Shown here: positions 1-64,000 of the stretch, piece by piece | How the letters are laid out: every line of letters begins with the position of its first letter | How positions within the stretch are numbered: the first letter of the stretch is position 1 | From: Actinomycetota bacterium | GTDB taxonomy: Bacteria > Actinomycetota > Actinomycetes > Mycobacteriales > Pseudonocardiaceae | Direction: 5' to 3' | DNA length: 64,000 bases | NCBI GenBank assembly: GCA_021324675.1 | Contig: JAJPIR010000238.1 | Coordinates: 1 to 64,000 of the forward strand | The notes under the pieces: model-generated | Seen by the model: only the letters and a program-made list of their open reading frames with translations | What the model was told of the DNA's origin: nothing | Databases searched by the model: none | Translations under genes and position numbers: made by a program

Positions 1-111
1 CAAGACCTGGTCAACATCAACCTGCAACTCCAAGAAACCAACCGCCACCTCACCAACATCTGCACCTCCCCCACCGTGTCCCTGCTTCCCCCCTTCAAAT
101 GCCACCCATAG
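1..111 (+). CDS. C-terminal end of an unidentified protein (cut by window edge)
   Basis: Reading frame 1 is open from the first base to a TAG at 109-111 and gives about 36 residues. The first 20 residues are rich in Leu, Asn and Gln (LVNINLQLQETNRHL), with heptad-like spacing of hydrophobic residues that would fit the tail of a coiled coil. I do not recognise the family. It could be a chance open frame, since only the last part is visible. Confidence 0.3.
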   Translation, partial: QDLVNINLQLQETNRHLTNICTSPTVSLLPPFKCHP

Positions 112-204
112 GGCATCCTCCAGCGGGTGGGCGGTGTCACATCTTTTCGTTGGTGCGTCGGCTTGACTCGGGCTGGCGGGTAGGCGTGCACTGGACGTGC
201 AGCA
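112..204 (+). promoter_or_regulatory. probable promoter/leader region of the Mg2+ operon
   Basis: This non-coding stretch lies between the upstream partial ORF and the start of the M-box aptamer. The promoter for the riboswitch transcript must lie in or before it. I cannot identify convincing -10/-35 hexamers, so this entry rests on position only. Confidence 0.3.
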
Positions 205-366
205 CCTCGTTCGGTGAGGCGTCTGTGCGGACATAGGCCACTGACCCTCCGGCGTCGAGAGACGTCCCGGGTCAGGACAGGTCTCCCCGGCCTAAGGGGT
301 GACCCCAAGTGGCTTCCTACCCGTCAGGGTTGGGGTACGCCGTGCAGTGCCAAAGCTCTGACGAGG
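205..366 (+). ncRNA. M-box (ykoK) Mg2+ riboswitch aptamer
   Basis: The stretch carries the conserved blocks of the M-box leader in order: GGTGAGGC (213-220), GGACATA near 229, GCCACTG (237-243), GTC..AGACG (254-265), GGGTCA near 279, AGTGGCT (308-314), and GTGCAGTGC followed by AAAGCTCT (342-359). The closing helix P1 is formed by CCTCGT (205-210) and ACGAGG (361-366), which are perfectly complementary. M-boxes (Rfam RF00380) fold on Mg2+ and switch off Mg2+ transport genes. Here the next genes are a 60-aa ORF, a NRAMP-fold transporter and an MgtE-N/CBS protein, so the regulated cargo is almost certainly Mg2+ uptake. A covariance-model search would settle the exact boundaries. Confidence 0.88.
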
Positions 367-617
367 GGGTGCCTGAACTCATCGCGCCGGTGGTTGGCGC
401 CGGGTATCCGCGCTGCGCCTGAAGGTATGGCACCCGCGTGTGCCCTGGCAGCGAGGAGGTGGTGGGGCATGGAGCCTGGCAGTAGTTGCTTGTGGCCCTG
501 TTCGGTGTTCCTCGACGCACCCACCCTGATTCCGCTGCCGGCTACCCGGTAGGCGGATGCGTATCGGGCTGCGTCGGGCTGATCCCTCCACCTGTGCTGG
601 TGGGTTGGGAGGCTGCC
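367..617 (+). promoter_or_regulatory. expression platform of the M-box leader, with possible SD-sequestering hairpin
   Basis: About 250 bases of leader separate the aptamer from the first start codon. I see no U-run that would make a classic intrinsic terminator. Just before the start, CCCTCC (584-589) can pair with the Shine-Dalgarno GGGAGG (607-612), helped by CCACC (588-592) with GGTGG (599-603), so translational control by masking the ribosome site is plausible. The pairing is read by eye and has not been folded by program. Confidence 0.45.
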
Positions 618-800
618 ATGTCGATCACGATCACAATTCCTGGTCTTGACCGGCCGGCCGGCGCCGGTCGTGCCCTGCGCGATCTGCTACCTCTCGCGGG
701 CAGTGCGCTGCTAGTCCTCGCCGAGGAGTTCATCCCCGGCGTGGGGATTGCCGTTGGCGTGACCAAGCTGCTCGGGCTGCGGGTTGAGGTGGGCCCATGA
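618..800 (+). CDS. small hydrophobic 60-aa protein, first gene of the Mg2+ operon
   Basis: The ATG at 618 follows a good ribosome site (GGGAGG, 607-612). The 60-residue product begins MSITITIPGLDRP and has one hydrophobic stretch (about residues 22-52, LLPLAGSALLVLAEE then GVGIAVGVTKLLGL) that could be one membrane helix or a hairpin. Its TGA overlaps the start of the transporter gene in an ATGA (797-800), so the two are probably translationally coupled. I do not recognise a family. It could be a small accessory subunit of the transporter or only a coupling leader ORF. Good ribosome site, codon bias and the exact overlap support translation. Confidence 0.65.
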   Translation: MSITITIPGLDRPAGAGRALRDLLPLAGSALLVLAEEFIPGVGIAVGVTKLLGLRVEVGP

Positions 801-2473
801 GCACCAACGTCCCGGCGACGCGGACGCCGGGACGTGCGGGGCAGGATCACAGTGCGGTGCTGGATGAGGCTCACCTCGGGGATATCCAGGGCGCGTTGGG
901 CACCATCCGCCACGACGATCAAACGCCCCAGACCAGTCTGCCGGCCCGGCTGAAAACCCTGGTGGCGATCGTGGGCCCGGGTCTGATCGTGATGGTCGGG
1001 GACAATGACGCCGGGGCGTTCAGCACCTACACCCAGGCGGGGCAGAACTACGGCACCCGATTGTTGTGGACATTGCTGTTGCTCATCCCGGTGTTGTATG
1101 TCAATCAAGAAATGGTGGTGCGTCTCGGCGCGGTAACCGGGGTGGGACATGCCCGGTTGATCCTGGAACGCTTTGGCCGGTTCTGGGGCGCGTTCAGCGT
1201 GATCGATTTGTTTTTGCTCAACGCGCTGACCATTATCACCGAATTCATCGGGATCAGCCTCGGCCTGTCCTACCTGGGGCTACCTAAAGTGCCCGGGGTG
1301 CTGCTGGCCGCGACAGTGGTCATCGCCGCAGCATCGACGGGCAGCTTCCGCCGCTTCGAGCAGGTGTGCCTGACATTGGTGGCTGGGTCGCTGTTGCTGG
1401 TGCCGATCGTGGTGATGGTTCACCCGCCGCTGGGTCAGGTCGCCCACGACCTCGTGGTACCTGGCATGCCAGGTGGTGCGCAGCTGTCCACGGTGATGCT
1501 GCTCATCATCGCGATTGTCGGAACGACGGTTGCACCATGGCAGTTGTTTTTCCAGCAGTCTTATATCATCGACAAGCGGATCACCCCCCGGTTTATCGGT
1601 TACGAGAAAGTCGACCTGTGGATCGGGATCGTCATTGTTGTCGTCGGGGCTGCCGCGATGATGGCTTTCACTGATGCCGCATTCGTGGGGCATCCGGAGT
1701 TCGGGCAGTTCTCCGACGCTGGCGGGGTCGCCGCCGGTCTGGGTCGCTACGTCAATTACGTCGCTGGTGTGCTGTTCTCCCTGGCATTGATCGACGCCAG
1801 CATCATCGGCGCCGCCGCGGTGAGCCTGGCGACGGCGTATGCGATCGGGGATGTGTTGGGGTTGCGGCACTCGCTGCACCGCCGCCCTCGTGAGGCTGCG
1901 GGATTTTATCTGGTGTTCGCGGGGCTGTTGGTCCTCGCGGCGATCATTGTGGTTGTTCCAGGGAGCCCGCTGGGGCTGCTGACCGAAGGGGTACAAACCC
2001 TCGCCGGAGTGTTGTTGCCGTCAGCGACGGTGTTTCTGCTGTTGCTGTGCAACGACCGTCAAGTGCTCGGGCCGTGGGTCAACAGCCCGAGGATGAATGT
2101 CTTCACCTCGGTGGTGATCGCGATGTTGGTGATGCTGTCGATCGTGCTCACCGCCGCGGTGGTCTTCCCCGGGATCACCAGCACGGCAATCCTGACCATC
2201 TTGAGTGTGGGCACCGGCTTGACCATGCTGGCCGGTATCTGCCTGGCTGTGCGCCGCCGGGCAGATGCCGGCCACGTCGACCAGATCGAGACCCCGGCAG
2301 CGGCGGACCCCCAGGCACGCGCCGGGTGGCGGATGCCCCCGCTGGTGCTGCTGACGCGACCGCAGCTCAGTACCGGCCGCCGTCTTGGACTGGCCGTGCT
2401 GCGCGGTTACTTGGTCATCGCCGTGGGAATGGTGATCGTCCGGGTGGCACAGCTCGCCCTGGCCGGCCGCTAA
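797..2473 (+). CDS. NRAMP-family transporter with Mg2+-type (NRMT-like) metal site
   Basis: A 558-aa integral membrane protein with a cytoplasmic N-terminal tail of about 50 residues and roughly 11-12 hydrophobic helices. The first helix has the NRAMP frame VGPGLIVMVGDNDAGAF. The canonical D-P-G-N becomes D71-A72-G73-A74, and helix 6 has T-V-A246-P-W where metal-selective members have a methionine before the proline. Loss of the Asn and the Met, which give Mn/Fe selectivity, is the pattern I recall for NRAMP-related Mg2+ transporters. Gene context agrees: the M-box riboswitch upstream and the MgtE-N/CBS protein downstream. The start overlaps the 60-aa gene. The role as Mg2+ importer is inferred; membership of the NRAMP fold is clear. 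Confidence 0.88.
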   Translation: MSTNVPATRTPGRAGQDHSAVLDEAHLGDIQGALGTIRHDDQTPQTSLPARLKTLVAIVGPGLIVMVGDNDAGAFSTYTQAGQNYGTRLLWTLLLLIPVLYVNQEMVVRLGAVTGVGHARLILERFGRFWGAFSVIDLFLLNALTIITEFIGISLGLSYLGLPKVPGVLLAATVVIAAASTGSFRRFEQVCLTLVAGSLLLVPIVVMVHPPLGQVAHDLVVPGMPGGAQLSTVMLLIIAIVGTTVAPWQLFFQQSYIIDKRITPRFIGYEKVDLWIGIVIVVVGAAAMMAFTDAAFVGHPEFGQFSDAGGVAAGLGRYVNYVAGVLFSLALIDASIIGAAAVSLATAYAIGDVLGLRHSLHRRPREAAGFYLVFAGLLVLAAIIVVVPGSPLGLLTEGVQTLAGVLLPSATVFLLLLCNDRQVLGPWVNSPRMNVFTSVVIAMLVMLSIVLTAAVVFPGITSTAILTILSVGTGLTMLAGICLAVRRRADAGHVDQIETPAAADPQARAGWRMPPLVLLTRPQLSTGRRLGLAVLRGYLVIAVGMVIVRVAQLALAGR

Positions 2474-2566
2474 CTGGATCCAGAGTTACTGCCCTGACCG
2501 GCTGGGTGCGCCAGGATGGTGCCCAAGCCGGTAACCGTAGTGTTTCCGGGGAAAGGGACCTTGATC

Positions 2567-4042
2567 ATGACGTCCCCCCAGGACCCAACAAACACCACCG
2601 TGCCTGAACTTTCCGGGTCGAATCAGGGCTCGGGACCTGCCCACTCTGCGCACCCAACTGAGCGGGCAGATCAGACGCTGCCGTTGTCACAGCTGCTGCG
2701 CCGGGTTGTCGTAGGAGCCCGGGGGGAGAAACTGGGTGGCCGGGTGGTCGATGTGATCGTCCGGCTGCGCGGTACTGACTACCCACGGGTCACTGGGTTG
2801 GTGGCCGAGCTGGGTGGCCGGCGGGTGTTCGTGCCTGCCGACATGGTCACCGGCTGGAACACCGAACAGGTGTCACTATCCACCCCGCGGGTAGACCTAC
2901 GTGCCTTCGAACGCCGCGAGGGTGAGGTATTGCTGCGCGCGGACATCCTCGGCCACCGGCTGATCGACATCCCCCGGGCCCGGCTGGTGCGGGCCTACGA
3001 CCTGCAACTGGCTCGCACGCCGGCGGGATGGGTACTGGCCGGAGTGGACACCCGCCCCACCAGCTGGTGGCGTAGCCTGCTCCGCCTGGCCGCTCCGGAC
3101 TCCGACCATCCAGGTGCCGACGATCGGGACGAGGCAGGGGCCCACGGATGCCGGGACTGGAAGGCCTTCGAAGCGCTCATCGGTCACCAGCCCACAGTGT
3201 TGATCCGGCGCCCTGGCGGGCGACTGCGCCGGCTCAAGGCGCCACAGCTCGCCGACCTGCTGGAACAAGCTTCTCGCGAGGAGCAGACCGAGCTGCTCGA
3301 TCAGGTCCACGCTGATCCTGAGCTGGAAGCCGACGTGTTCGAAGAGCTCGACGACGATCGCCAATCCCGGCTACTTCGGGACCGAAGCGACAAGGACGTC
3401 GCTGCCGTGTTAGCCCGGATGCGCGCCGACGCCGCCGCCGACGCCATCGCCGACCTGCCCCAGCAACGCCGCAAACCGGTACTGGACCTGCTGCCCCCCG
3501 GGCAGCGCACCAAAGTGACCGCGCTGCTGGGCTACAACCCCACCAGCGCCGGTGGCCTGATGGGCCTGGACTACCTCGCCGTGCCCCATGACACCCCGGT
3601 CGCCGCCACCTTGGAGCGGGTCCGTACCGCACGCACCTTGCAATCTGAAGCCCTCACCACCATCTTCGGCCTGGATCAACACCGGCGGCTGCGCGGTGCG
3701 ACCAGCCTGGTCACCCTGGTGCAGGCCGACCCACGCGCCCAGCTGCAGGACATCGCCGACACCGATCCCGTCCGCGTGCACCCCGATGCCGACCTGACCC
3801 ACGTAACGCTGCTGATGACCGATTACAACCTGCTCAACCTGCCCGTCGTCGACGACGACGACCAGCTGCTCGGGGTGATCACCGTCGATGATGTCCTGGA
3901 ATCCACCGTGCCGCGCAACTGGCGTCGCCGCGAACCCACTCCCCACCCAGGCACACCGGATGACCACAACCAGGCAGTGCCGCCTGACCCGCGCACCGCG
4001 GCCACACCCCGGCGTCCCGCAGCCAGTCGACGTCAGGATTGA
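2567..4042 (+). CDS. soluble PRC-barrel / MgtE-N / CBS-domain protein (Mg2+ sensor-like, no channel)
   Basis: The 491-aa start at 2567 has the ribosome site GGGGAAAGGGA (2548-2558); an ATG 17 codons earlier lacks one. After about 40 polar residues come PRC-barrel-like repeats (about 40-165, EKLGGRVVDVIV and GWVLAGVDTRP), an MgtE N-domain superhelix (about 215-335, many short LLDQ/LLP helices and YNPTSAGGLM), then paired CBS motifs (about 338-455, ending DQLLGVITVDDVLES). In MgtE these N and CBS domains sense Mg2+ and gate the channel. Here the transmembrane domain is missing and the protein ends in a Pro/Arg-rich tail. It follows the NRAMP-like transporter by 93 bp, so it probably regulates that protein in trans. 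Confidence 0.85.
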   Translation: MTSPQDPTNTTVPELSGSNQGSGPAHSAHPTERADQTLPLSQLLRRVVVGARGEKLGGRVVDVIVRLRGTDYPRVTGLVAELGGRRVFVPADMVTGWNTEQVSLSTPRVDLRAFERREGEVLLRADILGHRLIDIPRARLVRAYDLQLARTPAGWVLAGVDTRPTSWWRSLLRLAAPDSDHPGADDRDEAGAHGCRDWKAFEALIGHQPTVLIRRPGGRLRRLKAPQLADLLEQASREEQTELLDQVHADPELEADVFEELDDDRQSRLLRDRSDKDVAAVLARMRADAAADAIADLPQQRRKPVLDLLPPGQRTKVTALLGYNPTSAGGLMGLDYLAVPHDTPVAATLERVRTARTLQSEALTTIFGLDQHRRLRGATSLVTLVQADPRAQLQDIADTDPVRVHPDADLTHVTLLMTDYNLLNLPVVDDDDQLLGVITVDDVLESTVPRNWRRREPTPHPGTPDDHNQAVPPDPRTAATPRRPAASRRQD

Positions 4043-4250
4043 TGCTCAGACGGTTGGCGAGGGAAACGTATCTCGGGTAGCGCGCTTGTGCGGGTAGATC
4101 CTTGCTCGGAATGAATTCCGGCCAGCCGGTACTCACAATGGAGGTCAGCCGGGAAGACGCCTGACGATCGCCGGCCGGAGCCCTTGGGTGACGGCTGGTC
4201 GCGCTGTATCACCCGGCGCCGGAGCTGCCAGAGCTGCTGAGGAGGGCACC

Positions 4251-4583
4251 ATGCAAGGGGAGCTGGAGCAGCGCGGTACCGCAGCGGATCTTGAACAGCC
4301 GCATCCGGAAATTCCGCACGACGCTGATCGATTTGCAGTGGGCCTGGAAGAGGGCCGTAAGTTGCACAAGGCCTGGCTCATCGCTGGCCTGCTGTCCGAA
4401 GCAGCGCTGGTGGGCATGTTCATCACTTCTCTTGAAGAGCCCGGCCCAGCATGGCCTGTGGTGCTGGCCGCCCTCGTGGTAGGGCTAGGCATGGCCATGG
4501 CCGTGCACCTGGCGCGGTTTCGCCTTAGCGGACAGCCGCGCGCTCAGCCGGGGAAAGGACACGGGTCGAAGGCTGCTCATTGA
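4251..4583 (+). CDS. small membrane protein with two predicted helices
   Basis: The 110-aa start at 4251 is set by GAGGAGGG five bases upstream. The N-terminal 45 residues are polar and acidic; two hydrophobic stretches follow (about 44-62, AWLIAGLLSEAALVGMFI, and about 70-90, WPVVLAALVVGLGMAMAV), then a basic, Gly/Lys/His-rich tail. The topology suggests a two-helix inner-membrane protein with both ends inside. No family is recognised. It lies between the Mg2+ locus and an NADP reductase gene, about 200 bp after the former, and may be its own unit. Confidence 0.65.
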   Translation: MQGELEQRGTAADLEQPHPEIPHDADRFAVGLEEGRKLHKAWLIAGLLSEAALVGMFITSLEEPGPAWPVVLAALVVGLGMAMAVHLARFRLSGQPRAQPGKGHGSKAAH

Positions 4584-4667
4584 GCCTGTGCCGCCCTCGC
4601 GACCAGGCAACCTGCCTACCGGCCAGCGGGAATGAGCGGACTCGGGCTAGCAGCAGTGGGAGGGAAC

Positions 4668-5360
4668 ATGAAAATCGGCATCATCGGTGCAGGCAACATC
4701 GGCAGCACTCTGGCCCGGCGCCTGGCGGCGCTGGGGCATGAGGTTGCGGTAGCCAACTCGCGCGGCCCCGAGACGTTGCGCGACCTAGCGGCGGAGACCG
4801 GTGCCAAGGCAGTTCCGGTTGCTGAAGCCGCGCGCGACAAGGACGTCGTCGTGGTGACCATCCCGGAAAGGAACGTGCCGGACCTGCCGAAGAACCTGTT
4901 CAACGGCGCGGGCGACGCCGTCGTCGTGGACACCGGCAACTACTACCCGCAGCAACGTGACGGCCGCATCGACGACATCGAGCAGGGAATGCCCGAAAGC
5001 CGCTGGGTAGCCCAGCAGCTGGGTCGGCCGGTGATCAAAGCATTCAACAACATCTACGCGCAACACCTGCGGGACAACGGCCGCCCGGCGGGCGCGCCCG
5101 GGCGTATCGCCCTTCCGGTGGCCGGCGATGACGATGCCGCCAAGGCAGTGGTCATGCAACTGATCGACGAGCTCGGATTCGATCCGGTGGACGCCGGCAC
5201 CCTGGACGAATCGTGGCGCCAGCAGCCCGGTTCCCCGGTCTACACCACGGACCTCGACGCCGACGGCGTGCGGCGCGCCCTGTCGCAGGCCAGCCCCGAG
5301 CGCACACCGGAGTGGCGCGCTACGCCTCACAGCCCCGGCAGCTTCACCGACCCCCGGTAG
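4668..5360 (+). CDS. NADPH-dependent F420 reductase-like oxidoreductase (Rossmann fold)
   Basis: The 230-aa protein starts at 4668 after GGGAGGGA. It opens with a Rossmann dinucleotide site, MKIGIIGAGNIGSTLARRL, and NSRGP at the end of beta-2, where Ser/Arg usually bind the NADPH phosphate. It then carries the VVVVTIPERNVPDLP and VVDTGNYYP segments of the F420-dependent NADP oxidoreductase fold (PF03807). The C-terminal half (FDPVDAGTLDESWRQQPGSPVY) matches the short standalone members rather than large ketol-acid relatives. The true electron partner (F420, flavin or a small substrate) cannot be read from sequence. Confidence 0.82.
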   Translation: MKIGIIGAGNIGSTLARRLAALGHEVAVANSRGPETLRDLAAETGAKAVPVAEAARDKDVVVVTIPERNVPDLPKNLFNGAGDAVVVDTGNYYPQQRDGRIDDIEQGMPESRWVAQQLGRPVIKAFNNIYAQHLRDNGRPAGAPGRIALPVAGDDDAAKAVVMQLIDELGFDPVDAGTLDESWRQQPGSPVYTTDLDADGVRRALSQASPERTPEWRATPHSPGSFTDPR

Positions 5361-5423
5361 CGCTCAGGTGGAGCCACCGAGTCCCGGCTAGTAGCGTCGG
5401 CTGGACGCGAAGCAGGAGGGGTT

Positions 5424-5738
5424 ATGGCAGCGACAGGAGATGAGCGGGTCTGGGAAGACGGCTCACGCGACCGCCGGGAGCATGGCGGCGCCCCGATGCG
5501 CCCCGACGACGAGGCGCTCGCCCGCCGTACCGAACGCGAACGCGTGGACGCCGGACTTGACGATTACGACCCCGACGACGTACCTCCGGCCACGGACACA
5601 CCGCCGCTGGCCGACACGACCGACACCGAGATCTATCAAGAGGAAAGAGCCGAGGTGAAGCGGCAGCTCGAAGAGGGCGAGCTGTACCCGCTCACAGAAG
5701 AACATCCGTTCCCGCCGACCCGGTACGACCGGACCTGA
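5424..5738 (+). CDS. small highly charged acidic protein of unknown function
   Basis: The 104-aa product starts at 5424 after GCAGGAGGGG. It is strongly charged and probably disordered, with runs of Asp/Glu/Arg and a Thr/Pro/Asp-rich middle (DDYDPDDVPPATDTPPLADT) followed by a short predicted helix (EERAEVKRQLEEGELYPL). No cysteine, membrane segment or catalytic motif is visible. Similar acidic short proteins are common in actinomycetes, often annotated as hypothetical. It is 22 bp upstream of the epimerase gene, so the two may be co-transcribed. Confidence 0.6.
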   Translation: MAATGDERVWEDGSRDRREHGGAPMRPDDEALARRTERERVDAGLDDYDPDDVPPATDTPPLADTTDTEIYQEERAEVKRQLEEGELYPLTEEHPFPPTRYDRT

Positions 5739-5760
5739 CGGGAGCGATGTGTGAGGTCAC

Positions 5761-6678
5761 ATGAGCATCCCGCTGTCAGGGCAGCAGTACGAGATCCGGA
5801 AGGGCGAGCAGGTCGCCGTGGTGGTGGAGGTCGGTGGCGGGGTGCGGGAGTACCGGGTCGCCGATCGCCCGGTGTTGGATCCGTATCCGTGGGAGGCCAT
5901 GTGCGACGGTGCGCATGGCGCCGTGCTCGTGCCCTGGCCTAATCGCCTAGGTGACGGCCGGTACCGGTTTGATGGTGTGGACTATCAGGTGCCGATCACC
6001 GAACCGGAAAAGGGTACTGCGATCCATGGGTTACTGCGCTGGTGCAACTGGGACCCGGTAAGCCAGGACAGCAACCAGGTGACCATGGGCATCCGGCTCT
6101 GTCCGCAACCGGGATACCCCTTTCTCCTCGATGTGACGGTGAACTACCTACTCGATGATCAGGGTTTGACGGTGACGACCACGGCGACCAATCGAGGCGA
6201 GCACGCTTGTCCCTACGGTTGCGGCCACCATCCCTACCTGTCACCGGGCAGCGGATTGATCAACCAGGGCGTGCTGAACTTCACGGCGGGCACCCGGATT
6301 GTCACCGACCCGCAACGCCAGCTGCCCACTGGAACCGAACCGGTGACGGGCAGCTTTTTTGACTTTTCTACGGGCCGGCAACTGGGCGATCAGCGCATCG
6401 ATTTCGCCTTCACCGACCTTGCCCGTGACGGCGACGGCCGAGCGTGGGTCCGGCTGGACGGGCCAGACGGGCGATGCGCCGAGCTGTGGGTGGATGGCAC
6501 CTATCCCCTCATCGAGCTGTACACGGGGGACACGCTCAGCCCGCACCGCCGCCGCCAAGGCCTGGGAGTGGAACCCATGACCTGCCCACCAAACGCTTTC
6601 CAGTCGGGCGACCGGGTTCATCGGGTCGAGCCAGGGCAGACCATCACCACCCGTTGGGGCGTCCGGCTGCACGCCTGA
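5761..6678 (+). CDS. aldose 1-epimerase family protein
   Basis: A 305-aa beta-sandwich epimerase that interconverts alpha and beta anomers of aldoses. The family landmarks are present: PWPNRLGDGRYRFDG near residue 58, a first histidine in IHGLLRW (about H89), the catalytic histidine pair in GCGHHPYL (about 155-160), and the catalytic acid in GVEPMTCPPNAF (about E271). Length is normal. It heads a same-strand run with the zwf remnant, HAD phosphatase and pgi, so it probably feeds glucose into glucose-6-phosphate metabolism. Whether the substrate is free aldose or hexose 6-phosphate is not decided by the motifs. Confidence 0.87.
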   Translation: MSIPLSGQQYEIRKGEQVAVVVEVGGGVREYRVADRPVLDPYPWEAMCDGAHGAVLVPWPNRLGDGRYRFDGVDYQVPITEPEKGTAIHGLLRWCNWDPVSQDSNQVTMGIRLCPQPGYPFLLDVTVNYLLDDQGLTVTTTATNRGEHACPYGCGHHPYLSPGSGLINQGVLNFTAGTRIVTDPQRQLPTGTEPVTGSFFDFSTGRQLGDQRIDFAFTDLARDGDGRAWVRLDGPDGRCAELWVDGTYPLIELYTGDTLSPHRRRQGLGVEPMTCPPNAFQSGDRVHRVEPGQTITTRWGVRLHA

Positions 6679-6775
6679 TCGCGCTGCCCACGAGAGCCGA
6701 GCACACAGCGCCGGACCGCAGCGGCCGCCATGATGATGGGCAGGAAGGGAGCAGCGCGGGTGAGGAAGATTCAGC

Positions 6776-7152
6776 ATGGTCGGTCAGGGCAGCAACGCAG
6801 CGGACCTGATGGTGATTTTCGGTATTACCGGGGATCTGGCCCGGACGATGACGTTGCGTGCGCTGTACCGGTTGGAGTGCCGCAAGCTGCTGGACTGTCC
6901 GATCCTGGGGGTGGCAAGTAGGCAGCGGTCGGACGGCGAGCTGATCGGGTGCTGCACGCCGCGCTCACCGGCGACCACCAGCTGTTCGCCCGCCAGGACA
7001 GCATCGAGGAAACCTGGCGCATCGTGCAAGCGCTGCTAGATCACCCGCCAGGCGTGCAGCCCTACCGGTGCGGATCATGGGGACCGCCTGCGGCGGAGTC
7101 ATTCTGCGGTCACTATCGCTGGCAGCAACCCTGGCTGGCGGACGCGAACTGA
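6776..7152 (+). pseudogene. zwf: glucose-6-phosphate dehydrogenase remnant with large internal deletion
   Basis: Two pieces of G6PDH are joined out of frame. From 6776 the frame gives the N-terminal nucleotide-binding start (MVIFGITGDLARTMTLRAL, then LLDCPILGVA) up to about 6945. From about 6949 another frame gives the C-terminal end (VLHAALTGDHQLFARQDSIE, then GSWGPPAAE) up to a natural stop at 7152. The central three quarters, with the active-site RIDHYLGKE block, is absent; by comparison with the usual ~460-510 residues about 1.1 kb has been lost. The gene cannot make an active enzyme. It sits in its expected place between the epimerase and pgi. Confidence 0.85.
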
Positions 7153-7172
7153 ACCATAAGGAGGCTGCACCG

Positions 7173-7877
7173 ATGGCCACACCGATTGCCGTGCTGTTCG
7201 ACATCGACGAGACCTTGGTGCATAGCGGGGGTGCGGGGACGCGCAGCTGGGCGTGGGCGTTTGAGCAGCTGTACGGGGTGGCTGCGGACATCGGTGCGCA
7301 CACATCGGCGGGGGAAACCGATCCGCAAGTCGGTAGGGAGACCTTCCGCGGGGTGCTGGGCCGCGAGCCCAGCCACGACGAGATGGCCCGGCTTTATGCC
7401 AAATACCTGTGGCACCTGTCAGAGGACATCTGGTCGTCGGCCACCTACCGGGTACTCGACGGCGCGCAAGACTTGCTGACCCGGCTCACCGAGGCGGGGG
7501 TGATCCTCGGGGTGGTCTCCGGTGCCATGGAAGGCGCGGCCCGAACCAAGCTGGAGCCGGGCAAGCTCAACCGGTATTTCGTCTTCGGCGCCTACGGCTC
7601 GGACTCCCCGGACCGGATCGAACTGACCCGGCTGGGTATCGCCAAGGCCGCCCGGATCCACGGTGGCGATCTGTCTGCGCAGCAGGTCTACGTCGTGGGC
7701 GACACCCCGCTGGACATTGCCGCCGGCCGCGCCGCCCACGCCACCACCGTCGGCGTGGCCAGCGGCCACTACCGCACCGAGGAACTGCAGGCAGCCCAGG
7801 CCGACTACGTTTTGTCGTCACTCACCGATCCTTTCCCCGGGTTGGGTGGCGGCAAGGCGGGAAAGGAATCAGGGTGA
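7173..7877 (+). CDS. HAD-superfamily hydrolase (phosphoglycolate/sugar-phosphate phosphatase-like)
   Basis: The 234-aa start at 7173 has AAGGAGG eight bases upstream. HAD motif I is [12 protein letters not shown] (nucleophile Asp and acid/base Asp), motif II is the Ser in GVVSGAMEG, motif III the Lys of RTKLEPGKL, and motif [17 protein letters not shown] helical cap follows motif I, as in class C1 HADs of the phosphoglycolate phosphatase/beta-phosphoglucomutase type. It lies 20 bp after the zwf remnant and 34 bp before pgi, so an operon is likely and the substrate is probably a sugar phosphate, by context only. Confidence 0.82.
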
Positions 7878-7911
7878 GGGAGCGGACAATCAGCTGGCTG
7901 GGAGGTGCTCG

Positions 7912-9582
7912 GTGACCAGTGCACGTTCGGTGGACCGCTCACGCTCGGCGGCTGGCCGCCGAGGGTTACCGGCCTGGCAGGCGTTGGCCCGGCACGCCGA
8001 CGAGCAGCAGGGCGTGACCGTGCGCAGTCTGTTCGATCAGGACCCCGACCGCACCCGCGACCTGGCGTTCGAAACGTGCGGCATGTACGTGGACTTCTCC
8101 AAGCACCGGATCACCCGCACCACTCTGCGACTGCTGCTGGACCTGGCCCAGCAGTGCGAAGTGACCCAGCGCCGCGATGCCATGTTCGCCGGTGAGAAGA
8201 TCAACGTGTCGGAACAGCGGGCGGTGCTCCACGTGGCGCTGCGCGCGCCCCGAGATGCTGTGATCACCGTGGACGGCCACAATGTCGTGCCTGGGGTGCA
8301 TCGAGTACTGGACCGGATGGCCGACTTCAGCCGGCGGGTCCGGTCAGGTGAATGGACCGGGCACACCGGGCGGCGCATCCACACGGTGATCAACATCGGT
8401 ATCGGTGGATCTGACCTCGGCCCGCGCATGGCCTACCAGGCGCTGCTGCCCTATGCCGGCCCGCAGCTGTCAGCCCGTTTCGTGTCGAACGTCGACGGCG
8501 CGGATTTCGTCACCGCCACCGCCGACCTCGACCCGGCCGAGACCCTGTTCATCGTGTCGTCGAAGAGCTGGCACACCCTGGAAACGCTGACGAATGCGCG
8601 TGCCGCGCGGCAGTGGATCCTGGATGCGTTCGGCAGCGACACCGCCGCAGTGGCGAAGCACTTCGTCGCCGTGTCCACCAATGCCGAGGGTGTGGCCGAG
8701 TTCGGCATCGATCCGCAGAACATGTTCGGCTTCTGGGACTGGGTCGGCGGCCGGTATTCCATGGACTCCGCAGTGGGCCTGTCGCTGATGCTGGCCATCG
8801 GACCTGACCAGTTCACGGAGTTGCTAGCCGGATTCCACGAGCTTGACGAACATTTCCGCACCACCCGACCGGAGCACAACATTCCGCTGCTCATGGGCCT
8901 GCTGGAAGTCTGGTACAACAACTTCCTCGGCGCCCAGACCCAGGCCGTGCTGCCCTACAGCCACTACCTCGAGCACCTGCCGTCCTACCTGCAACAACTC
9001 GAGATGGAAAGCAACGGCAAGCACGTCACCCTGGCCGGGCACCACGTCGACTACCAGACCGGGCAGATCATCTGGGGCCAGCCGGGCACGAACGGGCAAC
9101 ACGCCTTCTACCAGTTGCTGCACCAGGGCACCAAGCTGGTTCCCGCCGACTTCATCGGCGTAGCGGAACCGTTGAGCAAGCTCACCGAGCAGCACGATCT
9201 GCTGCTGGCCAACATGTTCGCTCAAGCCGAGGCGTTGGCGTTCGGCCGCTCGGAAGACCAGTTGCGCGAGGCCGGCGTGCCCGAGGAGCAGATCCCGCAC
9301 CGCGTGTGTGAGGGCAACCGGCCCAGCACGACGGTGCTGCTGGACCGGCTATCCCCGCGCCGCCTGGGCAGCCTGATCGCGTTGTACGAACACAAGGTGT
9401 TCATCGAGGGCGTGATCTGGGACATTGACTCGTTCGACCAGTGGGGCGTGGAACTGGGCAAGATCCTCGCCACCACCATCACCGACGAACTCATCGCCGA
9501 CAACCCGCCCGCCCTGGCCCACGACAGCTCAACCAACGAGCTGATCCGCCGCTACCGCGCCGCACGCAACCGCCCTATCTGA
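7912..9582 (+). CDS. pgi: glucose-6-phosphate isomerase
   Basis: A 556-aa cytosolic enzyme interconverting glucose-6-P and fructose-6-P. The GTG at 7912 follows GGGAGG at normal spacing. Visible family blocks are [13 protein letters not shown] (about 151-163), the phosphate loop [10 protein letters not shown] (about 206-215, with SWH replacing the common TFT), the catalytic Glu in LEMESNGK, the catalytic His in [14 protein letters not shown], and the Lys of [14 protein letters not shown] near the C-terminus. Length is typical. With zwf broken beside it, flow from glucose-6-P here would go through glycolysis unless another G6PDH exists elsewhere. Confidence 0.95.
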
Positions 9583-9637
9583 CGGCGGTATTCAGGCTCG
9601 GGAAAGGCGGAAGATCGGCCAGCCTTGGGCTCGTCCA

Positions 9638-9853
9638 TCAACCGAGCCAGTCCGTAAGTGCCTTCGCCAGCACGCGTGCACTGGTCTCGTCCAGCAGAAT
9701 GACACAGCCCCGGTCCACGTGCGGGTCTAATTCGATCTGCCCGTTGAGCTTGCGCACCACCAGGTTGGCGAATCCTGGCGTGCCTCGATGCCGGGTACAC
9801 GTCGCGTGGATCACCCGGCGAGTGCCTCCACCGGGGGGCTGATCATCAATCAT
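9638..9853 (-). CDS. 71-aa protein divergent from an HTH regulator
   Basis: The start at 9853 (ATGATTGATGAT) has GGTAGGGAC just upstream. The protein has the pattern of a compact beta/alpha unit: FANLVVRKLNGQIELDPHV, then GCVILLDETSARVLAKALTDWLG. Short genes ending in such an L-x-x-A-L-x-x-W-L-G helix often sit beside HTH genes in actinomycetes; here it is divergent from the HTH/TPR gene by 93 bp. I do not know its function. A longer upstream start in the same frame would run into the neighbouring promoter and lacks coding character. Confidence 0.65.
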   Translation of the reverse strand: MIDDQPPGGGTRRVIHATCTRHRGTPGFANLVVRKLNGQIELDPHVDRGCVILLDETSARVLAKALTDWLG

Positions 9854-9946
9854 GTCCCTACCATCGCGCCAAAACGGAACAGGTGCGACCCTCTCAGTGT
9901 CGCCTCTCGACTGCGGTGGGACGCAGGCGACAAATCGGAGGGCGCG

Positions 9947-11128
9947 ATGAACCGGGCGGACTTCGCTGCCGACCTCGCGCGCCGCCGTGCCGCTGCTGGA
10001 CTCAGCCTCGCCGACCTCGCCAGGCGCGCGCACCTGCACCGTGGATACGCCGGCAACGTTGAGCACGGGCATCGCTGGCCCACCGAGACCGTTGCACGCG
10101 CTCTGGACTCTGCCCTCGACGCCGACGGCGAACTACTGGCCACGTGGGAAGCCGCAAACCACGCACCGCGCACGCACACCCGTAACGCCGACGAATACCC
10201 GATCGAGCTGCTAGAGCTAGCCACCCGAGCCGAAGCCAGCGACGTCTCCCCCACCACCCTCGACCTGCTCGACTCCCGCGTCGACGCCATCGCGCGCGCC
10301 TACACCCGCCTGCCACCCACCGAACTGCTGCGTGAGGTACGTACCAGCGCCCGTCAAATCGGCGGCCTACTCGACGGCCGGGCCACCCTCGCCCAACGCC
10401 GCCGCCTACTCACCAGTGCCGGATGGCTCGCATTACTCGCTGCCACACTTCATGTCGACCTTGGCCAGCGTGATGCGGCTAGCAGCGCGCGAACCGTCGC
10501 CGGGTCACTGGGCAGGGAAACCGAACACGACGAGATCAGCGCCTGGGGTTGGGAAGTTGACACGTGGACTGCGCTCGTCGACCAACACTGGGGACGAGCC
10601 AAAGCACTGGCCACAGCAGGCGAAGACCTTGCCCCCAAAGGCAGCCCGGCTGCCGCGCAACTGGCCATGCAGGCCGCGCGTGCAACCGCTCGACTCGGTG
10701 ACGGTCCACAGGTCCGGGCTGCGCTGCGCCGCGCCGAGATCGCGTTGGAGCAGCAGTCAGCAGACCGGCCACCCGACCACCACTTCTACTTCGACGGCGA
10801 CAAGTACGAGCTGTACACCGGCACCACCCTGTCGTGGCTCGGTGATCCAGCCGCCGAAAACATCTCCCGCGAGGCCGCCGCCCACTACCAGACCAGTGGG
10901 CGGCGCCGCCGACTCACCACCGCCTACCTCGACCTCGGCCTGGTGCTGGCACGGTTGCGGCGACCCGATGAAGCCGCGCACTTCGGCGTGCTGGCACTCG
11001 GCGCAAACCACCTTGTGCCCTCCAACGCCTGGCGCGCTGACGAGCTGGTCGCCGCCGTCAGCCGGTACCGGGGTATACCGGAGGTCGAGGAGCTGCGGGA
11101 GCTGGCCGCCCAACGTGTCCTGGGATGA
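9947..11128 (+). CDS. XRE-type HTH regulator with helical-repeat C-terminal domain
   Basis: The ATG at 9947 follows CGGAGGG. Residues about 4-60 form an XRE helix-turn-helix (FAADLARRRAAAGLSLADLA, then GYAGNVEHGHRWPTETVARAL). The remaining 330 residues are all-alpha with TPR-like spacing of Ala, Trp and Leu, for example SAWGWEVDTWTALVDQHWGRA and ETEHDEI. This layout, short HTH plus long helical domain, is common in Pseudonocardiaceae and Streptomyces regulators whose helical part binds a peptide, small protein or ligand. The divergent 71-aa gene is the obvious partner or target. Confidence 0.82.
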   Translation: MNRADFAADLARRRAAAGLSLADLARRAHLHRGYAGNVEHGHRWPTETVARALDSALDADGELLATWEAANHAPRTHTRNADEYPIELLELATRAEASDVSPTTLDLLDSRVDAIARAYTRLPPTELLREVRTSARQIGGLLDGRATLAQRRRLLTSAGWLALLAATLHVDLGQRDAASSARTVAGSLGRETEHDEISAWGWEVDTWTALVDQHWGRAKALATAGEDLAPKGSPAAAQLAMQAARATARLGDGPQVRAALRRAEIALEQQSADRPPDHHFYFDGDKYELYTGTTLSWLGDPAAENISREAAAHYQTSGRRRRLTTAYLDLGLVLARLRRPDEAAHFGVLALGANHLVPSNAWRADELVAAVSRYRGIPEVEELRELAAQRVLG

Positions 11129-11229
11129 ACACGGCAACGGCGCCCGATCAGCAGAAACCTTGTGGCCGCCGTCGATGACAGCGCAGCCGTCTGTGGGAGG
11201 CTCTTCAAGGTCCCGTAGTAGGGGGTGAC

Positions 11230-12150
11230 ATGCGTTACCGGCAGGTTGGGAAATCTGGTCTTACCGTCTCGGTGATCGGTCTGGGCGGGAACAACTTTGG
11301 TAGCCGTATCGGTGCGGAAGAAACGCGCAGTGTGATCGATGCTGCTCTTGACTGCGGCGTGACGCTCATCGACACCGCCGATGTCTATGGGAACAGGGGT
11401 GGCTCAGAGGAGCTTCTGGGCCAGGTACTGGCCGGCCGGCGTGGACAGGTTGTGCTGGCAACAAAATTCGGCGCTGACATGGGCGATGGGACCGCGGCGC
11501 GCGGATCGCGCTCGTACATAAAGCACGCGGTGGAGAGCAGCCTACGCCGCTTGCGCACCGATTACATCGACCTTTATCAATACCATCTTCCCGATGGCGT
11601 TACTCCGGTTGACGAGACCCTGGCGACTCTCGACGACCTCATCACCGAGGGCAAGGTACGGTACATCGGTTCGTCGAATTTCTCGGGATGGCAGATTGCC
11701 GATGCTGATTGGATTGCCAAGACGCAGCACCAGGCTCGATTCGTTTCGGCGCAGAATCATTACAACCTGCTGGAGCGGGATGCCGAACAGGAAGTCATCC
11801 CGTCGTGTGCTCATCATGATGTGGGCGTCTTGCCATACTTTCCGTTGGCGAACGGGCTGCTCACCGGAAAATACCGTCCCGGCCAGGGAGCACCTCCAGG
11901 GACGCGCCTAGCCGGGCATGAATCTGAGTTCACCGGCGAGGTCTTCGACAAGATCGCAGCATTGGAGCGATTCGGTGAAAAGCATGGGCGCTCGCTACTG
12001 GAGGTCGCCATCGCCGGGTTAGCGGCCATGCCAACGATCGCCTCTGTGATCGCCGGGGCGACGAAACCTGAACAGGTGCGAGCCAATGCCGCCGCTGGCG
12101 ACTGGGAGTTGTCACCGGACGAGCTCACCGAGCTTCGAGCAGCACTGTGA
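11230..12150 (+). CDS. aldo/keto reductase
   Basis: A 306-aa NADPH-dependent (beta/alpha)8-barrel reductase. The tetrad residues are visible: Asp and Tyr in DTADVYGNRGGSEELLG (about 49-65), Lys in VVLATKFG (about 84), and the barrel His in YQYHLPDG. The YIGSSNFSGWQIA block and the C-terminal IAGATKPEQVRANAAA nucleotide loop are typical. It resembles the potassium-channel-beta/YajO-like branch. GTAGTAGGGGGTGAC provides the ribosome site for the ATG at 11230. Substrate unknown. Confidence 0.88.
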   Translation: MRYRQVGKSGLTVSVIGLGGNNFGSRIGAEETRSVIDAALDCGVTLIDTADVYGNRGGSEELLGQVLAGRRGQVVLATKFGADMGDGTAARGSRSYIKHAVESSLRRLRTDYIDLYQYHLPDGVTPVDETLATLDDLITEGKVRYIGSSNFSGWQIADADWIAKTQHQARFVSAQNHYNLLERDAEQEVIPSCAHHDVGVLPYFPLANGLLTGKYRPGQGAPPGTRLAGHESEFTGEVFDKIAALERFGEKHGRSLLEVAIAGLAAMPTIASVIAGATKPEQVRANAAAGDWELSPDELTELRAAL

Positions 12151-12463
12151 GCTCAGCCGCCACCAGGGGCGCAGACCGGCGCGTAGCAGCACCGCCGCCT
12201 CGCCGACCGCCAACCGCCAACCGCCGGGCGCAGCATCCCGCGGCGTTCCATGGCTCTCCATCGGCAACCGTAAGGCGTTGTCGAGGACTAGCTACGGCAC
12301 GCTTCACGCGCGTGACCGTGCGTCATGTCGATTTCAATTTCAGCCCTTGATTACCAGCGTGGGTGTATAGGGGAAGGTCACGAGGCGCCTGAAAATCAGT
12401 CGGAACCGGGAACTTCCGGTCGTACCCTTCTTCGCAGTCAACAAGCCAGAAGGGACACCGAAG
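12151..12463. other. intergenic region before the LodA locus
   Basis: No coding remnant that I recognise lies in these 313 bases. A short direct repeat (CCAACCGCC twice, near 12210) and an AT-richer stretch from about 12325 to 12420 precede the ATG of the next gene; the latter is the likely promoter/leader for the quinoprotein locus, but I cannot name -10/-35 boxes with confidence. Confidence 0.35.
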
Positions 12464-13207
12464 ATGGAACAGACGATGGGAATGTCCGCGATGGGCGAAC
12501 ACGGACAGCATCCAAGTAGTGATCCTCCGCGCAGCCATACGATGGTCGTGGTAGGCACGGGGCAGATTTTTTTGTCACACCTTCCAATGTTCATGAAGCC
12601 GCACGACTATCAAGTCATTCTGCAGGCCAGCTTCAGCGGTAGCGGCAGCGATCCGCAGCGGGTCTATGTTGATGACCGCAAGGCTCACCCCGACGTCTTG
12701 CTGTACACCCTGCGACCCGAGCCTTTTGTCCTTCCGGACCTCTTCCCGCCGTCTCCAGGGCAGCAGGCACATCTCCGAAAGTTCCAAGCCGACTTGTTTC
12801 GCAACAATTTCGAGCAACCTGACACCAATCCGGTCGAGCTCGCGCCCAAGGTAGTCGTGACCGTCGAGAGCATCGTACTCGGCCGGAAGTTCACTCCCGG
12901 AGCACCCGCACTTGATCAGCTCGCATACGTGCTTTTCGGCAAGGGCGCCGAGCTCTGGCTAGCCCATGTGATTACCAAGCCACCGGACTTCGACCAGATC
13001 TTGTCCGCCACGGTAGGCGGACACACCTTCACCGATCAGGAGCTCAGCGCTGGCATCCCCATCACGGTACCCAGCCGGAAGAACCTGGCGGCCGAACGCA
13101 TATCCCCGGGCGGCGCTGCGATCGCCGCAGTGGCCAGCGAGCAGGTATCTGTCGAGCTGCAACCCCACGTTGAGTTCTACTTCAACGACAACAGCGACCT
13201 GCAGTAG
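12464..13207 (+). CDS. protein of unknown function, first gene of the LodA-LodB locus
   Basis: A 247-aa protein starting at 12464 after AGAAGGGACACC. No signal peptide or membrane helix is seen. The sequence has a short Met/His-rich start, then a mixed alpha/beta body with segments such as PHDYQVILQASFSG, LYTLRPEPFVLPDLF and PHVEFYFNDNSDLQ at the end. I do not recognise a family. It ends 2 bp before the LodA-like gene, so translation is probably coupled and the product should act with the oxidase (partner, secretion or maturation factor). That role is inferred from position only. Confidence 0.72.
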   Translation: MEQTMGMSAMGEHGQHPSSDPPRSHTMVVVGTGQIFLSHLPMFMKPHDYQVILQASFSGSGSDPQRVYVDDRKAHPDVLLYTLRPEPFVLPDLFPPSPGQQAHLRKFQADLFRNNFEQPDTNPVELAPKVVVTVESIVLGRKFTPGAPALDQLAYVLFGKGAELWLAHVITKPPDFDQILSATVGGHTFTDQELSAGIPITVPSRKNLAAERISPGGAAIAAVASEQVSVELQPHVEFYFNDNSDLQ

Positions 13208-13209
13208 CC

Positions 13210-14757
13210 ATGGGGACGGTGTTCGAGGTCCACCCCGCCATCGGCATAGTCCGCGCAGGCAGCAGCGAAGATTTCTTCCTCGGACCAGAGCCCGGGGTCA
13301 GGCCACCGATCAAGTACCGCGACCGCGCTGGCAACCTGCTTCGCCAAGCAGCCCGGTTCCGGGTTTTCCAGTGCGACCGCTGTGACGACGGCACCCTCAG
13401 GTCAGCCACGGAGATCACTGCCGACCAGGCTCACATCGAGTGGACGGTCCACCTCGTCAACGCCAAGGGAGCGGCGCAGGAGTATCCACCTCCCCCAGTC
13501 CGGCCGCCCCAGCCTGGTGGCCGCTGGCGAAACCCAGGTCACCCCAACCGGGCCGACCTGGTGATCGACCCCGGCTCTCGCACCGTGACTGATCCCGGCC
13601 AGCGTGCCGTGTTCGACTCGGGCACCTTCCTTGGCACTGCCGTCCCCTTGGGCGAGATCCGTACCGAGAGCAACGGGCGGCTGCTGGTCCTGGGCGGCTT
13701 CGGCAAGTCCGGCTTTGTCTCCCCCGATGGTTCCCCGGTGCCCATAGGGAACTTCGCCAATAACAACAACTGGTACGACGACATGTCCGATGGCACGGTG
13801 CAGGCAAGCGTCTCCATGGAGCGCACAGGCTCCAAGGTCGACGCCAAGCCAGCACGAGTGATCGTCGCGCCACCCGACTTCGCTCCTGGCATTACGAATC
13901 TCGTGACGCTCTACGACGTCGCCTTCCAAGCCGCTGTGGAGCGCGGATGGCGTGAGCCACCTGAAAAACCCTCCTTTGCTTTGCATGTGCAACCGATCCT
14001 GCGGCGGGTAGTCGGTTACCAGTGGGTGTCGCAGTTAGGCCACCAAGGTCACGGCCCCGGTGCGGGAATGGGTGATTTCGCCAGCCAGTGGGCTGCTTTG
14101 GCCGATCCGTCGCCTTCCCATGCCGCTATCCGTGGACGGATTGTCACCAAGCTGCGGGACCCGGAGCAGCCAGCACCCGGCGACGACGCCGGCTTCATGC
14201 CGAGGCTGCATAGCAGCGACTTCGCCGCATTCCCCCACAGCGTGCTCCGGCTTACCCCGACGCAGTACACCATCCTGCGCCGCTGGGCTGCTGGCCAGTT
14301 CGTCAACGACCTCGACCGCCCGCCTGCCGATGACGAGGCGCTCCCCGACGCCCTGGACCGCGCCGCCTTGCAGGCCTGTTCCGGTGGGCCTTTCTTTCCG
14401 GGAATCGAGGTAGGCCACATCATGGCTGACCCTCAGACCTACAGCGAGGCCTTCCGGGTGGATGCTCAATCCCGTCCGGCCGGGCAGCTGACCGCGGGCA
14501 ACGCGGTCCCGTGGCAGGCGGATTTCCTCGCGTGCAGTGTCGACAGCCAGTCGCAACTCGGATGGTGGCCGGCCCAGCGCCCCTACCAGGTGCTCACGCG
14601 GCTGGATTCGGACAGCACCCAGTTTTGGCATCGGGGGGTTACAGGGTTTCGCGGCATGGTCGACCAGTGGCACCAGTTGGGCATCGTGGTCGAAGCTCGC
14701 CGTGCTGACGGGCAGGCCGTGTTCGTCGAGTCGGAACGTGGGCCGCTGCACGCTTGA
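13210..14757 (+). CDS. lodA: LodA-like cysteine-tryptophylquinone amino-acid oxidase
   Basis: The 515-aa protein begins with the LodA/GoxA start (FEVHPAIGIVRAGSSEDFFLGPEP). It contains the two segments that make the CTQ cofactor: Cys390 in ACSGGPFFPGIEVG and Trp435 in VPWQADFLAC, followed by WWPAQRP. LodA enzymes oxidatively deaminate an amino acid (lysine epsilon-amine in LodA, glycine in GoxA), giving an aldehyde or oxo-acid, NH3 and H2O2. The Cys-Trp spacing of 45 is shorter than in Marinomonas LodA. The Asp that lies four residues before the cofactor Cys in LodA appears here as Ala386, though the alignment is by eye. Substrate unknown. LodB follows directly. Confidence 0.87.
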   Translation: MGTVFEVHPAIGIVRAGSSEDFFLGPEPGVRPPIKYRDRAGNLLRQAARFRVFQCDRCDDGTLRSATEITADQAHIEWTVHLVNAKGAAQEYPPPPVRPPQPGGRWRNPGHPNRADLVIDPGSRTVTDPGQRAVFDSGTFLGTAVPLGEIRTESNGRLLVLGGFGKSGFVSPDGSPVPIGNFANNNNWYDDMSDGTVQASVSMERTGSKVDAKPARVIVAPPDFAPGITNLVTLYDVAFQAAVERGWREPPEKPSFALHVQPILRRVVGYQWVSQLGHQGHGPGAGMGDFASQWAALADPSPSHAAIRGRIVTKLRDPEQPAPGDDAGFMPRLHSSDFAAFPHSVLRLTPTQYTILRRWAAGQFVNDLDRPPADDEALPDALDRAALQACSGGPFFPGIEVGHIMADPQTYSEAFRVDAQSRPAGQLTAGNAVPWQADFLACSVDSQSQLGWWPAQRPYQVLTRLDSDSTQFWHRGVTGFRGMVDQWHQLGIVVEARRADGQAVFVESERGPLHA

Positions 14758-14758
14758 G

Positions 14759-15895
14759 ATGACGCCCGAGTTCGATGTCGCCATTGTCGGTGGCGGGCCC
14801 GCCGGTTGCGCGGCCGGCATCGTCCTGGCCCACGCCGGCAGGCGGGTAGTCATACTGGAGCGCTCCACCTACAGCACCGCTCGCGTCGGGGAGACCCTGC
14901 CGCCGGATGTCCGATTGCTCCTCCAGCGCCTCGGGGTATGGAGCCGCTTTTGTGGTGGCGGCCACGCACCCACGCCCGGCGTCGCCGCGGCGTGGGGCCA
15001 GACCGAGCCCTACACCAACGACTTCATCGTCAATCCGTATGGACCGGGATGGCGGATCGATCGAATGCGTTTCGATGACATGCTCGCCACCGCCGCCGCG
15101 GAGGCTGGCGCCGTTGTCTGCCGACGAACCAAGGTGCGCCGCTGCTACCGGGAGGCCTCCGGCGGATGGCGGCTGGGAGCTAGCCGGGACGGGCAGCCGT
15201 TGCGTCCCTTGTCGTCCGCATTTCTCATCGACGCCACCGGGCGCACGCCGACGCTGTGGCGCCATCTCGGAGCTCGCAGGATTGTCCACGACCGTCTAGT
15301 CGGTCTGGTGCGCTTCATGGCCCCCGCCTCTGCTGTGGACTCCCCCGATCTCAGAGCGTTGGTGGAGGCAACCGAGCACGGCTGGTGGTATTCGGCCTGG
15401 CTTCCCGATCGCAGGCTCGTCGTGGCGCTCCATACGGATGCTGTTCCTGGATTGCGGGCACAGTGGCTGACGCACCTGGCGAGCGCTCCGCACACCTCGG
15501 CGCGTACTGCCGGGATGCGACCAGAACAGCTTCGCGTCCTTCCCGCCAACAGTCAGCTGCGGCGCCCCATAGGGACGCGAACCTGGTTGGCAGTCGGTGA
15601 TGCTGCTGCGGCGCACGACCCCATCACCGGGCTTGGCGTCTACTGGGCGCTCAAGTCTGGTATCGCGGCGGGAGATGCGCTGGCGACTCCGACTAGCGAC
15701 CGGGCGAGCGAGATCGAAGCGTACGCCCAGGCCGTGCACGAGCAGTTCGAGCTTTACCTGACGCAGCGCGCGATCTACTACCAAGCCGAGCAACGGTGGC
15801 CAGACTCCCCATTCTGGAAGTGCCGCCATGCCGATCCACCGCGGCCACTTCCGGCAGCCCAACCGCCAGCAAGCAGGCTTCAAGCAGGCTGCTGA
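14759..15895 (+). CDS. lodB: LodB-like FAD-dependent monooxygenase (CTQ maturation)
   Basis: The 378-aa flavoprotein starts 1 bp after the lodA stop. It has the FAD motif VAIVGGGPAGCAAGIVLAHA at residues about 7-26 with ILERS ending beta-2, the VGETLPP loop typical of halogenase-like flavoproteins, a middle FLIDATGR motif, and the second flavin motif VGDAAAAHDPITGLGVYWAL. LodB is needed to form the cysteine-tryptophylquinone in its partner LodA. Adjacency to a lodA gene makes this assignment firm; on sequence alone it could be read as a tryptophan-halogenase relative. Confidence 0.85.
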   Translation: MTPEFDVAIVGGGPAGCAAGIVLAHAGRRVVILERSTYSTARVGETLPPDVRLLLQRLGVWSRFCGGGHAPTPGVAAAWGQTEPYTNDFIVNPYGPGWRIDRMRFDDMLATAAAEAGAVVCRRTKVRRCYREASGGWRLGASRDGQPLRPLSSAFLIDATGRTPTLWRHLGARRIVHDRLVGLVRFMAPASAVDSPDLRALVEATEHGWWYSAWLPDRRLVVALHTDAVPGLRAQWLTHLASAPHTSARTAGMRPEQLRVLPANSQLRRPIGTRTWLAVGDAAAAHDPITGLGVYWALKSGIAAGDALATPTSDRASEIEAYAQAVHEQFELYLTQRAIYYQAEQRWPDSPFWKCRHADPPRPLPAAQPPASRLQAGC

Positions 15896-15987
15896 GGTAC
15901 CATCCCCGTTCGCTCGTCGCAGGCCCGCTCAGCGTGAGAACCTGCCCCCAGGGTGTGGAAGCTGCGCTGATCGGACAGGCTCGGCAT

Positions 15988-17337
15988 ATGACGTCGCTGA
16001 CACAGACCCTGCTCGCCGATGACGCCGAGGCGCGGCGGCAGCGGATCGTCGACACCCTGACCGACGCGTTCGCCCCGCTCATGGCGGCTGATCCGGCAGC
16101 CTTCCGCACCAAGTTCCGCAAGATGGCTGCCGATCCATTCGCCTTTTACCGCGGCAGCGCCTGCCTGTTCTACGCCGACGTGGCTGCGGTGGACGACCCG
16201 TGGGCTGACGAACGCACCAGCAGGGTGTGGATCCAGGGTGACTTGCACGCGGAGAACTTCGGCACCTACCTGGACGGCGATGGAGTGCTGATCTTCGATG
16301 TGAACGACTTTGACGAGGCTTACCTCGGACACTTCACCTGGGACTTGCAGCGGATGGCGGCGAGTGTGGCGTTGCTGGGGTGGGCCAAGGCTCTGTCCGA
16401 CCCGGATATTGACGGCCTGGTTTCGACCTACGTACGGGCCTACCTGGACCAGGTGCGTACCTTCGTCCGCGAGTCGAACGACCAGGCGTATTCGTTGCGC
16501 CTGGACACCACCGATGGGCCGATCCATCAGGCATTGCAGCTGGCCCGGCTGCGCACTCGCGTCGGCCTGTTGGACTCGACCACAGAAATCGACGGGTACA
16601 ACCGCCGGTTCCGGGATGGGGCTGGCGTGCGGCGACTGGACTCCGCCGAGCGCGACGCCGTGTGCGCGGCGTTCGAGCGCTACCTGGGCACCATCCCGGA
16701 GAGCAAGAAATTCCGCGGCATCACCTATGCGATCAAGGATGTGGTCGGGCGCAGCGGCTTCGGCGTCGGCAGCGCTGGCCTGCCCGCCTACAACGTGCTG
16801 ATCGAGGGGTACAACCAGGCGCTGGACAACGACGTGGTGCTGTCGATGAAACAGGGCAACGTGGCAGCGCCGTCGCGGGTGATCACCGACAAGCGGATCA
16901 GATCCTATTTCCAGCACCACGGCCACCGCACCGCCGTGTCCCAGCGTGCCCTGCAGGCGCATGCCGACCCGCTGCTCGGCTACACCGAGCTCGATGGGGT
17001 GGGATACGTGGTTTCCGAGCGCTCACCGTATGAAGCCGATCTGGATTGGACCGAGCTCACCGAGCCGGCGGAGATCGCACCGGTGCTGGACTACCTCGGC
17101 CGGGCCACTGCCAAGGTGCACTGCGTGTCTGACGCGGACTCCGATCACACCCTGGTGCCGTTCCAGACCGAGGACGCGATCGTCACGGCGATCGCCGACC
17201 GGGAGGCCGAGTTCACCAGCTGGCTCATCGAGTTCGCCCGGGACTACGCGACCGTGGCCCGGGATGACCACCACTTGTTCGTCGACGCCTTCCGCAACAA
17301 CGAGATCGCCGGCGTGTACTCGACGCGGCAGGATTGA
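15988..17337 (+). CDS. DUF2252 family protein (kinase-like fold)
   Basis: A 449-aa protein of the DUF2252 family. It shows WIQGDLHAENFGTY followed by IFDVNDFDEAYLGHFTWDL, a layout that recalls the catalytic HGDxxxxN and DxD motifs of aminoglycoside/choline-kinase-like enzymes, so a phosphotransferase activity is possible but unproven. Other family blocks are FRKMAADPFAFYRGS near the N-terminus, DVVGRSGFGVGSAG and LSMKQGNVAAPSRV in the middle. The start at 15988 gives the usual N-terminus; an upstream in-frame extension overlaps lodB and looks non-coding. It ends 1 bp before the next gene, so the two are coupled. Confidence 0.85.
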   Translation: MTSLTQTLLADDAEARRQRIVDTLTDAFAPLMAADPAAFRTKFRKMAADPFAFYRGSACLFYADVAAVDDPWADERTSRVWIQGDLHAENFGTYLDGDGVLIFDVNDFDEAYLGHFTWDLQRMAASVALLGWAKALSDPDIDGLVSTYVRAYLDQVRTFVRESNDQAYSLRLDTTDGPIHQALQLARLRTRVGLLDSTTEIDGYNRRFRDGAGVRRLDSAERDAVCAAFERYLGTIPESKKFRGITYAIKDVVGRSGFGVGSAGLPAYNVLIEGYNQALDNDVVLSMKQGNVAAPSRVITDKRIRSYFQHHGHRTAVSQRALQAHADPLLGYTELDGVGYVVSERSPYEADLDWTELTEPAEIAPVLDYLGRATAKVHCVSDADSDHTLVPFQTEDAIVTAIADREAEFTSWLIEFARDYATVARDDHHLFVDAFRNNEIAGVYSTRQD

Positions 17338-17338
17338 C

Positions 17339-19813
17339 ATGGTGGGTGCCGATAACACCGAATTTGACGTTTCAGCCGGCAAGGTGATCTCGCTAGGTTT
17401 TGAATCGCCAGCGGGATTTTCCGGTGCGGATCTGGTGAGTCCGGCACAAGCAGCCGCAGCCGGCGCGCTGGTGGATGCACAATTCAAGACCGACCAGCCC
17501 ACGGAATTCCGTATTCATGGGGTATCTGGTTCCGACGGACCCACGATGCTGCAACACCCTCATGTGGTGCAGGTAGCCGGCAAGTCTCCCACGGCGATTT
17601 ACCGGCGATGGGGTCCGGGCGGTCGCGGTCGGCTCTCGGTGCCGTGGCCGGTCGAGGCCTATTCGTGGGGAGGGCTGACGGAACGGCCGTTGGCAGCGGC
17701 ATCCTGGATTATCTTGACCCCGTTCATGCTCTACAACGTCGCCTTTTTCATGCTGCCCGCCGGCGAGGCAAAGGCGGGTCATCATCGGTGGGCTCGGCGG
17801 ATAATGCGGCTACTTGCGCTCGCCGCAACCGCTCAGTTCGTCAATGCCGCAGTCATTGTCTTGATCAGCACGATCGGGTGGCAGAACGCCGCGCTACGAA
17901 GCGGCAATCCGGGTTGGTGGATTGGGTGGTACACCCGGCTGGCTGCCGGGCCACGCGTCGGTGTGGCGCTGGCTGTGGTTGGGACCATCGTCGGCGCCCT
18001 GTGGCTGGCCAGCCTGTGGACAGCGCGCCGGTACGAAAAACGTGAAACGAGCGCCACCACCGAAGGCGACCATCATTGGAAGTTGAGAAGGCCCGGCTTC
18101 TGGCATGGTGCCGCCATCGTGGCCAGGCAACGCAACCTCCACGTCGGTGCGGCATGCGCGCTTGCGGCGCTCAGCGTCGGGTTGCTGCCCACCCAGTATC
18201 CGGTGTGGCGAGCCGTGCTGGTTTCGGCCGCGGCAATCGTGCTCAGCGTCGCCGTGACAGCGACGGCCACCAGGGCGGTCGATCGGGAACACCATCTTGA
18301 CCATCCGGGCAACTCTTCGCGCTCGCGCTTCCGCGCTGTCGCGATTGCCGGTGCGCTGGTGCTGGTCACCGCCGCCCTGAGCAGTTGGTGGGCGGTGGAT
18401 CAGGCTGCCGACCCGGGGGTGGCGCCGGCCATGGCGAGCACCACGAGGGCAATCCTGGCCGTTCAGGTCGTCCTGCTGATCGGTCTGGCGATCACCGTGT
18501 GGGCGCTACGCAGATCCGGGGAAGCGCAACGCACCAGCGGGTGGCAACCCTTCCTTGGTGGGTGGTTGACCGTGCTGGTGTCGCTGCTCGCGGTGCTGCT
18601 GGGCGGCCTGCTCCTGGCAGCGACCAATCTGGCGGTGGCACGATTGTTCGGTTATCCCAGCGGAGTGCACCTCCCGGCCGAGAGGCCAACACCGGCAACG
18701 TTGTACGTGCCGGATGAGGCCTTCGCCTTTGCGATCGGCACGGTGGCCACCCTTCCCGCCTTGCTGCTGGTGACGTCGATGCTGTGGCGCACCTACCGAC
18801 GCGCGCTCCACCACCTCCAAGAAAATGATCAAGTTCGGGCATGGTACCCCGACGCCGAACAGGCACCGGGCGACGCCGTGTACCGGGTCTCTCAAGCGTG
18901 GGCGCTCGCCTCGCTGACCGACCGGGTAGACGTGCTGGTCGCCGTCGTGGGAGTGGCTTGGACCCTCGGGGTCACCGTGGTGGAGGTGCTGGCGCTGCTG
19001 GCCCTCCCCCAGGTAGCGGCTCTGAGCGGGGTGCTTGACGTCCTGGTCACTTTCGGCGTTGGTGTGAGCATCGTGACGGCAACTGTCCTGGTGGGCGTGC
19101 TGCGGTCGACCTATGCCAATCCCGGCCGCAGGCGTGGTATCGGTGCCCTGTGGGATGTGGCGACCTTCTGGCCGCGAGCCACCCATCCGCTAGCACCACC
19201 CTGCTACGCCGAACAGGCCGTCCCCGAGATTGTCGATCGAGTCATGCTGCTGACCGGCGAGCGATCGGACCAGCTCGCCGAGCCATCTGGCGAGGTGCAG
19301 CCCCAACCCATCGTGCATCCGAGCCCGGTACTGATCACTGGCTACAGCCAGGGTTCGCTGATCGCGCCGGCGGTGGTCGCGCAGCTGCCGCGCCGAACGA
19401 TCGACAAGGTTGCGCTGCTGACCCTGGCGTGCCCCTTCCGGCGGCTCTACGGGCGCGCCTTCCCCGCCTACTTCAGTCAGGACTACGCAGCCGAACTCAA
19501 CGAGCTGCTGACAGGCCGGGATGCTGGCGAACCTGGCAGCGAACAGGCCACCCGGCTTGGGAGGTGGCGAAACGTCGTTCGCCGCACCGATTACATCGGA
19601 TCCTGGGTTTTCTCCCCGCCCCAGGCACCTCATCAACAGCCGTGTTCGGCAGCCATAGACGTGGCCTGCTTAGATCCACCATCACTTTATCCGGGTCCTG
19701 GCGGTGACCTATCCCCTATCCATTACCACTCGGACTGGTGGCAAGATCCGCTCCCACCCCTCTACGCTGGCCGACTCATGGCCCAACTCACAGCCCAGCT
19801 TGACCAGAGCTGA
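17339..19813 (+). CDS. large membrane protein with split alpha/beta-hydrolase motifs
   Basis: An 824-aa protein starting 1 bp after the DUF2252 gene. Residues about 55-100 carry a hydrolase-like start (TEFRIHGVSGSDGP, then VEAYSWGGLT). The next ~500 residues hold about nine or ten hydrophobic helices. The C-terminal ~200 residues have the nucleophile motif VLITGYSQGSLIAPAVV and a late His in IHYHSDWWQDP. The order suggests one lipase-like alpha/beta-hydrolase whose first strand and active-site part flank an inserted membrane domain. I recall similar actinobacterial proteins with an HGVGG start. Substrate unknown; a membrane-embedded lipid or ester hydrolase is a reasonable guess. Confidence 0.75.
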   Translation: MVGADNTEFDVSAGKVISLGFESPAGFSGADLVSPAQAAAAGALVDAQFKTDQPTEFRIHGVSGSDGPTMLQHPHVVQVAGKSPTAIYRRWGPGGRGRLSVPWPVEAYSWGGLTERPLAAASWIILTPFMLYNVAFFMLPAGEAKAGHHRWARRIMRLLALAATAQFVNAAVIVLISTIGWQNAALRSGNPGWWIGWYTRLAAGPRVGVALAVVGTIVGALWLASLWTARRYEKRETSATTEGDHHWKLRRPGFWHGAAIVARQRNLHVGAACALAALSVGLLPTQYPVWRAVLVSAAAIVLSVAVTATATRAVDREHHLDHPGNSSRSRFRAVAIAGALVLVTAALSSWWAVDQAADPGVAPAMASTTRAILAVQVVLLIGLAITVWALRRSGEAQRTSGWQPFLGGWLTVLVSLLAVLLGGLLLAATNLAVARLFGYPSGVHLPAERPTPATLYVPDEAFAFAIGTVATLPALLLVTSMLWRTYRRALHHLQENDQVRAWYPDAEQAPGDAVYRVSQAWALASLTDRVDVLVAVVGVAWTLGVTVVEVLALLALPQVAALSGVLDVLVTFGVGVSIVTATVLVGVLRSTYANPGRRRGIGALWDVATFWPRATHPLAPPCYAEQAVPEIVDRVMLLTGERSDQLAEPSGEVQPQPIVHPSPVLITGYSQGSLIAPAVVAQLPRRTIDKVALLTLACPFRRLYGRAFPAYFSQDYAAELNELLTGRDAGEPGSEQATRLGRWRNVVRRTDYIGSWVFSPPQAPHQQPCSAAIDVACLDPPSLYPGPGGDLSPIHYHSDWWQDPLPPLYAGRLMAQLTAQLDQS

Positions 19814-19818
19814 GTTCG

Positions 19819-21363
19819 CTACCAGCGAAGATGCGGCCGCGGGCGATCGGGCCAATTCTCCTCGTGGCGCCGATATACCGCGATGGGACGCTCGGCGATC
19901 CGGAAGGTGAAGCGACCGGCCTCGTCCCAGACTTCACCGTCGGTGGACAGCATGGCGTGGCCGCCCAGCAGCTCGACATCAAGTGACGGTGCCTCGCGCT
20001 GCACGTAGGTCCGGGTGTGTTGCAGCGCGCCCAACGCGAGCGCGATAACCGCTCGAGTCCGGGAGAACCGCCGGTCGGCACGCAGGTACCGGATGTCGAG
20101 CAGTCCGGAGTCCAGCTGCGGCCGCCAGGCCGGCACCATGCCACGCGGGTGATACGGTCCGTTGCCGACGAAAAGAATCCACAGCGTCTGCTCCTTCCCA
20201 TCAAGCTCTACCCGCAATGGTTGGGCGTGGCGCAATGTGCGAACGAGCGCAGCGGCGAATGCCGGCCATTTCCCCCACCTGATCTCCCATTTCTCCCTGA
20301 GCCGGACCAGGTCGGAGTAGCAGCCAAGGCTTGCCGTGTTGAGGAAGTAGCGGGTGTGGGGCGCCCGCCCGCCATCGTGTATCTCCACCAGACCCAGGTC
20401 CACCGCGACCGCTTCACCGGCTTGGGTAGCGTCGACAACCTCCTGCAGGTCGTACACGCCGACGTCGCGGGCGAAGTGGTTGAGAGTGCCGGTCGGCACC
20501 ATGACCAGCGGCAGACCTCGCCGGCCCGCCACGGCTGCGGCGGCGGCTACCGTTCCGTCGCCTCCCGCGACACCCACGGCGCGCACCGCACCGTTGCTGC
20601 GCGCATGGCCGGCCGCCAATTCGGTCTCGAGCTGATCCTGGAGATCTACCTCTTCCGAGGCCCGCAGCACGGTCGCGGCTGGTAACGCTTCTGCTATGTC
20701 GTCGGTGGGGTCGTAGTCGGGTTCGCCAGAGCGTGGATTCGTCACCAAGACCAGGCCGGCACCGCCGGGCAGCGCCGGCGCGTGGTTGTGCGGTCGTGCC
20801 AGCGCTTCGTCAGTCGTCCGCACCGGCCACCAGCGCTGGGTGCTCAGCGCGATGCCGGAACCGACCGCCGCCCCCACCACCACATCGGATGTCCAGTGCA
20901 CACCGACGTGGATCCGGGAGTACGCCACGGCGGCCGCCAACGGCGCAAGGGCTAAGCCCGCCTTGGGGCATTCCAAGCCAACAGCTGTGGCAAATGCCGC
21001 TGCGGAGGCAGCATGCCCGGACGGAAACGACGACGACGTCGGTGGATCATCGAGCAGCTGGTAGGCAGGTAGCTCACGCGCGGCCGGGCGGCGCCGGGGC
21101 AACATCGGTTTGAGCACGGTGTTGGCGGTGAAGCTGGTGGCGGCGATGGAGAAGACACCGCGCAGTGCGGCGCGCCGGGTGGCACCCTTTCTGATGCCCA
21201 GTGCCGCTGCTATGGCGAACCACAGCATGCCGTGATTGGCCGCCGTGCTCAAAACTTTCATGGCACCGTCGAGCACGCGGGGCGGCTGCCGCCCGATCCA
21301 TCGGGAGATATCGCGGTCGGCATCGCAGATCTTGTCCAGCTGGCGGCGCATCCACACCATCAC
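19819..21363 (-). CDS. fused PAP2 phosphatase / diacylglycerol-kinase-like lipid kinase
   Basis: A 514-aa fusion. The N-terminal half is a PAP2 membrane phosphatase with all three motifs: KPMLPRRRP (85-93), PSGHAAS (about 114-120) and SRIHVGVHWTSD (149-160). The second half is a DAG kinase/LCB5 catalytic domain with LVTNPRSG (about 207), the nucleotide motif VAGGDGTV (about 267-274) and PTGTLNHFARDVG. One chain could phosphorylate a lipid alcohol and dephosphorylate lipid phosphates or pyrophosphates. Such fusions are known in mycobacteria and relatives. It converges on the preceding membrane-hydrolase gene with a 5-bp gap. Confidence 0.88.
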   Translation of the reverse strand: MMVWMRRQLDKICDADRDISRWIGRQPPRVLDGAMKVLSTAANHGMLWFAIAAALGIRKGATRRAALRGVFSIAATSFTANTVLKPMLPRRRPAARELPAYQLLDDPPTSSSFPSGHAASAAAFATAVGLECPKAGLALAPLAAAVAYSRIHVGVHWTSDVVVGAAVGSGIALSTQRWWPVRTTDEALARPHNHAPALPGGAGLVLVTNPRSGEPDYDPTDDIAEALPAATVLRASEEVDLQDQLETELAAGHARSNGAVRAVGVAGGDGTVAAAAAVAGRRGLPLVMVPTGTLNHFARDVGVYDLQEVVDATQAGEAVAVDLGLVEIHDGGRAPHTRYFLNTASLGCYSDLVRLREKWEIRWGKWPAFAAALVRTLRHAQPLRVELDGKEQTLWILFVGNGPYHPRGMVPAWRPQLDSGLLDIRYLRADRRFSRTRAVIALALGALQHTRTYVQREAPSLDVELLGGHAMLSTDGEVWDEAGRFTFRIAERPIAVYRRHEENWPDRPRPHLRW

Positions 21364-21399
21364 AGTGGCGACGATACGTGCGTGCGCCCTACCGCAGGT

Positions 21400-22767
21400 T
21401 CAGCGTGGTGCGTCTGCCAATTCGGGAAATGGCGTCACCAAGCCTTCCCGCACGATCCGCACGGTGTCGTGCCGCCTGCGCAGTAACTGGCCGACGGCCA
21501 GCACGAGGTACGCCCCGGACAGCACGACGATGACAACGTGGTTGGCCTCGGGGGACATCGTGAGGCTGCTGATGAACTGCACGGTGAACAGCACCAGCAA
21601 CGTCGCCGCGCCCAGCATGGTCAGGCCTAGATCGATCAGGACGCTGACCGCGAACAGCGACTGGGCGGCTGTCAGCAGCAGTTCGAAGCGTTGCTGGGTG
21701 TCCAGCGGCAAGCCGTCAGTGGTGGTGGCCGACAGCGCGAAGACCAGCGGGATCGTCCCGACCAGCAGCGTCCACTGGTTGACCTTGCTGGACAGCAGGG
21801 CGCCGAGGGAGTCGGATGCCTTGAGCCGCCAGGCGTACAGGCAGGCCACGATGAGCTCGGGAGACTCGCTGGCCAACGGTGCCACCCACTGGACCAGCAC
21901 GAACTGGTCCACACCGAGCTGGGTGCCGGTGGCCACGAGGCTCCCGGCGAAGTGCTCCGCGGTGGCCAGAATGAACAGCGCGGCCAGCGCGAACATCCCG
22001 CCCACCCAACCTCGGCGCGGACCGCGCGGCTTGTCGCCAACCCAGCGCGCGACCCCCTCCAGGTCCGGCTCCTTGGCCGGCGCCTGCGACAGGCGCCATG
22101 CATAGACCACGAAAATCGACACGAGGACCGCGGCATCGATCAGCGTGAGGGTGTGCCGTAGCGGAAGGGTCAGGGAGTACAGCGTGGCGAGGCCAAGGAA
22201 AACCACCTCGGCCGACATCGTCGGCGCCAGTGCAACCCGTCCCGGATGGGTCGACGGGCTGTCGTGACCACCCCGTCTGCGTGCGCGCAGCGCGGCCACG
22301 CTGGCCACGAGAACCACCAGTGGCCAGCCGACGCCGACCAACACCCGGTTCGCGCCGGTCATGTTGGCCAGCGCCAGCGCGCACGGATTGCTCCCATCCG
22401 GTTGCGGAACGCAGGCGCCGTGCTGCTGGTAAATCCCACCGGCTTGGAAGGTGAACACGAAGTCCACGGCGTACTCCGGCAACACCGCAAGCAACGCCAG
22501 CACCGCCAGCGCCAGCCCGGCACTCACGTCGACCTGGGCAGCTTCCGCTGCCCACGACAGGACGAACGCGGCACCGATGATCGCGGCACCGAACACCAGC
22601 GCGGCGAATGCTGGAGGTAAGCCGGGATGCGGCAGGCTCAGGTAGTCCGCAGTCCCGAGGTAAACCCCTGGCAAGCAGGCTGCGATGGCGAGCGGCAGCT
22701 GGTACGGAAACCGGCGCGACACCCACTCATGATGCCCGTGCCGGATCTCGGTCAAACAGAACCGCAA
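21400..22767 (-). CDS. Ca2+(Na+)/H+ exchanger-type cation antiporter
   Basis: A 455-aa protein with about 11 hydrophobic helices arranged as two inverted halves. The alpha-repeat motifs of the CaCA superfamily are visible: ALLAVLPEYAVDFVFT in the first half and VAPLASESPELIVACLYAW in the second, with GALLSSKVNQWTLLVGTIP after it. The loops between halves are short and include a cluster rich in Arg. The exact ions are not decidable from motifs. The start at 22767 is the first in frame; a GTG at the VSRRFPYQ position, 15 codons in, would also suit. It is upstream of and same-strand as the PAP2/DAGK gene. Confidence 0.82.
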   Translation of the reverse strand: MRFCLTEIRHGHHEWVSRRFPYQLPLAIAACLPGVYLGTADYLSLPHPGLPPAFAALVFGAAIIGAAFVLSWAAEAAQVDVSAGLALAVLALLAVLPEYAVDFVFTFQAGGIYQQHGACVPQPDGSNPCALALANMTGANRVLVGVGWPLVVLVASVAALRARRRGGHDSPSTHPGRVALAPTMSAEVVFLGLATLYSLTLPLRHTLTLIDAAVLVSIFVVYAWRLSQAPAKEPDLEGVARWVGDKPRGPRRGWVGGMFALAALFILATAEHFAGSLVATGTQLGVDQFVLVQWVAPLASESPELIVACLYAWRLKASDSLGALLSSKVNQWTLLVGTIPLVFALSATTTDGLPLDTQQRFELLLTAAQSLFAVSVLIDLGLTMLGAATLLVLFTVQFISSLTMSPEANHVVIVVLSGAYLVLAVGQLLRRRHDTVRIVREGLVTPFPELADAPR

Positions 22768-22889
22768 GCGAGCTTGATCTGCCGTCGGCGGTGCGACGGT
22801 GGCAGGCGCTGAGTGATGCCTGGGGTGACCGGGTACTCCGGTATCGGTGACGTCGCTGAAACGTCAGCGTGGTTGGTCAGGTGAAACCG

Positions 22890-24020
22890 ATGTGCAGGAT
22901 GTTGGGCGTAGTACTGCTGCTGGTGTGCGCGGTACTTCTGAATGGTTGCCAGGTCGCCACGGGGCCGCAGTCGGTCGCGACGTCGCCGGCAAACGGCGCG
23001 ACAGACGTCAACCCCACCAATCCGGTAACGGTCACGGTGGATCACGGCAAGCTCACCCAGGTCGGGCTCACCAATGCCGAGGGCAAACCGGTGGCCGGGA
23101 CGCTGTCCGAAGATGGCCACAGTTGGAGAGCCACGGAGCCATTGGGTTACGGCAAGCGCTACACCTATTCGGGCACCGCCACCGGCGCCGACGGCAAGCC
23201 GGTGCCCGTGGCCGGCTCGTTCACCACAGTGAAACCGCAACAGCTGGTCAGTGGGACGTTCAACATCCACGACGGCGAGACCGTGGGCATCGCGGCACCG
23301 ATCATCCTGCAGTTCGACGATCATGTCACCGACCAGGCAGCGGCCCAGCGGGCGCTGCAGGTACACACCTCGGTGCCGGCCGAGGGCTCGTGGGCTTGGC
23401 TGCCCGACGACAACGGCCGCTCGCGGGTGCACTGGCGATCCAGGAATTACCTGCAGCCCGGCACCCAGGTCAGCGTCGCCGCGAAGCTGTACGGGGTCAA
23501 CTACGGCGGGGGCAGGTGGGGGCAGGAAGACCTGAGCCTGCATTTCACCGTCGGGCGGGCACAAATCGTCAATGCCGATGTCAACAGCCATCGGTTGGTG
23601 GTGATCCGCGACGGCAACGTGGTCATGGATTTCCCGGCCAGCTACGGGTTGGGCACCGACCCGAATCGGGTCACCCGCAGCGGCACCCACGTAGTGATGA
23701 GCAAAAGCCCGCTGTATCTCATGTCGAACCCTGCCTACGGATACGTCAACTTTCCCTCGCACTGGTCAGTGCGGATTTCCAACAATGGTGAGTTCATTCA
23801 CGCCAACCCGGAGACCACGGGAGTGCAGGGCTCGGCGAACGTCACCCACGGCTGTGTCAACCTGTCCATGACCAACGCGAAGGAGTACTTCGACAGCGCG
23901 CTGTTCGGGGACCCGGTCGAGGTCAGCGGCAGCCGCGTGGCAATGTCGGCCGCAGACGGCGACATCTACGACTGGACCGTGCCCTGGGACTCCTGGACCG
24001 CGATGTCCGCGCTGCAGTGA
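22890..24020 (+). CDS. lipoprotein L,D-transpeptidase (YkuD) with Ig-like domains
   Basis: The 376-aa protein starts with a lipoprotein signal (GVVLLLVCAVLLNGC, lipidated Cys about 20). Two Ig-like beta domains follow (about 25-125 and 125-245, with NPTNPVTVTVDHGK and GSFTTVKPQQ), then a YkuD catalytic domain ending in THGCVNLS, with His320, Cys322 and Asn324 of the HGCVN motif. These enzymes make 3-3 cross-links in the peptidoglycan of mycobacteria and relatives. ATG 22890 has AGGTGAA upstream; a GTG at 22869 would add seven residues. The C-terminal tail after the active site (WTVPWDSW) is usual for LdtMt2-like proteins. Confidence 0.92.
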   Translation: MCRMLGVVLLLVCAVLLNGCQVATGPQSVATSPANGATDVNPTNPVTVTVDHGKLTQVGLTNAEGKPVAGTLSEDGHSWRATEPLGYGKRYTYSGTATGADGKPVPVAGSFTTVKPQQLVSGTFNIHDGETVGIAAPIILQFDDHVTDQAAAQRALQVHTSVPAEGSWAWLPDDNGRSRVHWRSRNYLQPGTQVSVAAKLYGVNYGGGRWGQEDLSLHFTVGRAQIVNADVNSHRLVVIRDGNVVMDFPASYGLGTDPNRVTRSGTHVVMSKSPLYLMSNPAYGYVNFPSHWSVRISNNGEFIHANPETTGVQGSANVTHGCVNLSMTNAKEYFDSALFGDPVEVSGSRVAMSAADGDIYDWTVPWDSWTAMSALQ

Positions 24021-24217
24021 CTTCACGCGCCCGATCGCTTGAGGCACCGAAGTCCAGGAGTGATGATCAGCTACGCGGGCGACGGTTGACGCCATCCGGT
24101 CATCTATATGAAGCCGCTGAGGACTAATTCATGCAGAACTTAGTTGCACAGGGCCAAGAAAAGTGAAAGCGAGCAGATCGCCTGGGCAATCCATGATCGA
24201 CCGGGCATTATACGAGG

Positions 24218-24934
24218 ATGGGGCGCCTCTCTTTCAATGCAACGCATTACCAATCACATTCTGATGTCGCAGTGAGTAAGCACTCGGTGGCTCAGCGTCA
24301 TAGAGGTCACCGCCGGAGCGTCACGATCGCTGTCGCGGGAACGGTCCTGGCCGTCATGCCGATGGCAACCCCTGCGCAGGGGTCCACGGCAGCCACGATC
24401 ACGCCCGCCAGCTACGAGCGCGCGGTTCCGGCGTCGCTGATCGGCAGCGGCACCTTCAGCCTGCCTGACCCCACCTCCAAGGCCATCACCTACAACACCG
24501 GCCTGGTGCCGGTCGACGCGGCGATCTTGGCCAGCATGGGTCCGTCCGGCGCGGATTACTCCCGAACAGTGGCGACGCTGACAGTCGCCGGGCTACTACC
24601 TAACCGTGGCTATGCAGTTCACGCGCACACCAAGCCTTGCGGAATTACCGGCGAAGATGCGGGACCGCATTACCAGAATCACGTTGATCCTGCCGCGACT
24701 CCCCAGAAACCGTCGACCGATCCGTTCTACGCCAACCCGCGTAACGAGATCTGGCTGGACGTGCGGACTGATGCAGCCGGCCAAGGCACCTCCCGCACCA
24801 CCGTGCCGTTCGCCTTCACCGACCGGACGCCGGGATCAATCGTGATCCATGAAGCGATGAGCACCGCAACCGCCCGGGGTCAAGCAGGCCAGGCAGGTGC
24901 GCGGATCGCCTGCCTCACTCTGTCCCGGGAGTAA
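24218..24934 (+). CDS. secreted Cu/Zn superoxide-dismutase-like protein
   Basis: A 238-aa protein with an N-terminal basic stretch and a signal-like hydrophobic segment (SVTIAVAGTVLAVMPMATPA). The SOD core is recognisable from GYAVHAHTKPCG (the HxH copper ligands), AGPHYQNHVDP (bridging and zinc-site His) and IVIHEAMS (last copper His), with paired cysteines at KPCG and RIACL. Sequence outside these blocks is divergent and the zinc loop seems longer than in SodC. Superoxide dismutation is likely but not certain. The ATG at 24218 has little ribosome site; a GTG at 24272 gives a shorter signal region. Confidence 0.68.
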   Translation: MGRLSFNATHYQSHSDVAVSKHSVAQRHRGHRRSVTIAVAGTVLAVMPMATPAQGSTAATITPASYERAVPASLIGSGTFSLPDPTSKAITYNTGLVPVDAAILASMGPSGADYSRTVATLTVAGLLPNRGYAVHAHTKPCGITGEDAGPHYQNHVDPAATPQKPSTDPFYANPRNEIWLDVRTDAAGQGTSRTTVPFAFTDRTPGSIVIHEAMSTATARGQAGQAGARIACLTLSRE

Positions 24935-24946
24935 TCTCACGCGACT

Positions 24947-25888
24947 ATGACCTTGCAGATCGTGTCGGGAACGGCCCACCGTGCGCTTGCAGAGGCCGCT
25001 GCCGGACTGCTGGGCTTGCAGCTGTCGCCCTGCCTGATTGACCGCTTTCCCGACGGTGAGCTGCGGCCCCAGCTGGCATGCCTGCGGGGTGCTGACGTCT
25101 ACGTGATCGCGCCGACGGCGCCTGCGGTCAACGAGCACGTCGTCGAGTTGCTTCTGCTGCTCGACGCGTGCCGGCGGTGTGACGCGGCGCGGATAACCGC
25201 AGTCATGCCGTACTTCGGATACGCCCGTCAAGACCGCCGCAGCCGCACCGGGGAGCCGGTGGGGGCCCGGGTTGTCAGCGATGCGCTGGTGACTGCGGGG
25301 GCGCAGCGGCTGGTCGTCGTGGACCCTCACACCCTGGCACTGGAAGCGATGTGCACCGTGCCAGTGGAAATGCTGACCGCGGTGCCGACGTTGGTCACGG
25401 CCCTGGCATCGTCAGTTTCTCCCGGAGCGGTCGTGGTAGCACCTGACCGCGGCGCAATCAGACTTGCCGAGCATTACGCCACACTGCTGGACACCTCGGT
25501 GGCCGTGGTACGCAAAACTCGGAAAAGTCCGACGCAGGTCCGCGCTGAGGAATTGACAGGTGACGTAGGTGGCCGAGCCGTCATCATTGTGGACGACATG
25601 ATCACCACAGGTGCAACGATTGAGGCTGCGGCTCGTGCGCTACTCGACCACGGCGCCAGGCCCGAGATGATCGTTGCCGCTACCCATAGTCTCTTGATCG
25701 ATCCCGCGGCGGAACGCCTCGCCGCTCTGCCGCTGAGCGCTGTGTTCGTCACCGACAGCGTGGCGCAGCAGGAAACAACTCCGGCGCTGCCGGTTCAGGT
25801 GCATTCCATTGCGCCGCTACTGGCCGACGCCGTGGGACGGCTGCATCGTGATCAGGCACTGGACGACCTGCTGATGATCCAGCCCTGA
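24947..25888 (+). CDS. ribose-phosphate pyrophosphokinase (PRPP synthetase) paralogue
   Basis: A 313-aa protein that makes PRPP from ribose-5-P and ATP. The family features are RFPDGELRPQL (about 34-44), MPYFGYARQDRRSRTGEPV (about 87-105, the flexible catalytic region), VVDPHTLALEAM (about 124-135) and the PRPP loop VIIVDDMITTGATIEAAAR (about 210-228). The sequence is more divergent than a housekeeping Prs, since the metal-binding DLH is DPH here. It begins 12 bp after the SodC-like gene. It could be a second PRPP synthetase or a related pyrophosphokinase. Confidence 0.83.
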   Translation: MTLQIVSGTAHRALAEAAAGLLGLQLSPCLIDRFPDGELRPQLACLRGADVYVIAPTAPAVNEHVVELLLLLDACRRCDAARITAVMPYFGYARQDRRSRTGEPVGARVVSDALVTAGAQRLVVVDPHTLALEAMCTVPVEMLTAVPTLVTALASSVSPGAVVVAPDRGAIRLAEHYATLLDTSVAVVRKTRKSPTQVRAEELTGDVGGRAVIIVDDMITTGATIEAAARALLDHGARPEMIVAATHSLLIDPAAERLAALPLSAVFVTDSVAQQETTPALPVQVHSIAPLLADAVGRLHRDQALDDLLMIQP

Positions 25889-25940
25889 CGCACCCGATAC
25901 GCAAGCTCATGTCGCAATTCGCCAGGTGTGGGAGGTCCCC

Positions 25941-26234
25941 ATGAAGTTCCTCGTCGTCTGGAAGATGGAAATCTCCAGGATCTCTGCGGAAATGATGAAG
26001 ACCGTGCTCCGCATGCCCGATTACGCCAAGCCTCTGGAGGATAGCGGCAAGGTGATCGGTCGCTACCACATCGTGGGCTATCACGGTGGCGCGTGGATCT
26101 TCAACGTGGAATCAAACGATGAGCTGGAAATGCTGCTGGCGCAGGCGCCGGTCTACAACTTCTCCCATTTCGACGTCTACCCCTTGGCTGACATGACGTC
26201 CCTGCCCGTTGTTCCGCCTGAGCAACAACCGTAA
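25941..26234 (+). CDS. muconolactone isomerase-like small protein
   Basis: A 97-aa protein. The ATG at 25941 has GGGAGGT five bases upstream. It starts MKFLVVWKMEI and continues with KVIGRYHIVGYHGGAWIFNV and a late NFSHFDVYPLADM, the ferredoxin-like alpha+beta layout of muconolactone delta-isomerase and relatives. No other catechol-pathway gene is nearby, so a true isomerase role is doubtful; it may be a dimeric alpha+beta barrel protein of other function. Confidence 0.68.
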   Translation: MKFLVVWKMEISRISAEMMKTVLRMPDYAKPLEDSGKVIGRYHIVGYHGGAWIFNVESNDELEMLLAQAPVYNFSHFDVYPLADMTSLPVVPPEQQP

Positions 26235-26262
26235 CCAGTCCTGGTATCTGGCCGGCCGCGCT

Positions 26263-26302
26263 GCGGGTCCCGCCAAGCCGCAACGATGCAGGCCGGACCC
26301 GC
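26263..26302. terminator. inverted repeat between convergent genes, possible terminator
   Basis: GCGGGTCC at 26263-26270 is repeated inverted as GGACCCGC at 26295-26302, with a 24-base loop. It lies between two convergent genes (one ending at 26234 on plus, the other at 26355 on minus), which suits a two-way terminator, but there is no run of T after either arm. Confidence 0.35.
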
Positions 26303-26354
26303 AAGCGTTCAACTGGTGCTGCTGCCGGCCTTCTTTTGCCCTCTCGGCGCTTGC

Positions 26355-26846
26355 CTAGGGGGCTTGCCCGGAATCACCAGCGCGGGACTGCACCGTGATC
26401 CGCTGTCGGCGGCTTGAGGACGCCTTGGGCAACTGCAACCGCAGAACACCGTTGTCCAGGTTGGCGGTGGTCGACTCGGTGTTCACCTCGCTGGGCAGCG
26501 TGATCCGGTAGTCGAAGCGGCCACTTCGCCGGGTCTGCTGGGCGTCACCGTCGCCGTCCTCGGCCGTGCCGTACTCACCGGTGATGCGAAGCTCTCTGCC
26601 GTCCAATTCGATGGCGACGTCCTCGGGGCGTACCCCGGGTACATCGGCTTCTACAGCGTAGGCGTCATCGGTCTCCTGGATGTCGACCGGTGGTGACCAC
26701 GACTGGACACTGACTCGGGCTACATCAGGGAATGAGTTGGTCAACATCCGGCTCATCTGGTCGAACAGATCATCAAAGCCGGGAAGCACGCCAAAGGGAT
26801 CCCAGCGGCGGGCGGGGTAGCGACCCCCGCGCATCGACAATGTCAT
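26355..26846 (-). CDS. Hsp20/alpha-crystallin family small heat shock protein
   Basis: A 163-aa protein with start at 26846, preceded by GAGAGGACAGG. It opens with a WDPFGVLPGFDDLFDQM N-terminal arm, then the alpha-crystallin domain from about SWSPPVDIQETDDAYAVEAD through ELDGRELRITGEY, with the end motif NGVLRLQLPKA and a short C-terminal tail (RRQRITVQ). Small Hsps hold unfolding proteins in large oligomers. I looked for the HspR (HAIR) operator upstream and did not find a full one. Confidence 0.9.
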   Translation of the reverse strand: MTLSMRGGRYPARRWDPFGVLPGFDDLFDQMSRMLTNSFPDVARVSVQSWSPPVDIQETDDAYAVEADVPGVRPEDVAIELDGRELRITGEYGTAEDGDGDAQQTRRSGRFDYRITLPSEVNTESTTANLDNGVLRLQLPKASSSRRQRITVQSRAGDSGQAP

Positions 26847-27092
26847 GGCACCTGTCCTCTCGGTTCGAGCGCAACGTGTACGGGGCCGTTCCGGCGGCAC
26901 GGTGGCGCAGAAACCGCACATCCAGGCCCGCGATGGCAGTCAATTGAGCCAGGCGGCTGGCGCCGAAGATCGACCAGTGACCATCCTGCCGAGGAATGAG
27001 GTGCCAGCACCTCGGCCCGGTAGTGCAATAACACCGCAGCAGTGTGACCTTTCAAGTCAGTCCGTGCGGTGCCCCCACCGGAGGCGAGGACC

Positions 27093-27302
27093 ATGCGAAG
27101 AGTTCCCGGGTCAGCGGCCTCAGTCAATAATCAAGCGACCAATTACCTCGCTGGCCCTGAGCTGCTTTCGGTGACGGTACTCCAGCACGACCACGCGGTC
27201 GCGGTCGCTCACGTGCCCGGCGAGGTGGATATGCTGACCGGACCTTCACTGCAGAGGCACCTCGACAAAGCCCTGAGCACCCGACCCGAACGTCGAGGCT
27301 GA
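27093..27302 (+). pseudogene. truncated STAS-domain protein (anti-sigma-factor antagonist remnant)
   Basis: The frame gives a 69-aa product from ATG 27093 to 27302. Residues LLSVTVLQHDHAVAVAHV followed by PGEVDMLTGPSLQRHLDKAL match the first half of a STAS domain (beta1-beta2-alpha1). The second half, which carries the strand with the phosphorylated Ser (typically DLSGVxFLDSxGL), is missing; the stop follows soon after STRPERRG. Such a fragment could not act as an anti-anti-sigma factor. No later frame shows the missing half. Confidence 0.68.
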
Positions 27303-27464
27303 GCTCATCACATAGGAGCGGCGGGCGACCGAACGGCGTTTGCGGGCTCCCGGCGTCTTTGGTGCAGCAATTCGGCGAGCGGCGGCATGCGCATCGTGGC
27401 AGCATGACGGCAGCGGGGGGCTTCAGGAAGGCACGACGACGAAGCAGGTGGCAGACGCTGCCTT

Positions 27465-29231
27465 GTGCCGGACGACTCGATTGCTGACGTGCGCATGACG
27501 GACATCACCGTGGGTGCGGCCGAGCAAGAAGCCGCGTCGCTCCGGGAGCAGCTGGCTGCGCTTCGCCCGCTGCTCACCCTGTCCATGGTGATGACCGGGG
27601 CCTGTGACGAAGCGGAAATCCTCAGCATGGCCGCAACAGCTGTCCCGTCGGTGGGCGGTTGCCAGCTTGAAGGTATCTACGTCAACGAACGCTGGCGTTC
27701 GGTCGGATCGGTAGGTTGCCCGGCCGACGCCGAGTGCCTAGAGGTCCAGCTCGCCTCTCTCGATCATTTAGGCGGCGCGCTCACCGTGGGGCATGCCGGT
27801 TGGGCGTGGGCACATCCCCTGACCGGCGTAGCGGAGGTGGCAGGATATCTCCTGGTCAGCTGCGATCGTGAGCCCGAGCCACACCGCCAATTCCTGCTCG
27901 GCATCCTGGCGCAGCAAGCAGGAGTGGCCCTGGCCAATGCCCGGCTGCACGCGCGTGAGCGCGCCAGCATCACCCGGGAACGCAAGGTCGCAGAGCAGTT
28001 GCGCGCAGCGAACCTTGCTCTGGAGCAAGCCATGGCGGAGCTGGCGCGCTCGTCGGCGTCGGTGCAACGCAGCTTGGACATCCACAACCGGCTCACCGCG
28101 GTAGCCTCCGCCGGGCAGGGCCAAGGCGGCATCGCCCGGTGCTTGCACGAGCTGACCGGGCTGGCGGTGGCCATCGAAGATCGCCACGGCAACCTCACCG
28201 CCTGGGCTGGTCCTGACCCGCCTGAGCCCTACCCCAAGCCGCGGCCGGCGCGCCGCGAGCAGACCCTACGGCGGGCTGTCGATGCCCGCTCTCCGGTGCG
28301 GGACAAGGGCCGCCTGATCGCAGTATCGCAACCGGGCCGCGAAATACTCGGCGTGATCGCCTTGATAGATCCGGATCGAGCTGCCGGCGACAGTGAAAGA
28401 ATCGCTCTCGAGCACGCGAACACCATACTCAGTCTGGAGCTTGCGCATTTGCAAGCTTCCGGCGAGATAGAGCTGCGGCTGCGTCGTGACCTCGTCGAGG
28501 AGTTGCTGGCCGGAACCGATCCGGATAGCGCCCGCGAGCGGGCCCGGGCACTTGGCTACGACCTGGTCCGCCCGCATCGAGTGGTGATCGTTTCCCACGG
28601 GAGGCAAGGCACCAATCATGAGGCGTTCTTTTCTGCGGTGCGCCGTGCGATGCGCGACACCGAGGTGGGATCGCTGCTCACGGGCCGGCCGGACGGAGTC
28701 ATCGTGCTGTGTCACGCCGACCAGGATTGGAAGCGGTTCCGAGCGACGATCGTGGATCGGATCGGGCCACCTGGGAGTTGCCGGGTTGCCGTCGGTACGC
28801 CGTGCCTTGAGCCACCGGAGTTCCCGCGTTCCTACCGGCAAGCCCAATTCGCCCTACGGATGCAAGTCGCTACCGGTTGCCCCGAGCAGGTCACCGTCTT
28901 TGACGACCTTGGCATCTACCAACTCCTTTCCCAAATTACCGACATCAGCAGTGTCGACGACTTTATCCACCGTTGGCTTGGCGAACTGATCAACTACGAT
29001 GCCGCCAAAGACGCTCAACTGGTCGACACGTTAGCCACTTACCTCGAGTGCGGCGGCAACTACGACCTCACAGCAAAAGCATTGTCGCTGCATCGCAGTA
29101 CGTTGCGTTATCGACTGCAACGGATCCGCGGAATGTCCGGTCATGAGCTCAACGACCCGGACACCCGGTTCAATCTCCAGCTCGCCACGCGGGCCTGGAC
29201 TACCATGCGCGCCCTGCGCAGGCTGCCGTAA
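27465..29231 (+). CDS. PucR/CdaR-type transcriptional regulator with GAF-like domain
   Basis: A 588-aa protein. A coiled-coil start (VGAAEQEAASLREQLAAL) is followed by a GAF-like sensor (about 55-165, with LGILAQQAGVALANARLHA) and a long helix, a second sensor region (about 205-320) and a GGDEF-like middle domain. It ends in the PucR C-terminal helix-turn-helix (YLECGGNYDLTAKALSLHRS, then LRYRLQRIRGMSG). The real start is uncertain: GTG 27465 or ATG 27495. PucR proteins often sit by the genes they control, but nothing here shows which. Confidence 0.87.
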   Translation: MPDDSIADVRMTDITVGAAEQEAASLREQLAALRPLLTLSMVMTGACDEAEILSMAATAVPSVGGCQLEGIYVNERWRSVGSVGCPADAECLEVQLASLDHLGGALTVGHAGWAWAHPLTGVAEVAGYLLVSCDREPEPHRQFLLGILAQQAGVALANARLHARERASITRERKVAEQLRAANLALEQAMAELARSSASVQRSLDIHNRLTAVASAGQGQGGIARCLHELTGLAVAIEDRHGNLTAWAGPDPPEPYPKPRPARREQTLRRAVDARSPVRDKGRLIAVSQPGREILGVIALIDPDRAAGDSERIALEHANTILSLELAHLQASGEIELRLRRDLVEELLAGTDPDSARERARALGYDLVRPHRVVIVSHGRQGTNHEAFFSAVRRAMRDTEVGSLLTGRPDGVIVLCHADQDWKRFRATIVDRIGPPGSCRVAVGTPCLEPPEFPRSYRQAQFALRMQVATGCPEQVTVFDDLGIYQLLSQITDISSVDDFIHRWLGELINYDAAKDAQLVDTLATYLECGGNYDLTAKALSLHRSTLRYRLQRIRGMSGHELNDPDTRFNLQLATRAWTTMRALRRLP

Positions 29232-29248
29232 CCCGCCGCCGCCCGAAG

Positions 29249-29315
29249 CCGCAGTCTGGATGCAGACTGCTGTTTCCAGGGGTCTGATTACCGCGTTCTG
29301 CATCCAGACTGCGCG
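29249..29315. repeat. dispersed palindromic repeat family I, copy 1 (degenerate)
   Basis: Left arm GCAGTCTGGATGCAGACTGC at 29251-29270, followed by TGTTT. Right arm TCTGCATCCAGACTGC at 29297-29312. Each arm is itself a near palindrome, so the RNA could form either two small hairpins or one long one. It lies 18 bp after a stop codon. The middle (CCAGGGGTCTGATTACCG) differs from the other copies. Confidence 0.82.
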
Positions 29316-29496
29316 GTTGCGGCGGTGACGGCCGCGATGCCGGGCGCCTGTTCTCGCGCCGACGGGGTACCCGGCTTTCCGAGTAGGAGGCTCGCGCCCG
29401 CAGCACCAAGGCGATCATCGACCCGGTGGGGACTGTGGTCGACGAGTACCGGACCGCTCGATCTCCGACAGCAGGACCGATCAACAGGAGGCTGAG

Positions 29497-29865
29497 ATGC
29501 CGTCGCAGGAAGCATGTGCAGAGGAATCCCAGCAAGCCCCCGCAGAGCAAGAATCCGGGTCCGCGGACAGCCTGCTGGAGATCCGGATCGGCCCGGTGCG
29601 GTGGGAAGTGCTGCGGTCCCTGGGATACTTCGGGGGCGCCGCAATTGCGGTAAGTGCTGGCTTGATCGATCCCCCGCTCGGGGTTTTCATCGCGGCGGTC
29701 CCGCTGATCAAGGTGTTGACCAACTCAGCGCTGCCGGTGGTGGTGCGCGCCGTCGGAGAAATGCTGGAAGGTGCGGCCAAACCGATCGGCAGTGACGCCG
29801 AGGGTGTGGTCCGCCTCGAGGACCCGCAAAAGGCCCAGGGGCTCACTATCACCTGGTCGGGTTGA
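29497..29865 (+). CDS. protein of unknown function with one hydrophobic domain
   Basis: A 122-aa protein, ATG 29497 after ACAGGAGGCTGAG. An acidic N-terminal 28 residues precede LLEIRIGPVRWEVLRSLGYF, a hydrophobic stretch that could span the membrane (about 45-80, GGAAIAVSAGLIDPPLGVFI, then AAVPLIKVLTN), and a polar C-terminal part (DAEGVVRLEDPQKAQGL). It is common in style among actinomycete hypotheticals. No function is suggested by neighbours: a PucR-type regulator lies upstream past a palindromic repeat, and an SDR gene downstream. Confidence 0.65.
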   Translation: MPSQEACAEESQQAPAEQESGSADSLLEIRIGPVRWEVLRSLGYFGGAAIAVSAGLIDPPLGVFIAAVPLIKVLTNSALPVVVRAVGEMLEGAAKPIGSDAEGVVRLEDPQKAQGLTITWSG

Positions 29866-30056
29866 GGGGCCAGACCACTCCGGTGAACCGCGATCTTCTG
29901 TGGTGACGGCAGTTTTCTCCTCTTTCTTATCAGCCGATCGCGCGGGGGCAGCGGATCGCGCTCGGCGTCGCCCACCAGCCATCGGTCCCAGACTGACCAG
30001 GTCGTCTCCTGCACCAGAGTGCGTTCGCCGACTCCCGATATCGGGAAGTCCTTCGC

Positions 30057-30875
30057 ATGGAGAATGTGAGTAACACACCCGGCGACTTTCCTCGCACCGC
30101 GATCGTGACCGGATCTGACTCCGGCATCGGAAGGGCAACCGCGGTGGCCTTGGCCAAGCTGGGGTGCGACGTCGGAATCACCTGGCACAGCGACGAGCAA
30201 GGAGCGAAATCAACTGCCGATGAGGTTCGTGCCGCCGGCCGGCGCGCCGAGGTCCGGCAGCTCGATCTCAGTGCGCTGCCCGGCGCCGCGAACGTCATCG
30301 ACGACCTTGCCGACGCCCTGGGCGGCGTCGACATCCTGGTCAACAACGCGGGAACCGGTTCGTCGGCGCCGCTGGTGGACCTGGACTACGACACCTGGCG
30401 TGACGTGATCGCCACGGATCTCGACGGCGCCTTTTTGTGCCTGCAGCGGGCAGCCCGGCGGATGATCGCTGGTGGGCGTGGCGGGCGGATCGTGAACGTC
30501 ACCAGCGTCCACGAACACCAACCCCGCGTCGGGCTGGCAGCCTACTGCGCGGCCAAAGGCGGATTGGGTTTGCTGACCAAGACCGCCGCGCTGGAACTGT
30601 CCGAACACCAGATCACGGTCAACTCCGTCGCGCCAGGCGAGGTGGCCACCCCGATGACCGGGCAGGAGGACGTTGATGTCCACCAGCAGCACCGCCCCGG
30701 CGTGCCGCTGGGCCGGCCCGGGGACGCCCGGGAGATCGCGGCGGTGGTCGCGTTCCTGTGCTCCCCTGCCGCGTCGTACGTCACCGGAGCGTCCTGGCCG
30801 GTGGACGGCGGCATGTTGCAGATGGGCCCGATGGCCGGCTCCCACCTTCGATCAGACGACTGGCGCCGACCCTGA
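30057..30875 (+). CDS. short-chain dehydrogenase/reductase
   Basis: A 272-aa SDR. It has the NAD(P) motif TGSDSGIGRATAVAL, the NNAGTG motif, the catalytic Ser in VNVTSVHEHQP, and the YCAAKGG catalytic Tyr/Lys. An SDR end (YVTGASWPVDGGM) follows. It looks like the glucose/ribitol dehydrogenase-like classical SDRs. The start at 30057 has GGGAAG some ten bases upstream. It is followed by tandem and palindromic repeats in the intergenic region and converges on the FAD-oxidoreductase remnant. Confidence 0.88.
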   Translation: MENVSNTPGDFPRTAIVTGSDSGIGRATAVALAKLGCDVGITWHSDEQGAKSTADEVRAAGRRAEVRQLDLSALPGAANVIDDLADALGGVDILVNNAGTGSSAPLVDLDYDTWRDVIATDLDGAFLCLQRAARRMIAGGRGGRIVNVTSVHEHQPRVGLAAYCAAKGGLGLLTKTAALELSEHQITVNSVAPGEVATPMTGQEDVDVHQQHRPGVPLGRPGDAREIAAVVAFLCSPAASYVTGASWPVDGGMLQMGPMAGSHLRSDDWRRP

Positions 30876-30883
30876 CGCGCCAT

Positions 30884-30935
30884 CCCTTCTCCCGCACCCT
30901 TCTCCCGCACCCTTCTCCCGCACCCTTCTCCCGCA
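30884..30935. repeat. 13-bp tandem repeat, four copies
   Basis: The unit CCCTTCTCCCGCA occurs four times in direct tandem at 30884-30896, 30897-30909, 30910-30922 and 30923-30935. The last copy overlaps the left end of palindromic repeat copy 2 (30930-30997). It lies between convergent genes and is not in a reading frame that looks coding. Confidence 0.9.
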
Positions 30936-30997
30936 GTCTGGATGCAGACTGCGGGAATTGGACGCCTGAAAACAGCAGTCTGCATCCAGACTGCGGG
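30930..30997. repeat. dispersed palindromic repeat family I, copy 2
   Basis: Left arm CCCGCAGTCTGGATGCAGAC (30930-30949) with the continuing TGCGGG, right arm from AACAGCAGTCTGCATCCAGA (30971-30990) and ending TGCGGG at 30997. The 68-bp copy lies in the spacer between convergent genes (SDR on plus, FAD remnant on minus). The outer ends (CCCGCA and TGCGGG) and the AACAG-type inner border are shared with copy 3. Confidence 0.9.
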
Positions 30998-31002
30998 AGT
31001 CC

Positions 31003-31058
31003 GGACTCATGCGTTCGGACTCAGGCGTTCGGACTCAGGCGTTCGGACTCAGGCGGCG
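31003..31058. repeat. 14-bp tandem repeat, three and a partial copy
   Basis: Units of GGACTCAGGCGTTC stand at 31003-31016 (one mismatch, CAT for CAG), 31017-31030, 31031-31044 and, degenerate at its end, 31045-31058. The array ends at the stop codon of the FAD-oxidoreductase remnant on the minus strand. It follows palindromic repeat copy 2 by 5 bp. Confidence 0.88.
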
Positions 31059-31465
31059 CCCGCGGTGAGGCTCGCGCCCTGGCGGCGCAGTTCGCGCTGG
31101 ACCTGCTGTGCCGGTACGGCCGCGGGTGAACGACCGCTGGCGCTGGCCAGGGCAGCGCAGACGCCGGCGGCCTGCCCGGTTGCCGTCGCAATGGGCATGA
31201 CCCGGTAGGAGGAATGGGCCACGTGGGTCCCGGAGATACACCGGCCGGCAACCAGGAGGCGGTCGGTATCGCGGGGGATCAGGCACCGCAAAGGGATTTC
31301 GTAAGCCTTGCCCAGCGGCACTCTCTTGAGGATCGTGCCGCTGCCCGCCGGGTCGTGGATGTCAACCGGGTACGCGCCGCGGGCAATGGCGTCAGGGAAG
31401 GAACGTGCGGCAAGAATGTCGTGGCCGGTGAGCTGGTACAGGCCGCATGTCCGTGGTGAAGTCAC
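31049..31465 (-). pseudogene. C-terminal fragment of an FAD-dependent oxidoreductase (FAD_oxidored family)
   Basis: The frame keeps the last third of a PF12831-type oxidoreductase: GLYQLTGHDILAARSFPDAI, ARGAYPVDIHDPAG, then RDTDRLLVAGRCISGTHVAH and VMPIATATGQAAGVCAAL. The N-terminal FAD Rossmann motif and the middle are gone. The fragment begins near 31447, exactly where the pyruvyl-transferase fragment on the same strand stops, so one deletion appears to have joined the two genes out of frame. Confidence 0.83.
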
Positions 31466-32033
31466 TCGGCGTCAGCAGCAGCGCCGGGTCTGCCGTGACC
31501 GTGACCTCTCGGTCCAGGCCTGCCTTTTCGACCACCAGCCTGGACTCGTGGTCTTGGACCGTCAGATCCCGCACCCCGGCCAGGACCTTTCGGACGACGG
31601 CCCGCTCTTCTGGATCGTTGAGGGGTCCTGCCCCGACGGCATAGGCGAACACCGGGACACCGGCGTTGTGCGCCGCCTGAACCAGTGCGAGGTAGCGGTG
31701 CCCCTCACCGTCGTACAGCACGCCTCCGCCGCCCAAGATGAGCAGGTTCAACCGGGACACCGTGGCCAGCAGCTCGCATCGGCTGGCACCTTCCCAGCCC
31801 ACGACCTCGGCCGCCTCCTGATGATGCTGCCGGGTGTGCTCTTCATTCCTGCTGAACACGATGATTTTCGCGTCCGGGCGAAGGTGGCCAAGGCAACCGA
31901 TCACGCAGCGCAGGATTGCCTCATCTCCGATATTGAGACCGCCGTACGAACCAAGTACGCCGATACGGAAATCCGCGTCACCATCACAAGAACCCAACTT
32001 CGTGCGCGGTGACCAGCTTGTCAGATGTGCCAC
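31392..32033 (-). pseudogene. N-terminal fragment of a polysaccharide pyruvyl transferase family gene
   Basis: From 32033 the frame has the family start IGVLGSYGGLNIGDEAIL (with MAHLTSWSPRTK before it), the NLLILGGGGVLYDGEGHRYL block, and AYAVGAGPLNDPEERAVVRK through VTVTADPALLLTP. The usual second half is absent; after about 31440 the frame runs through shifted FAD-oxidoreductase sequence to a stop at 31392. Such enzymes add ketal pyruvate to surface sugars (CsaB, WcaK type). Without the second half it should be inactive. Confidence 0.8.
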
Positions 32034-32177
32034 AGAATGTTCCCGAGGCTTGATCGATCATCTCGACCACCGCGCGGCGGCGATGGCACAGTCTCCCTCA
32101 TGGCGACCACTACCTGTGCGTTGTTTCCAGCACGCGCCAGCGCGACAACGTAGTCGTTCCGGGTATCCATCGGGGAG

Positions 32178-32565
32178 CTAGGCACCCGCCGGTACGCTTG
32201 CCCGCCAGCGTGATCGGCCACCGCCCAACGGCTCAACGGACTGCAGATGCGCCATGAACCGGTTGCGCCGGATAGGGCCGCGCCCGGGGCTGGCCAGCAC
32301 GGCTCCGAGCATGCCGCGGTCAAACATGTCCCCCACCACCCGAGCCCACAGCCACAGGTGGGGCCGGCGCCTCGACTCGATCCCAACACCCGCCGCGAAT
32401 TCCCTGCCCCACCGAGCCAGCGCATCACCGCCCGGCTCGTGGCGTGATCATTCACCCTGACCAGCCGATTCATCGCCCCCGGCGCCAGCAGTTGCGCGGC
32501 GCCCAGGCCCAAGCTGAACAAGCCAAGCCCATCCACCAGCTGACGCGTGCTGTCGCTTTGACCAC
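32178..32565 (-). pseudogene. decayed small membrane-protein gene (two frameshifts)
   Basis: The GTG at 32565 with GGGGAG upstream starts VVKATAR. A frameshift near 32545 moves the coherent sequence to GLGLFSLGLGAAQLLAPGAM, VRVNDHATSRAVMRWLGG, and a second frameshift near 32407 moves it to REFAAGVGIESRRRPHLWLW, ARVVGDMFDRGMLGAVLASP, ending at 32178. The pieces together look like one small actinobacterial membrane protein of the kind often fused or adjacent to SRPBCC cyclase/dehydrase proteins. No single frame encodes it, so it is broken. Confidence 0.68.
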
Positions 32566-32812
32566 GGTTGCTCCCCTCTTGTGGGGTTTCGATCGTCGCC
32601 CGTCCCAGGGTGCGGCGAGACAACAACAGCCGCGCCGACCCGCGACAACCATGGGAGAGCATTGATTCGTCCCGACAGGGCAGCCGGCTAGCCGCTGGTA
32701 ACGGGTGAGGCGAGGCGCTACACCCGCTGGCCCTCTCACTCCACGCACCCCCACCACCGAACACCCAACCGGTCGTTGCCGCCGGTCACCGTTGGCCGGC
32801 CACAATCCCGGT

Positions 32813-33226
32813 GTGATCAGCTACACGACCGCCGTCGACGACCTGACGCCAGACCAGCTCGGCCGATTCTTCGCGGGCTGGCCCACGCCACCGAGTCGCC
32901 ACCAGTTCGCCGCTGCCCTGCACGCCAGTTACCGCGCTGTGGTCGCCGTTGATTCCTCGACCGGGCATGCCGTCGGATTCATTACTGCCATCAGCGACGG
33001 CGTGCTCACCGCTTTCCTACCGTGGCTGGAGGTGCTGCCTGACTACCAGGGACGTGGGATAGGTACGCAATTGCTCCTTCGCATGCTCAACGAACTTGAT
33101 CACCTATACTCGGTGGACCTGATTTGTGATGCCGCGCTCCGAAATTTCTATGAGCGCGGCGGCATGACTCCACTCCAGGGAATGGGACGACGCAACGTCG
33201 CCGCGCTCGACGGCGAATCGACATAA
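32813..33226 (+). CDS. GNAT-family N-acetyltransferase
   Basis: A 137-aa GNAT protein from GTG 32813. The acetyl-CoA pyrophosphate loop is visible as LEVLPDYQGRGIGTQLLLRM (motif A, R/Q-x-x-G-x-G). An early strand AVGFITAISDGVLTAFL precedes it, and the end has FYERGGMTPLQGM. Length is typical of a single-domain GNAT. The substrate cannot be told. It is the first intact plus-strand gene after the decayed membrane gene. Confidence 0.83.
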   Translation: MISYTTAVDDLTPDQLGRFFAGWPTPPSRHQFAAALHASYRAVVAVDSSTGHAVGFITAISDGVLTAFLPWLEVLPDYQGRGIGTQLLLRMLNELDHLYSVDLICDAALRNFYERGGMTPLQGMGRRNVAALDGEST

Positions 33227-33275
33227 TCGATCAAGCCGGATCACCGTCACCGATCCATCCGAGTTCGGAACTGAG

Positions 33276-33545
33276 TTGTACGTTTCGGGTGTCTATTGTG
33301 GCGACTACCGCGTTCTCCGCGCGGCCAGCCCTGCGGTCGCCAACGCGATTGCTGCTCTGCTGCGCGTCCGGGATAGCACCGGAATTCCGCCGCGCATCTA
33401 TTTCGACTGGAGTGAGGGTGACCCCGCCCTCAACTTGCCGCAGTACCTGTTCTTCGGCGTCGGTGAAGTCGCCCCGGTTATCCGGGAAATCCTTCGTCGA
33501 GCCGAACCCGTTCGGGACCGGCGACCCGTCATCCACGTCGCCTGA
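33276..33545 (+). CDS. protein of unknown function, possibly N-terminally truncated
   Basis: The frame gives 89 residues from TTG 33276, with VSGVYCGDYRVLRAASPAVA, PPRIYFDWSEGDPALNLPQY and LFFGVGEVAPVIREILRRAE. The sequence is well ordered and codon-biased, and I recall very similar segments in actinomycete hypotheticals. Coherent coding upstream in the same frame (ITVTDPSEFGTEL) lacks a good start, so either a weak TTG is used or the 5' part has been lost. It ends 28 bp before repeat family II copy A. Confidence 0.5.
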   Translation: MYVSGVYCGDYRVLRAASPAVANAIAALLRVRDSTGIPPRIYFDWSEGDPALNLPQYLFFGVGEVAPVIREILRRAEPVRDRRPVIHVA

Positions 33546-33572
33546 CCCCGCAACGGCACTCGGTGGAAGTGC

Positions 33573-33633
33573 CGTGAACTCGACGAGATCGACCCGCGGA
33601 TAGCGTGGCGGCGTAGCTAGCGTCGAGTTCACG
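33573..33633. repeat. dispersed palindromic repeat family II, copy A
   Basis: Ends are inverted: CGTGAACTCGAC at 33573-33584 and GTCGAGTTCACG at 33622-33633. The right arm reads GTAGCTAGCGTCGAGTTCAC, and the same inner sequence appears inverted in copy C. The left arm is preceded by GC, as in copy C. It lies between a hypothetical gene and the 37-bp tandem array before the transketolase. Confidence 0.8.
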
Positions 33634-33736
33634 GCCGCCGACACGCGCCGGTGCGCACCTCCAGTTCACGGCCGCCGACACGCGCCGGTGCACACCTCCA
33701 GTTCACGGCCGCCGACACGCGCCGGTGCGCACCTCG
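33626..33736. repeat. 37-bp tandem repeat, three copies
   Basis: The unit begins AGTTCACGGCCGCCGACACG and ends GCACCTCC. Copies stand at 33626-33662, 33663-33699 (one difference, GCACAC for GCGCAC) and 33700-33736 (last base differs). The first copy starts inside the right arm of the family II palindrome (33622-33633), so the array seems to have grown from the end of that element. The array ends 8 bp before the stop of the transketolase gene on the minus strand. Confidence 0.92.
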
Positions 33737-33744
33737 TTGGCCCG

Positions 33745-35601
33745 TCACGACGCGGAGGTGACGGACTGCTGGCTGAGTAGTTCCCGCGCCGCAGTGGTGA
33801 TGGCTTCGGCATCGATGCCGGCAGCGCGCAGTAGTTCGGCGGGCTTGCCGGACATGGGCATGTCACTGACAGCAAGCGTGCGGATGGGTGGACGTTGCGG
33901 GTGCATGGCCAGCGCGCTCAGCACCGCCTCACCGAGGCCCCCTTCGGGCCAGTGATCTTCGACCGTGATGATGCCGCTGGTCTGATCTGCAGCGCTGGCC
34001 AGGGTCGCGTCGTCGATGGGTTTGATCGAGTAGCAGTCGATGACCCGGGCCCGGATGCCCTCGGCGGCGAGGGCGTCGGCGGCCTTGTCGGCTTCGGTGA
34101 CGGTGATCCCGCAGGCCACGACAGTCAGATGATCGTGGTCGGTGGCCCGGACCACCCGGCTGCCGCCGATGCGCACGTCCTCGTCAGCGGGGGTGCGCAC
34201 CACGGTCTTGCCCCGCAGGGTGCGCAGGTAGGAAATGCCGCGACGATCAGCCATCTCCGCAACCAGCCGGGCCGTCTGGTTGGCGTCGGACGGGTGCAAC
34301 ACCGTGCTTGCATGCACTGCCCGCAGCGCTGCCATGTCCTCCAACGCCATCTGCGAGGGACCGTCCTCGCCGATGGATACCCCGGCGTGCGAGCCGCACA
34401 AGCACAGGTTGGCCCGGGACACCGCGGCCATCCGGATAAAGTCGTACGCGCGGGTGAGAAAGGCGCCGAACGTGGAAGCGAAGGCGACCCAACCGCGGGC
34501 CTGCATGCCCACCGCCGCGGCCACCATCTGCTGCTCGGCGATGAACATCTCGAAATACCGATCCGGATGTGCCTGGGCGAACATTTCCGACATCGTGGAG
34601 TTGGACACCTCGCCGTCGAGGGCCACCACATCCCCCCGCTGACCGCCGAGCGCCGTCAGTGCCTTCCCGTAAGCCTCGCGGGTGGCGACCTGCTCATCCA
34701 GATTCCAGGTGGGCAGTTCAGCACCATCGGTCGGGAAGCAATGCATCTCGGCAGGCCCGCTCGGCGTGGCCACCTGCACGCTCAGCTGCCGCTCGCCACC
34801 GAGCTCGCTGATCGCTTCCTCCGGATCCGGCAGCGGTTTGCCGTGCTTGCCCGTCTGGTCCTCGACGGCCTTGACGCCATGCCCCTTTTTGGTACGGGCA
34901 AGGATCGCAGTGGGACGTCCAGTGATCGAGGTGGCTTCGCCGAACGCGGCATCGAGGGCTTCCACGTCGTGACCGTCGACAATGATCGGATGCCAGCCAA
35001 AGGCGCGGGCTCGCATTGCGTAACCGTCAAGATCCCAGCCGAGCATGGTCTGCCGGGTCTGGCCTAGCCGGTTGACATCGACGATCGCGGTGAGGTTGTC
35101 CAGCTGCGCCCACGCCGCGTATTGGAAGGCCTCCCACATGGAGCCCTCGGCCATCTCGGAATCCCCGCAGAGCACCCAGACCCGGTAGGGCAGCTGGTCC
35201 AGTTTCTTGCCGGTCAGTGCCACACCTACTCCGATGGGCAATCCCTGCCCCAACGAGCCGGTGGCCACGTCGGTCGGCGGGATCCGCGGGGTGGGATGAC
35301 CCTCAAGCCGGCTACCGAAGGTGCGGTAGGTGAGCAGCTCGTCATCGGTGATCGCACCGGCAGCTTTCAGCATCGCGTAGTACAGCGGTGAGGCATGCCC
35401 CTTGGAAAAGATCAGATGGTCGTTACGCGGGTCGTCTAGCCGCTGGAAATCCAAGGTGAGATAGCCGTCGAGCAGCACCGCGATGATGTCGGCGGCGGAC
35501 ATCGAGGAGGTGGGGTGACCTGATCCCGCCGCAGCGCTGGCGCGTACCGAGTCCACCCGCAGCTGCTGCGCTAGTTCCCGACGGAAGTCGCTATCCGGCA
35601 T
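33745..35601 (-). CDS. tkt: transketolase
   Basis: A 618-aa thiamine-diphosphate enzyme; start 35601 with CAGGAG upstream. Landmarks: VRASAAAGSGHPTSSMSAAD (about 17-36), SKGHASPLYYAML, GSLGQGLPIGVGVAL, the ThDP motif GDSEMAEGSMWEAFQ with IVDVNRLGQ after it, GHDVEALDAAF, and in the second half the pyrimidine domain (FIAEQQMVAAAVGM with the catalytic Glu, then HAGVSIGEDGPSQM). It is the short transketolase form, of about 620 residues, close to the human-type, and not the 660-700-aa bacterial TktA. It moves two-carbon units between pentose and hexose phosphates. Confidence 0.93.
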   Translation of the reverse strand: MPDSDFRRELAQQLRVDSVRASAAAGSGHPTSSMSAADIIAVLLDGYLTLDFQRLDDPRNDHLIFSKGHASPLYYAMLKAAGAITDDELLTYRTFGSRLEGHPTPRIPPTDVATGSLGQGLPIGVGVALTGKKLDQLPYRVWVLCGDSEMAEGSMWEAFQYAAWAQLDNLTAIVDVNRLGQTRQTMLGWDLDGYAMRARAFGWHPIIVDGHDVEALDAAFGEATSITGRPTAILARTKKGHGVKAVEDQTGKHGKPLPDPEEAISELGGERQLSVQVATPSGPAEMHCFPTDGAELPTWNLDEQVATREAYGKALTALGGQRGDVVALDGEVSNSTMSEMFAQAHPDRYFEMFIAEQQMVAAAVGMQARGWVAFASTFGAFLTRAYDFIRMAAVSRANLCLCGSHAGVSIGEDGPSQMALEDMAALRAVHASTVLHPSDANQTARLVAEMADRRGISYLRTLRGKTVVRTPADEDVRIGGSRVVRATDHDHLTVVACGITVTEADKAADALAAEGIRARVIDCYSIKPIDDATLASAADQTSGIITVEDHWPEGGLGEAVLSALAMHPQRPPIRTLAVSDMPMSGKPAELLRAAGIDAEAITTAARELLSQQSVTSAS

Positions 35602-35881
35602 ATCAACTCCTGGCCCAAACACGCGATGCGGCCAGCCGCACCAGCCACCGCGCCGAATGTGTCGTCCACAGCGGGTACCCCCAGCAATCGCCAAGAAACT
35701 CCGTCAAGAAATATTCAGCCGTCTGAATTTGCTGGCATACCGCCCTGGTCTGGCAGGTTGACTTGTGGCGTCGATATCCGTACCGCGCGGCCGAGTCACG
35801 GGGCTGTGGTCGTGGATTAGCGTCCAGACCTGGATCGACGGCTGACCGCCACCGTCGACGCCATCGCGACGATCCCGATAG
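35602..35881. other. intergenic region upstream of transketolase
   Basis: The transketolase ribosome site lies at about 35606-35612 on the minus strand. Beyond it the stretch holds no ORF with coding character and no repeat I can recognise. It contains the divergent promoter region of transketolase. Confidence 0.3.
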
Positions 35882-36217
35882 GTCCGGACCTTCTGCAGGC
35901 AGGGTGTCGAGGTAGATATCGCCACGCCGAACGGGGTGCGACCCACCGTCGACCAGGTGAGTCTGGACCCGCAGAGGCTAGGCGACACCGGCAAGGCCAC
36001 CGATCTTCGCAGCTACCTCGACTCCAACGTCGCTGTGCTGGGGCGGCCGATGGCGGTGGAGCGTCTCGCAGGCAACGCCACCGCGTACGACGCCATCTAC
36101 ATTTCCGGCGGTCACGGGCCCATGGAGGATCTTTCCCGCTGCGCACCACTGGGCAAGATCATCACCGAGTTGCACGATGCGGGTCGCACTCTCGGCGAAC
36201 TCGAGGTCCGAACGTAA
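35882..36217 (+). pseudogene. DJ-1/PfpI-family fragment (both ends missing)
   Basis: The frame is open from 35882 and reads GVEVDIATPNGVRPTVDQVS, LDPQRLG, YDAIYISGGHGPMEDLSRCA and LGKIITELHDAGRTL before leaving the family and stopping at 36217. This is the region after the first strand (the ATPxG segment) up to the helix before the nucleophile elbow. The N-terminal strand and the elbow with its cysteine (usually AVCHG) are absent. It cannot have hydrolase or chaperone activity. Confidence 0.72.
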
Positions 36218-36502
36218 TCAGAGCTCGTTGCTTGACGTCGAGCGTCCCGATGCGTGTTGATCGCGTTGGTCTACCGATGGCGACAGAATTCGTCGCCGAA
36301 GGCACACAAAACATGATCGCATGTGGAACCTCTGAGATTGATTGGAAGGACGCCTCACATACCCGAACCAGCGGGAGATCACGTGGGTATCTGATACGAA
36401 CAGTCCTTGGCGCAGCACACCACGCCGCCCCGGCCGGAGCTGGGGGCGGCAGGGCCATTTGATTCCAGCATGCATCGCCGGCCATTTGCGCATTCACTAG
36501 AC

Positions 36503-36904
36503 TTAAGTTCCTTTTCGAGACACCGCGCTCTCCCTTTGCTCCAACCCGACTGCCGCGCGGAGTTCGTCGCAGTCACGGCGCAACATGGGATGCTCTCTGG
36601 CTAATTGATTCATCAAGTCGGATAGGCCATCAGCAATCGCGTTAAGCTTGTGCTGGGTAGCTTGATCCGCCCGCTTCTGCGCATTCTGCAACAGCGCCAC
36701 AAGTAAAAACGTGATAATGGTGGTGATCGTGTTAATGATCAGCTGCCAGGTGTCGATGTCGCGGAGCACGAACACCGATGGCGCCCAGAGCACTACAAGC
36801 AGAACACACAAGGTGAAAAACCAGGCCCGCGAAGCAGCATCGCTTGCCTTGGCGGCAAATCGGTCAAAAACGGATAAAGTGCCGGAGACATCCGAAGGCA
36901 TCAT
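36503..36904 (-). CDS. low-affinity iron permease family membrane protein
   Basis: A 133-aa protein with two hydrophobic helices (WFFTLCVLLVVLWAPSVFVL, and LIINTITTIITFLLVALLQN) joined by RDIDTWQ, then a conserved QNAQKRADQATQHKLNAIAD helix and a charged tail. This matches the PF04120 family, whose name comes from yeast Fet4; whether bacterial members carry iron is uncertain. Start ATG 36904 (MMPSDVSG) has a poor ribosome site; the second Met (36901) is also possible. Confidence 0.8.
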   Translation of the reverse strand: MMPSDVSGTLSVFDRFAAKASDAASRAWFFTLCVLLVVLWAPSVFVLRDIDTWQLIINTITTIITFLLVALLQNAQKRADQATQHKLNAIADGLSDLMNQLAREHPMLRRDCDELRAAVGLEQRESAVSRKGT

Positions 36905-37153
36905 GGCACCATTGTGACTTGCGACAACTCTCTTCTGCGGCCATGGGGCAGCAGATGATGGGAGACTCGAGACACCGATGTTGTGACCCGGTAGTGGGGA
37001 AGACTCAGGTGTGGGCCCGATCGGGCCGCCAAATTCAGGCGGCTTTGGTGCACAATGCGGAGACCGAGGCACAGCAGATCAGGGCCAAGATGCACGGCCA
37101 CAAGGTCATTTTCCGGGGAGCCGTACGCAGCTGCGCAGAGCGGCAAGCTGCAC

Positions 37154-37221
37154 CCCGCAGTCTGGATCCAGACTGCTGTTTAGGAGGCCTCGAAAACAGC
37201 AGTCTGCATCCAGACTGCGGG
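37154..37221. repeat. dispersed palindromic repeat family I, copy 3 (best preserved)
   Basis: Left arm CCCGCAGTCTGGATCCAGAC (37154-37173) then TGCTGTTT; right arm AAAACAGCAGTCTGCATCCA (37193-37212) then GACTGCGGG to 37221. Left and right arms are complementary over about 28 bases with one or two mismatches, with a 12-base middle (AGGAGGCCTCGA). It lies 75 bp downstream of the broken cNMP-binding reductase. Confidence 0.92.
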
Positions 37222-37296
37222 AGTGGGGAGGGGTCAGCGGTAGGCGGTGAGGTGTTCGTGGACTAGACGGACGGCCAACGGGTAGGGCAGCGCGGG

Positions 37297-37431
37297 TCAC
37301 CGTTCGCCGTACGGCTCCAGCGTGTCCAGCTGGTTCTGGCTCAACCGCGGGTAAGCGCCGTCCAGGTCGGGCGTCTCGGGCATCGCAGCCGCGGCCGCCG
37401 GCCCGACGGCAGGCAGGACCGGATGCGTCAC
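37297..37431 (-). pseudogene. truncated cNMP-binding FAD thioredoxin reductase-like gene (N-terminus only)
   Basis: A GTG at 37431 overlaps the TGA of the DoxX-like gene (GTGA overlap), and ATG 37383 then starts MPETPDLDGAYPRLSQNQLD. It continues TLEPYGER to a TGA at 37297. This matches the first ~30 residues of large FAD-dependent oxidoreductases that have an N-terminal cyclic-nucleotide-binding domain and a thioredoxin-reductase domain. The whole rest is gone. It is the third gene of the thioredoxin/DoxX operon, so loss removed the likely reductase partner. Confidence 0.65.
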
Positions 37432-37844
37432 CTCAATAGACCATCAAGGATGAGTGATACGCCGATGCCGGCCAGCCAGACATCTTTCGATAGCGGGATG
37501 CCTTGTTGAGTAGGTCGCAGGCTTCCCTCCTCCCGCATTCCCGGTGTGCGGAGATAGAGCCCAAGAAGGCCCCCCGAGAACCCGGCCAACGCTGTTCCAG
37601 CGACCAGGGACGGCACGAAGGGCAAGAAGACCGCAGCTCCGACCGCCATCTCGGTTACGGACAGGGCCTTGACGAACAACTGCGGGTCGAGCTTGGCCAG
37701 CAAGGGATAACTGCCCGAGGCAAACGCCTGCAACTGCTTGGCGGTCACCTCATCGGCATTCCACTTCGACAGCCCCGAGTTGAGCATGTAGCTGCCGGCG
37801 GCCAGCCGCAGCGGCAACTGGCGGACTTTCTTGCGCACGTTCAT
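37428..37844 (-). CDS. DoxX-like small membrane protein
   Basis: A 138-aa protein with three or four hydrophobic stretches: LRLAAGSYMLNSGLSKW, FVKALSVTEMAVGAAVFLPF, VPSLVAGTALAGFSGGLLGL and VWLAGIGVSLILDGLL. It has the DoxX-family feel (an early RLAxGxxMLxxGxxK, late LAGIGxxLILDG). It begins 14 bp after the thioredoxin gene and is in the same operon. DoxX-like proteins are often linked with thiol or quinone redox. Ribosome site GGAGGCAG precedes the ATG at 37844. Confidence 0.72.
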   Translation of the reverse strand: MNVRKKVRQLPLRLAAGSYMLNSGLSKWNADEVTAKQLQAFASGSYPLLAKLDPQLFVKALSVTEMAVGAAVFLPFVPSLVAGTALAGFSGGLLGLYLRTPGMREEGSLRPTQQGIPLSKDVWLAGIGVSLILDGLLR

Positions 37845-37858
37845 CGGCTGCCTCCAGG

Positions 37859-38314
37859 TCAGGAGTCCGAAGGGATACCGGCCATGGCACCGTCTACCCA
37901 GCGTCGGAGTGCGTCAATCGGCGCGGCGCCAGGTTGACGCGCGATCACCTCGCCCCGGTTCATCACCATCAGGGTCGGCACCGCCTGCACGGAGAATCGT
38001 TGCGCCAGCTTCGGCGCACGCTCGATGTCGACTTTCACCAGCTTGAGCTGGCCGGCTTTCTCGTTGGCCAGCTGCTCCAGCGCGGGGCTGACCATCCGGC
38101 ACGGACCACACCAAGCCGCCCAGAAGTCCACCAGAACCGGGATGGTGGCCTGCTCGGCGATCTCGGCGAAGTCGCCGTCGCTGGCGTCGGCGATCCACGG
38201 CAAGAACGCCTTGCAGTGACCGCAGCGCGGCCTGCCTCGCGCGGCTGCGGGCACGCGGTTGAGCCGCCCGCAGTGCGGGCATGCGACCGTCCGGGTCCCA
38301 GCCGTCGTGTCCAT
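37859..38314 (-). CDS. trxA: thioredoxin with N-terminal zinc ribbon (Trx2 type)
   Basis: A 151-aa protein. An N-terminal zinc ribbon has CPHC (12-15) and CGHC (31-34). The thioredoxin fold begins about 45, with the active site WAAWCGPCR (C69, C72) and the cis-Pro in VQAVPTLMV. This is the layout of E. coli thioredoxin 2. It follows a 62-aa ORF by 6 bp and is followed by a DoxX-like gene and the remnant of a reductase, so the operon was probably a self-contained thiol redox unit. Confidence 0.93.
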   Translation of the reverse strand: MDTTAGTRTVACPHCGRLNRVPAAARGRPRCGHCKAFLPWIADASDGDFAEIAEQATIPVLVDFWAAWCGPCRMVSPALEQLANEKAGQLKLVKVDIERAPKLAQRFSVQAVPTLMVMNRGEVIARQPGAAPIDALRRWVDGAMAGIPSDS

Positions 38315-38320
38315 CGCCGG

Positions 38321-38509
38321 TCACGCCGCGGTGGTTGTCGCGGGCTGCGCACCGTCATGGGTCACCGCCGGGAACCCCAGATTAGATAGCCGGTCCACAG
38401 CGCGCTCGGCGTGTGCGTTGTCGCCGAATACCGTGATAGGTCGGTGGCGCGATGCAGCCGACCCGGCGGCTGGCGGGTTGACGCCCTGATGCCGCCACGG
38501 ATTGCTCAT
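38321..38509 (-). CDS. small protein, first gene of the thioredoxin operon
   Basis: A 62-aa product, start 38509 with TAGGAGG ten bases upstream. It has the order MSNPWRHQGVNPPAAGSAAS, then PITVFGDNAHAERAVDRLSN and LGFPAVTHDGAQP. The second half looks like a small strand-helix-strand unit (FGDNAHAERAVDRL) reminiscent of the start of a flavodoxin- or glutaredoxin-like repeat, but it is too short to name. The stop lies 6 bp before trxA, so co-translation is likely. Confidence 0.58.
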   Translation of the reverse strand: MSNPWRHQGVNPPAAGSAASRHRPITVFGDNAHAERAVDRLSNLGFPAVTHDGAQPATTTAA

Positions 38510-38679
38510 GACCTGGCCTCCTAGTCCCCGTCGGTTCCGTCACCGGGACCAGGGTCCAGGTAACGTGAGGATTCTGATCACTGGCTGCTTGCTTGAGCTT
38601 GATCAGCGGTAGCGGAACCGCTGCCTTGCTGCTGCTGCCCGCCCGCCCCTCGGTATGTCTCCCTGTCGGGGATGCGGGA

Positions 38680-39543
38680 TCACTGGCCGGCGGCCAAGCG
38701 TGCGTGTTCCTTCCCCCGGTCCCAACCTTGGGAGCATGGCCAGGCCAGCGCCATCTCTTCAAGTTGTTCGGAGAGAATCTTCGTGACCGCCCAATTGCGG
38801 TACCACTTGCGGTCGGCGGGGACCGCATACCATGGCGCAGCTTCGGTGTTGCACTTTGTGAACGCGTCCGAGTACGCCTGCTGGTATTCGTCCCAGCAGG
38901 CGCGCTCATCGACATCACCCGGGTTGTACTTCCAGTGTTTCGTGGGATCGTCGAGCCGGGCGATCAGGCGTTTCCTTTGTTCTTCCTTCGAGATATGAAG
39001 GAAGCATTTGACCACCCTGGTTCCGGACGCGACCAGCTTCCCCTCGAAGCGGTTGATAATCCCGTAGCGGCTTGAACAGACCTCGGGTGGCACAAGCTCG
39101 TGCACTCGAACCACGACCACGTCCTCATAGTGCGAGCGGTCGAAGACACCGATGATGCCAGGCGGTGGCAAGCGTCGCTTCACCCGCCATAAGAAATGAT
39201 GCTCACGCTCTTCGATCGTCGGCTGCTTGAACGCCTGATATTGCAGCCCCATGGGGTCCATGAGCCCGAGGACATGCTTCACTGTGCCCCCCTTGCCGGC
39301 GGTGTCCATGCCTTGCAGCACGAGCAACACGCTGCGCTGGCCACCCGTCCGCCCCTCCGCGTAGAGCTGCTCTTGCATATCCGCCAAGCGAGGCCGTAGG
39401 TGGCACACCTCCGTTGTGGCGTCGCCCTTGCCCGCGCCGCTGAAACCAGGTGTCGCCAGAGTGTCTATCGCCTGGAGATCCACCGAACCGGCGGGCAGGC
39501 GTAGCAGGTCACTGATCCGCCGTGCAGGCTCCGATTTGGCCAC
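38680..39543 (-). CDS. ppk2: PPK2-family polyphosphate:nucleotide phosphotransferase
   Basis: A 287-aa enzyme with the PPK2 landmarks: Walker A GMDTAGKGG (78-86), the HVLGLMDPMGLQYQAFKQP segment, a lid-like LWRVKRRLPPPG, and Walker B FDRSHYEDV (134-142). One PPK2 domain of this length fits the one-domain class (polyphosphate plus AMP or ADP/GDP to nucleoside di- or triphosphate). Class I versus III cannot be told by eye. It precedes a 330-bp stretch with no clear gene. Confidence 0.92.
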   Translation of the reverse strand: MAKSEPARRISDLLRLPAGSVDLQAIDTLATPGFSGAGKGDATTEVCHLRPRLADMQEQLYAEGRTGGQRSVLLVLQGMDTAGKGGTVKHVLGLMDPMGLQYQAFKQPTIEEREHHFLWRVKRRLPPPGIIGVFDRSHYEDVVVVRVHELVPPEVCSSRYGIINRFEGKLVASGTRVVKCFLHISKEEQRKRLIARLDDPTKHWKYNPGDVDERACWDEYQQAYSDAFTKCNTEAAPWYAVPADRKWYRNWAVTKILSEQLEEMALAWPCSQGWDRGKEHARLAAGQ

Positions 39544-39871
39544 AAACGAACGCTTCCAGGTGTGAAGAAGACCGGCAACGGCAAGCGCACCGTGTCGGCA
39601 GTGCGGTAGACCTTGCCGATGGTCTCCAGGCCTACCTGCTGATCCTCAACCCCCTCGGGTTCGGGCAGGTACCAGGCCGTTGTCCGTCCCGCCGCTCGGG
39701 CCCGGCAGATCGAAGTCCGCGAGCTGCGCGCCGGTCGCCGGGCAGCAGAAGCCTTCGTCTTTCGATCGGGCTCTTCGCATGGCGAAAGCCTTGTTGTCCG
39801 GCCTGGCCGTCGGCGATTCTGCGTTCCATTCTCCCGAACTGCTCAATCGCCGTTTTGCCTGGTCTGTGCGA
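39544..39871. other. gap of 328 bp between the PPK2 and hydrolase genes
   Basis: No recognisable family. A minus-strand frame from TTG 39846 to 39646 (66 aa, with FCCPATGAQLADFDLPGPSG) has moderately coding-like composition but no good start or ribosome site. A plus-strand piece (DLADGLQAYLLILNPLGFG, about 39610-39670) is also not in a full gene. They could be degraded remnants, as elsewhere in this region, but I cannot name them. Confidence 0.3.
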
Positions 39872-40528
39872 CTACAGGTAGCAGACGAACCAGTCCCGCG
39901 CCAGATCAGCTACTTGCTCCAGAGCCCCGGGTTCTTCGAAAAGGTGCGATGCACCAGGGACGATCACGAGACGCTTCTCACCTTGCAGCGTCTCCATCGC
40001 CTGGCGATTGAGGTCGATAACGGCAGGGTCGTGCTCCCCCACGATCAGCAATGTGGGCTGGTGGACTTCGCGCAGGTGTTGGGCGGCAAGGTCAGGCCGC
40101 CCTCCACGGGACACAACGGCCTGCACGGTGTCCGGCCGCGCTGCCGCGGCGATGAGCGCGGCCGCGGCGCCGGTGCTGGCGCCGAAGAGTCCAGCGCCCA
40201 GTCCAGCGGTGGGTTCGTTGCCGGCCATCCAGTCGGTCAACGCCATGACCCGCACGGCAAGCAGCTCGATGTCGAATCGCAGGGATGTGGTCAGCATGTC
40301 GGTTTGCTCTTCGTCCCGCGTGAGCAGGTCAGCCAGCACAGTCGCCAGACCGGCACGGTTGAGCTGATCGGCCACATAGCGATTGCGCGGGCTATGGCGA
40401 CCGCTGCCGCTGCCGTGCGCGAAGAGCACCGCCCCGCGTGGAGACTCCGGCAGCCCGACGTCAGCTTCGAGTACAACGCCTGCGGCAGGAGTCTGCAGGC
40501 TCTGGTGAATCACGTTCGTGGTGCTCAC
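39872..40528 (-). CDS. dienelactone-hydrolase-like alpha/beta hydrolase
   Basis: A 218-aa hydrolase with oxyanion-hole strand GAVLFAHGSGSGRHSPRNRY, nucleophile elbow GAGLFGASTGAAAAL (Ser in GAST-G), acid in LLIVGEHDPAV and the catalytic His in VIVPGASHLFEEPGAL. The protein is the short form often found next to phosphoribosyltransferase/erythromycin-esterase genes, as here, where the next gene upstream encodes that fusion. The natural substrate is unknown; an ester or a lactone is likely. Confidence 0.87.
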   Translation of the reverse strand: MSTTNVIHQSLQTPAAGVVLEADVGLPESPRGAVLFAHGSGSGRHSPRNRYVADQLNRAGLATVLADLLTRDEEQTDMLTTSLRFDIELLAVRVMALTDWMAGNEPTAGLGAGLFGASTGAAAALIAAAARPDTVQAVVSRGGRPDLAAQHLREVHQPTLLIVGEHDPAVIDLNRQAMETLQGEKRLVIVPGASHLFEEPGALEQVADLARDWFVCYL

Positions 40529-40608
40529 TGCGCTCTCCTTAACCGGCAGCGATGGGCGGCGAAAGCCACCGGACCCGAAAGATTCTCAGCGATGCCCGGC
40601 GCAATGCT

Positions 40609-42729
40609 TCAGACCGCGAATGGATAGGTCTCCGGAGCCTCACCCTCTTCCCAGCGGGCGGTGCGTTCCAGCGGCTCGACTGCCCGGGTGTCGTCGATAT
40701 GCACCACGGCATCGAACTGGTCAGACAGCCGGGCCTGGAAGTAGTGGCCCTGCCGCTCGGTGTCCGGCCGGTAAATCACACCGATCGCGCGTTCCAGCCG
40801 CGCCGCGCGCAGAGTTTCCGCCGCGTGCGCAGCGGCACCAAAGCCCAGCATGAATTCTCTTTGCCCCACTTCGTGGAAGAGTTCTTCGACACTGCCGGGC
40901 AGCGCCGGGCGTACCCATTTGCGTTGCGCCGGTGCACCCCAGTCATCAGCTGCGGTCACGGTCCCGGTATACGTTGTGAAGCCCAGATTGCGGCAATCAG
41001 TGCCGAGGTGTTCGCGCACCAGCTGACCGACGTTTAGCTCGCCGCGGGCTGCCATCTCCGTAGCTCGGGCATCGCCGATATGGGAGTTGTGCTCCCACAC
41101 GACGAGCTTTGCCGGATTTTCCCGTTGGCGGGTCAGATGGCCCTGGAGTGCGTGCAGGCTGCCGACCATGTGGCGGTCCCGCAAGTTCCACGACAACGCC
41201 CGCCCGCTGAACATCGAGCGGTAGTACTCGGCGGCATCCTTCACGACTTTGGCGTTTTGCTCGGCATAGAAGAACTCATCCTCGGCCAGCAACCCGTCCC
41301 GCCTGGCGTACTCGACAGCGTGGCGTTGTAGCTCGACGAGCTGGTCGATCACCTCCTGCTCGCAGGTCTCACCAGCACCGAACGCAGCGGCGAAACCGTA
41401 GGTCTGGCCGTCGCCGTCGCGGTGGTCGAAGCAGGCGTAGCGCTCGCGGGCGCGCGCGGCTGCGGCCGGGTCAATCCGCTGGAGGTAGGCGATGACCTCA
41501 TGGATCGATCGGTGCAAGCTGTACAGATCCAGACCGTAGAAGCCGGCCTTGCCCCGCTCGTCGCGGACCCGGTCATTGTGCTCACGCAGCCATCCGACAA
41601 AGTCCAGCACCACGGTGTTGCGCCACATCCAGGTGGGGAAACGCTCGAAACCGCGCAGGGCCTGCTCCGCTGTCGCGTCCTGACAGCGGCCGTGGACGTA
41701 CCTGTTCACCCGGTAGGCGTCGGGCCAGTCGCCCTCGATCGCCACCGCGCAGAATCCCCGCTGCTCGATGAGGCGCCGGGTAATCTCCGCACGTGCGGCG
41801 TAGAAATCCTGGGTGCCATGGGAAGCCTCCCCCAGCAGGACCACCGTGGCGTCGCCGACCAGGTCGAACAGCACCTCATCGGAGGGCACACCGTTCTCCG
41901 TGGGCAGCGCCGCTAGCCGGATCATCCCCACGTCGGTGAGGTACGGGACTGCCGTCGCCCCCGGTGCCGCCATCGTCCCCGGTGCCGCCGTCGTTCCCGC
42001 CGCGGTCGCCCCCGGTGCCGCCGTCGCCGCGGTCTGCAGCAGGTCGCGCACTTCCTCGTCGGTGGTCTGGGTGAAGTCCCAATACGACCGGCCGACCGCC
42101 AGAAACGGCGACGGGGTGGTGGCGCAGACGACCTCGTCGACCTTCTCAGCGAGTTCCTGGCAGGTGGACTGCGGCGCCACCGGCACAGCGACGACCATCC
42201 AGGCCGGCCGGTGCTGGCGCAGCGCCTCGATCGCCGCGCGCATGCTCGCGCCGGTGGCCAAACCGTCGTCGACGAGGATCACCGTCTTGCCGGCGAGGTC
42301 GGGTGTCGGCCGGCCGTCCCGGTATGCATGCTCGCGGCGCAGCAGCACGCGGCCTTCCCGTTCAGCTACCTGCTGGACGACCTCGGGCGAGATATCCAGG
42401 CCTCGGACGACATCGTCATTGATGACGACTACCCCGCCACTGGCGATCGCCCCCATGGCCAGCTCCTCGCGCGTGGGTACGCCGAGCTTGCGGACCACGA
42501 AGACCTCGAGAGGTGCACCGAGCATCTGCGCGATCTCGTAGGCCACGGGCACACCGCCTCGCGGCAGCCCCAGAACTACCACGTCCGGGCGTCCGCGGTA
42601 GTGATCGAGCAGACCCGCCAGCACCCGGCCCGCATCCCGACGGTCCTGGAACAATCGATTCGGCGCCCGGGTTGGCGCCGGGTTCGCATCTGGGCCCTTC
42701 CGGCTTTCAGCCGACTCTGTCCGCGTCAT
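40609..42729 (-). CDS. fused phosphoribosyltransferase / erythromycin esterase-like protein
   Basis: A 706-aa fusion. Residues 23-220 are a phosphoribosyltransferase fold with [35 protein letters not shown] and the PRPP loop [12 protein letters not shown] (151-162). A Pro/Ala/Thr linker (about 232-262) joins it to an erythromycin-esterase domain with [17 protein letters not shown] (His near 304), [27 protein letters not shown] and [15 protein letters not shown]. In erythromycin esterases the His of GExxHG is catalytic; their role in actinomycetes is mostly unknown. ATG 42729 is preceded by GGGGGTC; GTG 42813 upstream is an alternative. Confidence 0.9.
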
Positions 42730-43020
42730 TGAGACAGACCCCCGATTCGCTGCACTGGCTCTGTCATAGATGCCGGCAGGGAAGCCAGCCGCCTCCATGA
42801 CAACAATCTCCACGGTGTGACCCGTGGGTACCCCTGTTGCGGCTGGAAATACCCGCAGCCCGTTGATCCTGCGCGCTGCAGCAGGCGGAAACCTCGCCCT
42901 ACCAGTGCCAGAACCCAGGCACCGGGGTTGACCCGGCAGGTCCGGTAACGCTTCACGGTTATCCGTTGACCAGGAATCTGCTTCCTGGATGAAGCCACCG
43001 CCTTCTGGCCAGATCTCGCC
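42730..43020. other. intergenic region between the PRTase fusion and repeat copy B
   Basis: About 290 bases with no plausible gene that I can see. It would hold the promoter of the phosphoribosyltransferase/esterase gene. Its right boundary is the family II palindromic repeat at 43021. Confidence 0.3.
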
Positions 43021-43079
43021 GTGAACTCGACACCAGCGACATTTTTGCCATCCAGAATGTCGGTAGTGTCGAGTTCACG
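43021..43079. repeat. dispersed palindromic repeat family II, copy B (best hairpin)
   Basis: Left arm GTGAACTCGACACCAGCGAC plus ATT (43021-43043); right arm AATGTCGGTAGTGTCGAGTT plus CAC (43057-43079). The 23-base arms match in all but two positions around a 13-base loop. It lies between the PRTase fusion gene and a 54-aa minus-strand gene that ends at 43121. Confidence 0.93.
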
Positions 43080-43120
43080 ACATGTCACAGCCGAGCGGCG
43101 CAGGATCCGCCGGACCGCTG

Positions 43121-43285
43121 CTAGCGACGTAGGGAGGCGAAGCCCTCGCGGATCGCCTCGGCCAGCGCCAGAGTCGCCCATACTTGAGCCCCGGCGACCG
43201 CGGCATGCTGCTCGTCGCCTGCCAGCTCACTGAGTGCCCTTGACAAGTCGTGCTCAGCGTTGCTGCGGTACTCGTCATAGCTCAC
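43121..43285 (-). CDS. small helical protein of unknown function (54 aa)
   Basis: GTG 43285 starts SYDEYRSNAEHDLSRAL, then SELAGDEQHAAVAGAQVWAT and LALAEAIREGFASLRR to TAG at 43121. The whole chain is predicted helical with a regular Ala/Leu pattern, and the opening YxEYRxNAEHxLxxA with a Trp in the second helix looks family-like; I recall many short actinomycete proteins of this pattern. Function unknown. It is shorter than 60 residues and easy to miss. Confidence 0.62.
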   Translation of the reverse strand: MSYDEYRSNAEHDLSRALSELAGDEQHAAVAGAQVWATLALAEAIREGFASLRR

Positions 43286-43437
43286 GCTGGCAGCGTAGCA
43301 ACCTGACTGGTTGCCAAATCATCCCTCACCACCGCGCTGACCTGCGGAGAAGCCGCGTGAGGAGTAATCAGCCGCCTCTGCGGAACCCGCGACCGTGGTG
43401 GCACGCTAGGACCGCAACGGGTTGCTTCACTCGCTGA

Positions 43438-43764
43438 ATCTCCTTTTCCAGGAACTCCAACGGCGATGGCATTGGCGACCTGCCCGGGCTCATGAGCCGG
43501 CTCGATTACCTGTCCCCGCTGAGGTCGATACGGCTTGGCTTGACCCGCTCTATCCGTCGCGGTGGCGCGACGACCATGGTGTTCGCCCGCAATCTTTCGT
43601 CACGTCCCTGCCAGGTGAGCATCCCTGCGCAGCCTGAGGACAGGCACCGGCCACTGACGATCGCTGCCGGCGGCGGGTACTTCGACGACGTTGACCTGCT
43701 TTCGCTTGACCTGCACGGCTACGGGTACCGCCGGCTGCGTCTTAACCACACACCGTGGGACTAG
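43438..43764 (+). pseudogene. GH13 alpha-glucosidase/trehalose synthase remnant with internal deletion
   Basis: From 43438 the frame has SNGDGIGDLPGLMSRLDYLS, the start of a GH13 barrel; a shift near 43516 then gives DTAWLDPLYPSRWRDD in another frame. The rest of the barrel with all catalytic residues is missing, and the first frame resumes as TTMVFARNLSSRPCQVSIPA through YFDDVDLLSLDLHGYGYRRL, the C-terminal beta domain, to a natural end at 43764. About 1 kb has been lost. It overlaps by 4 bp the end of the intact GH13 gene on the other strand. Confidence 0.78.
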
Positions 43765-45380
43765 ACCTGCAACCAGGCTGCGGTGTCCGTGGACAGCTTG
43801 CCGTTCTGCATCTGTTCGCTGGACAGCAGTACTCGCTCGTGGCCGGGCAGTGCGAACGGTGTGTCCGAGAGGTTGACCACGCACAGCAGGCCCGGCTCGC
43901 GGCGGAAGACGAGCACCTCCGCAGGGGCGTCCACCCACGACAGCGTGCCGTCACCCAGCGCTGGATGCGCTCGCCGGATCCGTAACGCGGCGCGGTACAA
44001 GCCCCACATCGATTCCGGCTCAGCTTCCTCGGCCTCGGCAGTGCGGGCCTGCCAGTGCGCCGGCTGCGGCAGCCATGGTCGTACCTGCTCACGGCAGAAC
44101 CCAAACGGCGGCCGGGATCCACGCCACGGCAGCGGAACCCGGCAACCGTCACGCCCCCGCACCTTGTGGCCTGACCGCTGCCAGGTCGGATCCTGCAAGA
44201 CGTCTTCGGGCAGGTCCTCGACCTCTTCCAAGCCCAGCTCTTCTCCCTGGTAGAGGTAGGCGCTGCCGGGTAACGCGAGCATCAGCAGCACCGCGGCCCG
44301 TGCTCTACGCGTACCCAATTCAATGTCGGCCGGCTCGACGATGTCGTGCAACGGTCCTTCTGCCCTGGTGCGCGGGCGCCCGTAGCGGGTGAGATGCCGG
44401 GTGACGTCATGGTTGGACAGCACCCAGGTAGTCGGCGCACCGACCGCATGCATCGCGTGCAGGCAGGAGTCGACCACCGAGCGGAGAGAGTCGGCGGCCC
44501 AGGAACACCTCAGGAAATCGAAGTTGAACGCGGTCTGCAGCTCATCAGACCGCACGTAACGGGCCAGGCGTTCGGGCTTGGAGACCCACGCCTCGGCGAC
44601 GAACATCCGGTCGTCGCCGTAGGAATCCGCGACCCGCCGCCACGACCGAAAGATGTCGTGCACGCCGTCGCGGTCCCAATGCGGGTGGTCCGTGCGGTCC
44701 GGCGAATGCACCATGTCTTCCTGCGCGCTGCCGAGATCCGGCAGATCAGGGTGCTTGATCAGGCCATGCGCAACGTCGACGCGAAACCCGTCGACTCCCC
44801 GGTCCAGCCAGAAGCGCAGGATGTCCTCGAACTCCTCCCGCACTTGTGGATTGTCCCAGTTCAGGTCGGGCTGTTCCGGTGCGAACAGGTGCAGGTACCA
44901 CTGGCCGCCGGGAACCTGCGTCCACGCGGGACCACCGAAGACGCTGCGCCAGTCGTTCGGCGGTTGGTCAGGGCCGTTGCCGTCGCGGAACACATACCGC
45001 GCACGCTGCGGTGAACCAGGGCCGGCTGCCAGCGCCTCCCGGAACCACGGGTGCTGATCGGAGGAGTGGTTGGGGACCAAGTCGACGATCAACCGCATGC
45101 CGTGCCCGTGCACCTCGCCGATGAGCGTCTCGGCCTCGGCCAGCGTGCCGAACAGCGGATCGATGTCCCGGTAGTTCGCGACGTCGTAGCCTCCGTCGAC
45201 CATCGGGGACGGGTACCACGGTGTGATCCACACCGCGTCCACGCCGAGATCGCGCAGATACGGCAGGCGGGACCGGATGCCAGCGATGTCGCCGACCCCG
45301 TCACCGCTACCGTCGGCCAGGCTGCGGATATACACCTCATAGATCACCGCGTCACGCCACCACGAGGCGTTGACAGCCAC
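43761..45380 (-). CDS. GH13 alpha-glucosidase (oligo-1,6-glucosidase-like)
   Basis: A 539-aa enzyme; GTG 45380 follows GGGGAGGAG by six bases. The start WWRDAVIYEVYIRSLADGSG leads to the GH13 regions: DLVPNHSSDQHPWF (region I), GFRVDVAHG with the nucleophile Asp (region II), MFVAEAWVS with the acid Glu (region III), VLSNHDVTRH (region IV). The C-terminal beta domain ends at LSTDTAAWL. It cleaves non-reducing alpha-glucosyl linkages; the exact bond (1,4 or 1,6) is not determined by these motifs. No signal peptide is seen, so it should act in the cytosol on imported oligosaccharides. Confidence 0.92.
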   Translation of the reverse strand: MAVNASWWRDAVIYEVYIRSLADGSGDGVGDIAGIRSRLPYLRDLGVDAVWITPWYPSPMVDGGYDVANYRDIDPLFGTLAEAETLIGEVHGHGMRLIVDLVPNHSSDQHPWFREALAAGPGSPQRARYVFRDGNGPDQPPNDWRSVFGGPAWTQVPGGQWYLHLFAPEQPDLNWDNPQVREEFEDILRFWLDRGVDGFRVDVAHGLIKHPDLPDLGSAQEDMVHSPDRTDHPHWDRDGVHDIFRSWRRVADSYGDDRMFVAEAWVSKPERLARYVRSDELQTAFNFDFLRCSWAADSLRSVVDSCLHAMHAVGAPTTWVLSNHDVTRHLTRYGRPRTRAEGPLHDIVEPADIELGTRRARAAVLLMLALPGSAYLYQGEELGLEEVEDLPEDVLQDPTWQRSGHKVRGRDGCRVPLPWRGSRPPFGFCREQVRPWLPQPAHWQARTAEAEEAEPESMWGLYRAALRIRRAHPALGDGTLSWVDAPAEVLVFRREPGLLCVVNLSDTPFALPGHERVLLSSEQMQNGKLSTDTAAWLQV

Positions 45381-45443
45381 CTGCACTCCTCCCCTTCGGA
45401 TCAACCCCACCGCAACCTACCCCGGCAGGGAGAGCTACCAGGC

Positions 45444-47624
45444 TCACCTGGCTTGCCTACAGATGTCTGCCTGGCGGGGATTGCTGTAGCGGCAGGTGAC
45501 TGGCATGGGTTGTGCCACGGGATAGCCAGCATCGATTGACCAGGCTAGACGAATGTACTGGGCGTGGGTCCAGGCCAGCGGCGTTGCCGACGTGGTGGCT
45601 GCGCCGGGACGCGCGCGATCCGGAGCCGGCGCGCGGTCGTCCCAGACCTGTTCGGGGAGCAAGCCGGCGCTGCCCGCGGTCGCGGCAAGAGCGTTCAACG
45701 CCTGGGTGGCCGAGGGCGTGTCACCCGCGAGCAGGTCATACTCGCCGCGTTCGCCGGTCAGGAGCGGCCACAGGCGGCCGTAGGTGCGGTTCGGGGTGGG
45801 TTGGTTGATGTCCCACGGTCCGCCGTCAGCGCGTTCGCCGTAGCCGTCGCTGGTGAACCGGTGCCAGAACTGCCCAGCCGCAGTGGTGGTGGCCAGCTGC
45901 TTGTCGATCACTGCAAGGGTGTTGCGGACGATCGGGTCGGCCGCCGGCTTGACGCCCAGGCGCACCAGCTCCAGGAAGCTGGGGTCGACGACGGCACGCT
46001 GATCGATCGGGCCGGGGTTGTTGTCGCCGAGATCGTAGGTGGTGGCGCGGTCGGGCTGGCCGTCCCTGGTGACCCTCAGGTAGTAGGGCCGGTCGGAGAG
46101 CGGCCCGGTGCTGGTGACCGTCCACTTATCTACCGAGGACTGCCAGCGATCGGCGATCTCGAGGTAGCGCTGGGCGCCCACGGGATCGCCCACGCGGGTA
46201 AGAAGGTCCGCCAGGCAGACCAGGCCGCCGACCGCGGAGGCGATGGTGGCGGGAGAGTAGCCGCTCTGGTTCTCCCAGCGTTCCTGCTCGCTCCACGGCG
46301 CGCTGTTGCCGTCTTTGCGGAAGTTCACCAGGAACTCTGCCGCCCGGCGCAGACGGTCCAGAGTGGACTTGTCAGTGCGGCCGAGCAATCCGGCGAGCAG
46401 CATCGGCGCGGCAGTCTCGTCGAGCTGCACGCTGGTCCAGAACGGGGTGCCGTCCACACGGGTGTTCTGCGGCAGGTGCCCATCGGGGCGCTGCTGGACT
46501 CCCAGCATGTAGTCCAGCGCACGATCGGCTGCCGCGCGGTCACCCGCGGCGAGCATCGCGCTGGCCACCTGGTACAGATCGCGCGGCCATACCAGCGTGT
46601 ACGGGCCGAACTCCGGGACCACCCTGCGGTCGAAGCCGAAGGCCCACGGCATGGAGGGGGAAGCGATGAAGGCGCCGGGGTGGTGCTTGTCCTCGCTGGC
46701 GGCCAGCACCATCAGCGAGGTGGTGTACAGGCGTGGGTCACCACGGACCGCGACGGGGATATGCAGCCCGTCGAGGTAGCTGTGCCAGGCATCCGCGTAG
46801 GACTGCGCGGTGGCTCCGAACCCCTGGTGCAGGGTGGCTCGCGCGGTGGCCAGTGCGTCGTCGCGGTGGGCACCGAAGCCCAGCGCGAGGGTCGCTTGTT
46901 GCCGGGCGAGCCCGTCGATCGGCAGCTGACCGGTCTGCGCGACGTTGCCGGGCCCGGCTCGGGGATAGTGCCCGTCGAGGGTGCCATCCGCCGCGAGGTC
47001 GGTCCAGCCGTCGCTGCTGCCGAGGTAGCCGTTGGCGGTCGCGGTGAAGGCAGGTTCGGCGACGAGCGCGCTGGCGGCAGACACATCAGAGGCGACGAGG
47101 GCATCACCGACAGTTGCTGCGGTGTCGTCGCCGCCTTCCCTGGTCAGTGATGGGTCGTAGGAGGCGAACGCCCGCAGCGGCCGACCGGTCAGGGAGCGCA
47201 GATCCACCTTGGTGACGACCGTGGCGCGCTGGGGGTCGGTGACGTAGGTGAGCGAGGCACTCCAGCCCCTTCCTGTGGCGCTCTGACGCAGGGTGAGGCT
47301 GCGCTCGTCGGACTGCTCGGTGCGGACGTCGACGTCTTGCAGCCGTTGTGGCGTACCGGTTCCGTCGCTGATGATCAATTGGAGCTCGCGAACCGCTGGG
47401 GTGCTCAGATCAGGGTAGAAAACCTCCGTCATGCCGCTGCCGCCCAGCGTGAACCACACCGGGCTGCGCGCAGACCGCGCGGTACCGAAACCCTGCTTGT
47501 CCGCGGGAGTGAACACTGCATCGACCCCTGGCGCACCGGGAGCCGATGCAGTGCACGCGGCTACCGGCACGGCAACTGTCACGCTGAGGCCGAGCGCCAG
47601 CAGCGCAGAGGCCAGCTGCCGCAT
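45444..47624 (-). CDS. secreted glucoamylase-like (GH15) glucan glucohydrolase
   Basis: A 726-aa protein; the ATG at 47624 follows AGGAGG. A signal peptide is present (LASALLALGLSVTVAVPVAA), with a Cys shortly after it that could be a lipid anchor. An N-terminal beta domain (SPVWFTLGGSGMTEVFYPDL) leads to the (alpha/alpha)6 barrel with PYTLVWPRDLYQVASAM, PQNTRVDGTPFWTSVQLDE, WENQSGYSPATIASAVGGL and GAATTSATPLAWTHAQYIRL. The Glu in SEQERWENQ and the WTHAQY end are the usual GH15 acid and base regions. It would release glucose from alpha-glucans outside the cell. Confidence 0.9.
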   Translation of the reverse strand: MRQLASALLALGLSVTVAVPVAACTASAPGAPGVDAVFTPADKQGFGTARSARSPVWFTLGGSGMTEVFYPDLSTPAVRELQLIISDGTGTPQRLQDVDVRTEQSDERSLTLRQSATGRGWSASLTYVTDPQRATVVTKVDLRSLTGRPLRAFASYDPSLTREGGDDTAATVGDALVASDVSAASALVAEPAFTATANGYLGSSDGWTDLAADGTLDGHYPRAGPGNVAQTGQLPIDGLARQQATLALGFGAHRDDALATARATLHQGFGATAQSYADAWHSYLDGLHIPVAVRGDPRLYTTSLMVLAASEDKHHPGAFIASPSMPWAFGFDRRVVPEFGPYTLVWPRDLYQVASAMLAAGDRAAADRALDYMLGVQQRPDGHLPQNTRVDGTPFWTSVQLDETAAPMLLAGLLGRTDKSTLDRLRRAAEFLVNFRKDGNSAPWSEQERWENQSGYSPATIASAVGGLVCLADLLTRVGDPVGAQRYLEIADRWQSSVDKWTVTSTGPLSDRPYYLRVTRDGQPDRATTYDLGDNNPGPIDQRAVVDPSFLELVRLGVKPAADPIVRNTLAVIDKQLATTTAAGQFWHRFTSDGYGERADGGPWDINQPTPNRTYGRLWPLLTGERGEYDLLAGDTPSATQALNALAATAGSAGLLPEQVWDDRAPAPDRARPGAATTSATPLAWTHAQYIRLAWSIDAGYPVAQPMPVTCRYSNPRQADICRQAR

Positions 47625-47760
47625 CCTGTGTCCTCCTCGCCAGGTAAAGGTCCTTTTATCGGCTCGGCGCCGACATGAAAATCATTTGCTCCACACCAAC
47701 GCAGAAATAACCATGCTGAGGTCGGACTGATCGTCCTCACGGCAAGCCGGAGGGAACACC

Positions 47761-48189
47761 ATGAGCGAGCTGGCGAAACTGGTTGATGACATTGGGGCGG
47801 CGTGGAACGACCACGACTCTGCCCGGTTTGCAGCGCAGTTCTCCCACGACGCTGTGCTGCGGGTCATCGCGACGGGTGAGGTTACGCGCGGGCGCGAGGA
47901 GCTCCGGGCGGACGCTGAGGCCCTTCTGCGGGCGTTCCCCGACTTGCAGATAGAGAGCAAGAGTACATACGAATGCGGTGAGGCGGTTTGCATCATCGAG
48001 TGGACACTCACCGGAACCCACGAAGGTGAGTACATAGGCATTCCGCCGACTCACCGGTCGGTTGAGCTTCCTGCCTGCTCGATCTTCACGCTCGGTGGCG
48101 ACGGGCTCGTCGGGGAGGAGGTCATCTACTTCGACGCTGCGACGTTACTGCGTCAGCTCGGCGCGCTGCCCGAGCCCGCCGATGCTTAG
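47761..48189 (+). CDS. SnoaL-like/NTF2-fold protein
   Basis: A 142-aa protein with an alpha+beta-barrel NTF2 fold: LVDDIGAAWNDHDSARFAAQ, SHDAVLRVIATGEVTRGREE, ALLRAFPDLQIESKSTYECG and GEYIGIPPTHRSVELPACSI. The length and the PxxxxHRSVxxPxC block fit the SnoaL-like polyketide-cyclase family, where members bind small hydrophobic molecules; no biosynthetic cluster surrounds it. ATG 47761 lies after a spaced AAGCCGGAGGGAAC. Function unknown. Confidence 0.78.
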   Translation: MSELAKLVDDIGAAWNDHDSARFAAQFSHDAVLRVIATGEVTRGREELRADAEALLRAFPDLQIESKSTYECGEAVCIIEWTLTGTHEGEYIGIPPTHRSVELPACSIFTLGGDGLVGEEVIYFDAATLLRQLGALPEPADA

Positions 48190-48325
48190 CGCTGCACCGA
48201 CACTTGACGGGTGGGCGCCCCGCACGGAGGTTCACCCGCGCAAGATCACCCTCTATGTGCCTTCGGCGACAGGTTGTGCCGCGCTTGGCGCACAAATCGC
48301 GATCGACACAGAAAGAAGAACATCT

Positions 48326-50723
48326 CTACGAGGAGCTCTGCTGGTGTTGTCCCTTCTCTGCGGCAGCGACGTTGCCTTTCACCTGGAGGAAGCTGTCCGG
48401 TGTGACCGAGATGGAGTCGATGCCGGCACGGACCAGAAAACGGGCGAAGTCGGGATCGTCGCTGGGCCGTTGACCGCACAGACCGACCTTGCGGTCCTTG
48501 CGGTGGGCTGAGTCGATCAGGTTCTCGACGCTTGTGGTGACGGCCGGATCGGTCTCATCGAACAGTGCTGCCAGCCGTCCGGAGTCTCGATCGACGCCGA
48601 GCACGAGCTGGGTGAGGTCGTTGCTCCCGATGGAAAATCCATCGAAGCGCTCGGCGAAATCCTCCGCGAGCACGATGTTGGCCGGGATCTCGGCCATCAC
48701 GTAGACCTGCAGGCCGTTGTGACCGCGGCGCAGGCCGTGATCGGCCATGACCTCAAGGACTCGATCGGCTTCGTGCAGGGTGCGGCAGAACGGGATCATG
48801 ACAACGGTATTGGTCAGACCCATATCGTCGCGGACCCGGCGAACGGCCTGGCACTCGAGACCGAAACCCTGCCGGTACCCCTCGCTGTAGTAGCGGCTGG
48901 CTCCCCGCCAGCCAAGCATGGGATTCTCCTCCTGCGGCTCGAACGCCGTACCGCCGATGAGCCTGGCGTATTCGTTGGTCTTCAGATCGCTCATCCACGA
49001 TCACCGGCTTTGGCCACCACGTGGCCGCGATGCGGGCGATCCCGTAGGCCAAACGTTCGACGAAAAACTGCGCCTTGTCGTCATAACCGCGGGTCAGCTC
49101 GGCGATCCGGCGGCGAACATCACCATCCTCGAGATCATCGAAACCGACCAGCGCCATCGGGTGGATCTGGATCTGATTGTTGATCATGAACTCCATCCGG
49201 GCCAGGCCTACCCCGTCGGCCGGCAGCCGCCACCACCGGAAGGAGGCTGAGGGATCGGCGACGTTCAACATGACCTCGGTGGTCGATTCGGGGATGTCAG
49301 CGAGGTCGATCTCCCGGTCCTCGTACTGGAGGATCCCCTCGTAGACGACGCCCTTGTCGCCCTCGGCGCAGGAGACGGTGATCTGCTGCCCGTCGGACAG
49401 GATGGTCGTGGCGTCGCCGGTCCCGACAACAGCCGCCACGCCCAGCTCACGGCTCACGATGGCGGCGTGCGAGGTGCGCCCGCCGTGGTCGGTGACGATG
49501 GCCGCGGCTCGTCTCATGATCGGCTCCCAGTCCGGGTCGGTGATGCCAGTGACGAGTACCGCCCCGTCCTCGAACCGGTCGATCTCCTCGGAGCTGCTCA
49601 GGTTGCAGACCTTTCCGGCGGCGATGGCGTCACCAATGGCCACACCACTGGTCAATTCCGTGCCGTGTTCAGTGAGCCGGTACGACCGCAGGGTCGAGGC
49701 ATCTTTGCGCGCCTGCACGGTCTCCGGCCGCGCCTGGACGATGTAGAGATCACCACTGTGGCCGTCTTTGGCCCATTCGACGTCCATGGCAGCGTCGTAG
49801 TGATCCTCGATGACGGTGGCCCACCTGGCGAGCTGCAGTATCTCCCGATCGTCCAGGACGAAAGCCTGTTGCTCTTTCTCAGTTGTTTCGTCGGTCTGCG
49901 TCGGGTCGTCACCAGATTGACCGTAGACGATCTTGGATCGCTTGCTTCCGACCTTTTTCGAGATCACCGGAGTCAAGGCCTGGTTTTCCAGCAGCGGCTT
50001 GAACACCAGGTACTCGTCCGGGTCCACCGCGCCGGCGACCACCGACTCGCCCAGACCCCACGAGGCGTTGATCAGCACCACCCGCGGAAAGCCGCTATCA
50101 GTGTCGATCGAGAACATCACGCCGGCACCGGCCAGATCGGAGCGGACCATTTCCTGCACACCGATGGCCAAAGCGACCTTGAGATGGTCGAAGTCGTGGT
50201 CTTGCCGGTAGTTGATCGCCCGGTCAGTGAACAGCGACGCGTAGCACCGTTTGCAGGCCTCCAGCAACGCCACCTCGCCCGTGATGTTGAGGAACGTCTC
50301 CTGCTGGCCGGCGAAGCTGGCCTCAGGAAGGTCCTCAGCCGTGGCGCTGCTGCGCACCGCCACGTCCGGATTCTCTCGCTGCAGGCGAGCCCCGAGTTCC
50401 CGGTAGGCATCCCTGAGTCCCTGCTCAAGGTGCGGTGGGAATTCAGCCCCCATGATCATCTCACGGACAGTGGCGCCCACTTCTGCCAGGTCAGCGCCGC
50501 GACGCAACGCAACCATCTGCTCGATGATGGGGCTGCGCAAGTCATTGGCGTCCAGAAAGTCCCAGTACGCCTGGGAAATGGTGGCAAACCCGCCCGGCAC
50601 CCGGATGCCCTTCGGCGCCAAGGTCCGGATCAGCTCTCCCATGGAGGCGTTCTTGCCACCGACTAAGGAGACGTCGCCTAAGCTCAGATCCTCCAACCAC
50701 CTCACCACGCCCTGCGCGGCCAT
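48326..50723 (-). pseudogene. ppsA: phosphoenolpyruvate synthase, frameshifted
   Basis: ATG 50723 (with GGAAGGAACTCGAG upstream) starts MAAQGVVRWLEDLSLGDVSL and runs through the ATP-grasp domain (RSSATAEDLPEASFAGQQET) and the swivelling domain with catalytic His (TDHGGRTSHAAIVSRELGVA). Near 48995 the frame breaks: the segment KPVIV is followed by an out-of-frame MSDLKTNEYARLIGG, which resumes in the other frame and runs to 48326 with the barrel-domain Cys in KVGLCGQRPSDDPDFARFL. A normal gene would read about three nucleotides where only one stands, so two bases are missing. It would make PEP from pyruvate and ATP. A sequencing error is a possible alternative. Confidence 0.88.
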
Positions 50724-50815
50724 CTCGAGTTCCTTCCTGCCCGTCAGATCAGGGAGATGTTCCCCTCTCTCCGATGCCCGCCGCGCGCGACGGGGAAACC
50801 AAAGGAGAGCGCAGC

Positions 50816-51448
50816 TCACAGCGGGGTGGGCTCGCCGTGATCCAGCACCCGCACCGTGGTCTGCGGTGAGCTCAAGCTGTCGAGCAGCCGGTAATGGAGC
50901 TGTTCCCCCTGCCCGGACAGCACCGCCTGGTGGATCGGCACAGCGGTGCGCGGCGCCACCGCGCGCAGGTAGTCGATCACCTCGGCGACCTTGAGCCATG
51001 GCGCCGACGTCGGCACGAACAGCACCTCCACCCGGCCCAGCGGTGGAGTGAACGAGTCGCCGGGATGGAAGTACGCACCGTCAACCAGGTAGGCGTTGTT
51101 GGCGATAACCGGGATGTCGGGGTAGATCACCGCGTGGTCGCCGCCCAGCACCTCGACACGCGCCCCGGCCACCTGCAATGTCATACCGGGCGTGGCGACC
51201 TCATGCTCGTGGTCGCCGAGCCGTTCGGTGCTGCCGGGATCGGCGATCAGCCGAGCCCTCGGATTGCCCTGCAGCAACGCGGGCAGCCGTTCGCCGTCGA
51301 GGTGATCGACGTGCTGGTGAGTGATGAGTACGGCGTCGAGCCCGATGATGCTCTCAAACCCCTCAGACCAGGTTCCCGGGTCGATTAATAACCTCGCCGA
51401 GCCGGTATCGAGCAGCACGCAGGAATGGCCGAAGTGTGTGATCTGCAC
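50816..51448 (-). CDS. metallo-beta-lactamase-fold hydrolase (UlaG-like)
   Basis: A 210-aa metal hydrolase. The GTG at 51448 gives VQITHFGHSCVLLDTGSARL as start, with an AGGAGG some 12 bases upstream. Metal ligands are clear: ITHQHVDHLDGE (HxHxDH), a further His in GGDHAVIYPD, and late FHPGDSFT, HQAVLSG. This is the family often annotated MBL fold metallo-hydrolase, near UlaG lactonase and tRNase-Z-like proteins. Earlier in-frame starts up to 51499 exist. Function unknown. Confidence 0.82.
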   Translation of the reverse strand: MQITHFGHSCVLLDTGSARLLIDPGTWSEGFESIIGLDAVLITHQHVDHLDGERLPALLQGNPRARLIADPGSTERLGDHEHEVATPGMTLQVAGARVEVLGGDHAVIYPDIPVIANNAYLVDGAYFHPGDSFTPPLGRVEVLFVPTSAPWLKVAEVIDYLRAVAPRTAVPIHQAVLSGQGEQLHYRLLDSLSSPQTTVRVLDHGEPTPL

Positions 51449-51630
51449 AATGCCGATAATCCTCCTACTCTCCTCCGCCGTCATCAGGACGGAGGCCAAG
51501 TCATCGTCGCGACGGCATGGTCTACTGGCTTGCCCTTATGCGACCTGCGCCGGCTGGCGACTCAGCGGGGACAAAGGGCGCCAGCATGAGAAAAAATCGG
51601 CCACCTCATGAAGTCCGTCATGAAGTCCGT

Positions 51631-52194
51631 CTAATGAGGCCGGTTGGTGAGCTTGTCGCGCAGCCGGTCGACCATTCCCACTCCGGGGCCGACGATCTTG
51701 TGGAAGAGCTCGCTGTGCGGCGCCCCTGGGTGCGGGCGGGTCGGAGCCAGCTTTTTGGCGGTGTCGACCTTTTCCCGCAGTTTGATCAGCTCGTCACGAG
51801 GCACTCGCTCGCGCAACCGGGGAAATTGCTCGGTTTCCTCATCATGCGCATGATGGCGCAGCTTGTCGGTCATTTCCTGGACCAAGGCATCGAAGCGCGG
51901 CTCGGCGGCTTGGGCGCCCTCCAGCTGCTTCATGACCTGCTCGAGTTCCTGGTGCTCTTCCGTGTCGTGCTTGGCGGCCTGCTCACCATCTGGCAAGTAC
52001 TCCCGCATTGCGGGATACACGTACATTTCCTCCACCACCGAGTGCCGCACGACCTCGCTGATCACCGTGTCGGCAAGCTCCCTGCGCTCGTCGACATCAG
52101 TGCTCGAAGCGATCCTGCCGAGAAGCTGCAAGGCTTCCCGATGGTCGGCGACCAGCTCGTCGATGACATCAATGTCAGTGCGCTGTTGCGCCAC
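51631..52194 (-). CDS. hemerythrin HHE-domain protein
   Basis: A 187-aa protein, GTG 52194 after GGAGGAGG. The four-helix hemerythrin core has iron ligands in LVADHREALQLL, ISEVVRHSVVEEMYVYPAMR, QAAKHDTEEHQELEQVM and LRHHAHDEETEQFPRL. The C-terminal 40 residues are Pro/His-rich. HHE proteins bind di-iron and O2 or act in iron and redox handling. It is divergent from the EfeO gene, with the iron box between them, which suggests shared iron control. Confidence 0.9.
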   Translation of the reverse strand: MAQQRTDIDVIDELVADHREALQLLGRIASSTDVDERRELADTVISEVVRHSVVEEMYVYPAMREYLPDGEQAAKHDTEEHQELEQVMKQLEGAQAAEPRFDALVQEMTDKLRHHAHDEETEQFPRLRERVPRDELIKLREKVDTAKKLAPTRPHPGAPHSELFHKIVGPGVGMVDRLRDKLTNRPH

Positions 52195-52330
52195 GTCAAC
52201 CTCCTCCAGCGGGTTCTGGGCCAGCTTCGGAATACCCACGAGCAGGAAGCTAAACCTCCCGAACGCGCGTCCTTGCGCGGCGGCCGGTTGGTGCGCGCAG
52301 GAAGCAAACAAATGCCGGGGATTGACTTAA

Positions 52331-52370
52331 GAGTAAGGCCAGCCTAACCTCCTTGAGGTAAGGCTATTCA
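52331..52370 (+). promoter_or_regulatory. iron box (IdeR/DtxR-like operator candidate), two overlapping sites
   Basis: The stretch reads GAGTAAGGCCAGCCTAACCT followed by CCTTGAGGTAAGGCTATTCA. The first part holds AGCCTAACCT and the second AGGTAAGGCTA, both close to halves of the 19-bp IdeR/DtxR consensus TTAGGTTAGSCTAACCTAA. The site sits about 20-75 bp before the efeO start and between it and the divergent hemerythrin gene, so iron-bound IdeR could repress both. Binding is inferred from match alone. Confidence 0.72.
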
Positions 52371-52445
52371 CCCAATGGTGGTGATGAGGTGACAATGCTG
52401 CCTAGGTTGATTACTGAACGTCAAAGTCTGAGAGCATCATCGATA

Positions 52446-53582
52446 ATGGGTTCCTTCGACCGGGGAATCGCTGCCCCGATCCTGATCTGCGCCGCAGCGG
52501 TGCTGGCAGGCTGCGGTCGGTCGGATACGGCGGCTCCGGCGACCCAGCCGGCCACCGAGGTCAAAGTCGCTCTGTCGGAGGCCGGTTGCGAGCCGCAACC
52601 GGCGAGCGTGCCCGCCGGCCCGGTACGGTTCATGATCACCAACTCCGGTGCGTCGCACGTCACCGAAGTGGAGTTACTGCGCGACGGCAAGATCGTCGGC
52701 GAGAAGGAGGGCGTCAAGCCCGGTTCGTCGGGTGACCTTGTGCTGCGCTTGGAAGGCGGCGGCGCATACAGCGTTCATTGCGCCGGGGGCGCGAGAAATG
52801 ACTGGCCGCTGGCCGTCACAGGTGGCGGTGAGGGGCCAGGTACCGGCCCAGCGAACGCCACACTGGCGGCTGCCACCCAGGGCTACCACGATTACGTCGT
52901 CACTGAGGTGGACCAGCTTGTGACGAGCACAAAACAGTTCACCGATGCGGTGCGAGCGGGTGACATGGAGAAGGCCAAGCAGCTCTATCCGGTGGCACGG
53001 GTGCACTACGAAAGCATCGAGCCGGTAGCTGAAAGCTTCGGGGACTTGGACCCAGAAATCGATGCACGCATTGACGACGTCGACAATCCCGCTGACTGGA
53101 CCGGCTTTCATCGCATCGAAAAGGCGCTGTGGCAAGACCAGACGCTGGCCGGGATAGGCCCGCTTGCCGACAAGCTGGACGCCGACGTAGCCACGCTCAA
53201 GTCGAAGGTGGCCACTGAAACGTACCAACCGGCCCAGCTGGGCAACGGAGCCGGCGAGTTGCTCAACGAGGTGTCGACGACGAAGGTGACCGGCGAAGAG
53301 GACCGCTACTCGCACACCGACTTGTGGGATCTCGCGGCTAACGTCGACGGCGCGCGCAAGTGCTTTGAACTGCTGAAGCCGGCCCTGGAAGCCAAGGACC
53401 CGGCGCTGGTCCGGCAGTTGGAAGCCCGCTTTGCGGATGTGGCCGGCAGCCTGTCGAAGTACCGGCAGGGTGACGGCTACGTCGACTACAGCACCGTGAC
53501 CCCAGACCAGCGGCGCCAGCTGGCCAACGCGGTTAACGCGCTGGCCGAGCCGATGTCCCAGGTGGCAGGGCGGGTGGTGTGA
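52446..53582 (+). CDS. efeO: iron uptake lipoprotein EfeO
   Basis: A 378-aa protein with a lipobox (ICAAAVLAGC, Cys23), a cupredoxin-like domain (SEAGCEPQPASVPAGPVRFM, then NSGASHVTEVELLRDGKIVG) and a C-terminal M75-type helical domain with FHRIEKALWQ (HxxE, His222/Glu225). EfeO captures ferrous or ferric iron at the cell surface and hands it to the EfeU permease. The TGA overlaps the start of efeB. Earlier starts (GTG 52389, ATG 52395) exist; 52446 gives the best signal length. I see no efeU in the window. Confidence 0.9.
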   Translation: MGSFDRGIAAPILICAAAVLAGCGRSDTAAPATQPATEVKVALSEAGCEPQPASVPAGPVRFMITNSGASHVTEVELLRDGKIVGEKEGVKPGSSGDLVLRLEGGGAYSVHCAGGARNDWPLAVTGGGEGPGTGPANATLAAATQGYHDYVVTEVDQLVTSTKQFTDAVRAGDMEKAKQLYPVARVHYESIEPVAESFGDLDPEIDARIDDVDNPADWTGFHRIEKALWQDQTLAGIGPLADKLDADVATLKSKVATETYQPAQLGNGAGELLNEVSTTKVTGEEDRYSHTDLWDLAANVDGARKCFELLKPALEAKDPALVRQLEARFADVAGSLSKYRQGDGYVDYSTVTPDQRRQLANAVNALAEPMSQVAGRVV

Positions 53583-54829
53583 CGATGGAACCCGCGTCAG
53601 CTGCCCGGGTGTCGCGGCGGCGGTTGCTGGGTGGCGTCGCCGGGCTCGGGCTGATCAACGCTGCCGGTATCGGCCTCGCCGGCTGCGCCACCCAATCAGC
53701 CAGCGCTGCCCAGGACACCGTCCCGTTCTACGGTGCTCATCAAGCTGGGATCACCACCGACATTCAAGACCGGTTGGCCTTCGCCGCCTTTGACGTCACG
53801 ACCACCCGCCGCGAGGACCTCCAGGCATTGCTCAAAACCTGGACAGCAGCGGCAGAGGCGATGACCCGGGGCGCGATGGTGCCCGGTGACTCGCACGCCA
53901 ACGAGATGCCTCCGGCGGACACCGGGGAAGCCGTCGGGCTGTCGCCTGCGCGGCTGACCATCACCGTCGGGTTCGGCCCTTCGCTGTTCGATGGGCGATT
54001 TGGGCTGGCGCCGCGCCGGCCGGCGGCGTTGACCGAGCTGCCGGCGTTGCCCCATGAGACCCTGGACCCGGCACGCTGCGGAGGCGACATCGGCATCCAG
54101 GCCTGCGCCAACGATCCGCAAGTCGCCTTCCACGCAGTACGCAATCTGGCTCGCCTAGGGCGCGGCACCGTGGTCACCCGGTGGACCCAGCTCGGCTTCG
54201 GCCGCACGTCTTCCACCGGCGCGACACAGGAGACGCCCCGCAACCTGATGGGCTTCAAAGACGGCACCCGCAACATTCGCAGCGACGACGCTGCGGCGCT
54301 GGACAAGCACGTCTGGGTCGGCACCGAGGCCGGGCAGGACTGGATGCGCGGCGGCAGCTACCTGGTGGCCCGCCGGATCCGGATGTTCGTCGAAACGTGG
54401 GACCGCGACCGGCTCAGCGACCAGGAAGCGGTGTTTGGCCGGGCGAAGTACACCGGTGCCCCGCTCAGCGGGAAAACCGAGTCCGACAACCCGGACTTCA
54501 CCGCCAAAACCGCTGACGGCCAGTTGACCATCCCGGAGGACGCGCACATCCGGCTAGCGGCGTTCGAAAACAACAACGGCCTGCGCATCCTGCGCCGCGG
54601 GTATTCCTTCACCGACGGCACCGACGCCCGGACCGGCACCCTGGATGCCGGGCTGTTTTTCATCAGCTTCCAGAAAGATCCCGCGCAATTCATCACCCTC
54701 CAGCGCAAGCTCGGCACCCAGGATGCGCTCAACGAATACATCCTCCATGTCGGCTCAGCACTCTTCGCCTGCCCGCAAGGAGTTCCGGACGCCTCCCGCT
54801 ACTGGGGACATGCACTGGTCGAAGGCTGA
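53579..54829 (+). CDS. efeB: EfeB, Tat-exported Dyp-type heme peroxidase/deferrochelatase
   Basis: A 416-aa protein. GTG 53579 overlaps the efeO stop (GTGTGACG); the ATG at 53585 gives a product two residues shorter. The Tat signal is SRRRLLGGVAGLGLINAAG followed by a Cys that could be a lipid anchor. The Dyp core is shown by NLMGFKDGTRNI (GxxDG with the catalytic Asp), LARLGRGTVVTRWTQLGFG, RGGSYLVARRIRMFVETWDR, and FENNNGLRILRRGYSFTDG. EfeB oxidises ferrous iron or removes iron from heme and works with EfeO. Confidence 0.92.
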   Translation: MTMEPASAARVSRRRLLGGVAGLGLINAAGIGLAGCATQSASAAQDTVPFYGAHQAGITTDIQDRLAFAAFDVTTTRREDLQALLKTWTAAAEAMTRGAMVPGDSHANEMPPADTGEAVGLSPARLTITVGFGPSLFDGRFGLAPRRPAALTELPALPHETLDPARCGGDIGIQACANDPQVAFHAVRNLARLGRGTVVTRWTQLGFGRTSSTGATQETPRNLMGFKDGTRNIRSDDAAALDKHVWVGTEAGQDWMRGGSYLVARRIRMFVETWDRDRLSDQEAVFGRAKYTGAPLSGKTESDNPDFTAKTADGQLTIPEDAHIRLAAFENNNGLRILRRGYSFTDGTDARTGTLDAGLFFISFQKDPAQFITLQRKLGTQDALNEYILHVGSALFACPQGVPDASRYWGHALVEG

Positions 54830-54848
54830 GCCGAGCTAACACCCGGGC

Positions 54849-55844
54849 CTAGTCGGCGGTCGACGCCAGCTGGGTGTCGGGCGGGGTTGCCCGGGCCATC
54901 GCGCGTAGCGCCAGGATGCCGGTGACGAACAGGCCGAACCCTCCACCGACTACCAGCGCGGTGGCCGCCCGGTCGAGGTCAGGGCTCCACCCGAAGGGCA
55001 GCACGGCATAAAAGAAGCTGGTCACGTCGGGCACGCTGAACAGGAGCAACAGGGCGCCGAACAGGCCGCAGACCAGGGACCCGCTCGGGTGGCCGGCGAT
55101 GGCCAGCCAGGGACCGATCAATGCCAGCGGCCAGGCGGCGATGGCGGGGCCAGCAAAGCCGAGGATCGTCGCTGGCAGGGATTGATCCGGCGGCAACACG
55201 GCAGCGGAACCCAGCAGGTGGATGACATGCGCAGCGGCGATCGCCAGGGTGGCGACGCCCAGTGCGGCAGCGGCCCACCGTCGACGTAGCGCAAGTAAGC
55301 CGATCACCACGGCGGCCAGCGCAGCCAGCCCGGTGATCAGCCACCATAGGCCGGCCGGTGGCGCAGGAAGCCATACCTGCTCGCCGTGGATGGTCACCGT
55401 CTGGCTGCCCACCCGCAGGGGAATGGCCCAGGTGCGGCGGTGATCGGGTGGGTCTGGCGCCTGCGCCGCGGCGACGATGCGGCGATCAGACCAGCGTGCC
55501 GAATCGCCCGGTGCGATGGTCGGCTCGCGAAGGCGGTCGGCCCCAGGCTCGGGCAGCACATCGACGGTCACACCGGTGTGGTTATCGATTTCCAACCGGG
55601 CGCCGGCCTCGATCACCTTCACCTGCAGTCCGGTGACCGACGGGTCAACCGCGCGGATCTCACAGCGGCTGGCCGATGGTGCCAGCCCACCGGCATAGTG
55701 GGCTAGGGCGACACCGCTGCTAGCGGGCATCACGACGAGCACGAGGATCAGGACGACGGCAGACCGCACTCCCCACCGCGAAACCATTCGGCCATTGTCC
55801 GGCCTCGGCGATAGGCCTGCCAGCGCGGCGAGATCGCTGACCAT
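54849..55844 (-). CDS. secreted/membrane protein of unknown function with C-terminal helices
   Basis: A 331-aa protein with a signal-like helix (SAVVLILVLVVMPASSGVAL, then HYAGG), an extracytoplasmic beta-rich domain of about 110 residues (SRCEIRAVDPSVTGLQVKVI, EIDNHTGVTVDVLPEPGADR, IPLRVGSQTVTIHGEQVWLP) and about six helices in the C-terminal half. It resembles actinobacterial membrane proteins adjacent to copper- or redox-linked genes; I cannot name a function. ATG 55844 has TTGGAG upstream; ATG 55787 would also give an ideal signal peptide. It is divergent from the next gene. Confidence 0.75.
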   Translation of the reverse strand: MVSDLAALAGLSPRPDNGRMVSRWGVRSAVVLILVLVVMPASSGVALAHYAGGLAPSASRCEIRAVDPSVTGLQVKVIEAGARLEIDNHTGVTVDVLPEPGADRLREPTIAPGDSARWSDRRIVAAAQAPDPPDHRRTWAIPLRVGSQTVTIHGEQVWLPAPPAGLWWLITGLAALAAVVIGLLALRRRWAAAALGVATLAIAAAHVIHLLGSAAVLPPDQSLPATILGFAGPAIAAWPLALIGPWLAIAGHPSGSLVCGLFGALLLLFSVPDVTSFFYAVLPFGWSPDLDRAATALVVGGGFGLFVTGILALRAMARATPPDTQLASTAD

Positions 55845-55910
55845 CTCTGGCGTCTCCAAAGCCCTGCTTGAGAAGCTAAGCAAAACTCTGGTGATGCTCG
55901 AGGTGAGCTG

Positions 55911-57212
55911 ATGCTGCTGGCGCACGGCGTTGGCACCCGCACGGACCTTCCCGTCCCGACCTGGTTGGCCGCCAGCGCTGCTGGCGTGGCCGTACTGATC
56001 TCGTTCGGGGCACTGATCCTGCTGTGGCGCAAGCCGGTACTGCGCGGTGACGCAGCCGGGTGGCCGATCCCGCAGCCGGTGGCCGCCGTACTGGACAGCG
56101 CTGCGCTACGGGGCGCATTGCGCGTCGCGGTAATGCTGCTGTCCGCTGCGGTGTGCCTGATCGGCTTTTTCGGCCCGCACGACGTCCAGCGCAACATCGC
56201 GCCCTGGGCGTTCTACGTGACTTTCTGGGTGGGGATCGTTCCCGCCTCGCTGCTGTTCGGGCCGGTATGGCGGGTGGTGAACCCGCTGCGGCTGGTGCAG
56301 GCCACGCTCGCCCGGCTGCTGCGACGGGACCCGCAACGGGGGGTGTGGGCGTTGCCGGAACGACTCGGCTACTGGCCGGCGGCGGCATCGCTGGCTGCTT
56401 TTGCCTACCTGGAGCTCGTCGTCCCTAACCGCTCAGATCCCAGGGTCGTCGCCTGGTTCATCCTCGTCTACGCCGTCGTGCACGCTGCTGCAGCGCTGGC
56501 CTTCGGGCAACGGTGGTTCGAGCGTGGCGACGGGTTCGAGGTCTACTCGACCTTGCTGGGCTCGCTGGCTGCGCTGGGCCGGCGCCGCGACGGCCGCCTC
56601 GTGCTGCGCAACCCACTTGATGGGTTGAAGACCATCCAGCCCGCTCCCGGCCTGGTCGCGGTGGTCGTCACGCTCGTCGGCTCGACCGCGTTCGACGGGC
56701 TGTCCCGCACCAGCTTCTGGAACACCCTCATCCCACCCGGGCCCGCCATCGCCACCGTCGGGCTCATCGGCTCCATCCTGCTGGTTGCCACGGTGTATCT
56801 GCTGGGCACCTGGCAGGTGGCCACCCCCGGTCACCGCGACGCTCCGACACCGACCACCTACGCGCACACCATCGTGCCCATCGCCGCCGGTTATGCCATC
56901 GCGCACTACTTTTCCCTGCTCATTTTCGACGGCCAGGAAACGGTGATCCTGGCCAGCGACCCCCTTGGCCGCGGAACCGATTACTTCGGCACCGCCCACC
57001 ACCTCATCAACTACACCGCGGTCAGCATCACGGCGATCGCGCTGGTACAGATCCTCGCCATCGTCACCGGCCATCTCCTGGCCACGATCAGCGCGCACGA
57101 CCGGGCCATGCAGATGCTTCCCGCGGCCGTCGCAACGCGCACCCAATACCCGCTGATCGCCGTCATGGTGACGCTCACCTTCGGCGCGGTCAGCCTGGTT
57201 TTCGCGCCATGA
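55911..57212 (+). CDS. polytopic membrane protein of unknown function
   Basis: A 433-aa protein with about ten to twelve hydrophobic stretches. It starts LLAHGVGTRTDLPVPTWLAA and has WRKPVLRGDAAGWPIP after the first helix, FYVTFWVGIVPASLLFGPVW, then FDGLSRTSFWNTLIP and AHTIVPIAAGYAIAHYFSLL. I recall this layout from actinobacterial proteins sometimes labelled as fenitrothion hydrolase, a label that should be treated with care. Its start overlaps the divergent promoter region of the previous gene, so the two may be controlled together. Confidence 0.75.
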   Translation: MLLAHGVGTRTDLPVPTWLAASAAGVAVLISFGALILLWRKPVLRGDAAGWPIPQPVAAVLDSAALRGALRVAVMLLSAAVCLIGFFGPHDVQRNIAPWAFYVTFWVGIVPASLLFGPVWRVVNPLRLVQATLARLLRRDPQRGVWALPERLGYWPAAASLAAFAYLELVVPNRSDPRVVAWFILVYAVVHAAAALAFGQRWFERGDGFEVYSTLLGSLAALGRRRDGRLVLRNPLDGLKTIQPAPGLVAVVVTLVGSTAFDGLSRTSFWNTLIPPGPAIATVGLIGSILLVATVYLLGTWQVATPGHRDAPTPTTYAHTIVPIAAGYAIAHYFSLLIFDGQETVILASDPLGRGTDYFGTAHHLINYTAVSITAIALVQILAIVTGHLLATISAHDRAMQMLPAAVATRTQYPLIAVMVTLTFGAVSLVFAP

Positions 57213-57266
57213 CGCTGCCCGGTGAGTTACGGACGCACCGGGGGGTTGTCCCAATGCTATAACGCT

Positions 57267-57285
57267 GTTACGGTTCCTTCGTAAC
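57267..57285 (+). promoter_or_regulatory. palindromic operator candidate upstream of the carotenoid oxygenase
   Basis: GTTACGGTTCCTTCGTAAC is an inverted repeat of six bases (GTTACG / CGTAAC) around a seven-base centre, in a 115-bp spacer. The flanks read AACGCT and GGTGTT. It is about 45 bp before the start codon and right after TGCTATAAC, a possible -10 region (57255-57263), so a repressor bound here would block transcription. The shape suits TetR or similar dimers. Confidence 0.6.
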
Positions 57286-57327
57286 GGTGTTTTTACCATG
57301 GTCGAGCCGGAGTGAAAGGGGTCAACC

Positions 57328-58779
57328 ATGGCCAACAAGTACCTGGAGGGCAACTTCGCGCCGGTGCACACCGAGCACACCGCGGTAGACCTGGCCGTGA
57401 CCGGGACGATTCCGGAGCATCTCAACGGCCGGTATGTCCGCAACGGCCCCAACCCCGTCGCCGAGGTCGATCCCGACGCGTACCACTGGTTCACCGGTGA
57501 CGGCATGGTGCACGGAGTGCGGTTGCAAGACGGGCGCGCCCAGTGGTACCGCAACCGATGGGTGCGTACCCCACGGCTGGTAGCCGCGCTGGGCGAACCG
57601 CCCCGGCCCCCACGCCCGCACCGGGCCGGGATGCTCGGTCTCGGGGCCAACACCAACGTGATCAGCCACGCCGGGCGCACCCTGGCCCTGGTCGAAGGCG
57701 GGGTGGCCAGCTGGGAGTTGACCGACGAACTGGACACCCTGGCACCTTGCGACTTCGACGGCACCCTGCCTGGCGGCTACACCGCCCACCCGCAGCGGGA
57801 TCCCGGCACCGGTGAGCTGCACGCGGTGTCGTATTTCTTCGGCCGCGGCAACACCGTGCAGTACTCGGTGATCGGCACCGATGGCCGGGCCCGGCGCACC
57901 GTCGACATCGAGGTCGGTGGCAGCCCGATGATGCACAACTTCTCCCTGACCGACCAGCACGTGATCTTCTATGACCTGCCGGTCACCTTCGATCCCGTCC
58001 AGGGCGCGCAGATCACCGTTCCTCGATGGATGCGGACCCCAGCTCAACTCGTGCTGTCCGCGCTCATCGGCCGGGTCCGGGTGCCCGATCCGATCAGTGC
58101 CGCGGTAGGCCGCACGCTGCGCGGCAACGCCAACCTGCCGTACCGGTGGGATCCCCACTACCCGGCACGGGTCGGCGTGATGCCCCGTGCGGGCGGCGCG
58201 GACGACGTGCGCTGGTTCGATGTGGAGCCCTGCTACGTCTACCACCCGCTCAACGCCTACGACGAGGACAACACTGTCGTGCTCGACGTCGTACGGCACC
58301 CGAAGATGTTCGTGCGCGAGTTGCACGGACCCAACGAAGGCCCCACCAGCCTGGACCGGTGGACTATCGATCTGGCCGACGGCAAGCTGCGCGAGGCCCG
58401 TCTCGATGACCGCTCCCAGGAATTTCCCCGCATCGACGAACGACTTCTAGGCCGCCGCTACCGCTACGGCTACGCCATCTCCTTCGACACCCAAGGCGAG
58501 GCCGGCGACGCCATCCTCAAACACGACCTAGCCCGAACCACCACCACAGCGCGAAGCCTCGGCGGGGGGCACCGTGTCGGTGAATTGGTCTTTGTTCCCC
58601 ACCCCGGCGGGGCAGCCGAGGACGATGGCGTGCTGATGGGCTTTGTCTATAACAGCGACACCGACCGCAGCGAACTGACCCTGCTCGACGCCGCCACCCT
58701 TGACACGGTCGCTAGCGTGCACCTGCCCGCCCGGGTACCCCACGGCTTCCACGGCAACTGGTTGCCCGATGCCACCTGA
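57328..58779 (+). CDS. carotenoid oxygenase (RPE65/CCD family)
   Basis: A 483-aa seven-bladed propeller dioxygenase. The start IPEHLNGRYVRNGPNPVAEV and WFTGDGMVHGVRLQDGRAQW are typical. The four iron-binding His come from the segments GGYTAHPQRD, MMHNFSLTDQHVIF, YVYHPLNAYDEDNTVVLDV and VPHGFHGNWLPD. The enzyme would cleave a double bond of a carotenoid or stilbene-like molecule. ATG 57328 follows a distant GTGAAAGGGG; no carotenoid biosynthetic gene is nearby. Its 3' end overlaps the convergent gene by 68 bp. Confidence 0.9.
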   Translation: MANKYLEGNFAPVHTEHTAVDLAVTGTIPEHLNGRYVRNGPNPVAEVDPDAYHWFTGDGMVHGVRLQDGRAQWYRNRWVRTPRLVAALGEPPRPPRPHRAGMLGLGANTNVISHAGRTLALVEGGVASWELTDELDTLAPCDFDGTLPGGYTAHPQRDPGTGELHAVSYFFGRGNTVQYSVIGTDGRARRTVDIEVGGSPMMHNFSLTDQHVIFYDLPVTFDPVQGAQITVPRWMRTPAQLVLSALIGRVRVPDPISAAVGRTLRGNANLPYRWDPHYPARVGVMPRAGGADDVRWFDVEPCYVYHPLNAYDEDNTVVLDVVRHPKMFVRELHGPNEGPTSLDRWTIDLADGKLREARLDDRSQEFPRIDERLLGRRYRYGYAISFDTQGEAGDAILKHDLARTTTTARSLGGGHRVGELVFVPHPGGAAEDDGVLMGFVYNSDTDRSELTLLDAATLDTVASVHLPARVPHGFHGNWLPDAT

Positions 58780-59773
58780 CCGTGTGCAGCCATCCCGTAG
58801 TGACCAGCATCCAGATGGTGAAGGCGATCCAGAAGAACACCAGGGAAACGGTCTGCAGGGCACGCAGGTGCAGTTCGAGGGCCGTGGCCGCGGATGCGGC
58901 CGAAAACATCCCTAACGGGAACACCGCTGCCCACCACGCATGCTGATACCGCAGCGAGCCTGCCCGCTGCTTGATGCGCCGAAGGTGGCTGTGCAGCAGC
59001 ACTGGTATCCAAAGGCTGGCCATTGCCCAGGTTCCCAGCGTCACCGATGCGGTCCAGTGCGCGATCCCGGCCGGCGGGTTCAGTGCGCGCGCAGCGGCAA
59101 GGATGTGGTCGCCGGCCAGCGTGGTGATCCCCAGTGCTCCCATCAGGATCCAGCTGTCCGGCGTGACCTGTTCAGGTCCGAAGGATGATGCCAGCGCCCG
59201 CCAACCAATAAGCCAGGCCACTGCCAGATACACCACCATGGCCACGATCCAGGCCACGGTGGCGATCACCACAAGATCCCACGCCCAGACCTCCTGGGCC
59301 ACGTTCGCCGCGGTGATCGCCAGGCCGGCGGTGGCCACGCTGGGCAGCAGCCACGCACCATGGGCGTAGTCGCGCAGGTCGGTGCTCTTCCGGGAGGTGA
59401 CATCGAAGGCTGCTATCGGGGTGAGGAGGAACCAGGCCCCCAGGGCGAGCCCACCCAGCACCCAGACCGCAGCGGGATGATCATCCCAGCGCACGCCGAG
59501 TACCGTGCATGCGGCGACGAAGCTGAACATCCGCAGGGCGACGTCGGGATCGCGTGCCAGTATCGCGGTCTGTGCCCGGTGGATCACCACGCCGATGGCG
59601 AACCCGACAGCCAGCCCGGCGAAGCCGACCAGCGCAAGAATGCCCAGCGCGATACCCAGGCGCCAATACCGGTGGGCGTCCGCGGCAATGGACACAATGC
59701 CGGTCGCCATCACGGCCGGAAACAAGTCCGGTGACGGCTTCGGCGTCGAAATGCTCAAACCGCGTAGGAACAC
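58712..59773 (-). CDS. SLAC1/TehA-family tellurite-resistance/dicarboxylate channel-like protein
   Basis: A 353-aa protein with about ten hydrophobic helices. The start SPDLFPAVMATGIVSIAADA is the classic SLAC1/TDT opening, and the middle has WDLVVIATVAWIVAMVVYLA and GSLRYQHAWWAAVFPLGMFS. Members are anion channels or malate/sulfite exporters. The C-terminus after the last helix is Arg-rich. The gene begins inside the last bases of the GMC dehydrogenase gene (19-bp overlap), so it belongs to that operon, and its 3' end overlaps the convergent carotenoid oxygenase gene. Confidence 0.85.
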   Translation of the reverse strand: MFLRGLSISTPKPSPDLFPAVMATGIVSIAADAHRYWRLGIALGILALVGFAGLAVGFAIGVVIHRAQTAILARDPDVALRMFSFVAACTVLGVRWDDHPAAVWVLGGLALGAWFLLTPIAAFDVTSRKSTDLRDYAHGAWLLPSVATAGLAITAANVAQEVWAWDLVVIATVAWIVAMVVYLAVAWLIGWRALASSFGPEQVTPDSWILMGALGITTLAGDHILAAARALNPPAGIAHWTASVTLGTWAMASLWIPVLLHSHLRRIKQRAGSLRYQHAWWAAVFPLGMFSAASAATALELHLRALQTVSLVFFWIAFTIWMLVTTGWLHTVRWHRATSCRGSRGVPGRAGAR

Positions 59774-61452
59774 TTTCTGGATGTGTTGTTCATGGCGGCG
59801 CCACCTGCCATCTGCTGGGCCAGCCGGGAGGCCAGGGCCATGATGGTCAGGGCTGGGTTGGCGCTGCCCTGGGTGGGGCAGACCGATCCGTCGGCGATAA
59901 ACAGGTTGGGTACCGCCCAGGTCCGCTGGTTTGCATCGACCACGCTGTGGTCAGGAGAGCTGCCCATCCGGGCACCGCCGATAAGGTGGGCGAAACGCTG
60001 GATGGTCAGCACATCCTGGGCCTCCGCAGCATCCAAGATATCGATGATCACTTTCGTCGAGTAAGCCATATTGGCCTTGTCGTTGTCGCCGAGTGTGTAA
60101 TCCATGCGAGCCACCGGCTGGCCGTATTGGTCGGCCTCGTCGGCCAGGGTGATCCGGTTATCGGCATGGGGCAGCAATTCGTTGAGCACCCCGATGGTCG
60201 CCCAGTGGTTGTAGTCGCGCATGTATTCCCGCAACGCCCGCCCCCAATGCCCGTCGGCCAGCACGTGTTCGGCCCAGCCGATCGGCAACGGCGACACGGT
60301 TTGGATCGAGAACCCGCGGGCGAAGCCCCGGTCGGGATCGGTTTCGTAAAACTGCTCGCTGGAGATCTCTGGCGGCGGTGCCTTGTACATCCGCAGCTCA
60401 TCAGGCCACCGACCAGCGGCCTGGGTGGCCCCTTGCACCATGATGTAGCGGCCGACCTGGTCGGCGTTGTTGCACAATCCGTGCGGGAAACGCGTGCTCA
60501 CCGAGGCCAGCAGCAGCCGCGGAGTCTCGATCGAGTACCCCGCGACGGCGACGTACCGGGCGCGCTGCAAGCGGTGCGCGCCATCGGACTCGGTGGTGTA
60601 CACCACCCCGCGCGCCAGGCCGGTGTCTTGGGCGATCTCCACGCGCAGGGCCATGCAGTTGGCGCGCACCTCCACTCCGTGGGCAAGCGCGTCGGGCAGG
60701 TGGGTGACATACGGGCTGGCCTTGGCGTTGACCTTGCAGCCCTGCAGGCAGTAACCCCGGTAGATGCAGTGCGGGCGGTTGCCGAACGTGCCGTTGACGA
60801 TCCCCACCGGGCCGACTCGCATCTCGATCCCGCAGCGCAGCGCGCCCTCGCGGAGCCGGTCGGCGGCCGCGGAGACCGGATGCGGGGCAAACGGGTATCG
60901 GTGCGGGTAGCCCCAGGGCCAGTCCTGGCCGGCCACCGGCAGTTCGGCCTCCACCTGCTCGTAATGCGGGCGCAGGTCTTCGTAGTGGATGGGCCAGTCG
61001 GCGCCCACACCGTCGTCGGTATAGGTGGACAGATCACTGGGATGAAATCTCGGGGTGTAACCGGCGTAGTGGACCATCGAGCCACCGACCCCGCGCCCGG
61101 AGTTGTTCTTTCCCAGCTCGATCGGGTCGGCGCCACCGATGATCCGCTTCTGTGTCCAGTAGAGGGGGTGGCTGCCCGCCTCGTCGGAGACCCAATCCTC
61201 GTCGGGATGCCAGAACGGCCCCGCCTCTACGATCACCACCCGCCAGCCGCGCCGGGCCAGCCGCTGGGCCAGCACGGAGCCCCCGGCACCAGCCCCGACG
61301 ATGACAAGATCTACTTCGTCATCGTCACGGTACCGCGCCATGGTTGCTTCACCCGGCAGGTCGCGGGAATGCACATCCAGCAAATACCTGGAGTCGTTCT
61401 CTCGCGGCCCCATCGCGCCCTTGAGGATGCCTCGCCAGAAGGTGCCCATCAC
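59755..61452 (-). CDS. GMC-family FAD oxidoreductase (gluconate-type dehydrogenase large subunit)
   Basis: A 565-aa flavoprotein with the FAD motif VDLVIVGAGAGGSVLAQRLA near residue 49-68, NNSGRGVGGSMVHYAGYTPR, a cluster of conserved Cys in CIYRGYCLQGCKVNAKASPY, and the C-terminal end AVPNLFIADGSVCPTQGSAN followed by PALTIMALASRLA. It is of the type of membrane-bound gluconate/sugar dehydrogenases that work with a small subunit 3 and pass electrons on. It overlaps the subunit-3 gene by 4 bp (ATGA type). No cytochrome c subunit is beside it, so the electron acceptor is not clear. Confidence 0.88.
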   Translation of the reverse strand: MMGTFWRGILKGAMGPRENDSRYLLDVHSRDLPGEATMARYRDDDEVDLVIVGAGAGGSVLAQRLARRGWRVVIVEAGPFWHPDEDWVSDEAGSHPLYWTQKRIIGGADPIELGKNNSGRGVGGSMVHYAGYTPRFHPSDLSTYTDDGVGADWPIHYEDLRPHYEQVEAELPVAGQDWPWGYPHRYPFAPHPVSAAADRLREGALRCGIEMRVGPVGIVNGTFGNRPHCIYRGYCLQGCKVNAKASPYVTHLPDALAHGVEVRANCMALRVEIAQDTGLARGVVYTTESDGAHRLQRARYVAVAGYSIETPRLLLASVSTRFPHGLCNNADQVGRYIMVQGATQAAGRWPDELRMYKAPPPEISSEQFYETDPDRGFARGFSIQTVSPLPIGWAEHVLADGHWGRALREYMRDYNHWATIGVLNELLPHADNRITLADEADQYGQPVARMDYTLGDNDKANMAYSTKVIIDILDAAEAQDVLTIQRFAHLIGGARMGSSPDHSVVDANQRTWAVPNLFIADGSVCPTQGSANPALTIMALASRLAQQMAGGAAMNNTSRKCSYAV

Positions 61453-62195
61453 CGTTCCCAGCTTTCAACGATTTGCACCGGGTCCTCCGACGTAGCACCG
61501 GGTTTCTCGAAGGGCTCTCGCACCTGCGCACCCTGCTTGCCGGCGCCGCCCAGGCGCATGAATCCGCGAGGGTAGGCCGGACCTCCGAAACCGATCTCAT
61601 TCCACGCCCATGGGTGGGAGTAGAACGCGGCGAGCATCATGCGCATCACCACCGACCAGGCACGAGTGACGTTGAGCTCGTCCCAGGCGCCGCCGACCAG
61701 CCGGCCCTTGGCGAACTGAGCCACGATCGCCTCCCGCTGGGCTGCGCCGCAGCGGGCGAAACCGGTTTGGTAGCTCTGGACCGCGGTATGGTCCAGCCCA
61801 CCCAGCACCAGCCGCCAGGTGTCCGGGTCGTCGGGCATGTCGGCGTACTGGTAACCATCGAGCTTGCCGTCGGCGAGCTTGCCGTCCACCATCTCAGCCA
61901 CCGGGATCCGCGGCTGGCAGTCTTGGGCCAGCGCGGTGTCGCACAGGGCGCGCAGCACCGGCTCCTCATCCGGGGTGAAAAAGCGCAACGGACCAGGTGG
62001 CTCCAGCCGGGCCAGCACCACCTTTTTCGTGGCTTCGTCCCAGGTGTCGACCGCGTCGAGGACGTCGTAGTCGGGGTAGCGACCGATCATCTGGGGGGTC
62101 GTACCCCGCCGTTGCCGGGGCAGCCAGGAGGGATGCCGCGGTTGCCGGTCGGGGCGCCGGTTGGGCAGGTGGTCGGGGCGTGACAGATCCGGCAT
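61449..62195 (-). CDS. gluconate 2-dehydrogenase subunit 3 family protein
   Basis: A 248-aa protein of PF13618 type, with FTPDEEPVLRALCDTALAQD near the N-terminal third, VAEMVDGKLADGKLDGYQYA, YQTGFARCGAAQREAIVAQF and MLAAFYSHPWAWNEIGFGGP. The latter block with SHPWAWNEIGFGGPAYPRG is a hallmark of the family. It is the partner of the GMC flavoprotein downstream, with a 4-bp overlap. It begins 3 bp after the preceding membrane-protein gene, so the four genes form one operon. No Tat signal is visible at the start (MPDLSRPDHLPNRRPDR). Confidence 0.86.
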   Translation of the reverse strand: MPDLSRPDHLPNRRPDRQPRHPSWLPRQRRGTTPQMIGRYPDYDVLDAVDTWDEATKKVVLARLEPPGPLRFFTPDEEPVLRALCDTALAQDCQPRIPVAEMVDGKLADGKLDGYQYADMPDDPDTWRLVLGGLDHTAVQSYQTGFARCGAAQREAIVAQFAKGRLVGGAWDELNVTRAWSVVMRMMLAAFYSHPWAWNEIGFGGPAYPRGFMRLGGAGKQGAQVREPFEKPGATSEDPVQIVESWER

Positions 62196-62198
62196 GGC

Positions 62199-62729
62199 CT
62201 ACTTCTCCCGGCGCAGTATCGCCGCGAGCAACCCCATACCACCGACCATGGCCATCAGCCCCGGTGCTGAGATCGGTGGTCCCATCGGCAGGTTGTAGGA
62301 GTACAGGCGCCAGCCGCCAGGCTTGCGGGCCACCCCGCGCGCATGGAAGTACTCCCCAAGGAGCCCGTTGGCGGTATACAGCGCCGCGGTCACCGGCAAT
62401 GCGGTTTTGGCCCACCGCTGGGAGAACACTCCGCCGATCCCGGCCATCACCAGCGGCGGCGTCAGCAGCACCGGGCTCCACATCCATTTGTTGCCGAAAC
62501 TGGCCTTGTAGTGCTCCAGGTAGACCTCCGCGCCGGTGACCAGCGCGGATACTGCCGTCAACGCCGACAGGGACCGCTCGAACCGGCCGTGTTCGATGTT
62601 GGACACCATCCGGTCAAGTAGGTACTCGGCACCAGCAACCGGACCATGGGCCGTGGCCGACCGGCGTCGTGCTCCGGTCTTGAGCCACCGTCGGTGTCCG
62701 AGTCGATCGAGGACCGTCGAGGCAGCCAT
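62199..62729 (-). CDS. small membrane protein, first gene of the GMC dehydrogenase operon
   Basis: A 176-aa protein, start 62729 (MAASTVLDRLGHRRWLKTGA). About four hydrophobic stretches (SALTAVSALVTGAEVYLEHY, LLTPPLVMAGIGGVFSQRWA, LPVTAALYTANGLLGEYFHA, GLMAMVGGMGLLAAILRRE) follow a short polar N-terminus. Conserved-looking bits are RMVSNIEHGRFERSL and YSYNLPMGPPISAPG. I do not know its family. Directly before subunit 3, it may anchor the dehydrogenase or carry its electrons, which is inference from position. Confidence 0.75.
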   Translation of the reverse strand: MAASTVLDRLGHRRWLKTGARRRSATAHGPVAGAEYLLDRMVSNIEHGRFERSLSALTAVSALVTGAEVYLEHYKASFGNKWMWSPVLLTPPLVMAGIGGVFSQRWAKTALPVTAALYTANGLLGEYFHARGVARKPGGWRLYSYNLPMGPPISAPGLMAMVGGMGLLAAILRREK

Positions 62730-62834
62730 CGTGTCTCCTTTGTTCGTGGATCGTGGACGCGGGGTTGTTGCGGGACCTTCCGCCTTCCCCGCAACAACCC
62801 CGCGTATTCCCCGACAGCAGCGACGGCCACACGA

Positions 62835-63002
62835 TCAGTGGCTTCGACGCACACCCACGGCCATCGCGGCCAGACCCAGCAGCACAGCGACCACGCCGGT
62901 CACCACGTTGCTCCAGATCGTCGCCGTGGTGGCGACGTGCCCGTCGACAACCCAGGGAGCGATGACGGTCCACACTCCGATCACCGGCACGGCCCAACCC
63001 AC
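62835..63002 (-). pseudogene. SPW-repeat small membrane protein fragment (one repeat)
   Basis: The frame reads VPVIGVWTVIAPWVVDGHVA, then TTATIWSNVVTGVVAVLLGL and AAMAVGVRRSH to a TGA at 62835. WTVIAPW with the following N-x-V-x-G helix is one SPW repeat (PF03779); family members have two. The frame stays open upstream (IKRLALGFVFPYGSARR) until a TAG inside the left arm of palindromic repeat II copy C near 63075, so the N-terminal part seems to have been cut off where the element sits. GTG 63002 is an optional start. Confidence 0.58.
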
Positions 63003-63058
63003 ACGGCGAGCGGAACCGTAAGGAAAGACGAAGCCAAGGGCGAGCCGCTTGATCGTGC

Positions 63059-63115
63059 CGTGAACTCGACACTAGCTACCTCATCAGGCACCCTGCAGGC
63101 CGGTCTCGTCGAGTT
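63059..63115. repeat. dispersed palindromic repeat family II, copy C (degenerate)
   Basis: Left arm CGTGAACTCGACACTAGCTA at 63059-63078; right arm weaker, GTCGAGTTC at 63109-63117 within GGTCTCGTCGAGTTCCTGG. It is 57 bp upstream (on the minus strand) of the SPW fragment's usable start. The left arm matches the right arm of copy A inverted over about 18 bases, which shows they are the same family. Confidence 0.72.
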
Positions 63116-63227
63116 CCTGGCGGGCAAGCCACCCCGCGAGCGGCTCCGCCGCACCCACGCCCCAGACGCCCGGTCCGGGCTCCTACCTGAACTACCGGAC
63201 CGCAATCTTGACACCGGCATGCGGGGG

Positions 63228-64000
63228 TCAACGGCGAGGCGATGGGACTTTCCTGGTGGTCGCGTCCTCGACATCAGACAGTGGTCGTTCGGCCTGCCGC
63301 AGGCCGCGCCTGGACCCCCTCACCTGGCCGTAGTTGAGCAAGCTGACGATAACCACCCCGCCGAGGGTGTTGCCGAGCGTGGCTGCCAGCAGCCACACCA
63401 CATAGGTTCCTACCGGCACCTGCCCGGCCACCACCGCTGAGAGCGCTTCAGCGCTGCCGGCAATGCAGTGCGCCAGACCTGCCGCTCCCACCACGAAGGT
63501 CATCAGGTAGACCAGCGCGATCTGGCCGATGGTGAATCGGCTTGCGGTGACCAGCCAGGCCATCAACGCGATGATCCATCCACCGGCCACGCCGGCCCAG
63601 AAAAGGTGGACGAAACTGCCCTGGACCGTCTTGGTGCCAAGCCGGCTCAGGGCTGCGGCCACTTCGGGGGACACCGCCCCGGCCTTGATCATCAGCACCG
63701 CGAACAGCAGTGCGCCCACCACATTGGCGGCGAACACCACCGCCCACAGGCGCAACGTGTTTCCCACGTGCCGGCGCCGGTCGAGCACGAGCACGACCGG
63801 GAACAGTGTGTTCTCGGTGAATAGTTGGGCTCGGCCCACGATCACGACGATGAAGCCCAATGGGTAAAGCAGGTTGGCAAGCAGGTAGTGCGCCACCCCG
63901 TCACCCATCTCGGCGAGGATTGCCGCGGAGCCCAGACCGGTCAGGCCCATGCCCAGGCCAGCGGCCAAGCCCGACAGGGCCAGCCCGGCCGAGGAACGCT
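63228..64000 (-). CDS. formate/nitrite transporter (FNT) family protein, 5' end beyond window
   Basis: The visible 257 residues run from the right window edge to 63228 and lack the first part. Seen helices include SSAGLALSGLAAGLGMGLTG, YLLANLLYPLGFIVVIVGRA (with FTENTLFPV after it, the FNT loop), LRLWAVVFAANVVGALLFAV, GGWIIALMAWLVTASRFTIG and YVVWLLAATLGNTLGGVVIV. The asymmetric pentamer family carries formate, nitrite, lactate or HS-. His in AAGLAHCIAGSAEA is the conserved pore histidine. The last residues (after GSRRGLRQAERPL) are a polar tail. Confidence 0.9.
   Translation of the reverse strand, partial: RSSAGLALSGLAAGLGMGLTGLGSAAILAEMGDGVAHYLLANLLYPLGFIVVIVGRAQLFTENTLFPVVLVLDRRRHVGNTLRLWAVVFAANVVGALLFAVLMIKAGAVSPEVAAALSRLGTKTVQGSFVHLFWAGVAGGWIIALMAWLVTASRFTIGQIALVYLMTFVVGAAGLAHCIAGSAEALSAVVAGQVPVGTYVVWLLAATLGNTLGGVVIVSLLNYGQVRGSRRGLRQAERPLSDVEDATTRKVPSPRR

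Follow-up and report, generated by a model that had tools for sequence, protein, structure and literature searches.

An actinobacterial operon joining an M-box riboswitch, an NRMT-like carrier and a soluble MgtE-type sensor

Gene content of the operon

The window, the whole stretch of 64,000 nucleotides analysed here, begins at the start of its contig in an actinobacterial genome of 5.6 Mb (364 contigs, 95% complete). Close to this end, all on the + strand, lie the aptamer of an M-box Mg2+ riboswitch of the ykoK type, a leader of some 240 nt, a small ORF (orf60, 618..800), the gene of an NRMT-like carrier (797..2473) and that of a soluble MgtE-like protein, hereafter called the sensor (2567..4042). 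The end of orf60 and the start of the carrier gene share an ATGA at 797-800, the overlap through which the original prediction had coupled a 60-aa ORF to the carrier. The sensor is 491 aa long if translation starts at ATG 2567, and 508 aa if it starts at the in-frame ATG 2516; the 93-bp gap claimed ahead of the third gene therefore holds for the first start, the second being also possible.

The genome contains two copies of the M-box, carrier and sensor arrangement, plus a third M-box. At that third locus (L047, 5985-8254 of G000:C130), the M-box is followed by a 52-aa ORF and by a long ORF truncated where the contig ends. The long ORF has no match in Pfam or NCBIfam, and we suspect that it encodes a CtpI-like P-type ATPase. 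No MgtE channel domain (PF01769) was detected in the whole of this 95% complete genome, in which one CorA was found.

The M-box leader carries two putative upstream ORFs

The aptamer was recovered by cmscan as a full-length match to RF00380 (199-375, model positions 1-169; 130.7 bits against a gathering threshold of 44, E 4.2e-29), the sole Rfam match in the window. The covariance search thus upheld the M-box that had been read from the letters ahead of the operon, and moved the start of the best element from 205 to 199. The layout that follows is that of the M. tuberculosis pe20 M-box, for which D'Halluin et al. 2026 (PMC12810186) described a first Shine-Dalgarno sequence (SD1) at the aptamer end with a GTG-initiated uORF1, and a second one (SD2) with a conserved uORF2 (Rv1805A), and demonstrated a translational platform with Rho-dependent termination. 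In the window, SD1 (GAGGGGG, 363..369) lies in the 3' strand of the aptamer P1 helix according to the cmscan structure line, at the position of its M. tuberculosis namesake, and is followed by a putative uORF1 with a GTG start and 17 codons (369..422, VPELIAPVVGAGYPRCA), the analogue of the poorly conserved mycobacterial uORF1. SD2 (GAGGAGG, 453..459) precedes a putative uORF2 of 27 codons (469..552, ATG at 469, MEPGSSCLWPCSVFLDAPTLIPLPATR), the positional equivalent of Rv1805A. As in the M. tuberculosis pe20 and rv1535 leaders (PMC12810186; NCBIfam NF040652), a further small ORF lies downstream, here orf60; the genes beyond it differ from those of M. tuberculosis.

The uORF2 peptide has been called mycobacteria-specific (PMC12810186). 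We collected 72 actinobacterial M-box leaders with a DNA profile and searched each, 40-130 nt downstream of the aptamer, for a start led by GGAGG, applying no peptide criteria. Such a start was present in 60 of the 72, whereas base-shuffled leaders gave 2.9 on average and 5 at most; kinship among the leaders inflates these counts. Peptides of at most 40 residues are encoded by 56 of these starts, and a [GS][DSH][SND] motif occurs within residues 2-8 of 39 predicted uORF2s but in none from the shuffles or from a downstream control stretch. Position 7 is most often occupied by proline, in line with the published consensus, but not in the window copy. Leaders of this type span Pseudonocardiaceae, Streptomycetaceae and Micrococcales. 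Contrary to the published statement, the predicted uORF2 behind M-boxes is therefore not specific to mycobacteria. By contrast, the pairing of anti-SD sequences with SD1 and SD2 was predicted, over 60 leaders, to be no stronger than in shuffled leaders, so that the anti-SD part of the mechanism finds no support here. M-boxes are rare in the window's family (8 of 249 genomes) and more frequent in a second family of the order, which its PE/PPE-like and Rv1535-type ORFs lead us to regard as Mycobacteriaceae.

orf60 looks like a coding, M-box-linked small ORF

Between the genome's two copies, orf60 gave a dN/dS of 0.42 in its own frame and of 1.09 and 1.48 in the other frames, all from small counts. 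Two further species of the genus have homologues with 46-49% identity, located behind M-boxes and with no carrier downstream (L079, 4698-4875; L080, 3373-3555). No match to orf60 was obtained in Pfam, NCBIfam or plasmids, nor among 296 other genomes of the class. A low-confidence structural model contains one long helix of 25 residues and a shorter one. Other M-boxes, too, have small ORFs comparably far downstream (213-317 nt), among them the mycobacterial Rv1535 family, whose NCBI model is named Mbox_reg_Rv1535; profile comparison revealed no similarity between orf60 and this family. Thus, orf60 looks coding and would be a genus-level small protein linked to M-boxes, sometimes in the absence of any carrier, for which an accessory role is plausible. 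At L079, the M-box and orf60 homologue are followed by a gene of the glutamate-cysteine ligase family (GCS2).

The carrier belongs to a long NRMT-like subclade with a DxxA-TxxA site

The carrier (558 aa) matches Pfam Nramp with an E value of 2.1e-79, and the solved chain closest to it is that of the Mg2+ transporter EleNRMT (7qia, phmmer E 9e-52; next chain 4e-16). On a tree it stands apart from MntH, with EleNRMT on its side, the joining branches being long and weakly supported. Aligned to EleNRMT, the metal site reads D71-A-G-A74 in helix 1 and T243-T-V-A246-P-W248 in helix 6, with neither Met nor His, and E149 falls on the helix-3 Glu133 of EleNRMT. The description of the carrier as an NRAMP fold with changed metal-site residues is confirmed by these data.

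The published NRMT signature is DxxG-TxxA/T (PMC8806188). The carrier shares with EleNRMT the fold, the helix-6 TxxA, the Trp in place of the first His, the conserved helix-3 Glu and the lack of Met, but differs by a helix-1 DxxA instead of DxxG, by a longer C-terminus and by its distance in sequence. It is about 120 aa longer and has two more hydrophobic segments, the long carriers counting some 13 such segments against 11 in EleNRMT. Since one of the four signature positions differs, we call the carrier NRMT-like rather than a strict NRMT. The position of the DxxG glycine is Ala in 95 and Gly in 8 of 103 long carriers, and an N-terminal motif, AHxGDIxGAxGTI, is common to 79 of the 103. As judged from these alignments, the carrier is a member of a long subclade with a DxxA-TxxA site in place of DxxG. 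Its ion specificity we infer to be for Mg2+.

The sensor retains acidic residues at the MgtE sites Mg4, Mg6 and Mg7 and lacks the channel

In the sensor, Pfam recognized MgtE_N (E 1.4e-19) and CBS (E 3.9e-12) above their cut-offs, and no PF01769 channel domain. A PRC match fell just under its cut-off (20.7 against 21.2 bits). Hydrophobic stretches are all too short for a membrane helix (mean KD over 19 residues at most 0.98), and MgtE cytosolic domains ranked first in both the PDB sequence search and Foldseek. The predicted model (mean pLDDT 74.5, disordered termini) comprises an N-terminal beta part at the place of the PRC match, an MgtE_N superhelix and a CBS pair, with no membrane part. Of the PRC-barrel, MgtE-N and CBS architecture without a channel that had been claimed, the last three elements are thus clear, while the PRC region is slightly below the sequence cut-off and appears as a beta region in the model.

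The gating residues of MgtE are D91/D247 (Mg4), D226/D250 (Mg5), D95 (Mg6) and E59 (Mg7), and Mg5 links the CBS domain with the plug helix of the partner subunit (PMC5882242). With the residue offset verified by I84 and I242, the equivalents in the window sensor are D305/D459 (Mg4), N438/E462 (Mg5), D309 (Mg6) and D273 (Mg7). MgtE positions 59, 91 and 95 are Asp in all 30 sensors from carrier loci, and position 247 is Asp in all 29 that have a residue there; at the Mg5 pair, Asn occurs in 26 of 29 and Glu in 23 of 29. Compared with the cytosolic domain of MgtE (2yvy, 2zy9, 2oux), the sensor therefore shares the MgtE_N superhelix and the CBS pair and keeps the Mg4 and Mg6 aspartates, with Glu changed to Asp at Mg7, but it has neither plug helix nor pore, its Mg5 pair is altered to N/E, and a PRC-type N-terminal part is added. 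On alignment, the acidic residues of Mg4, Mg6 and Mg7 are hence kept. Because Mg5 bridges to the plug helix in MgtE, its loss would fit a plug-less protein.

Soluble PRC/MgtE-N/CBS homologues are present in 98 of 120 genomes of the family. The one inspected, from the window's own genome (L064, 4882-6156 of G000:C359), is carrier-free, has Asp at both Mg5 positions and acidic residues at all six MgtE Mg-site positions, and adjoins a DUF1003-like protein, mrp and a tatB-like gene, as named from reading the sequence.

Riboswitch and sensor recur separately beside the carrier

Recurrence was assessed in 80 loci obtained by a GTDB scan with the carrier alignment. In 17 of them the carrier is immediately followed by the sensor gene, which lies upstream in 1 and beside a second carrier in 3 more, in several actinobacterial orders and in Sphingomonadales; chance would produce far fewer than one such pair, as estimated from one or two such genes per genome. 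Pairs were found in Leifsonia, Cellulomonas, Sinomonas, Dactylosporangium, Actinomycetospora, Acidimicrobiales and two Sphingomonadales records, so that the NRAMP/MgtE-N pairing extends far beyond close relatives; its absence there would have counted against the original prediction. Of the 80 loci, 23 have an M-box ahead of the carrier, and 7 carry both M-box and sensor. A cmscan of nine proteobacterial carrier loci and of one actinobacterial locus detected no M-box. L137, the single record with both an M-box and a Proteobacteria label, is probably misbinned, as its close partner is an Actinomycetes MAG from the same sample.

A quick carrier tree, with SH-aLRT support only, required at least 14 changes for the M-box and at least 12 for the sensor; a few absences are uncertain because some contigs end near the carrier. 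No sign of coupled evolution of M-box and sensor was seen in the few independent pairs on this tree. The window's genus and family show the same patchwork, with both elements, the M-box only or the sensor only. Taken together, the reconstructed changes indicate that riboswitch and sensor are gained and lost separately, and since both come and go independently of the carrier, neither is obligatory.

The carrier also occurs on plasmids of Arthrobacter, Cellulomonas, Methylobacterium and Burkholderiaceae. Proteobacterial relatives on plasmids (L204, L205, L206) lie near CDF or DmeF exporters, metal/formaldehyde-type repressors or transposases, with no sensor gene, and a link with metal stress is possible. 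Two more distant, short carriers of about 31% identity in the same genus and family (L069, G002:C7; L068, G020:C652) have the sensor gene upstream.

Discussion

The arrangement in the window, an NRAMP-related gene adjoining a gene for an MgtE-cytosolic-like protein under an M-box, corresponds to a unit already reported. Mg2+ transport by NrmT and its M-box control, as well as operons of M-box, nrmT and an MgtE-N fragment, were described by Shin et al. 2014 (PMC4072509), who proposed feedback gating; the NRMT structure (PMC8806188) and the translational M-box with Rho termination (PMC12810186) followed in other studies. The original prediction that this unit was undescribed is thus wrong, the same feedback proposal included. 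Its name for the unit, a split Mg2+ transporter, is misleading, as the C. acetobutylicum NrmTs transported Mg2+ without an MgtE-like protein (PMC4072509) and a separate soluble MgtE-N/CBS protein exists in nearly every genome of the family. The operons of Shin et al. were named mostly from Clostridia and Deltaproteobacteria and have the sensor gene upstream, as in L069 and L068, whereas the window is actinobacterial, places carrier before sensor, has a sensor with a PRC-type N-terminal part and a CBS pair, and adds the 60-aa ORF and a leader with uORFs. Our analysis adds this form of the unit from Actinobacteria, the finding that RNA and protein sensors are inherited separately, residue evidence on the sensor, a subclade of long carriers with DxxA, and a broader distribution of the ORFs in M-box leaders.

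We consider it reasonably probable that the locus is a Mg2+-repressed Mg2+-uptake operon, in which an M-box switch controls an NRMT-like Mg2+ carrier and a soluble sensor most likely throttles that carrier. At high cytosolic Mg2+, the aptamer would close the P1 helix and hide SD1, and expression of the leader ORFs and of the operon would drop, probably through blocked translation and Rho-dependent termination as for the M. tuberculosis pe20 M-box. At low Mg2+, uORF2, orf60, carrier and sensor would be produced and the carrier would import Mg2+. The PRC/MgtE-N/CBS protein would bind Mg2+ between its N and CBS domains, like the MgtE gate, and most likely throttle the carrier once Mg2+ recovers. 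The double control at RNA and protein level that had been proposed fits the data in its anatomy and as an idea; the operation of the switch in this species, a direct contact between sensor and carrier, and regulation through it, are what we infer.

The carrier could instead import mainly Mn2+ or another divalent ion, the M-box merely turning it on in Mg2+ shortage. In the work of Shin et al. 2014 (PMC4072509), a mutant in Mn2+ uptake was rescued by the NrmT of A. capsulatum, and the site has Ala where NRMTs have Gly. A mycobacterial M-box group called Mn2+-type precedes annotated manganese transporters, and the plasmid-borne proteobacterial relatives adjoin CDF and DmeF exporters. However, the carrier lacks both a soft Met ligand and the His pair of the proton path, its nearest solved structure is that of a Mg2+ transporter, the other carriers of these genomes bear typical MntH sites (DPGN, MPH), and M-box control has been argued to mark Mg2+ specificity (PMC4072509); we regard import of mainly another ion as quite improbable. 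The sensor may act elsewhere, for example on a different transporter or in general sensing of Mg2+ or nucleotides, and only be co-expressed with the carrier. Its near-universal presence in the family, the carrier-free homologue at L064 and the many carriers without a sensor partner speak for this, as does the one co-expression test of Shin et al. 2014 (PMC4072509), the sole published test of this kind, which gave no gain and hence no support for feedback gating. On the other side, the carrier-linked form is set apart by its N/E change at the Mg5 site, and it directly adjoins the carrier repeatedly in distant genomes. Action elsewhere is thus unlikely in our view, and throttling of the carrier is the reading that we retain.

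For orf60, a role as a mere leader peptide for translational coupling, rather than as a working small protein, has more to commend it. The overlap with the carrier start is ATGA here and GTGA in the paralogue, and in relatives lacking orf60 the carrier begins about where orf60 begins here, at nearly equal distance from the aptamer. Against this, the low dN/dS is confined to its own frame and its homologues occur behind M-boxes with no carrier downstream, so that we lean towards a working small protein, while giving the leader peptide serious weight.

A broader reading, which we put forward tentatively, is that the carrier and its two sensors, RNA and protein, make up a kit of exchangeable parts. 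The MgtE gate would have been freed from its channel, lost the plug-coupling Mg5 site and come to gate an unrelated carrier in trans; the carrier subclade would be a distinct long NRMT-like type with a DxxA-TxxA site, and actinobacterial M-box leaders would carry conserved small proteins (uORF2, orf60) acting in Mg2+ homeostasis. The retention of Mg4, Mg6 and Mg7 with a changed Mg5 in the carrier-linked form yields a specific, testable prediction about the way in which a channel gate would have come to act in trans. Since carriers occur with both sensors, one or none, the respective genomes provide natural comparisons between feedback by RNA and by protein, and the leader result would carry the mechanism reported for mycobacteria over to Actinobacteria generally. 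M-boxes themselves can be clustered, several lying within a few kb at L200 (959-3885) and L151 (2776-5659); at L200, a partial M-box is followed by a C-terminal piece of a carrier, an arrangement that suggests tandem duplication and decay.

Follow-up and report, generated by a model that had tools for sequence, protein, structure and literature searches.

In the window (the whole 64,000-nucleotide stretch of DNA analysed), the open reading frame at positions 797-2473 of the forward strand most probably encodes an importer of Mg2+ that belongs to the NRMT (NrmT) branch within the SLC11/NRAMP superfamily and is set in a Mg2+-regulated operon (rough probability 0.87). This reading is based on the residues of the metal site, the position of the protein in the family tree and the M-box riboswitch upstream. 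The M-box upstream and an MgtE_N/CBS gene downstream independently point to Mg2+. The features of the locus are as follows.

199..375, + strand: full-length M-box Mg2+ riboswitch aptamer (RF00380; Infernal 130.7 bits, gathering threshold 44; model positions 1-169 of 169)
469..552, + strand: possible 27-aa leader uORF (MEPGSSCLWPCSVFLDAPTLIPLPATR), a candidate with an AGGAGG-type Shine-Dalgarno and an ATG 93 nt past the M-box end
618..800, + strand: possible 60-aa hydrophobic small protein, a candidate with GGGAGG upstream, overlapping the transporter start (ATGA)
797..2473, + strand: NRMT-type protein, 558 aa (Pfam Nramp; EleNRMT as best PDB match; trees; AlphaFold2 model closest to 7qia)
998..1021, + strand: helix 1 site GDNDAGAF, with D71 (1007-1009) and A74 (1016-1018; column of the DPGN Asn and of EleNRMT Gly58), from the alignment
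1241..1243, + strand: E149, equivalent by alignment to DraNramp E134 (the TM3 Glu kept family-wide)
1520..1540, + strand: helix 6 site GTTVAPW, with T243 (EleNRMT T224), A246 (the Met of MPH) and W248 (the His of MPH), from the alignment
1994..1996, + strand: Q400 in helix 10, equivalent by alignment to EleNRMT Q379
2516..4042, + strand: soluble PRC-barrel-like + MgtE_N + CBS protein, 508 aa, with an alternative Met start at 2567 (Pfam, PDB, AlphaFold2/Foldseek)

The transporter frame starts with ATG and encodes 558 aa without internal stops, and Nramp (PF01566) was the single Pfam family found on it (E = 2.1e-79); its predicted product is a full-length protein of the NRAMP (LeuT/NRAMP) fold. 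A frameshifted or degraded gene was ruled out because the frame is open over its full length and a relative (L007) is 81% identical. The nearest PDB protein by sequence was EleNRMT from Eggerthella lenta (7qia, E = 9.1e-52), followed by BfraNramp (4.4e-16), with DraNramp and other MntHs scoring weaker still. Moreover, an AlphaFold2 model built from 25 sequences (mean pLDDT 71.3, pTM 0.76) had EleNRMT as its nearest solved fold (7qia and 7qji, TM-score 0.85 by target length).

The first-pass annotation had read GDNDAGAF in helix 1 and TVAPW in helix 6, placing Ala at both the Asn and the Met columns, and the alignment with DraNramp and EleNRMT bore this out. In helix 1 (G68-D-N-D71-A-G-A74-F), A74 falls in a column that holds Asn in DraNramp and Gly58 in EleNRMT. 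In helix 6 (G242-T243-T-V-A246-P-W248), the column of T243 holds Ala in DraNramp and Thr224 in EleNRMT, and that of W248 holds His232 and Trp, respectively; A246 is matched by Ala in EleNRMT, and the DraNramp row used is a point mutant, the wild-type residue at this position being Met230. The column of Q400 is Gln in both proteins. The canonical MntH/Nramp motifs DPGN (TM1) and MPH (TM6) are thus replaced by DAGA and APW, and the TM1 Asn and TM6 Met ligands, whose loss marks NRMT proteins, are both gone, while TM6 retains the TxxA/T pattern as T243-x-x-A246. The plant Al3+ transporter (NRAT) site DxxN-AxxT was ruled out, as the window protein carries DxxA-TxxA and lacks the TM1 Asn. The Mg2+-branch signature given in the first-pass annotation was partly accurate: Ala at the Met position agrees with the published DxxG-TxxA/T, whereas at the Asn position the published residue is Gly and Ala departs from it (PMC8806188). 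This Gly, which belongs to the published consensus and is not a strict criterion, is replaced by Ala in the window protein and in all 85 rows of its sub-clade.

Mg2+ import by EleNRMT is independent of protons and uses a spacious site in which the ion keeps most of its water; EleNRMT also moves Mn2+ (PMC8806188). Its D55A and Q379A mutants strongly compromise transport, T224A abolishes detectable Mg2+ transport, and the T224A/G58N double mutant gains Ca2+ transport (PMC8806188). The residues equivalent to D55, T224 and Q379 are all kept in the window protein. Furthermore, the DraNramp residues E124, D131, R352 and R353, described as the proton pathway (PMC12873925), align with F139, I146, F374 and A375, so that by alignment the window protein is devoid of the conserved proton-pathway residues, a trait of NRMT proteins. 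The two proteins therefore share the fold, the NRMT clade, the D-x-x-small/T-x-x-A pattern, Trp in place of His, Gln on TM10 and the lack of proton-pathway charges. They differ in overall sequence (about 30-32% identity), in Gly58 versus Ala74, and in length, the window protein being longer (558 aa); it carries additional helices at the C terminus and, at the N terminus, the conserved segment AVLDxAHxGDIxGALGTI.

The NCBI MntH model NF001923 gave the window protein 100.6 bits against a cut-off of 430. By contrast, another Nramp protein of the same genome (L001; AYIDPGNFA and GATVMPH) scored 525.3 bits, above the cut-off; because the genome also carries this canonical MntH, the site difference lies between paralogues of one genome. 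The first-pass annotation had further predicted that the usual label 'manganese/iron transporter' is wrong here. The usual label proved to be mostly neutral: among 40 plasmid records listed, 26 read 'Nramp family divalent metal transporter', one 'divalent metal cation transporter' and 13 had no listed gene.

The five site columns were surveyed in 135 aligned rows, a table that omits duplicate stretches of the window's own genome (L002, L005, L006, L139 and L141) and the partial frame of L085. The combination D-A-T-A-Q was found in 85 rows, D-N-A-M-Q in 31, D-G-T-A-Q in 9 and other combinations in 10, among the last a row with a gap and the mutant DraNramp. With EleNRMT as query, 30 further proteins gave DGTAQ (26), DGTTQ (2), DGTSQ (1) and GGTAQ (1, kept out of the DGT count). 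As D-A-T-A-Q is present in all 85 sub-clade proteins, chance or sequencing error was ruled out as the source of the Ala residues, and the invariance of the Ala (85/85) suggests that it is probably under selection.

Phylogenetic analysis placed the window protein with EleNRMT and apart from all canonical Mn/Fe transporters, a grouping that the trees support. In a maximum-likelihood tree of 59 rows (29 of the 85 DATA rows), the DATA group formed one branch (100/100) nested among Gly-type NRMT proteins, and all DNAM rows were placed elsewhere; the join of EleNRMT itself reached only 82/85 in this tree and several rows were long-branched. A second tree of 54 rows (19 of the 85 DATA rows; row L119, DGTSA, left out) was calculated with the five site columns omitted and extra EleNRMT relatives added. 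NRMT, canonical and DATA proteins each formed a group at 100/100, and DATA lay within a long-NRMT group at 99/100. In both trees the branch to the long NRMT clade was 2.8-3.2 changes per column. Since the DxxA sub-clade is nested inside DxxG proteins, it is best classed as a widespread sub-branch of NRMT with a variant binding site, the effect of the variant being putative. The family tree had been named beforehand as the test that could overturn the Mg2+ assignment, and the window protein fell outside the Mn/Fe clade even with the site columns omitted. Likewise, the alignment with EleNRMT and MntH-type proteins revealed NRMT-type site residues and no compensating ligands. Membership in the Mg2+ branch, as first proposed, is thus supported by the 100/100 placement on the EleNRMT side, the M-box and the MgtE_N/CBS gene, from which Mg2+ transport would follow.

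An Rfam search over the 64-kb window found one RNA family, the M-box, whose 3' end lies 421 nt before the transporter ATG. Three M-boxes were found in the genome itself: the one in the window, one on contig C130, and one on contig C150, where it precedes a paralogous operon; the transporter of that operon and the window protein are 88% identical. For 61 genomes of the order, the lists comprise 83 Nramp matches and 12 M-boxes. An M-box lay no more than 1.5 kb upstream and in the same orientation for 6 of 8 long NRMT genes versus 0 of the 75 other Nramp matches (42 with scores of 300 bits or more, and a few being fragments); because the 61 genomes are related, the 83 matches are not independent trials. 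In addition, 80 named loci were gathered by similarity to the window protein, a sample therefore biased towards its own type. An M-box was present in front in 23 of these (22 of 41 in Actinomycetota, 1 of 39 in Pseudomonadota), which is a lower bound, and was not seen in the other 57, some loci ending short upstream (for example, L010). The sole Pseudomonadota case (L022) may be misbinned, its start region being nearly letter-for-letter that of L020, an Actinomycetes bin apparently from the same study. An MgtE_N homologue lay directly downstream of the transporter in 17 loci (16 by the adjacency rule plus L029, whose MgtE_N frame opens far upstream) and anywhere in the locus in 21; an adjacent one was absent in 63. 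Most Pseudomonadota relatives had neither M-box nor MgtE_N gene. In Gly-type relatives (L063, L178 and L179) the sensor gene precedes the transporter gene. No M-box was found at 11 EleNRMT-like loci, a result of little weight, as the sequence searched there reaches only some 1.5 kb upstream and stops within or close to the MgtE_N gene.

The gene at 2516-4042 matched MgtE_N (E = 1.4e-19) and CBS (E = 3.9e-12) in Pfam, with PRC just below the cut-off. A full MgtE channel was ruled out because the membrane channel domain had no match at E <= 0.1, the domains listed being MgtE_N, CBS, sub-threshold PRC and FliG_M. The MgtE cytosolic domain was also its PDB match (2yvy, E = 1.1e-23). The AlphaFold2 model (14 sequences, mean pLDDT 72.2), whose pTM of 0.39 makes the domain positions unreliable, showed an N-terminal half rich in beta structure, together with the helices of MgtE_N and paired CBS domains, and its top Foldseek matches were MgtE cytosolic domains. 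D305, D309, D426 and D459 are kept in 14 of 14 relatives and face acids of the MgtE cytosolic domain, which we take to be the Mg2+ sites D91, D95, D214 and D247 of Thermus MgtE. Two further positions, which we assume to belong to the MgtE sensor, differ (T428, and N438 in 13 of 14 relatives). The product therefore resembles the cytosolic N and CBS module of the MgtE channel (2yvy/2yvx) in sequence and fold, but it lacks the membrane domain, carries an added PRC-barrel-like N-terminal part and is encoded separately beside an unrelated transporter. It is predicted to be a stand-alone, Mg2+-sensor-like module without a channel. The type is not exclusive to NRMT loci: another PRC-MgtE_N-CBS gene of the same genome lies on contig C359, for which the listing shows no Nramp match.

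Published work already covers the NRMT family together with its control by M-boxes and its companion MgtE-N gene (PMC4072509, PMC8806188). NRMT itself and both the M-box-NRMT and the NRMT-MgtE_N links were published in 2014, and the window transporter is of a known kind; the frequent NRMT context, with an M-box in front and an MgtE-N-like gene beside, is present at the window locus. By its description, NrmT of Clostridium acetobutylicum (Ca_c0685, Ca_c3329) is likewise an M-box-controlled NRMT with an MgtE-N-domain companion, although the companion of Ca_c0685 is divided into two parts, unlike that of the window locus (PMC4072509). The M-box-NRMT association described there comes mostly from Clostridia and Deltaproteobacteria, whereas here it was seen in Actinomycetota and, in the Gly form, on a single Alicyclobacillus plasmid. 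For the DxxA form, a full-text literature search found no paper, although sequence logos drawn from 36,700 sequences (PMC12873925) could show it. In PMC8806188 DAGA has zero matches, and the DxxA form goes unmentioned in the accessible text.

The Mg2+ reading was weighed against several others. A canonical Mn/Fe transporter with compensating ligands was ruled out, none being seen in the alignment and the tree being against it. That the protein is nonetheless a proton-coupled Mn2+/Fe2+ importer (MntH), mis-seen through two substitutions, has next to no chance of being right: its PF01566 membership is shared with Mn2+/Fe2+ carriers, which are the best-studied members, and EleNRMT itself moves Mn2+ (PMC8806188), but the tree position outside the canonical group, the loss of the Asn/Met/His ligands and of the proton-pathway residues, the low NF001923 score, the real MntH already in the genome and the M-box in front of the operon all argue against it. 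It is unlikely, if less drastically so, that an NRMT-clade protein here has Mn2+ or a broad divalent set as its main physiological substrate. Such a case is given by the NRMT-like protein of Acidobacterium capsulatum, which has an MgtE-like neighbour and no M-box and which fully rescued a Mn defect and only partly a Mg defect (PMC4072509). NRMT clade and MgtE_N neighbour alone therefore do not prove Mg2+; moreover, Ala for Gly could shift selectivity, and the majority of Pseudomonadota relatives are without M-box and MgtE_N. However, the M-box that the A. capsulatum gene lacks was proposed as a marker of Mg2+ specificity by Shin et al. (2014; PMC4072509), and it is found both at the window locus and at the genome's own paralogue.

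Very improbable, too, is that the Gly-to-Ala change defines a Ca2+-permeable or otherwise selectivity-shifted clade. The size of the site sets selectivity, as the Ca2+ gain of EleNRMT T224A/G58N illustrates (PMC8806188), and the Ala is invariant and probably selected; yet the Thr most important for Mg2+ is kept, Ala brings one methyl group and no ligand, and the M-box control argues for Mg2+. What speaks against Mg2+ import, our preferred reading, is the low identity and long branch to EleNRMT, the Ala at position 74 where the published signature has Gly, the Mn2+ transport by EleNRMT, the Mn result in A. capsulatum, the many related loci with no M-box (57 of 80) or no adjacent MgtE_N gene (63 of 80), and the two differing sensor positions of the partner protein.

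If the window protein is a Mg2+ importer, low cytosolic Mg2+ would let the operon be expressed through the M-box. Partly hydrated Mg2+ would then move down its electrochemical gradient through the transporter by uniport and independently of protons, which is the behaviour measured for EleNRMT; the same mechanism is suggested by the conservation of the three residues (Asp, Thr and Gln) on which EleNRMT depends. D71, the carbonyl of T243 and Q400 would hold the ion, mainly through water, in a site that A74 and A246 make larger. Within MgtE, the N/CBS module gates the channel at high Mg2+. By analogy, at high cytosolic Mg2+ the soluble MgtE_N/CBS partner would probably close or inhibit the transporter, which is the least certain step. 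We speculate, with considerable doubt, that long NRMTs are two-part transporters, in which a separate MgtE_N/CBS subunit with a PRC-barrel-like part docks on an unrelated LeuT-fold transporter, possibly at the conserved cytosolic N-terminal segment, and shuts it at high Mg2+. In the DxxA clade, a retuned site (Ala for Gly) might have arisen along with a change in gene order that put the transporter before the sensor instead of after it. New, if true, would be the gate as a physical entity, the place where it docks and the Ala variant; the feedback idea itself is that of Shin et al. (2014), who suggested regulation by the MgtE-like fragment and for whom co-expression of the A. capsulatum pair gave no added rescue (PMC4072509).

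The leader between M-box and transporter contains the two candidate short frames. Counterparts of the 27-aa uORF start 92 nt after the M-box in the paralogous operon of the same genome and, as similar short ORFs, after 75-87 nt in Streptomyces-type loci, where the leader peptide (SSPGHSRP ... SGTR) is alike between loci. A start with a Shine-Dalgarno sequence opened an ORF of some kind in 27 of 28 M-box leaders examined, with peptides unlike across groups. The frame at 618-800 has its copies in the window's own genome only (2), the second being 76% identical and lying in the paralogous operon; a search of 249 genomes of the order yielded 3 weak extra matches (E = 7e-4 to 5e-3), which were not counted as homologues. 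Differences between the two copies by codon position (11/6/17) are few and lean towards coding. Folding of positions 199-640 gave a z of -1.72 and no clear expression platform, and the promoter and terminator scan returned nothing useful near the leader. In Mycobacterium tuberculosis, an M-box is reported to act through both translation and Rho on a short ORF upstream (2026, PMC12810186), and a similar leader logic is plausible by analogy at the window M-box. Both are actinomycete loci in which a short ORF with a strong Shine-Dalgarno follows the M-box. The peptide of the mycobacterial uORF (rv1805A) is described as mycobacteria-specific (PMC12810186), and the candidate ORFs of the window resemble it in layout.

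The gene is present in many genomes of soil actinomycetes and of Burkholderia, Paraburkholderia and Bradyrhizobium types, where its Nramp label is neutral or leans towards Mn/Fe, so that reading it as a Mg2+ importer would change the annotation of metal homeostasis. The split between Gly and Ala forms may also serve as a natural experiment in the selection of hydrated Mg2+ by the NRMT site. One branch of mycobacterial M-boxes is called 'Mn2+-type' in the 2026 paper, according to the type of the downstream gene (PMC12810186). An M-box-associated NRMT on a Mycolicibacterium plasmid has an NRMT site and not a Mn site, which bears on this naming, although these may or may not be the same genes. 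The Mg2+ reading is further favoured by two plasmid records in which an MgtC/SapB gene follows the NRMT gene or its CBS gene.

The genome that holds the window (G000) carries a second copy of the operon on another contig, in which an M-box (Mg2+ riboswitch aptamer), a small ORF, an NRAMP-related Mg2+ transporter (NRMT) gene of the Ala (DxxA) form and an MgtE_N/CBS gene were found. The features concerned, in the window and on the other contigs of this genome, are as follows.

Window, 469-552, + strand: putative short leader ORF between M-box and transporter
Window, 618-800, + strand: 60-aa hydrophobic ORF with a Shine-Dalgarno sequence and an ATGA overlap with the transporter start
L139 (contig C150), about 8676-10340: DxxA NRMT of the second operon copy, 88% identical to the window transporter
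L140 (contig C130), 5985-6154: third M-box of the genome
L140, 6750-8252: ORF of 501+ aa, truncated by the contig end, about 600 nt 3' of the third M-box
L142 (contig C359), 3873-5153: additional PRC-MgtE_N-CBS protein

A 76% identical copy of the hydrophobic ORF lies 5' of the paralogous transporter on C150, and a search of 249 genomes of the order revealed no clear homologue outside the own genome; possibly the operon encodes this small protein as a partner for the transporter. The ORF following the third M-box matched no Pfam family and, judged by eye only, looks P-type-ATPase-like. No Nramp match was detected on C359, indicating that the PRC-MgtE_N-CBS sensor type also occurs without an adjoining NRMT.

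Short ORFs at a fixed distance past the M-box also precede the transporter at six related loci (L044, L049, L035, L051, L054 and L086), and the predicted peptide MDCSS..SPGHSRP..SGTR recurs among Streptomyces-type loci. Moreover, two NRMT genes lie near each other in some genomes, and a mycobacterial plasmid carries an M-box and three genes in a row.

L034, 4001-5665 and 6689-8362: both Ala forms
L043, 3980-5638 and 6374-8431: one Ala and one Gly form
L063, 3983-5596 and 8398-9588: one Ala and one Gly form
L178 (Mycolicibacterium aubagnense plasmid NZ_CP122996.1), 1099-6354: consecutive M-box, CBS/MgtE_N gene, NRMT gene of the Gly type, and MgtC gene

In PMC12810186, some mycobacterial M-boxes are labelled 'Mn2+-type'; these may lie 5' of genes like those of L178 and may be misnamed.

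Relatives of the window transporter are carried by 41 plasmid records, including 12 from Burkholderia and 5 from Rhodococcus, with transposase genes nearby on NZ_CP120950.1 (L182) and a transposase and a TraM-domain gene nearby on NZ_CP043642.1 (L181); the transporter gene is probably mobile. Furthermore, L022, from a record titled Proteobacteria bacterium, shares an almost identical transporter N-terminal region and a similar bin name with L020, from an Actinomycetes bin; this is probably a binning error.
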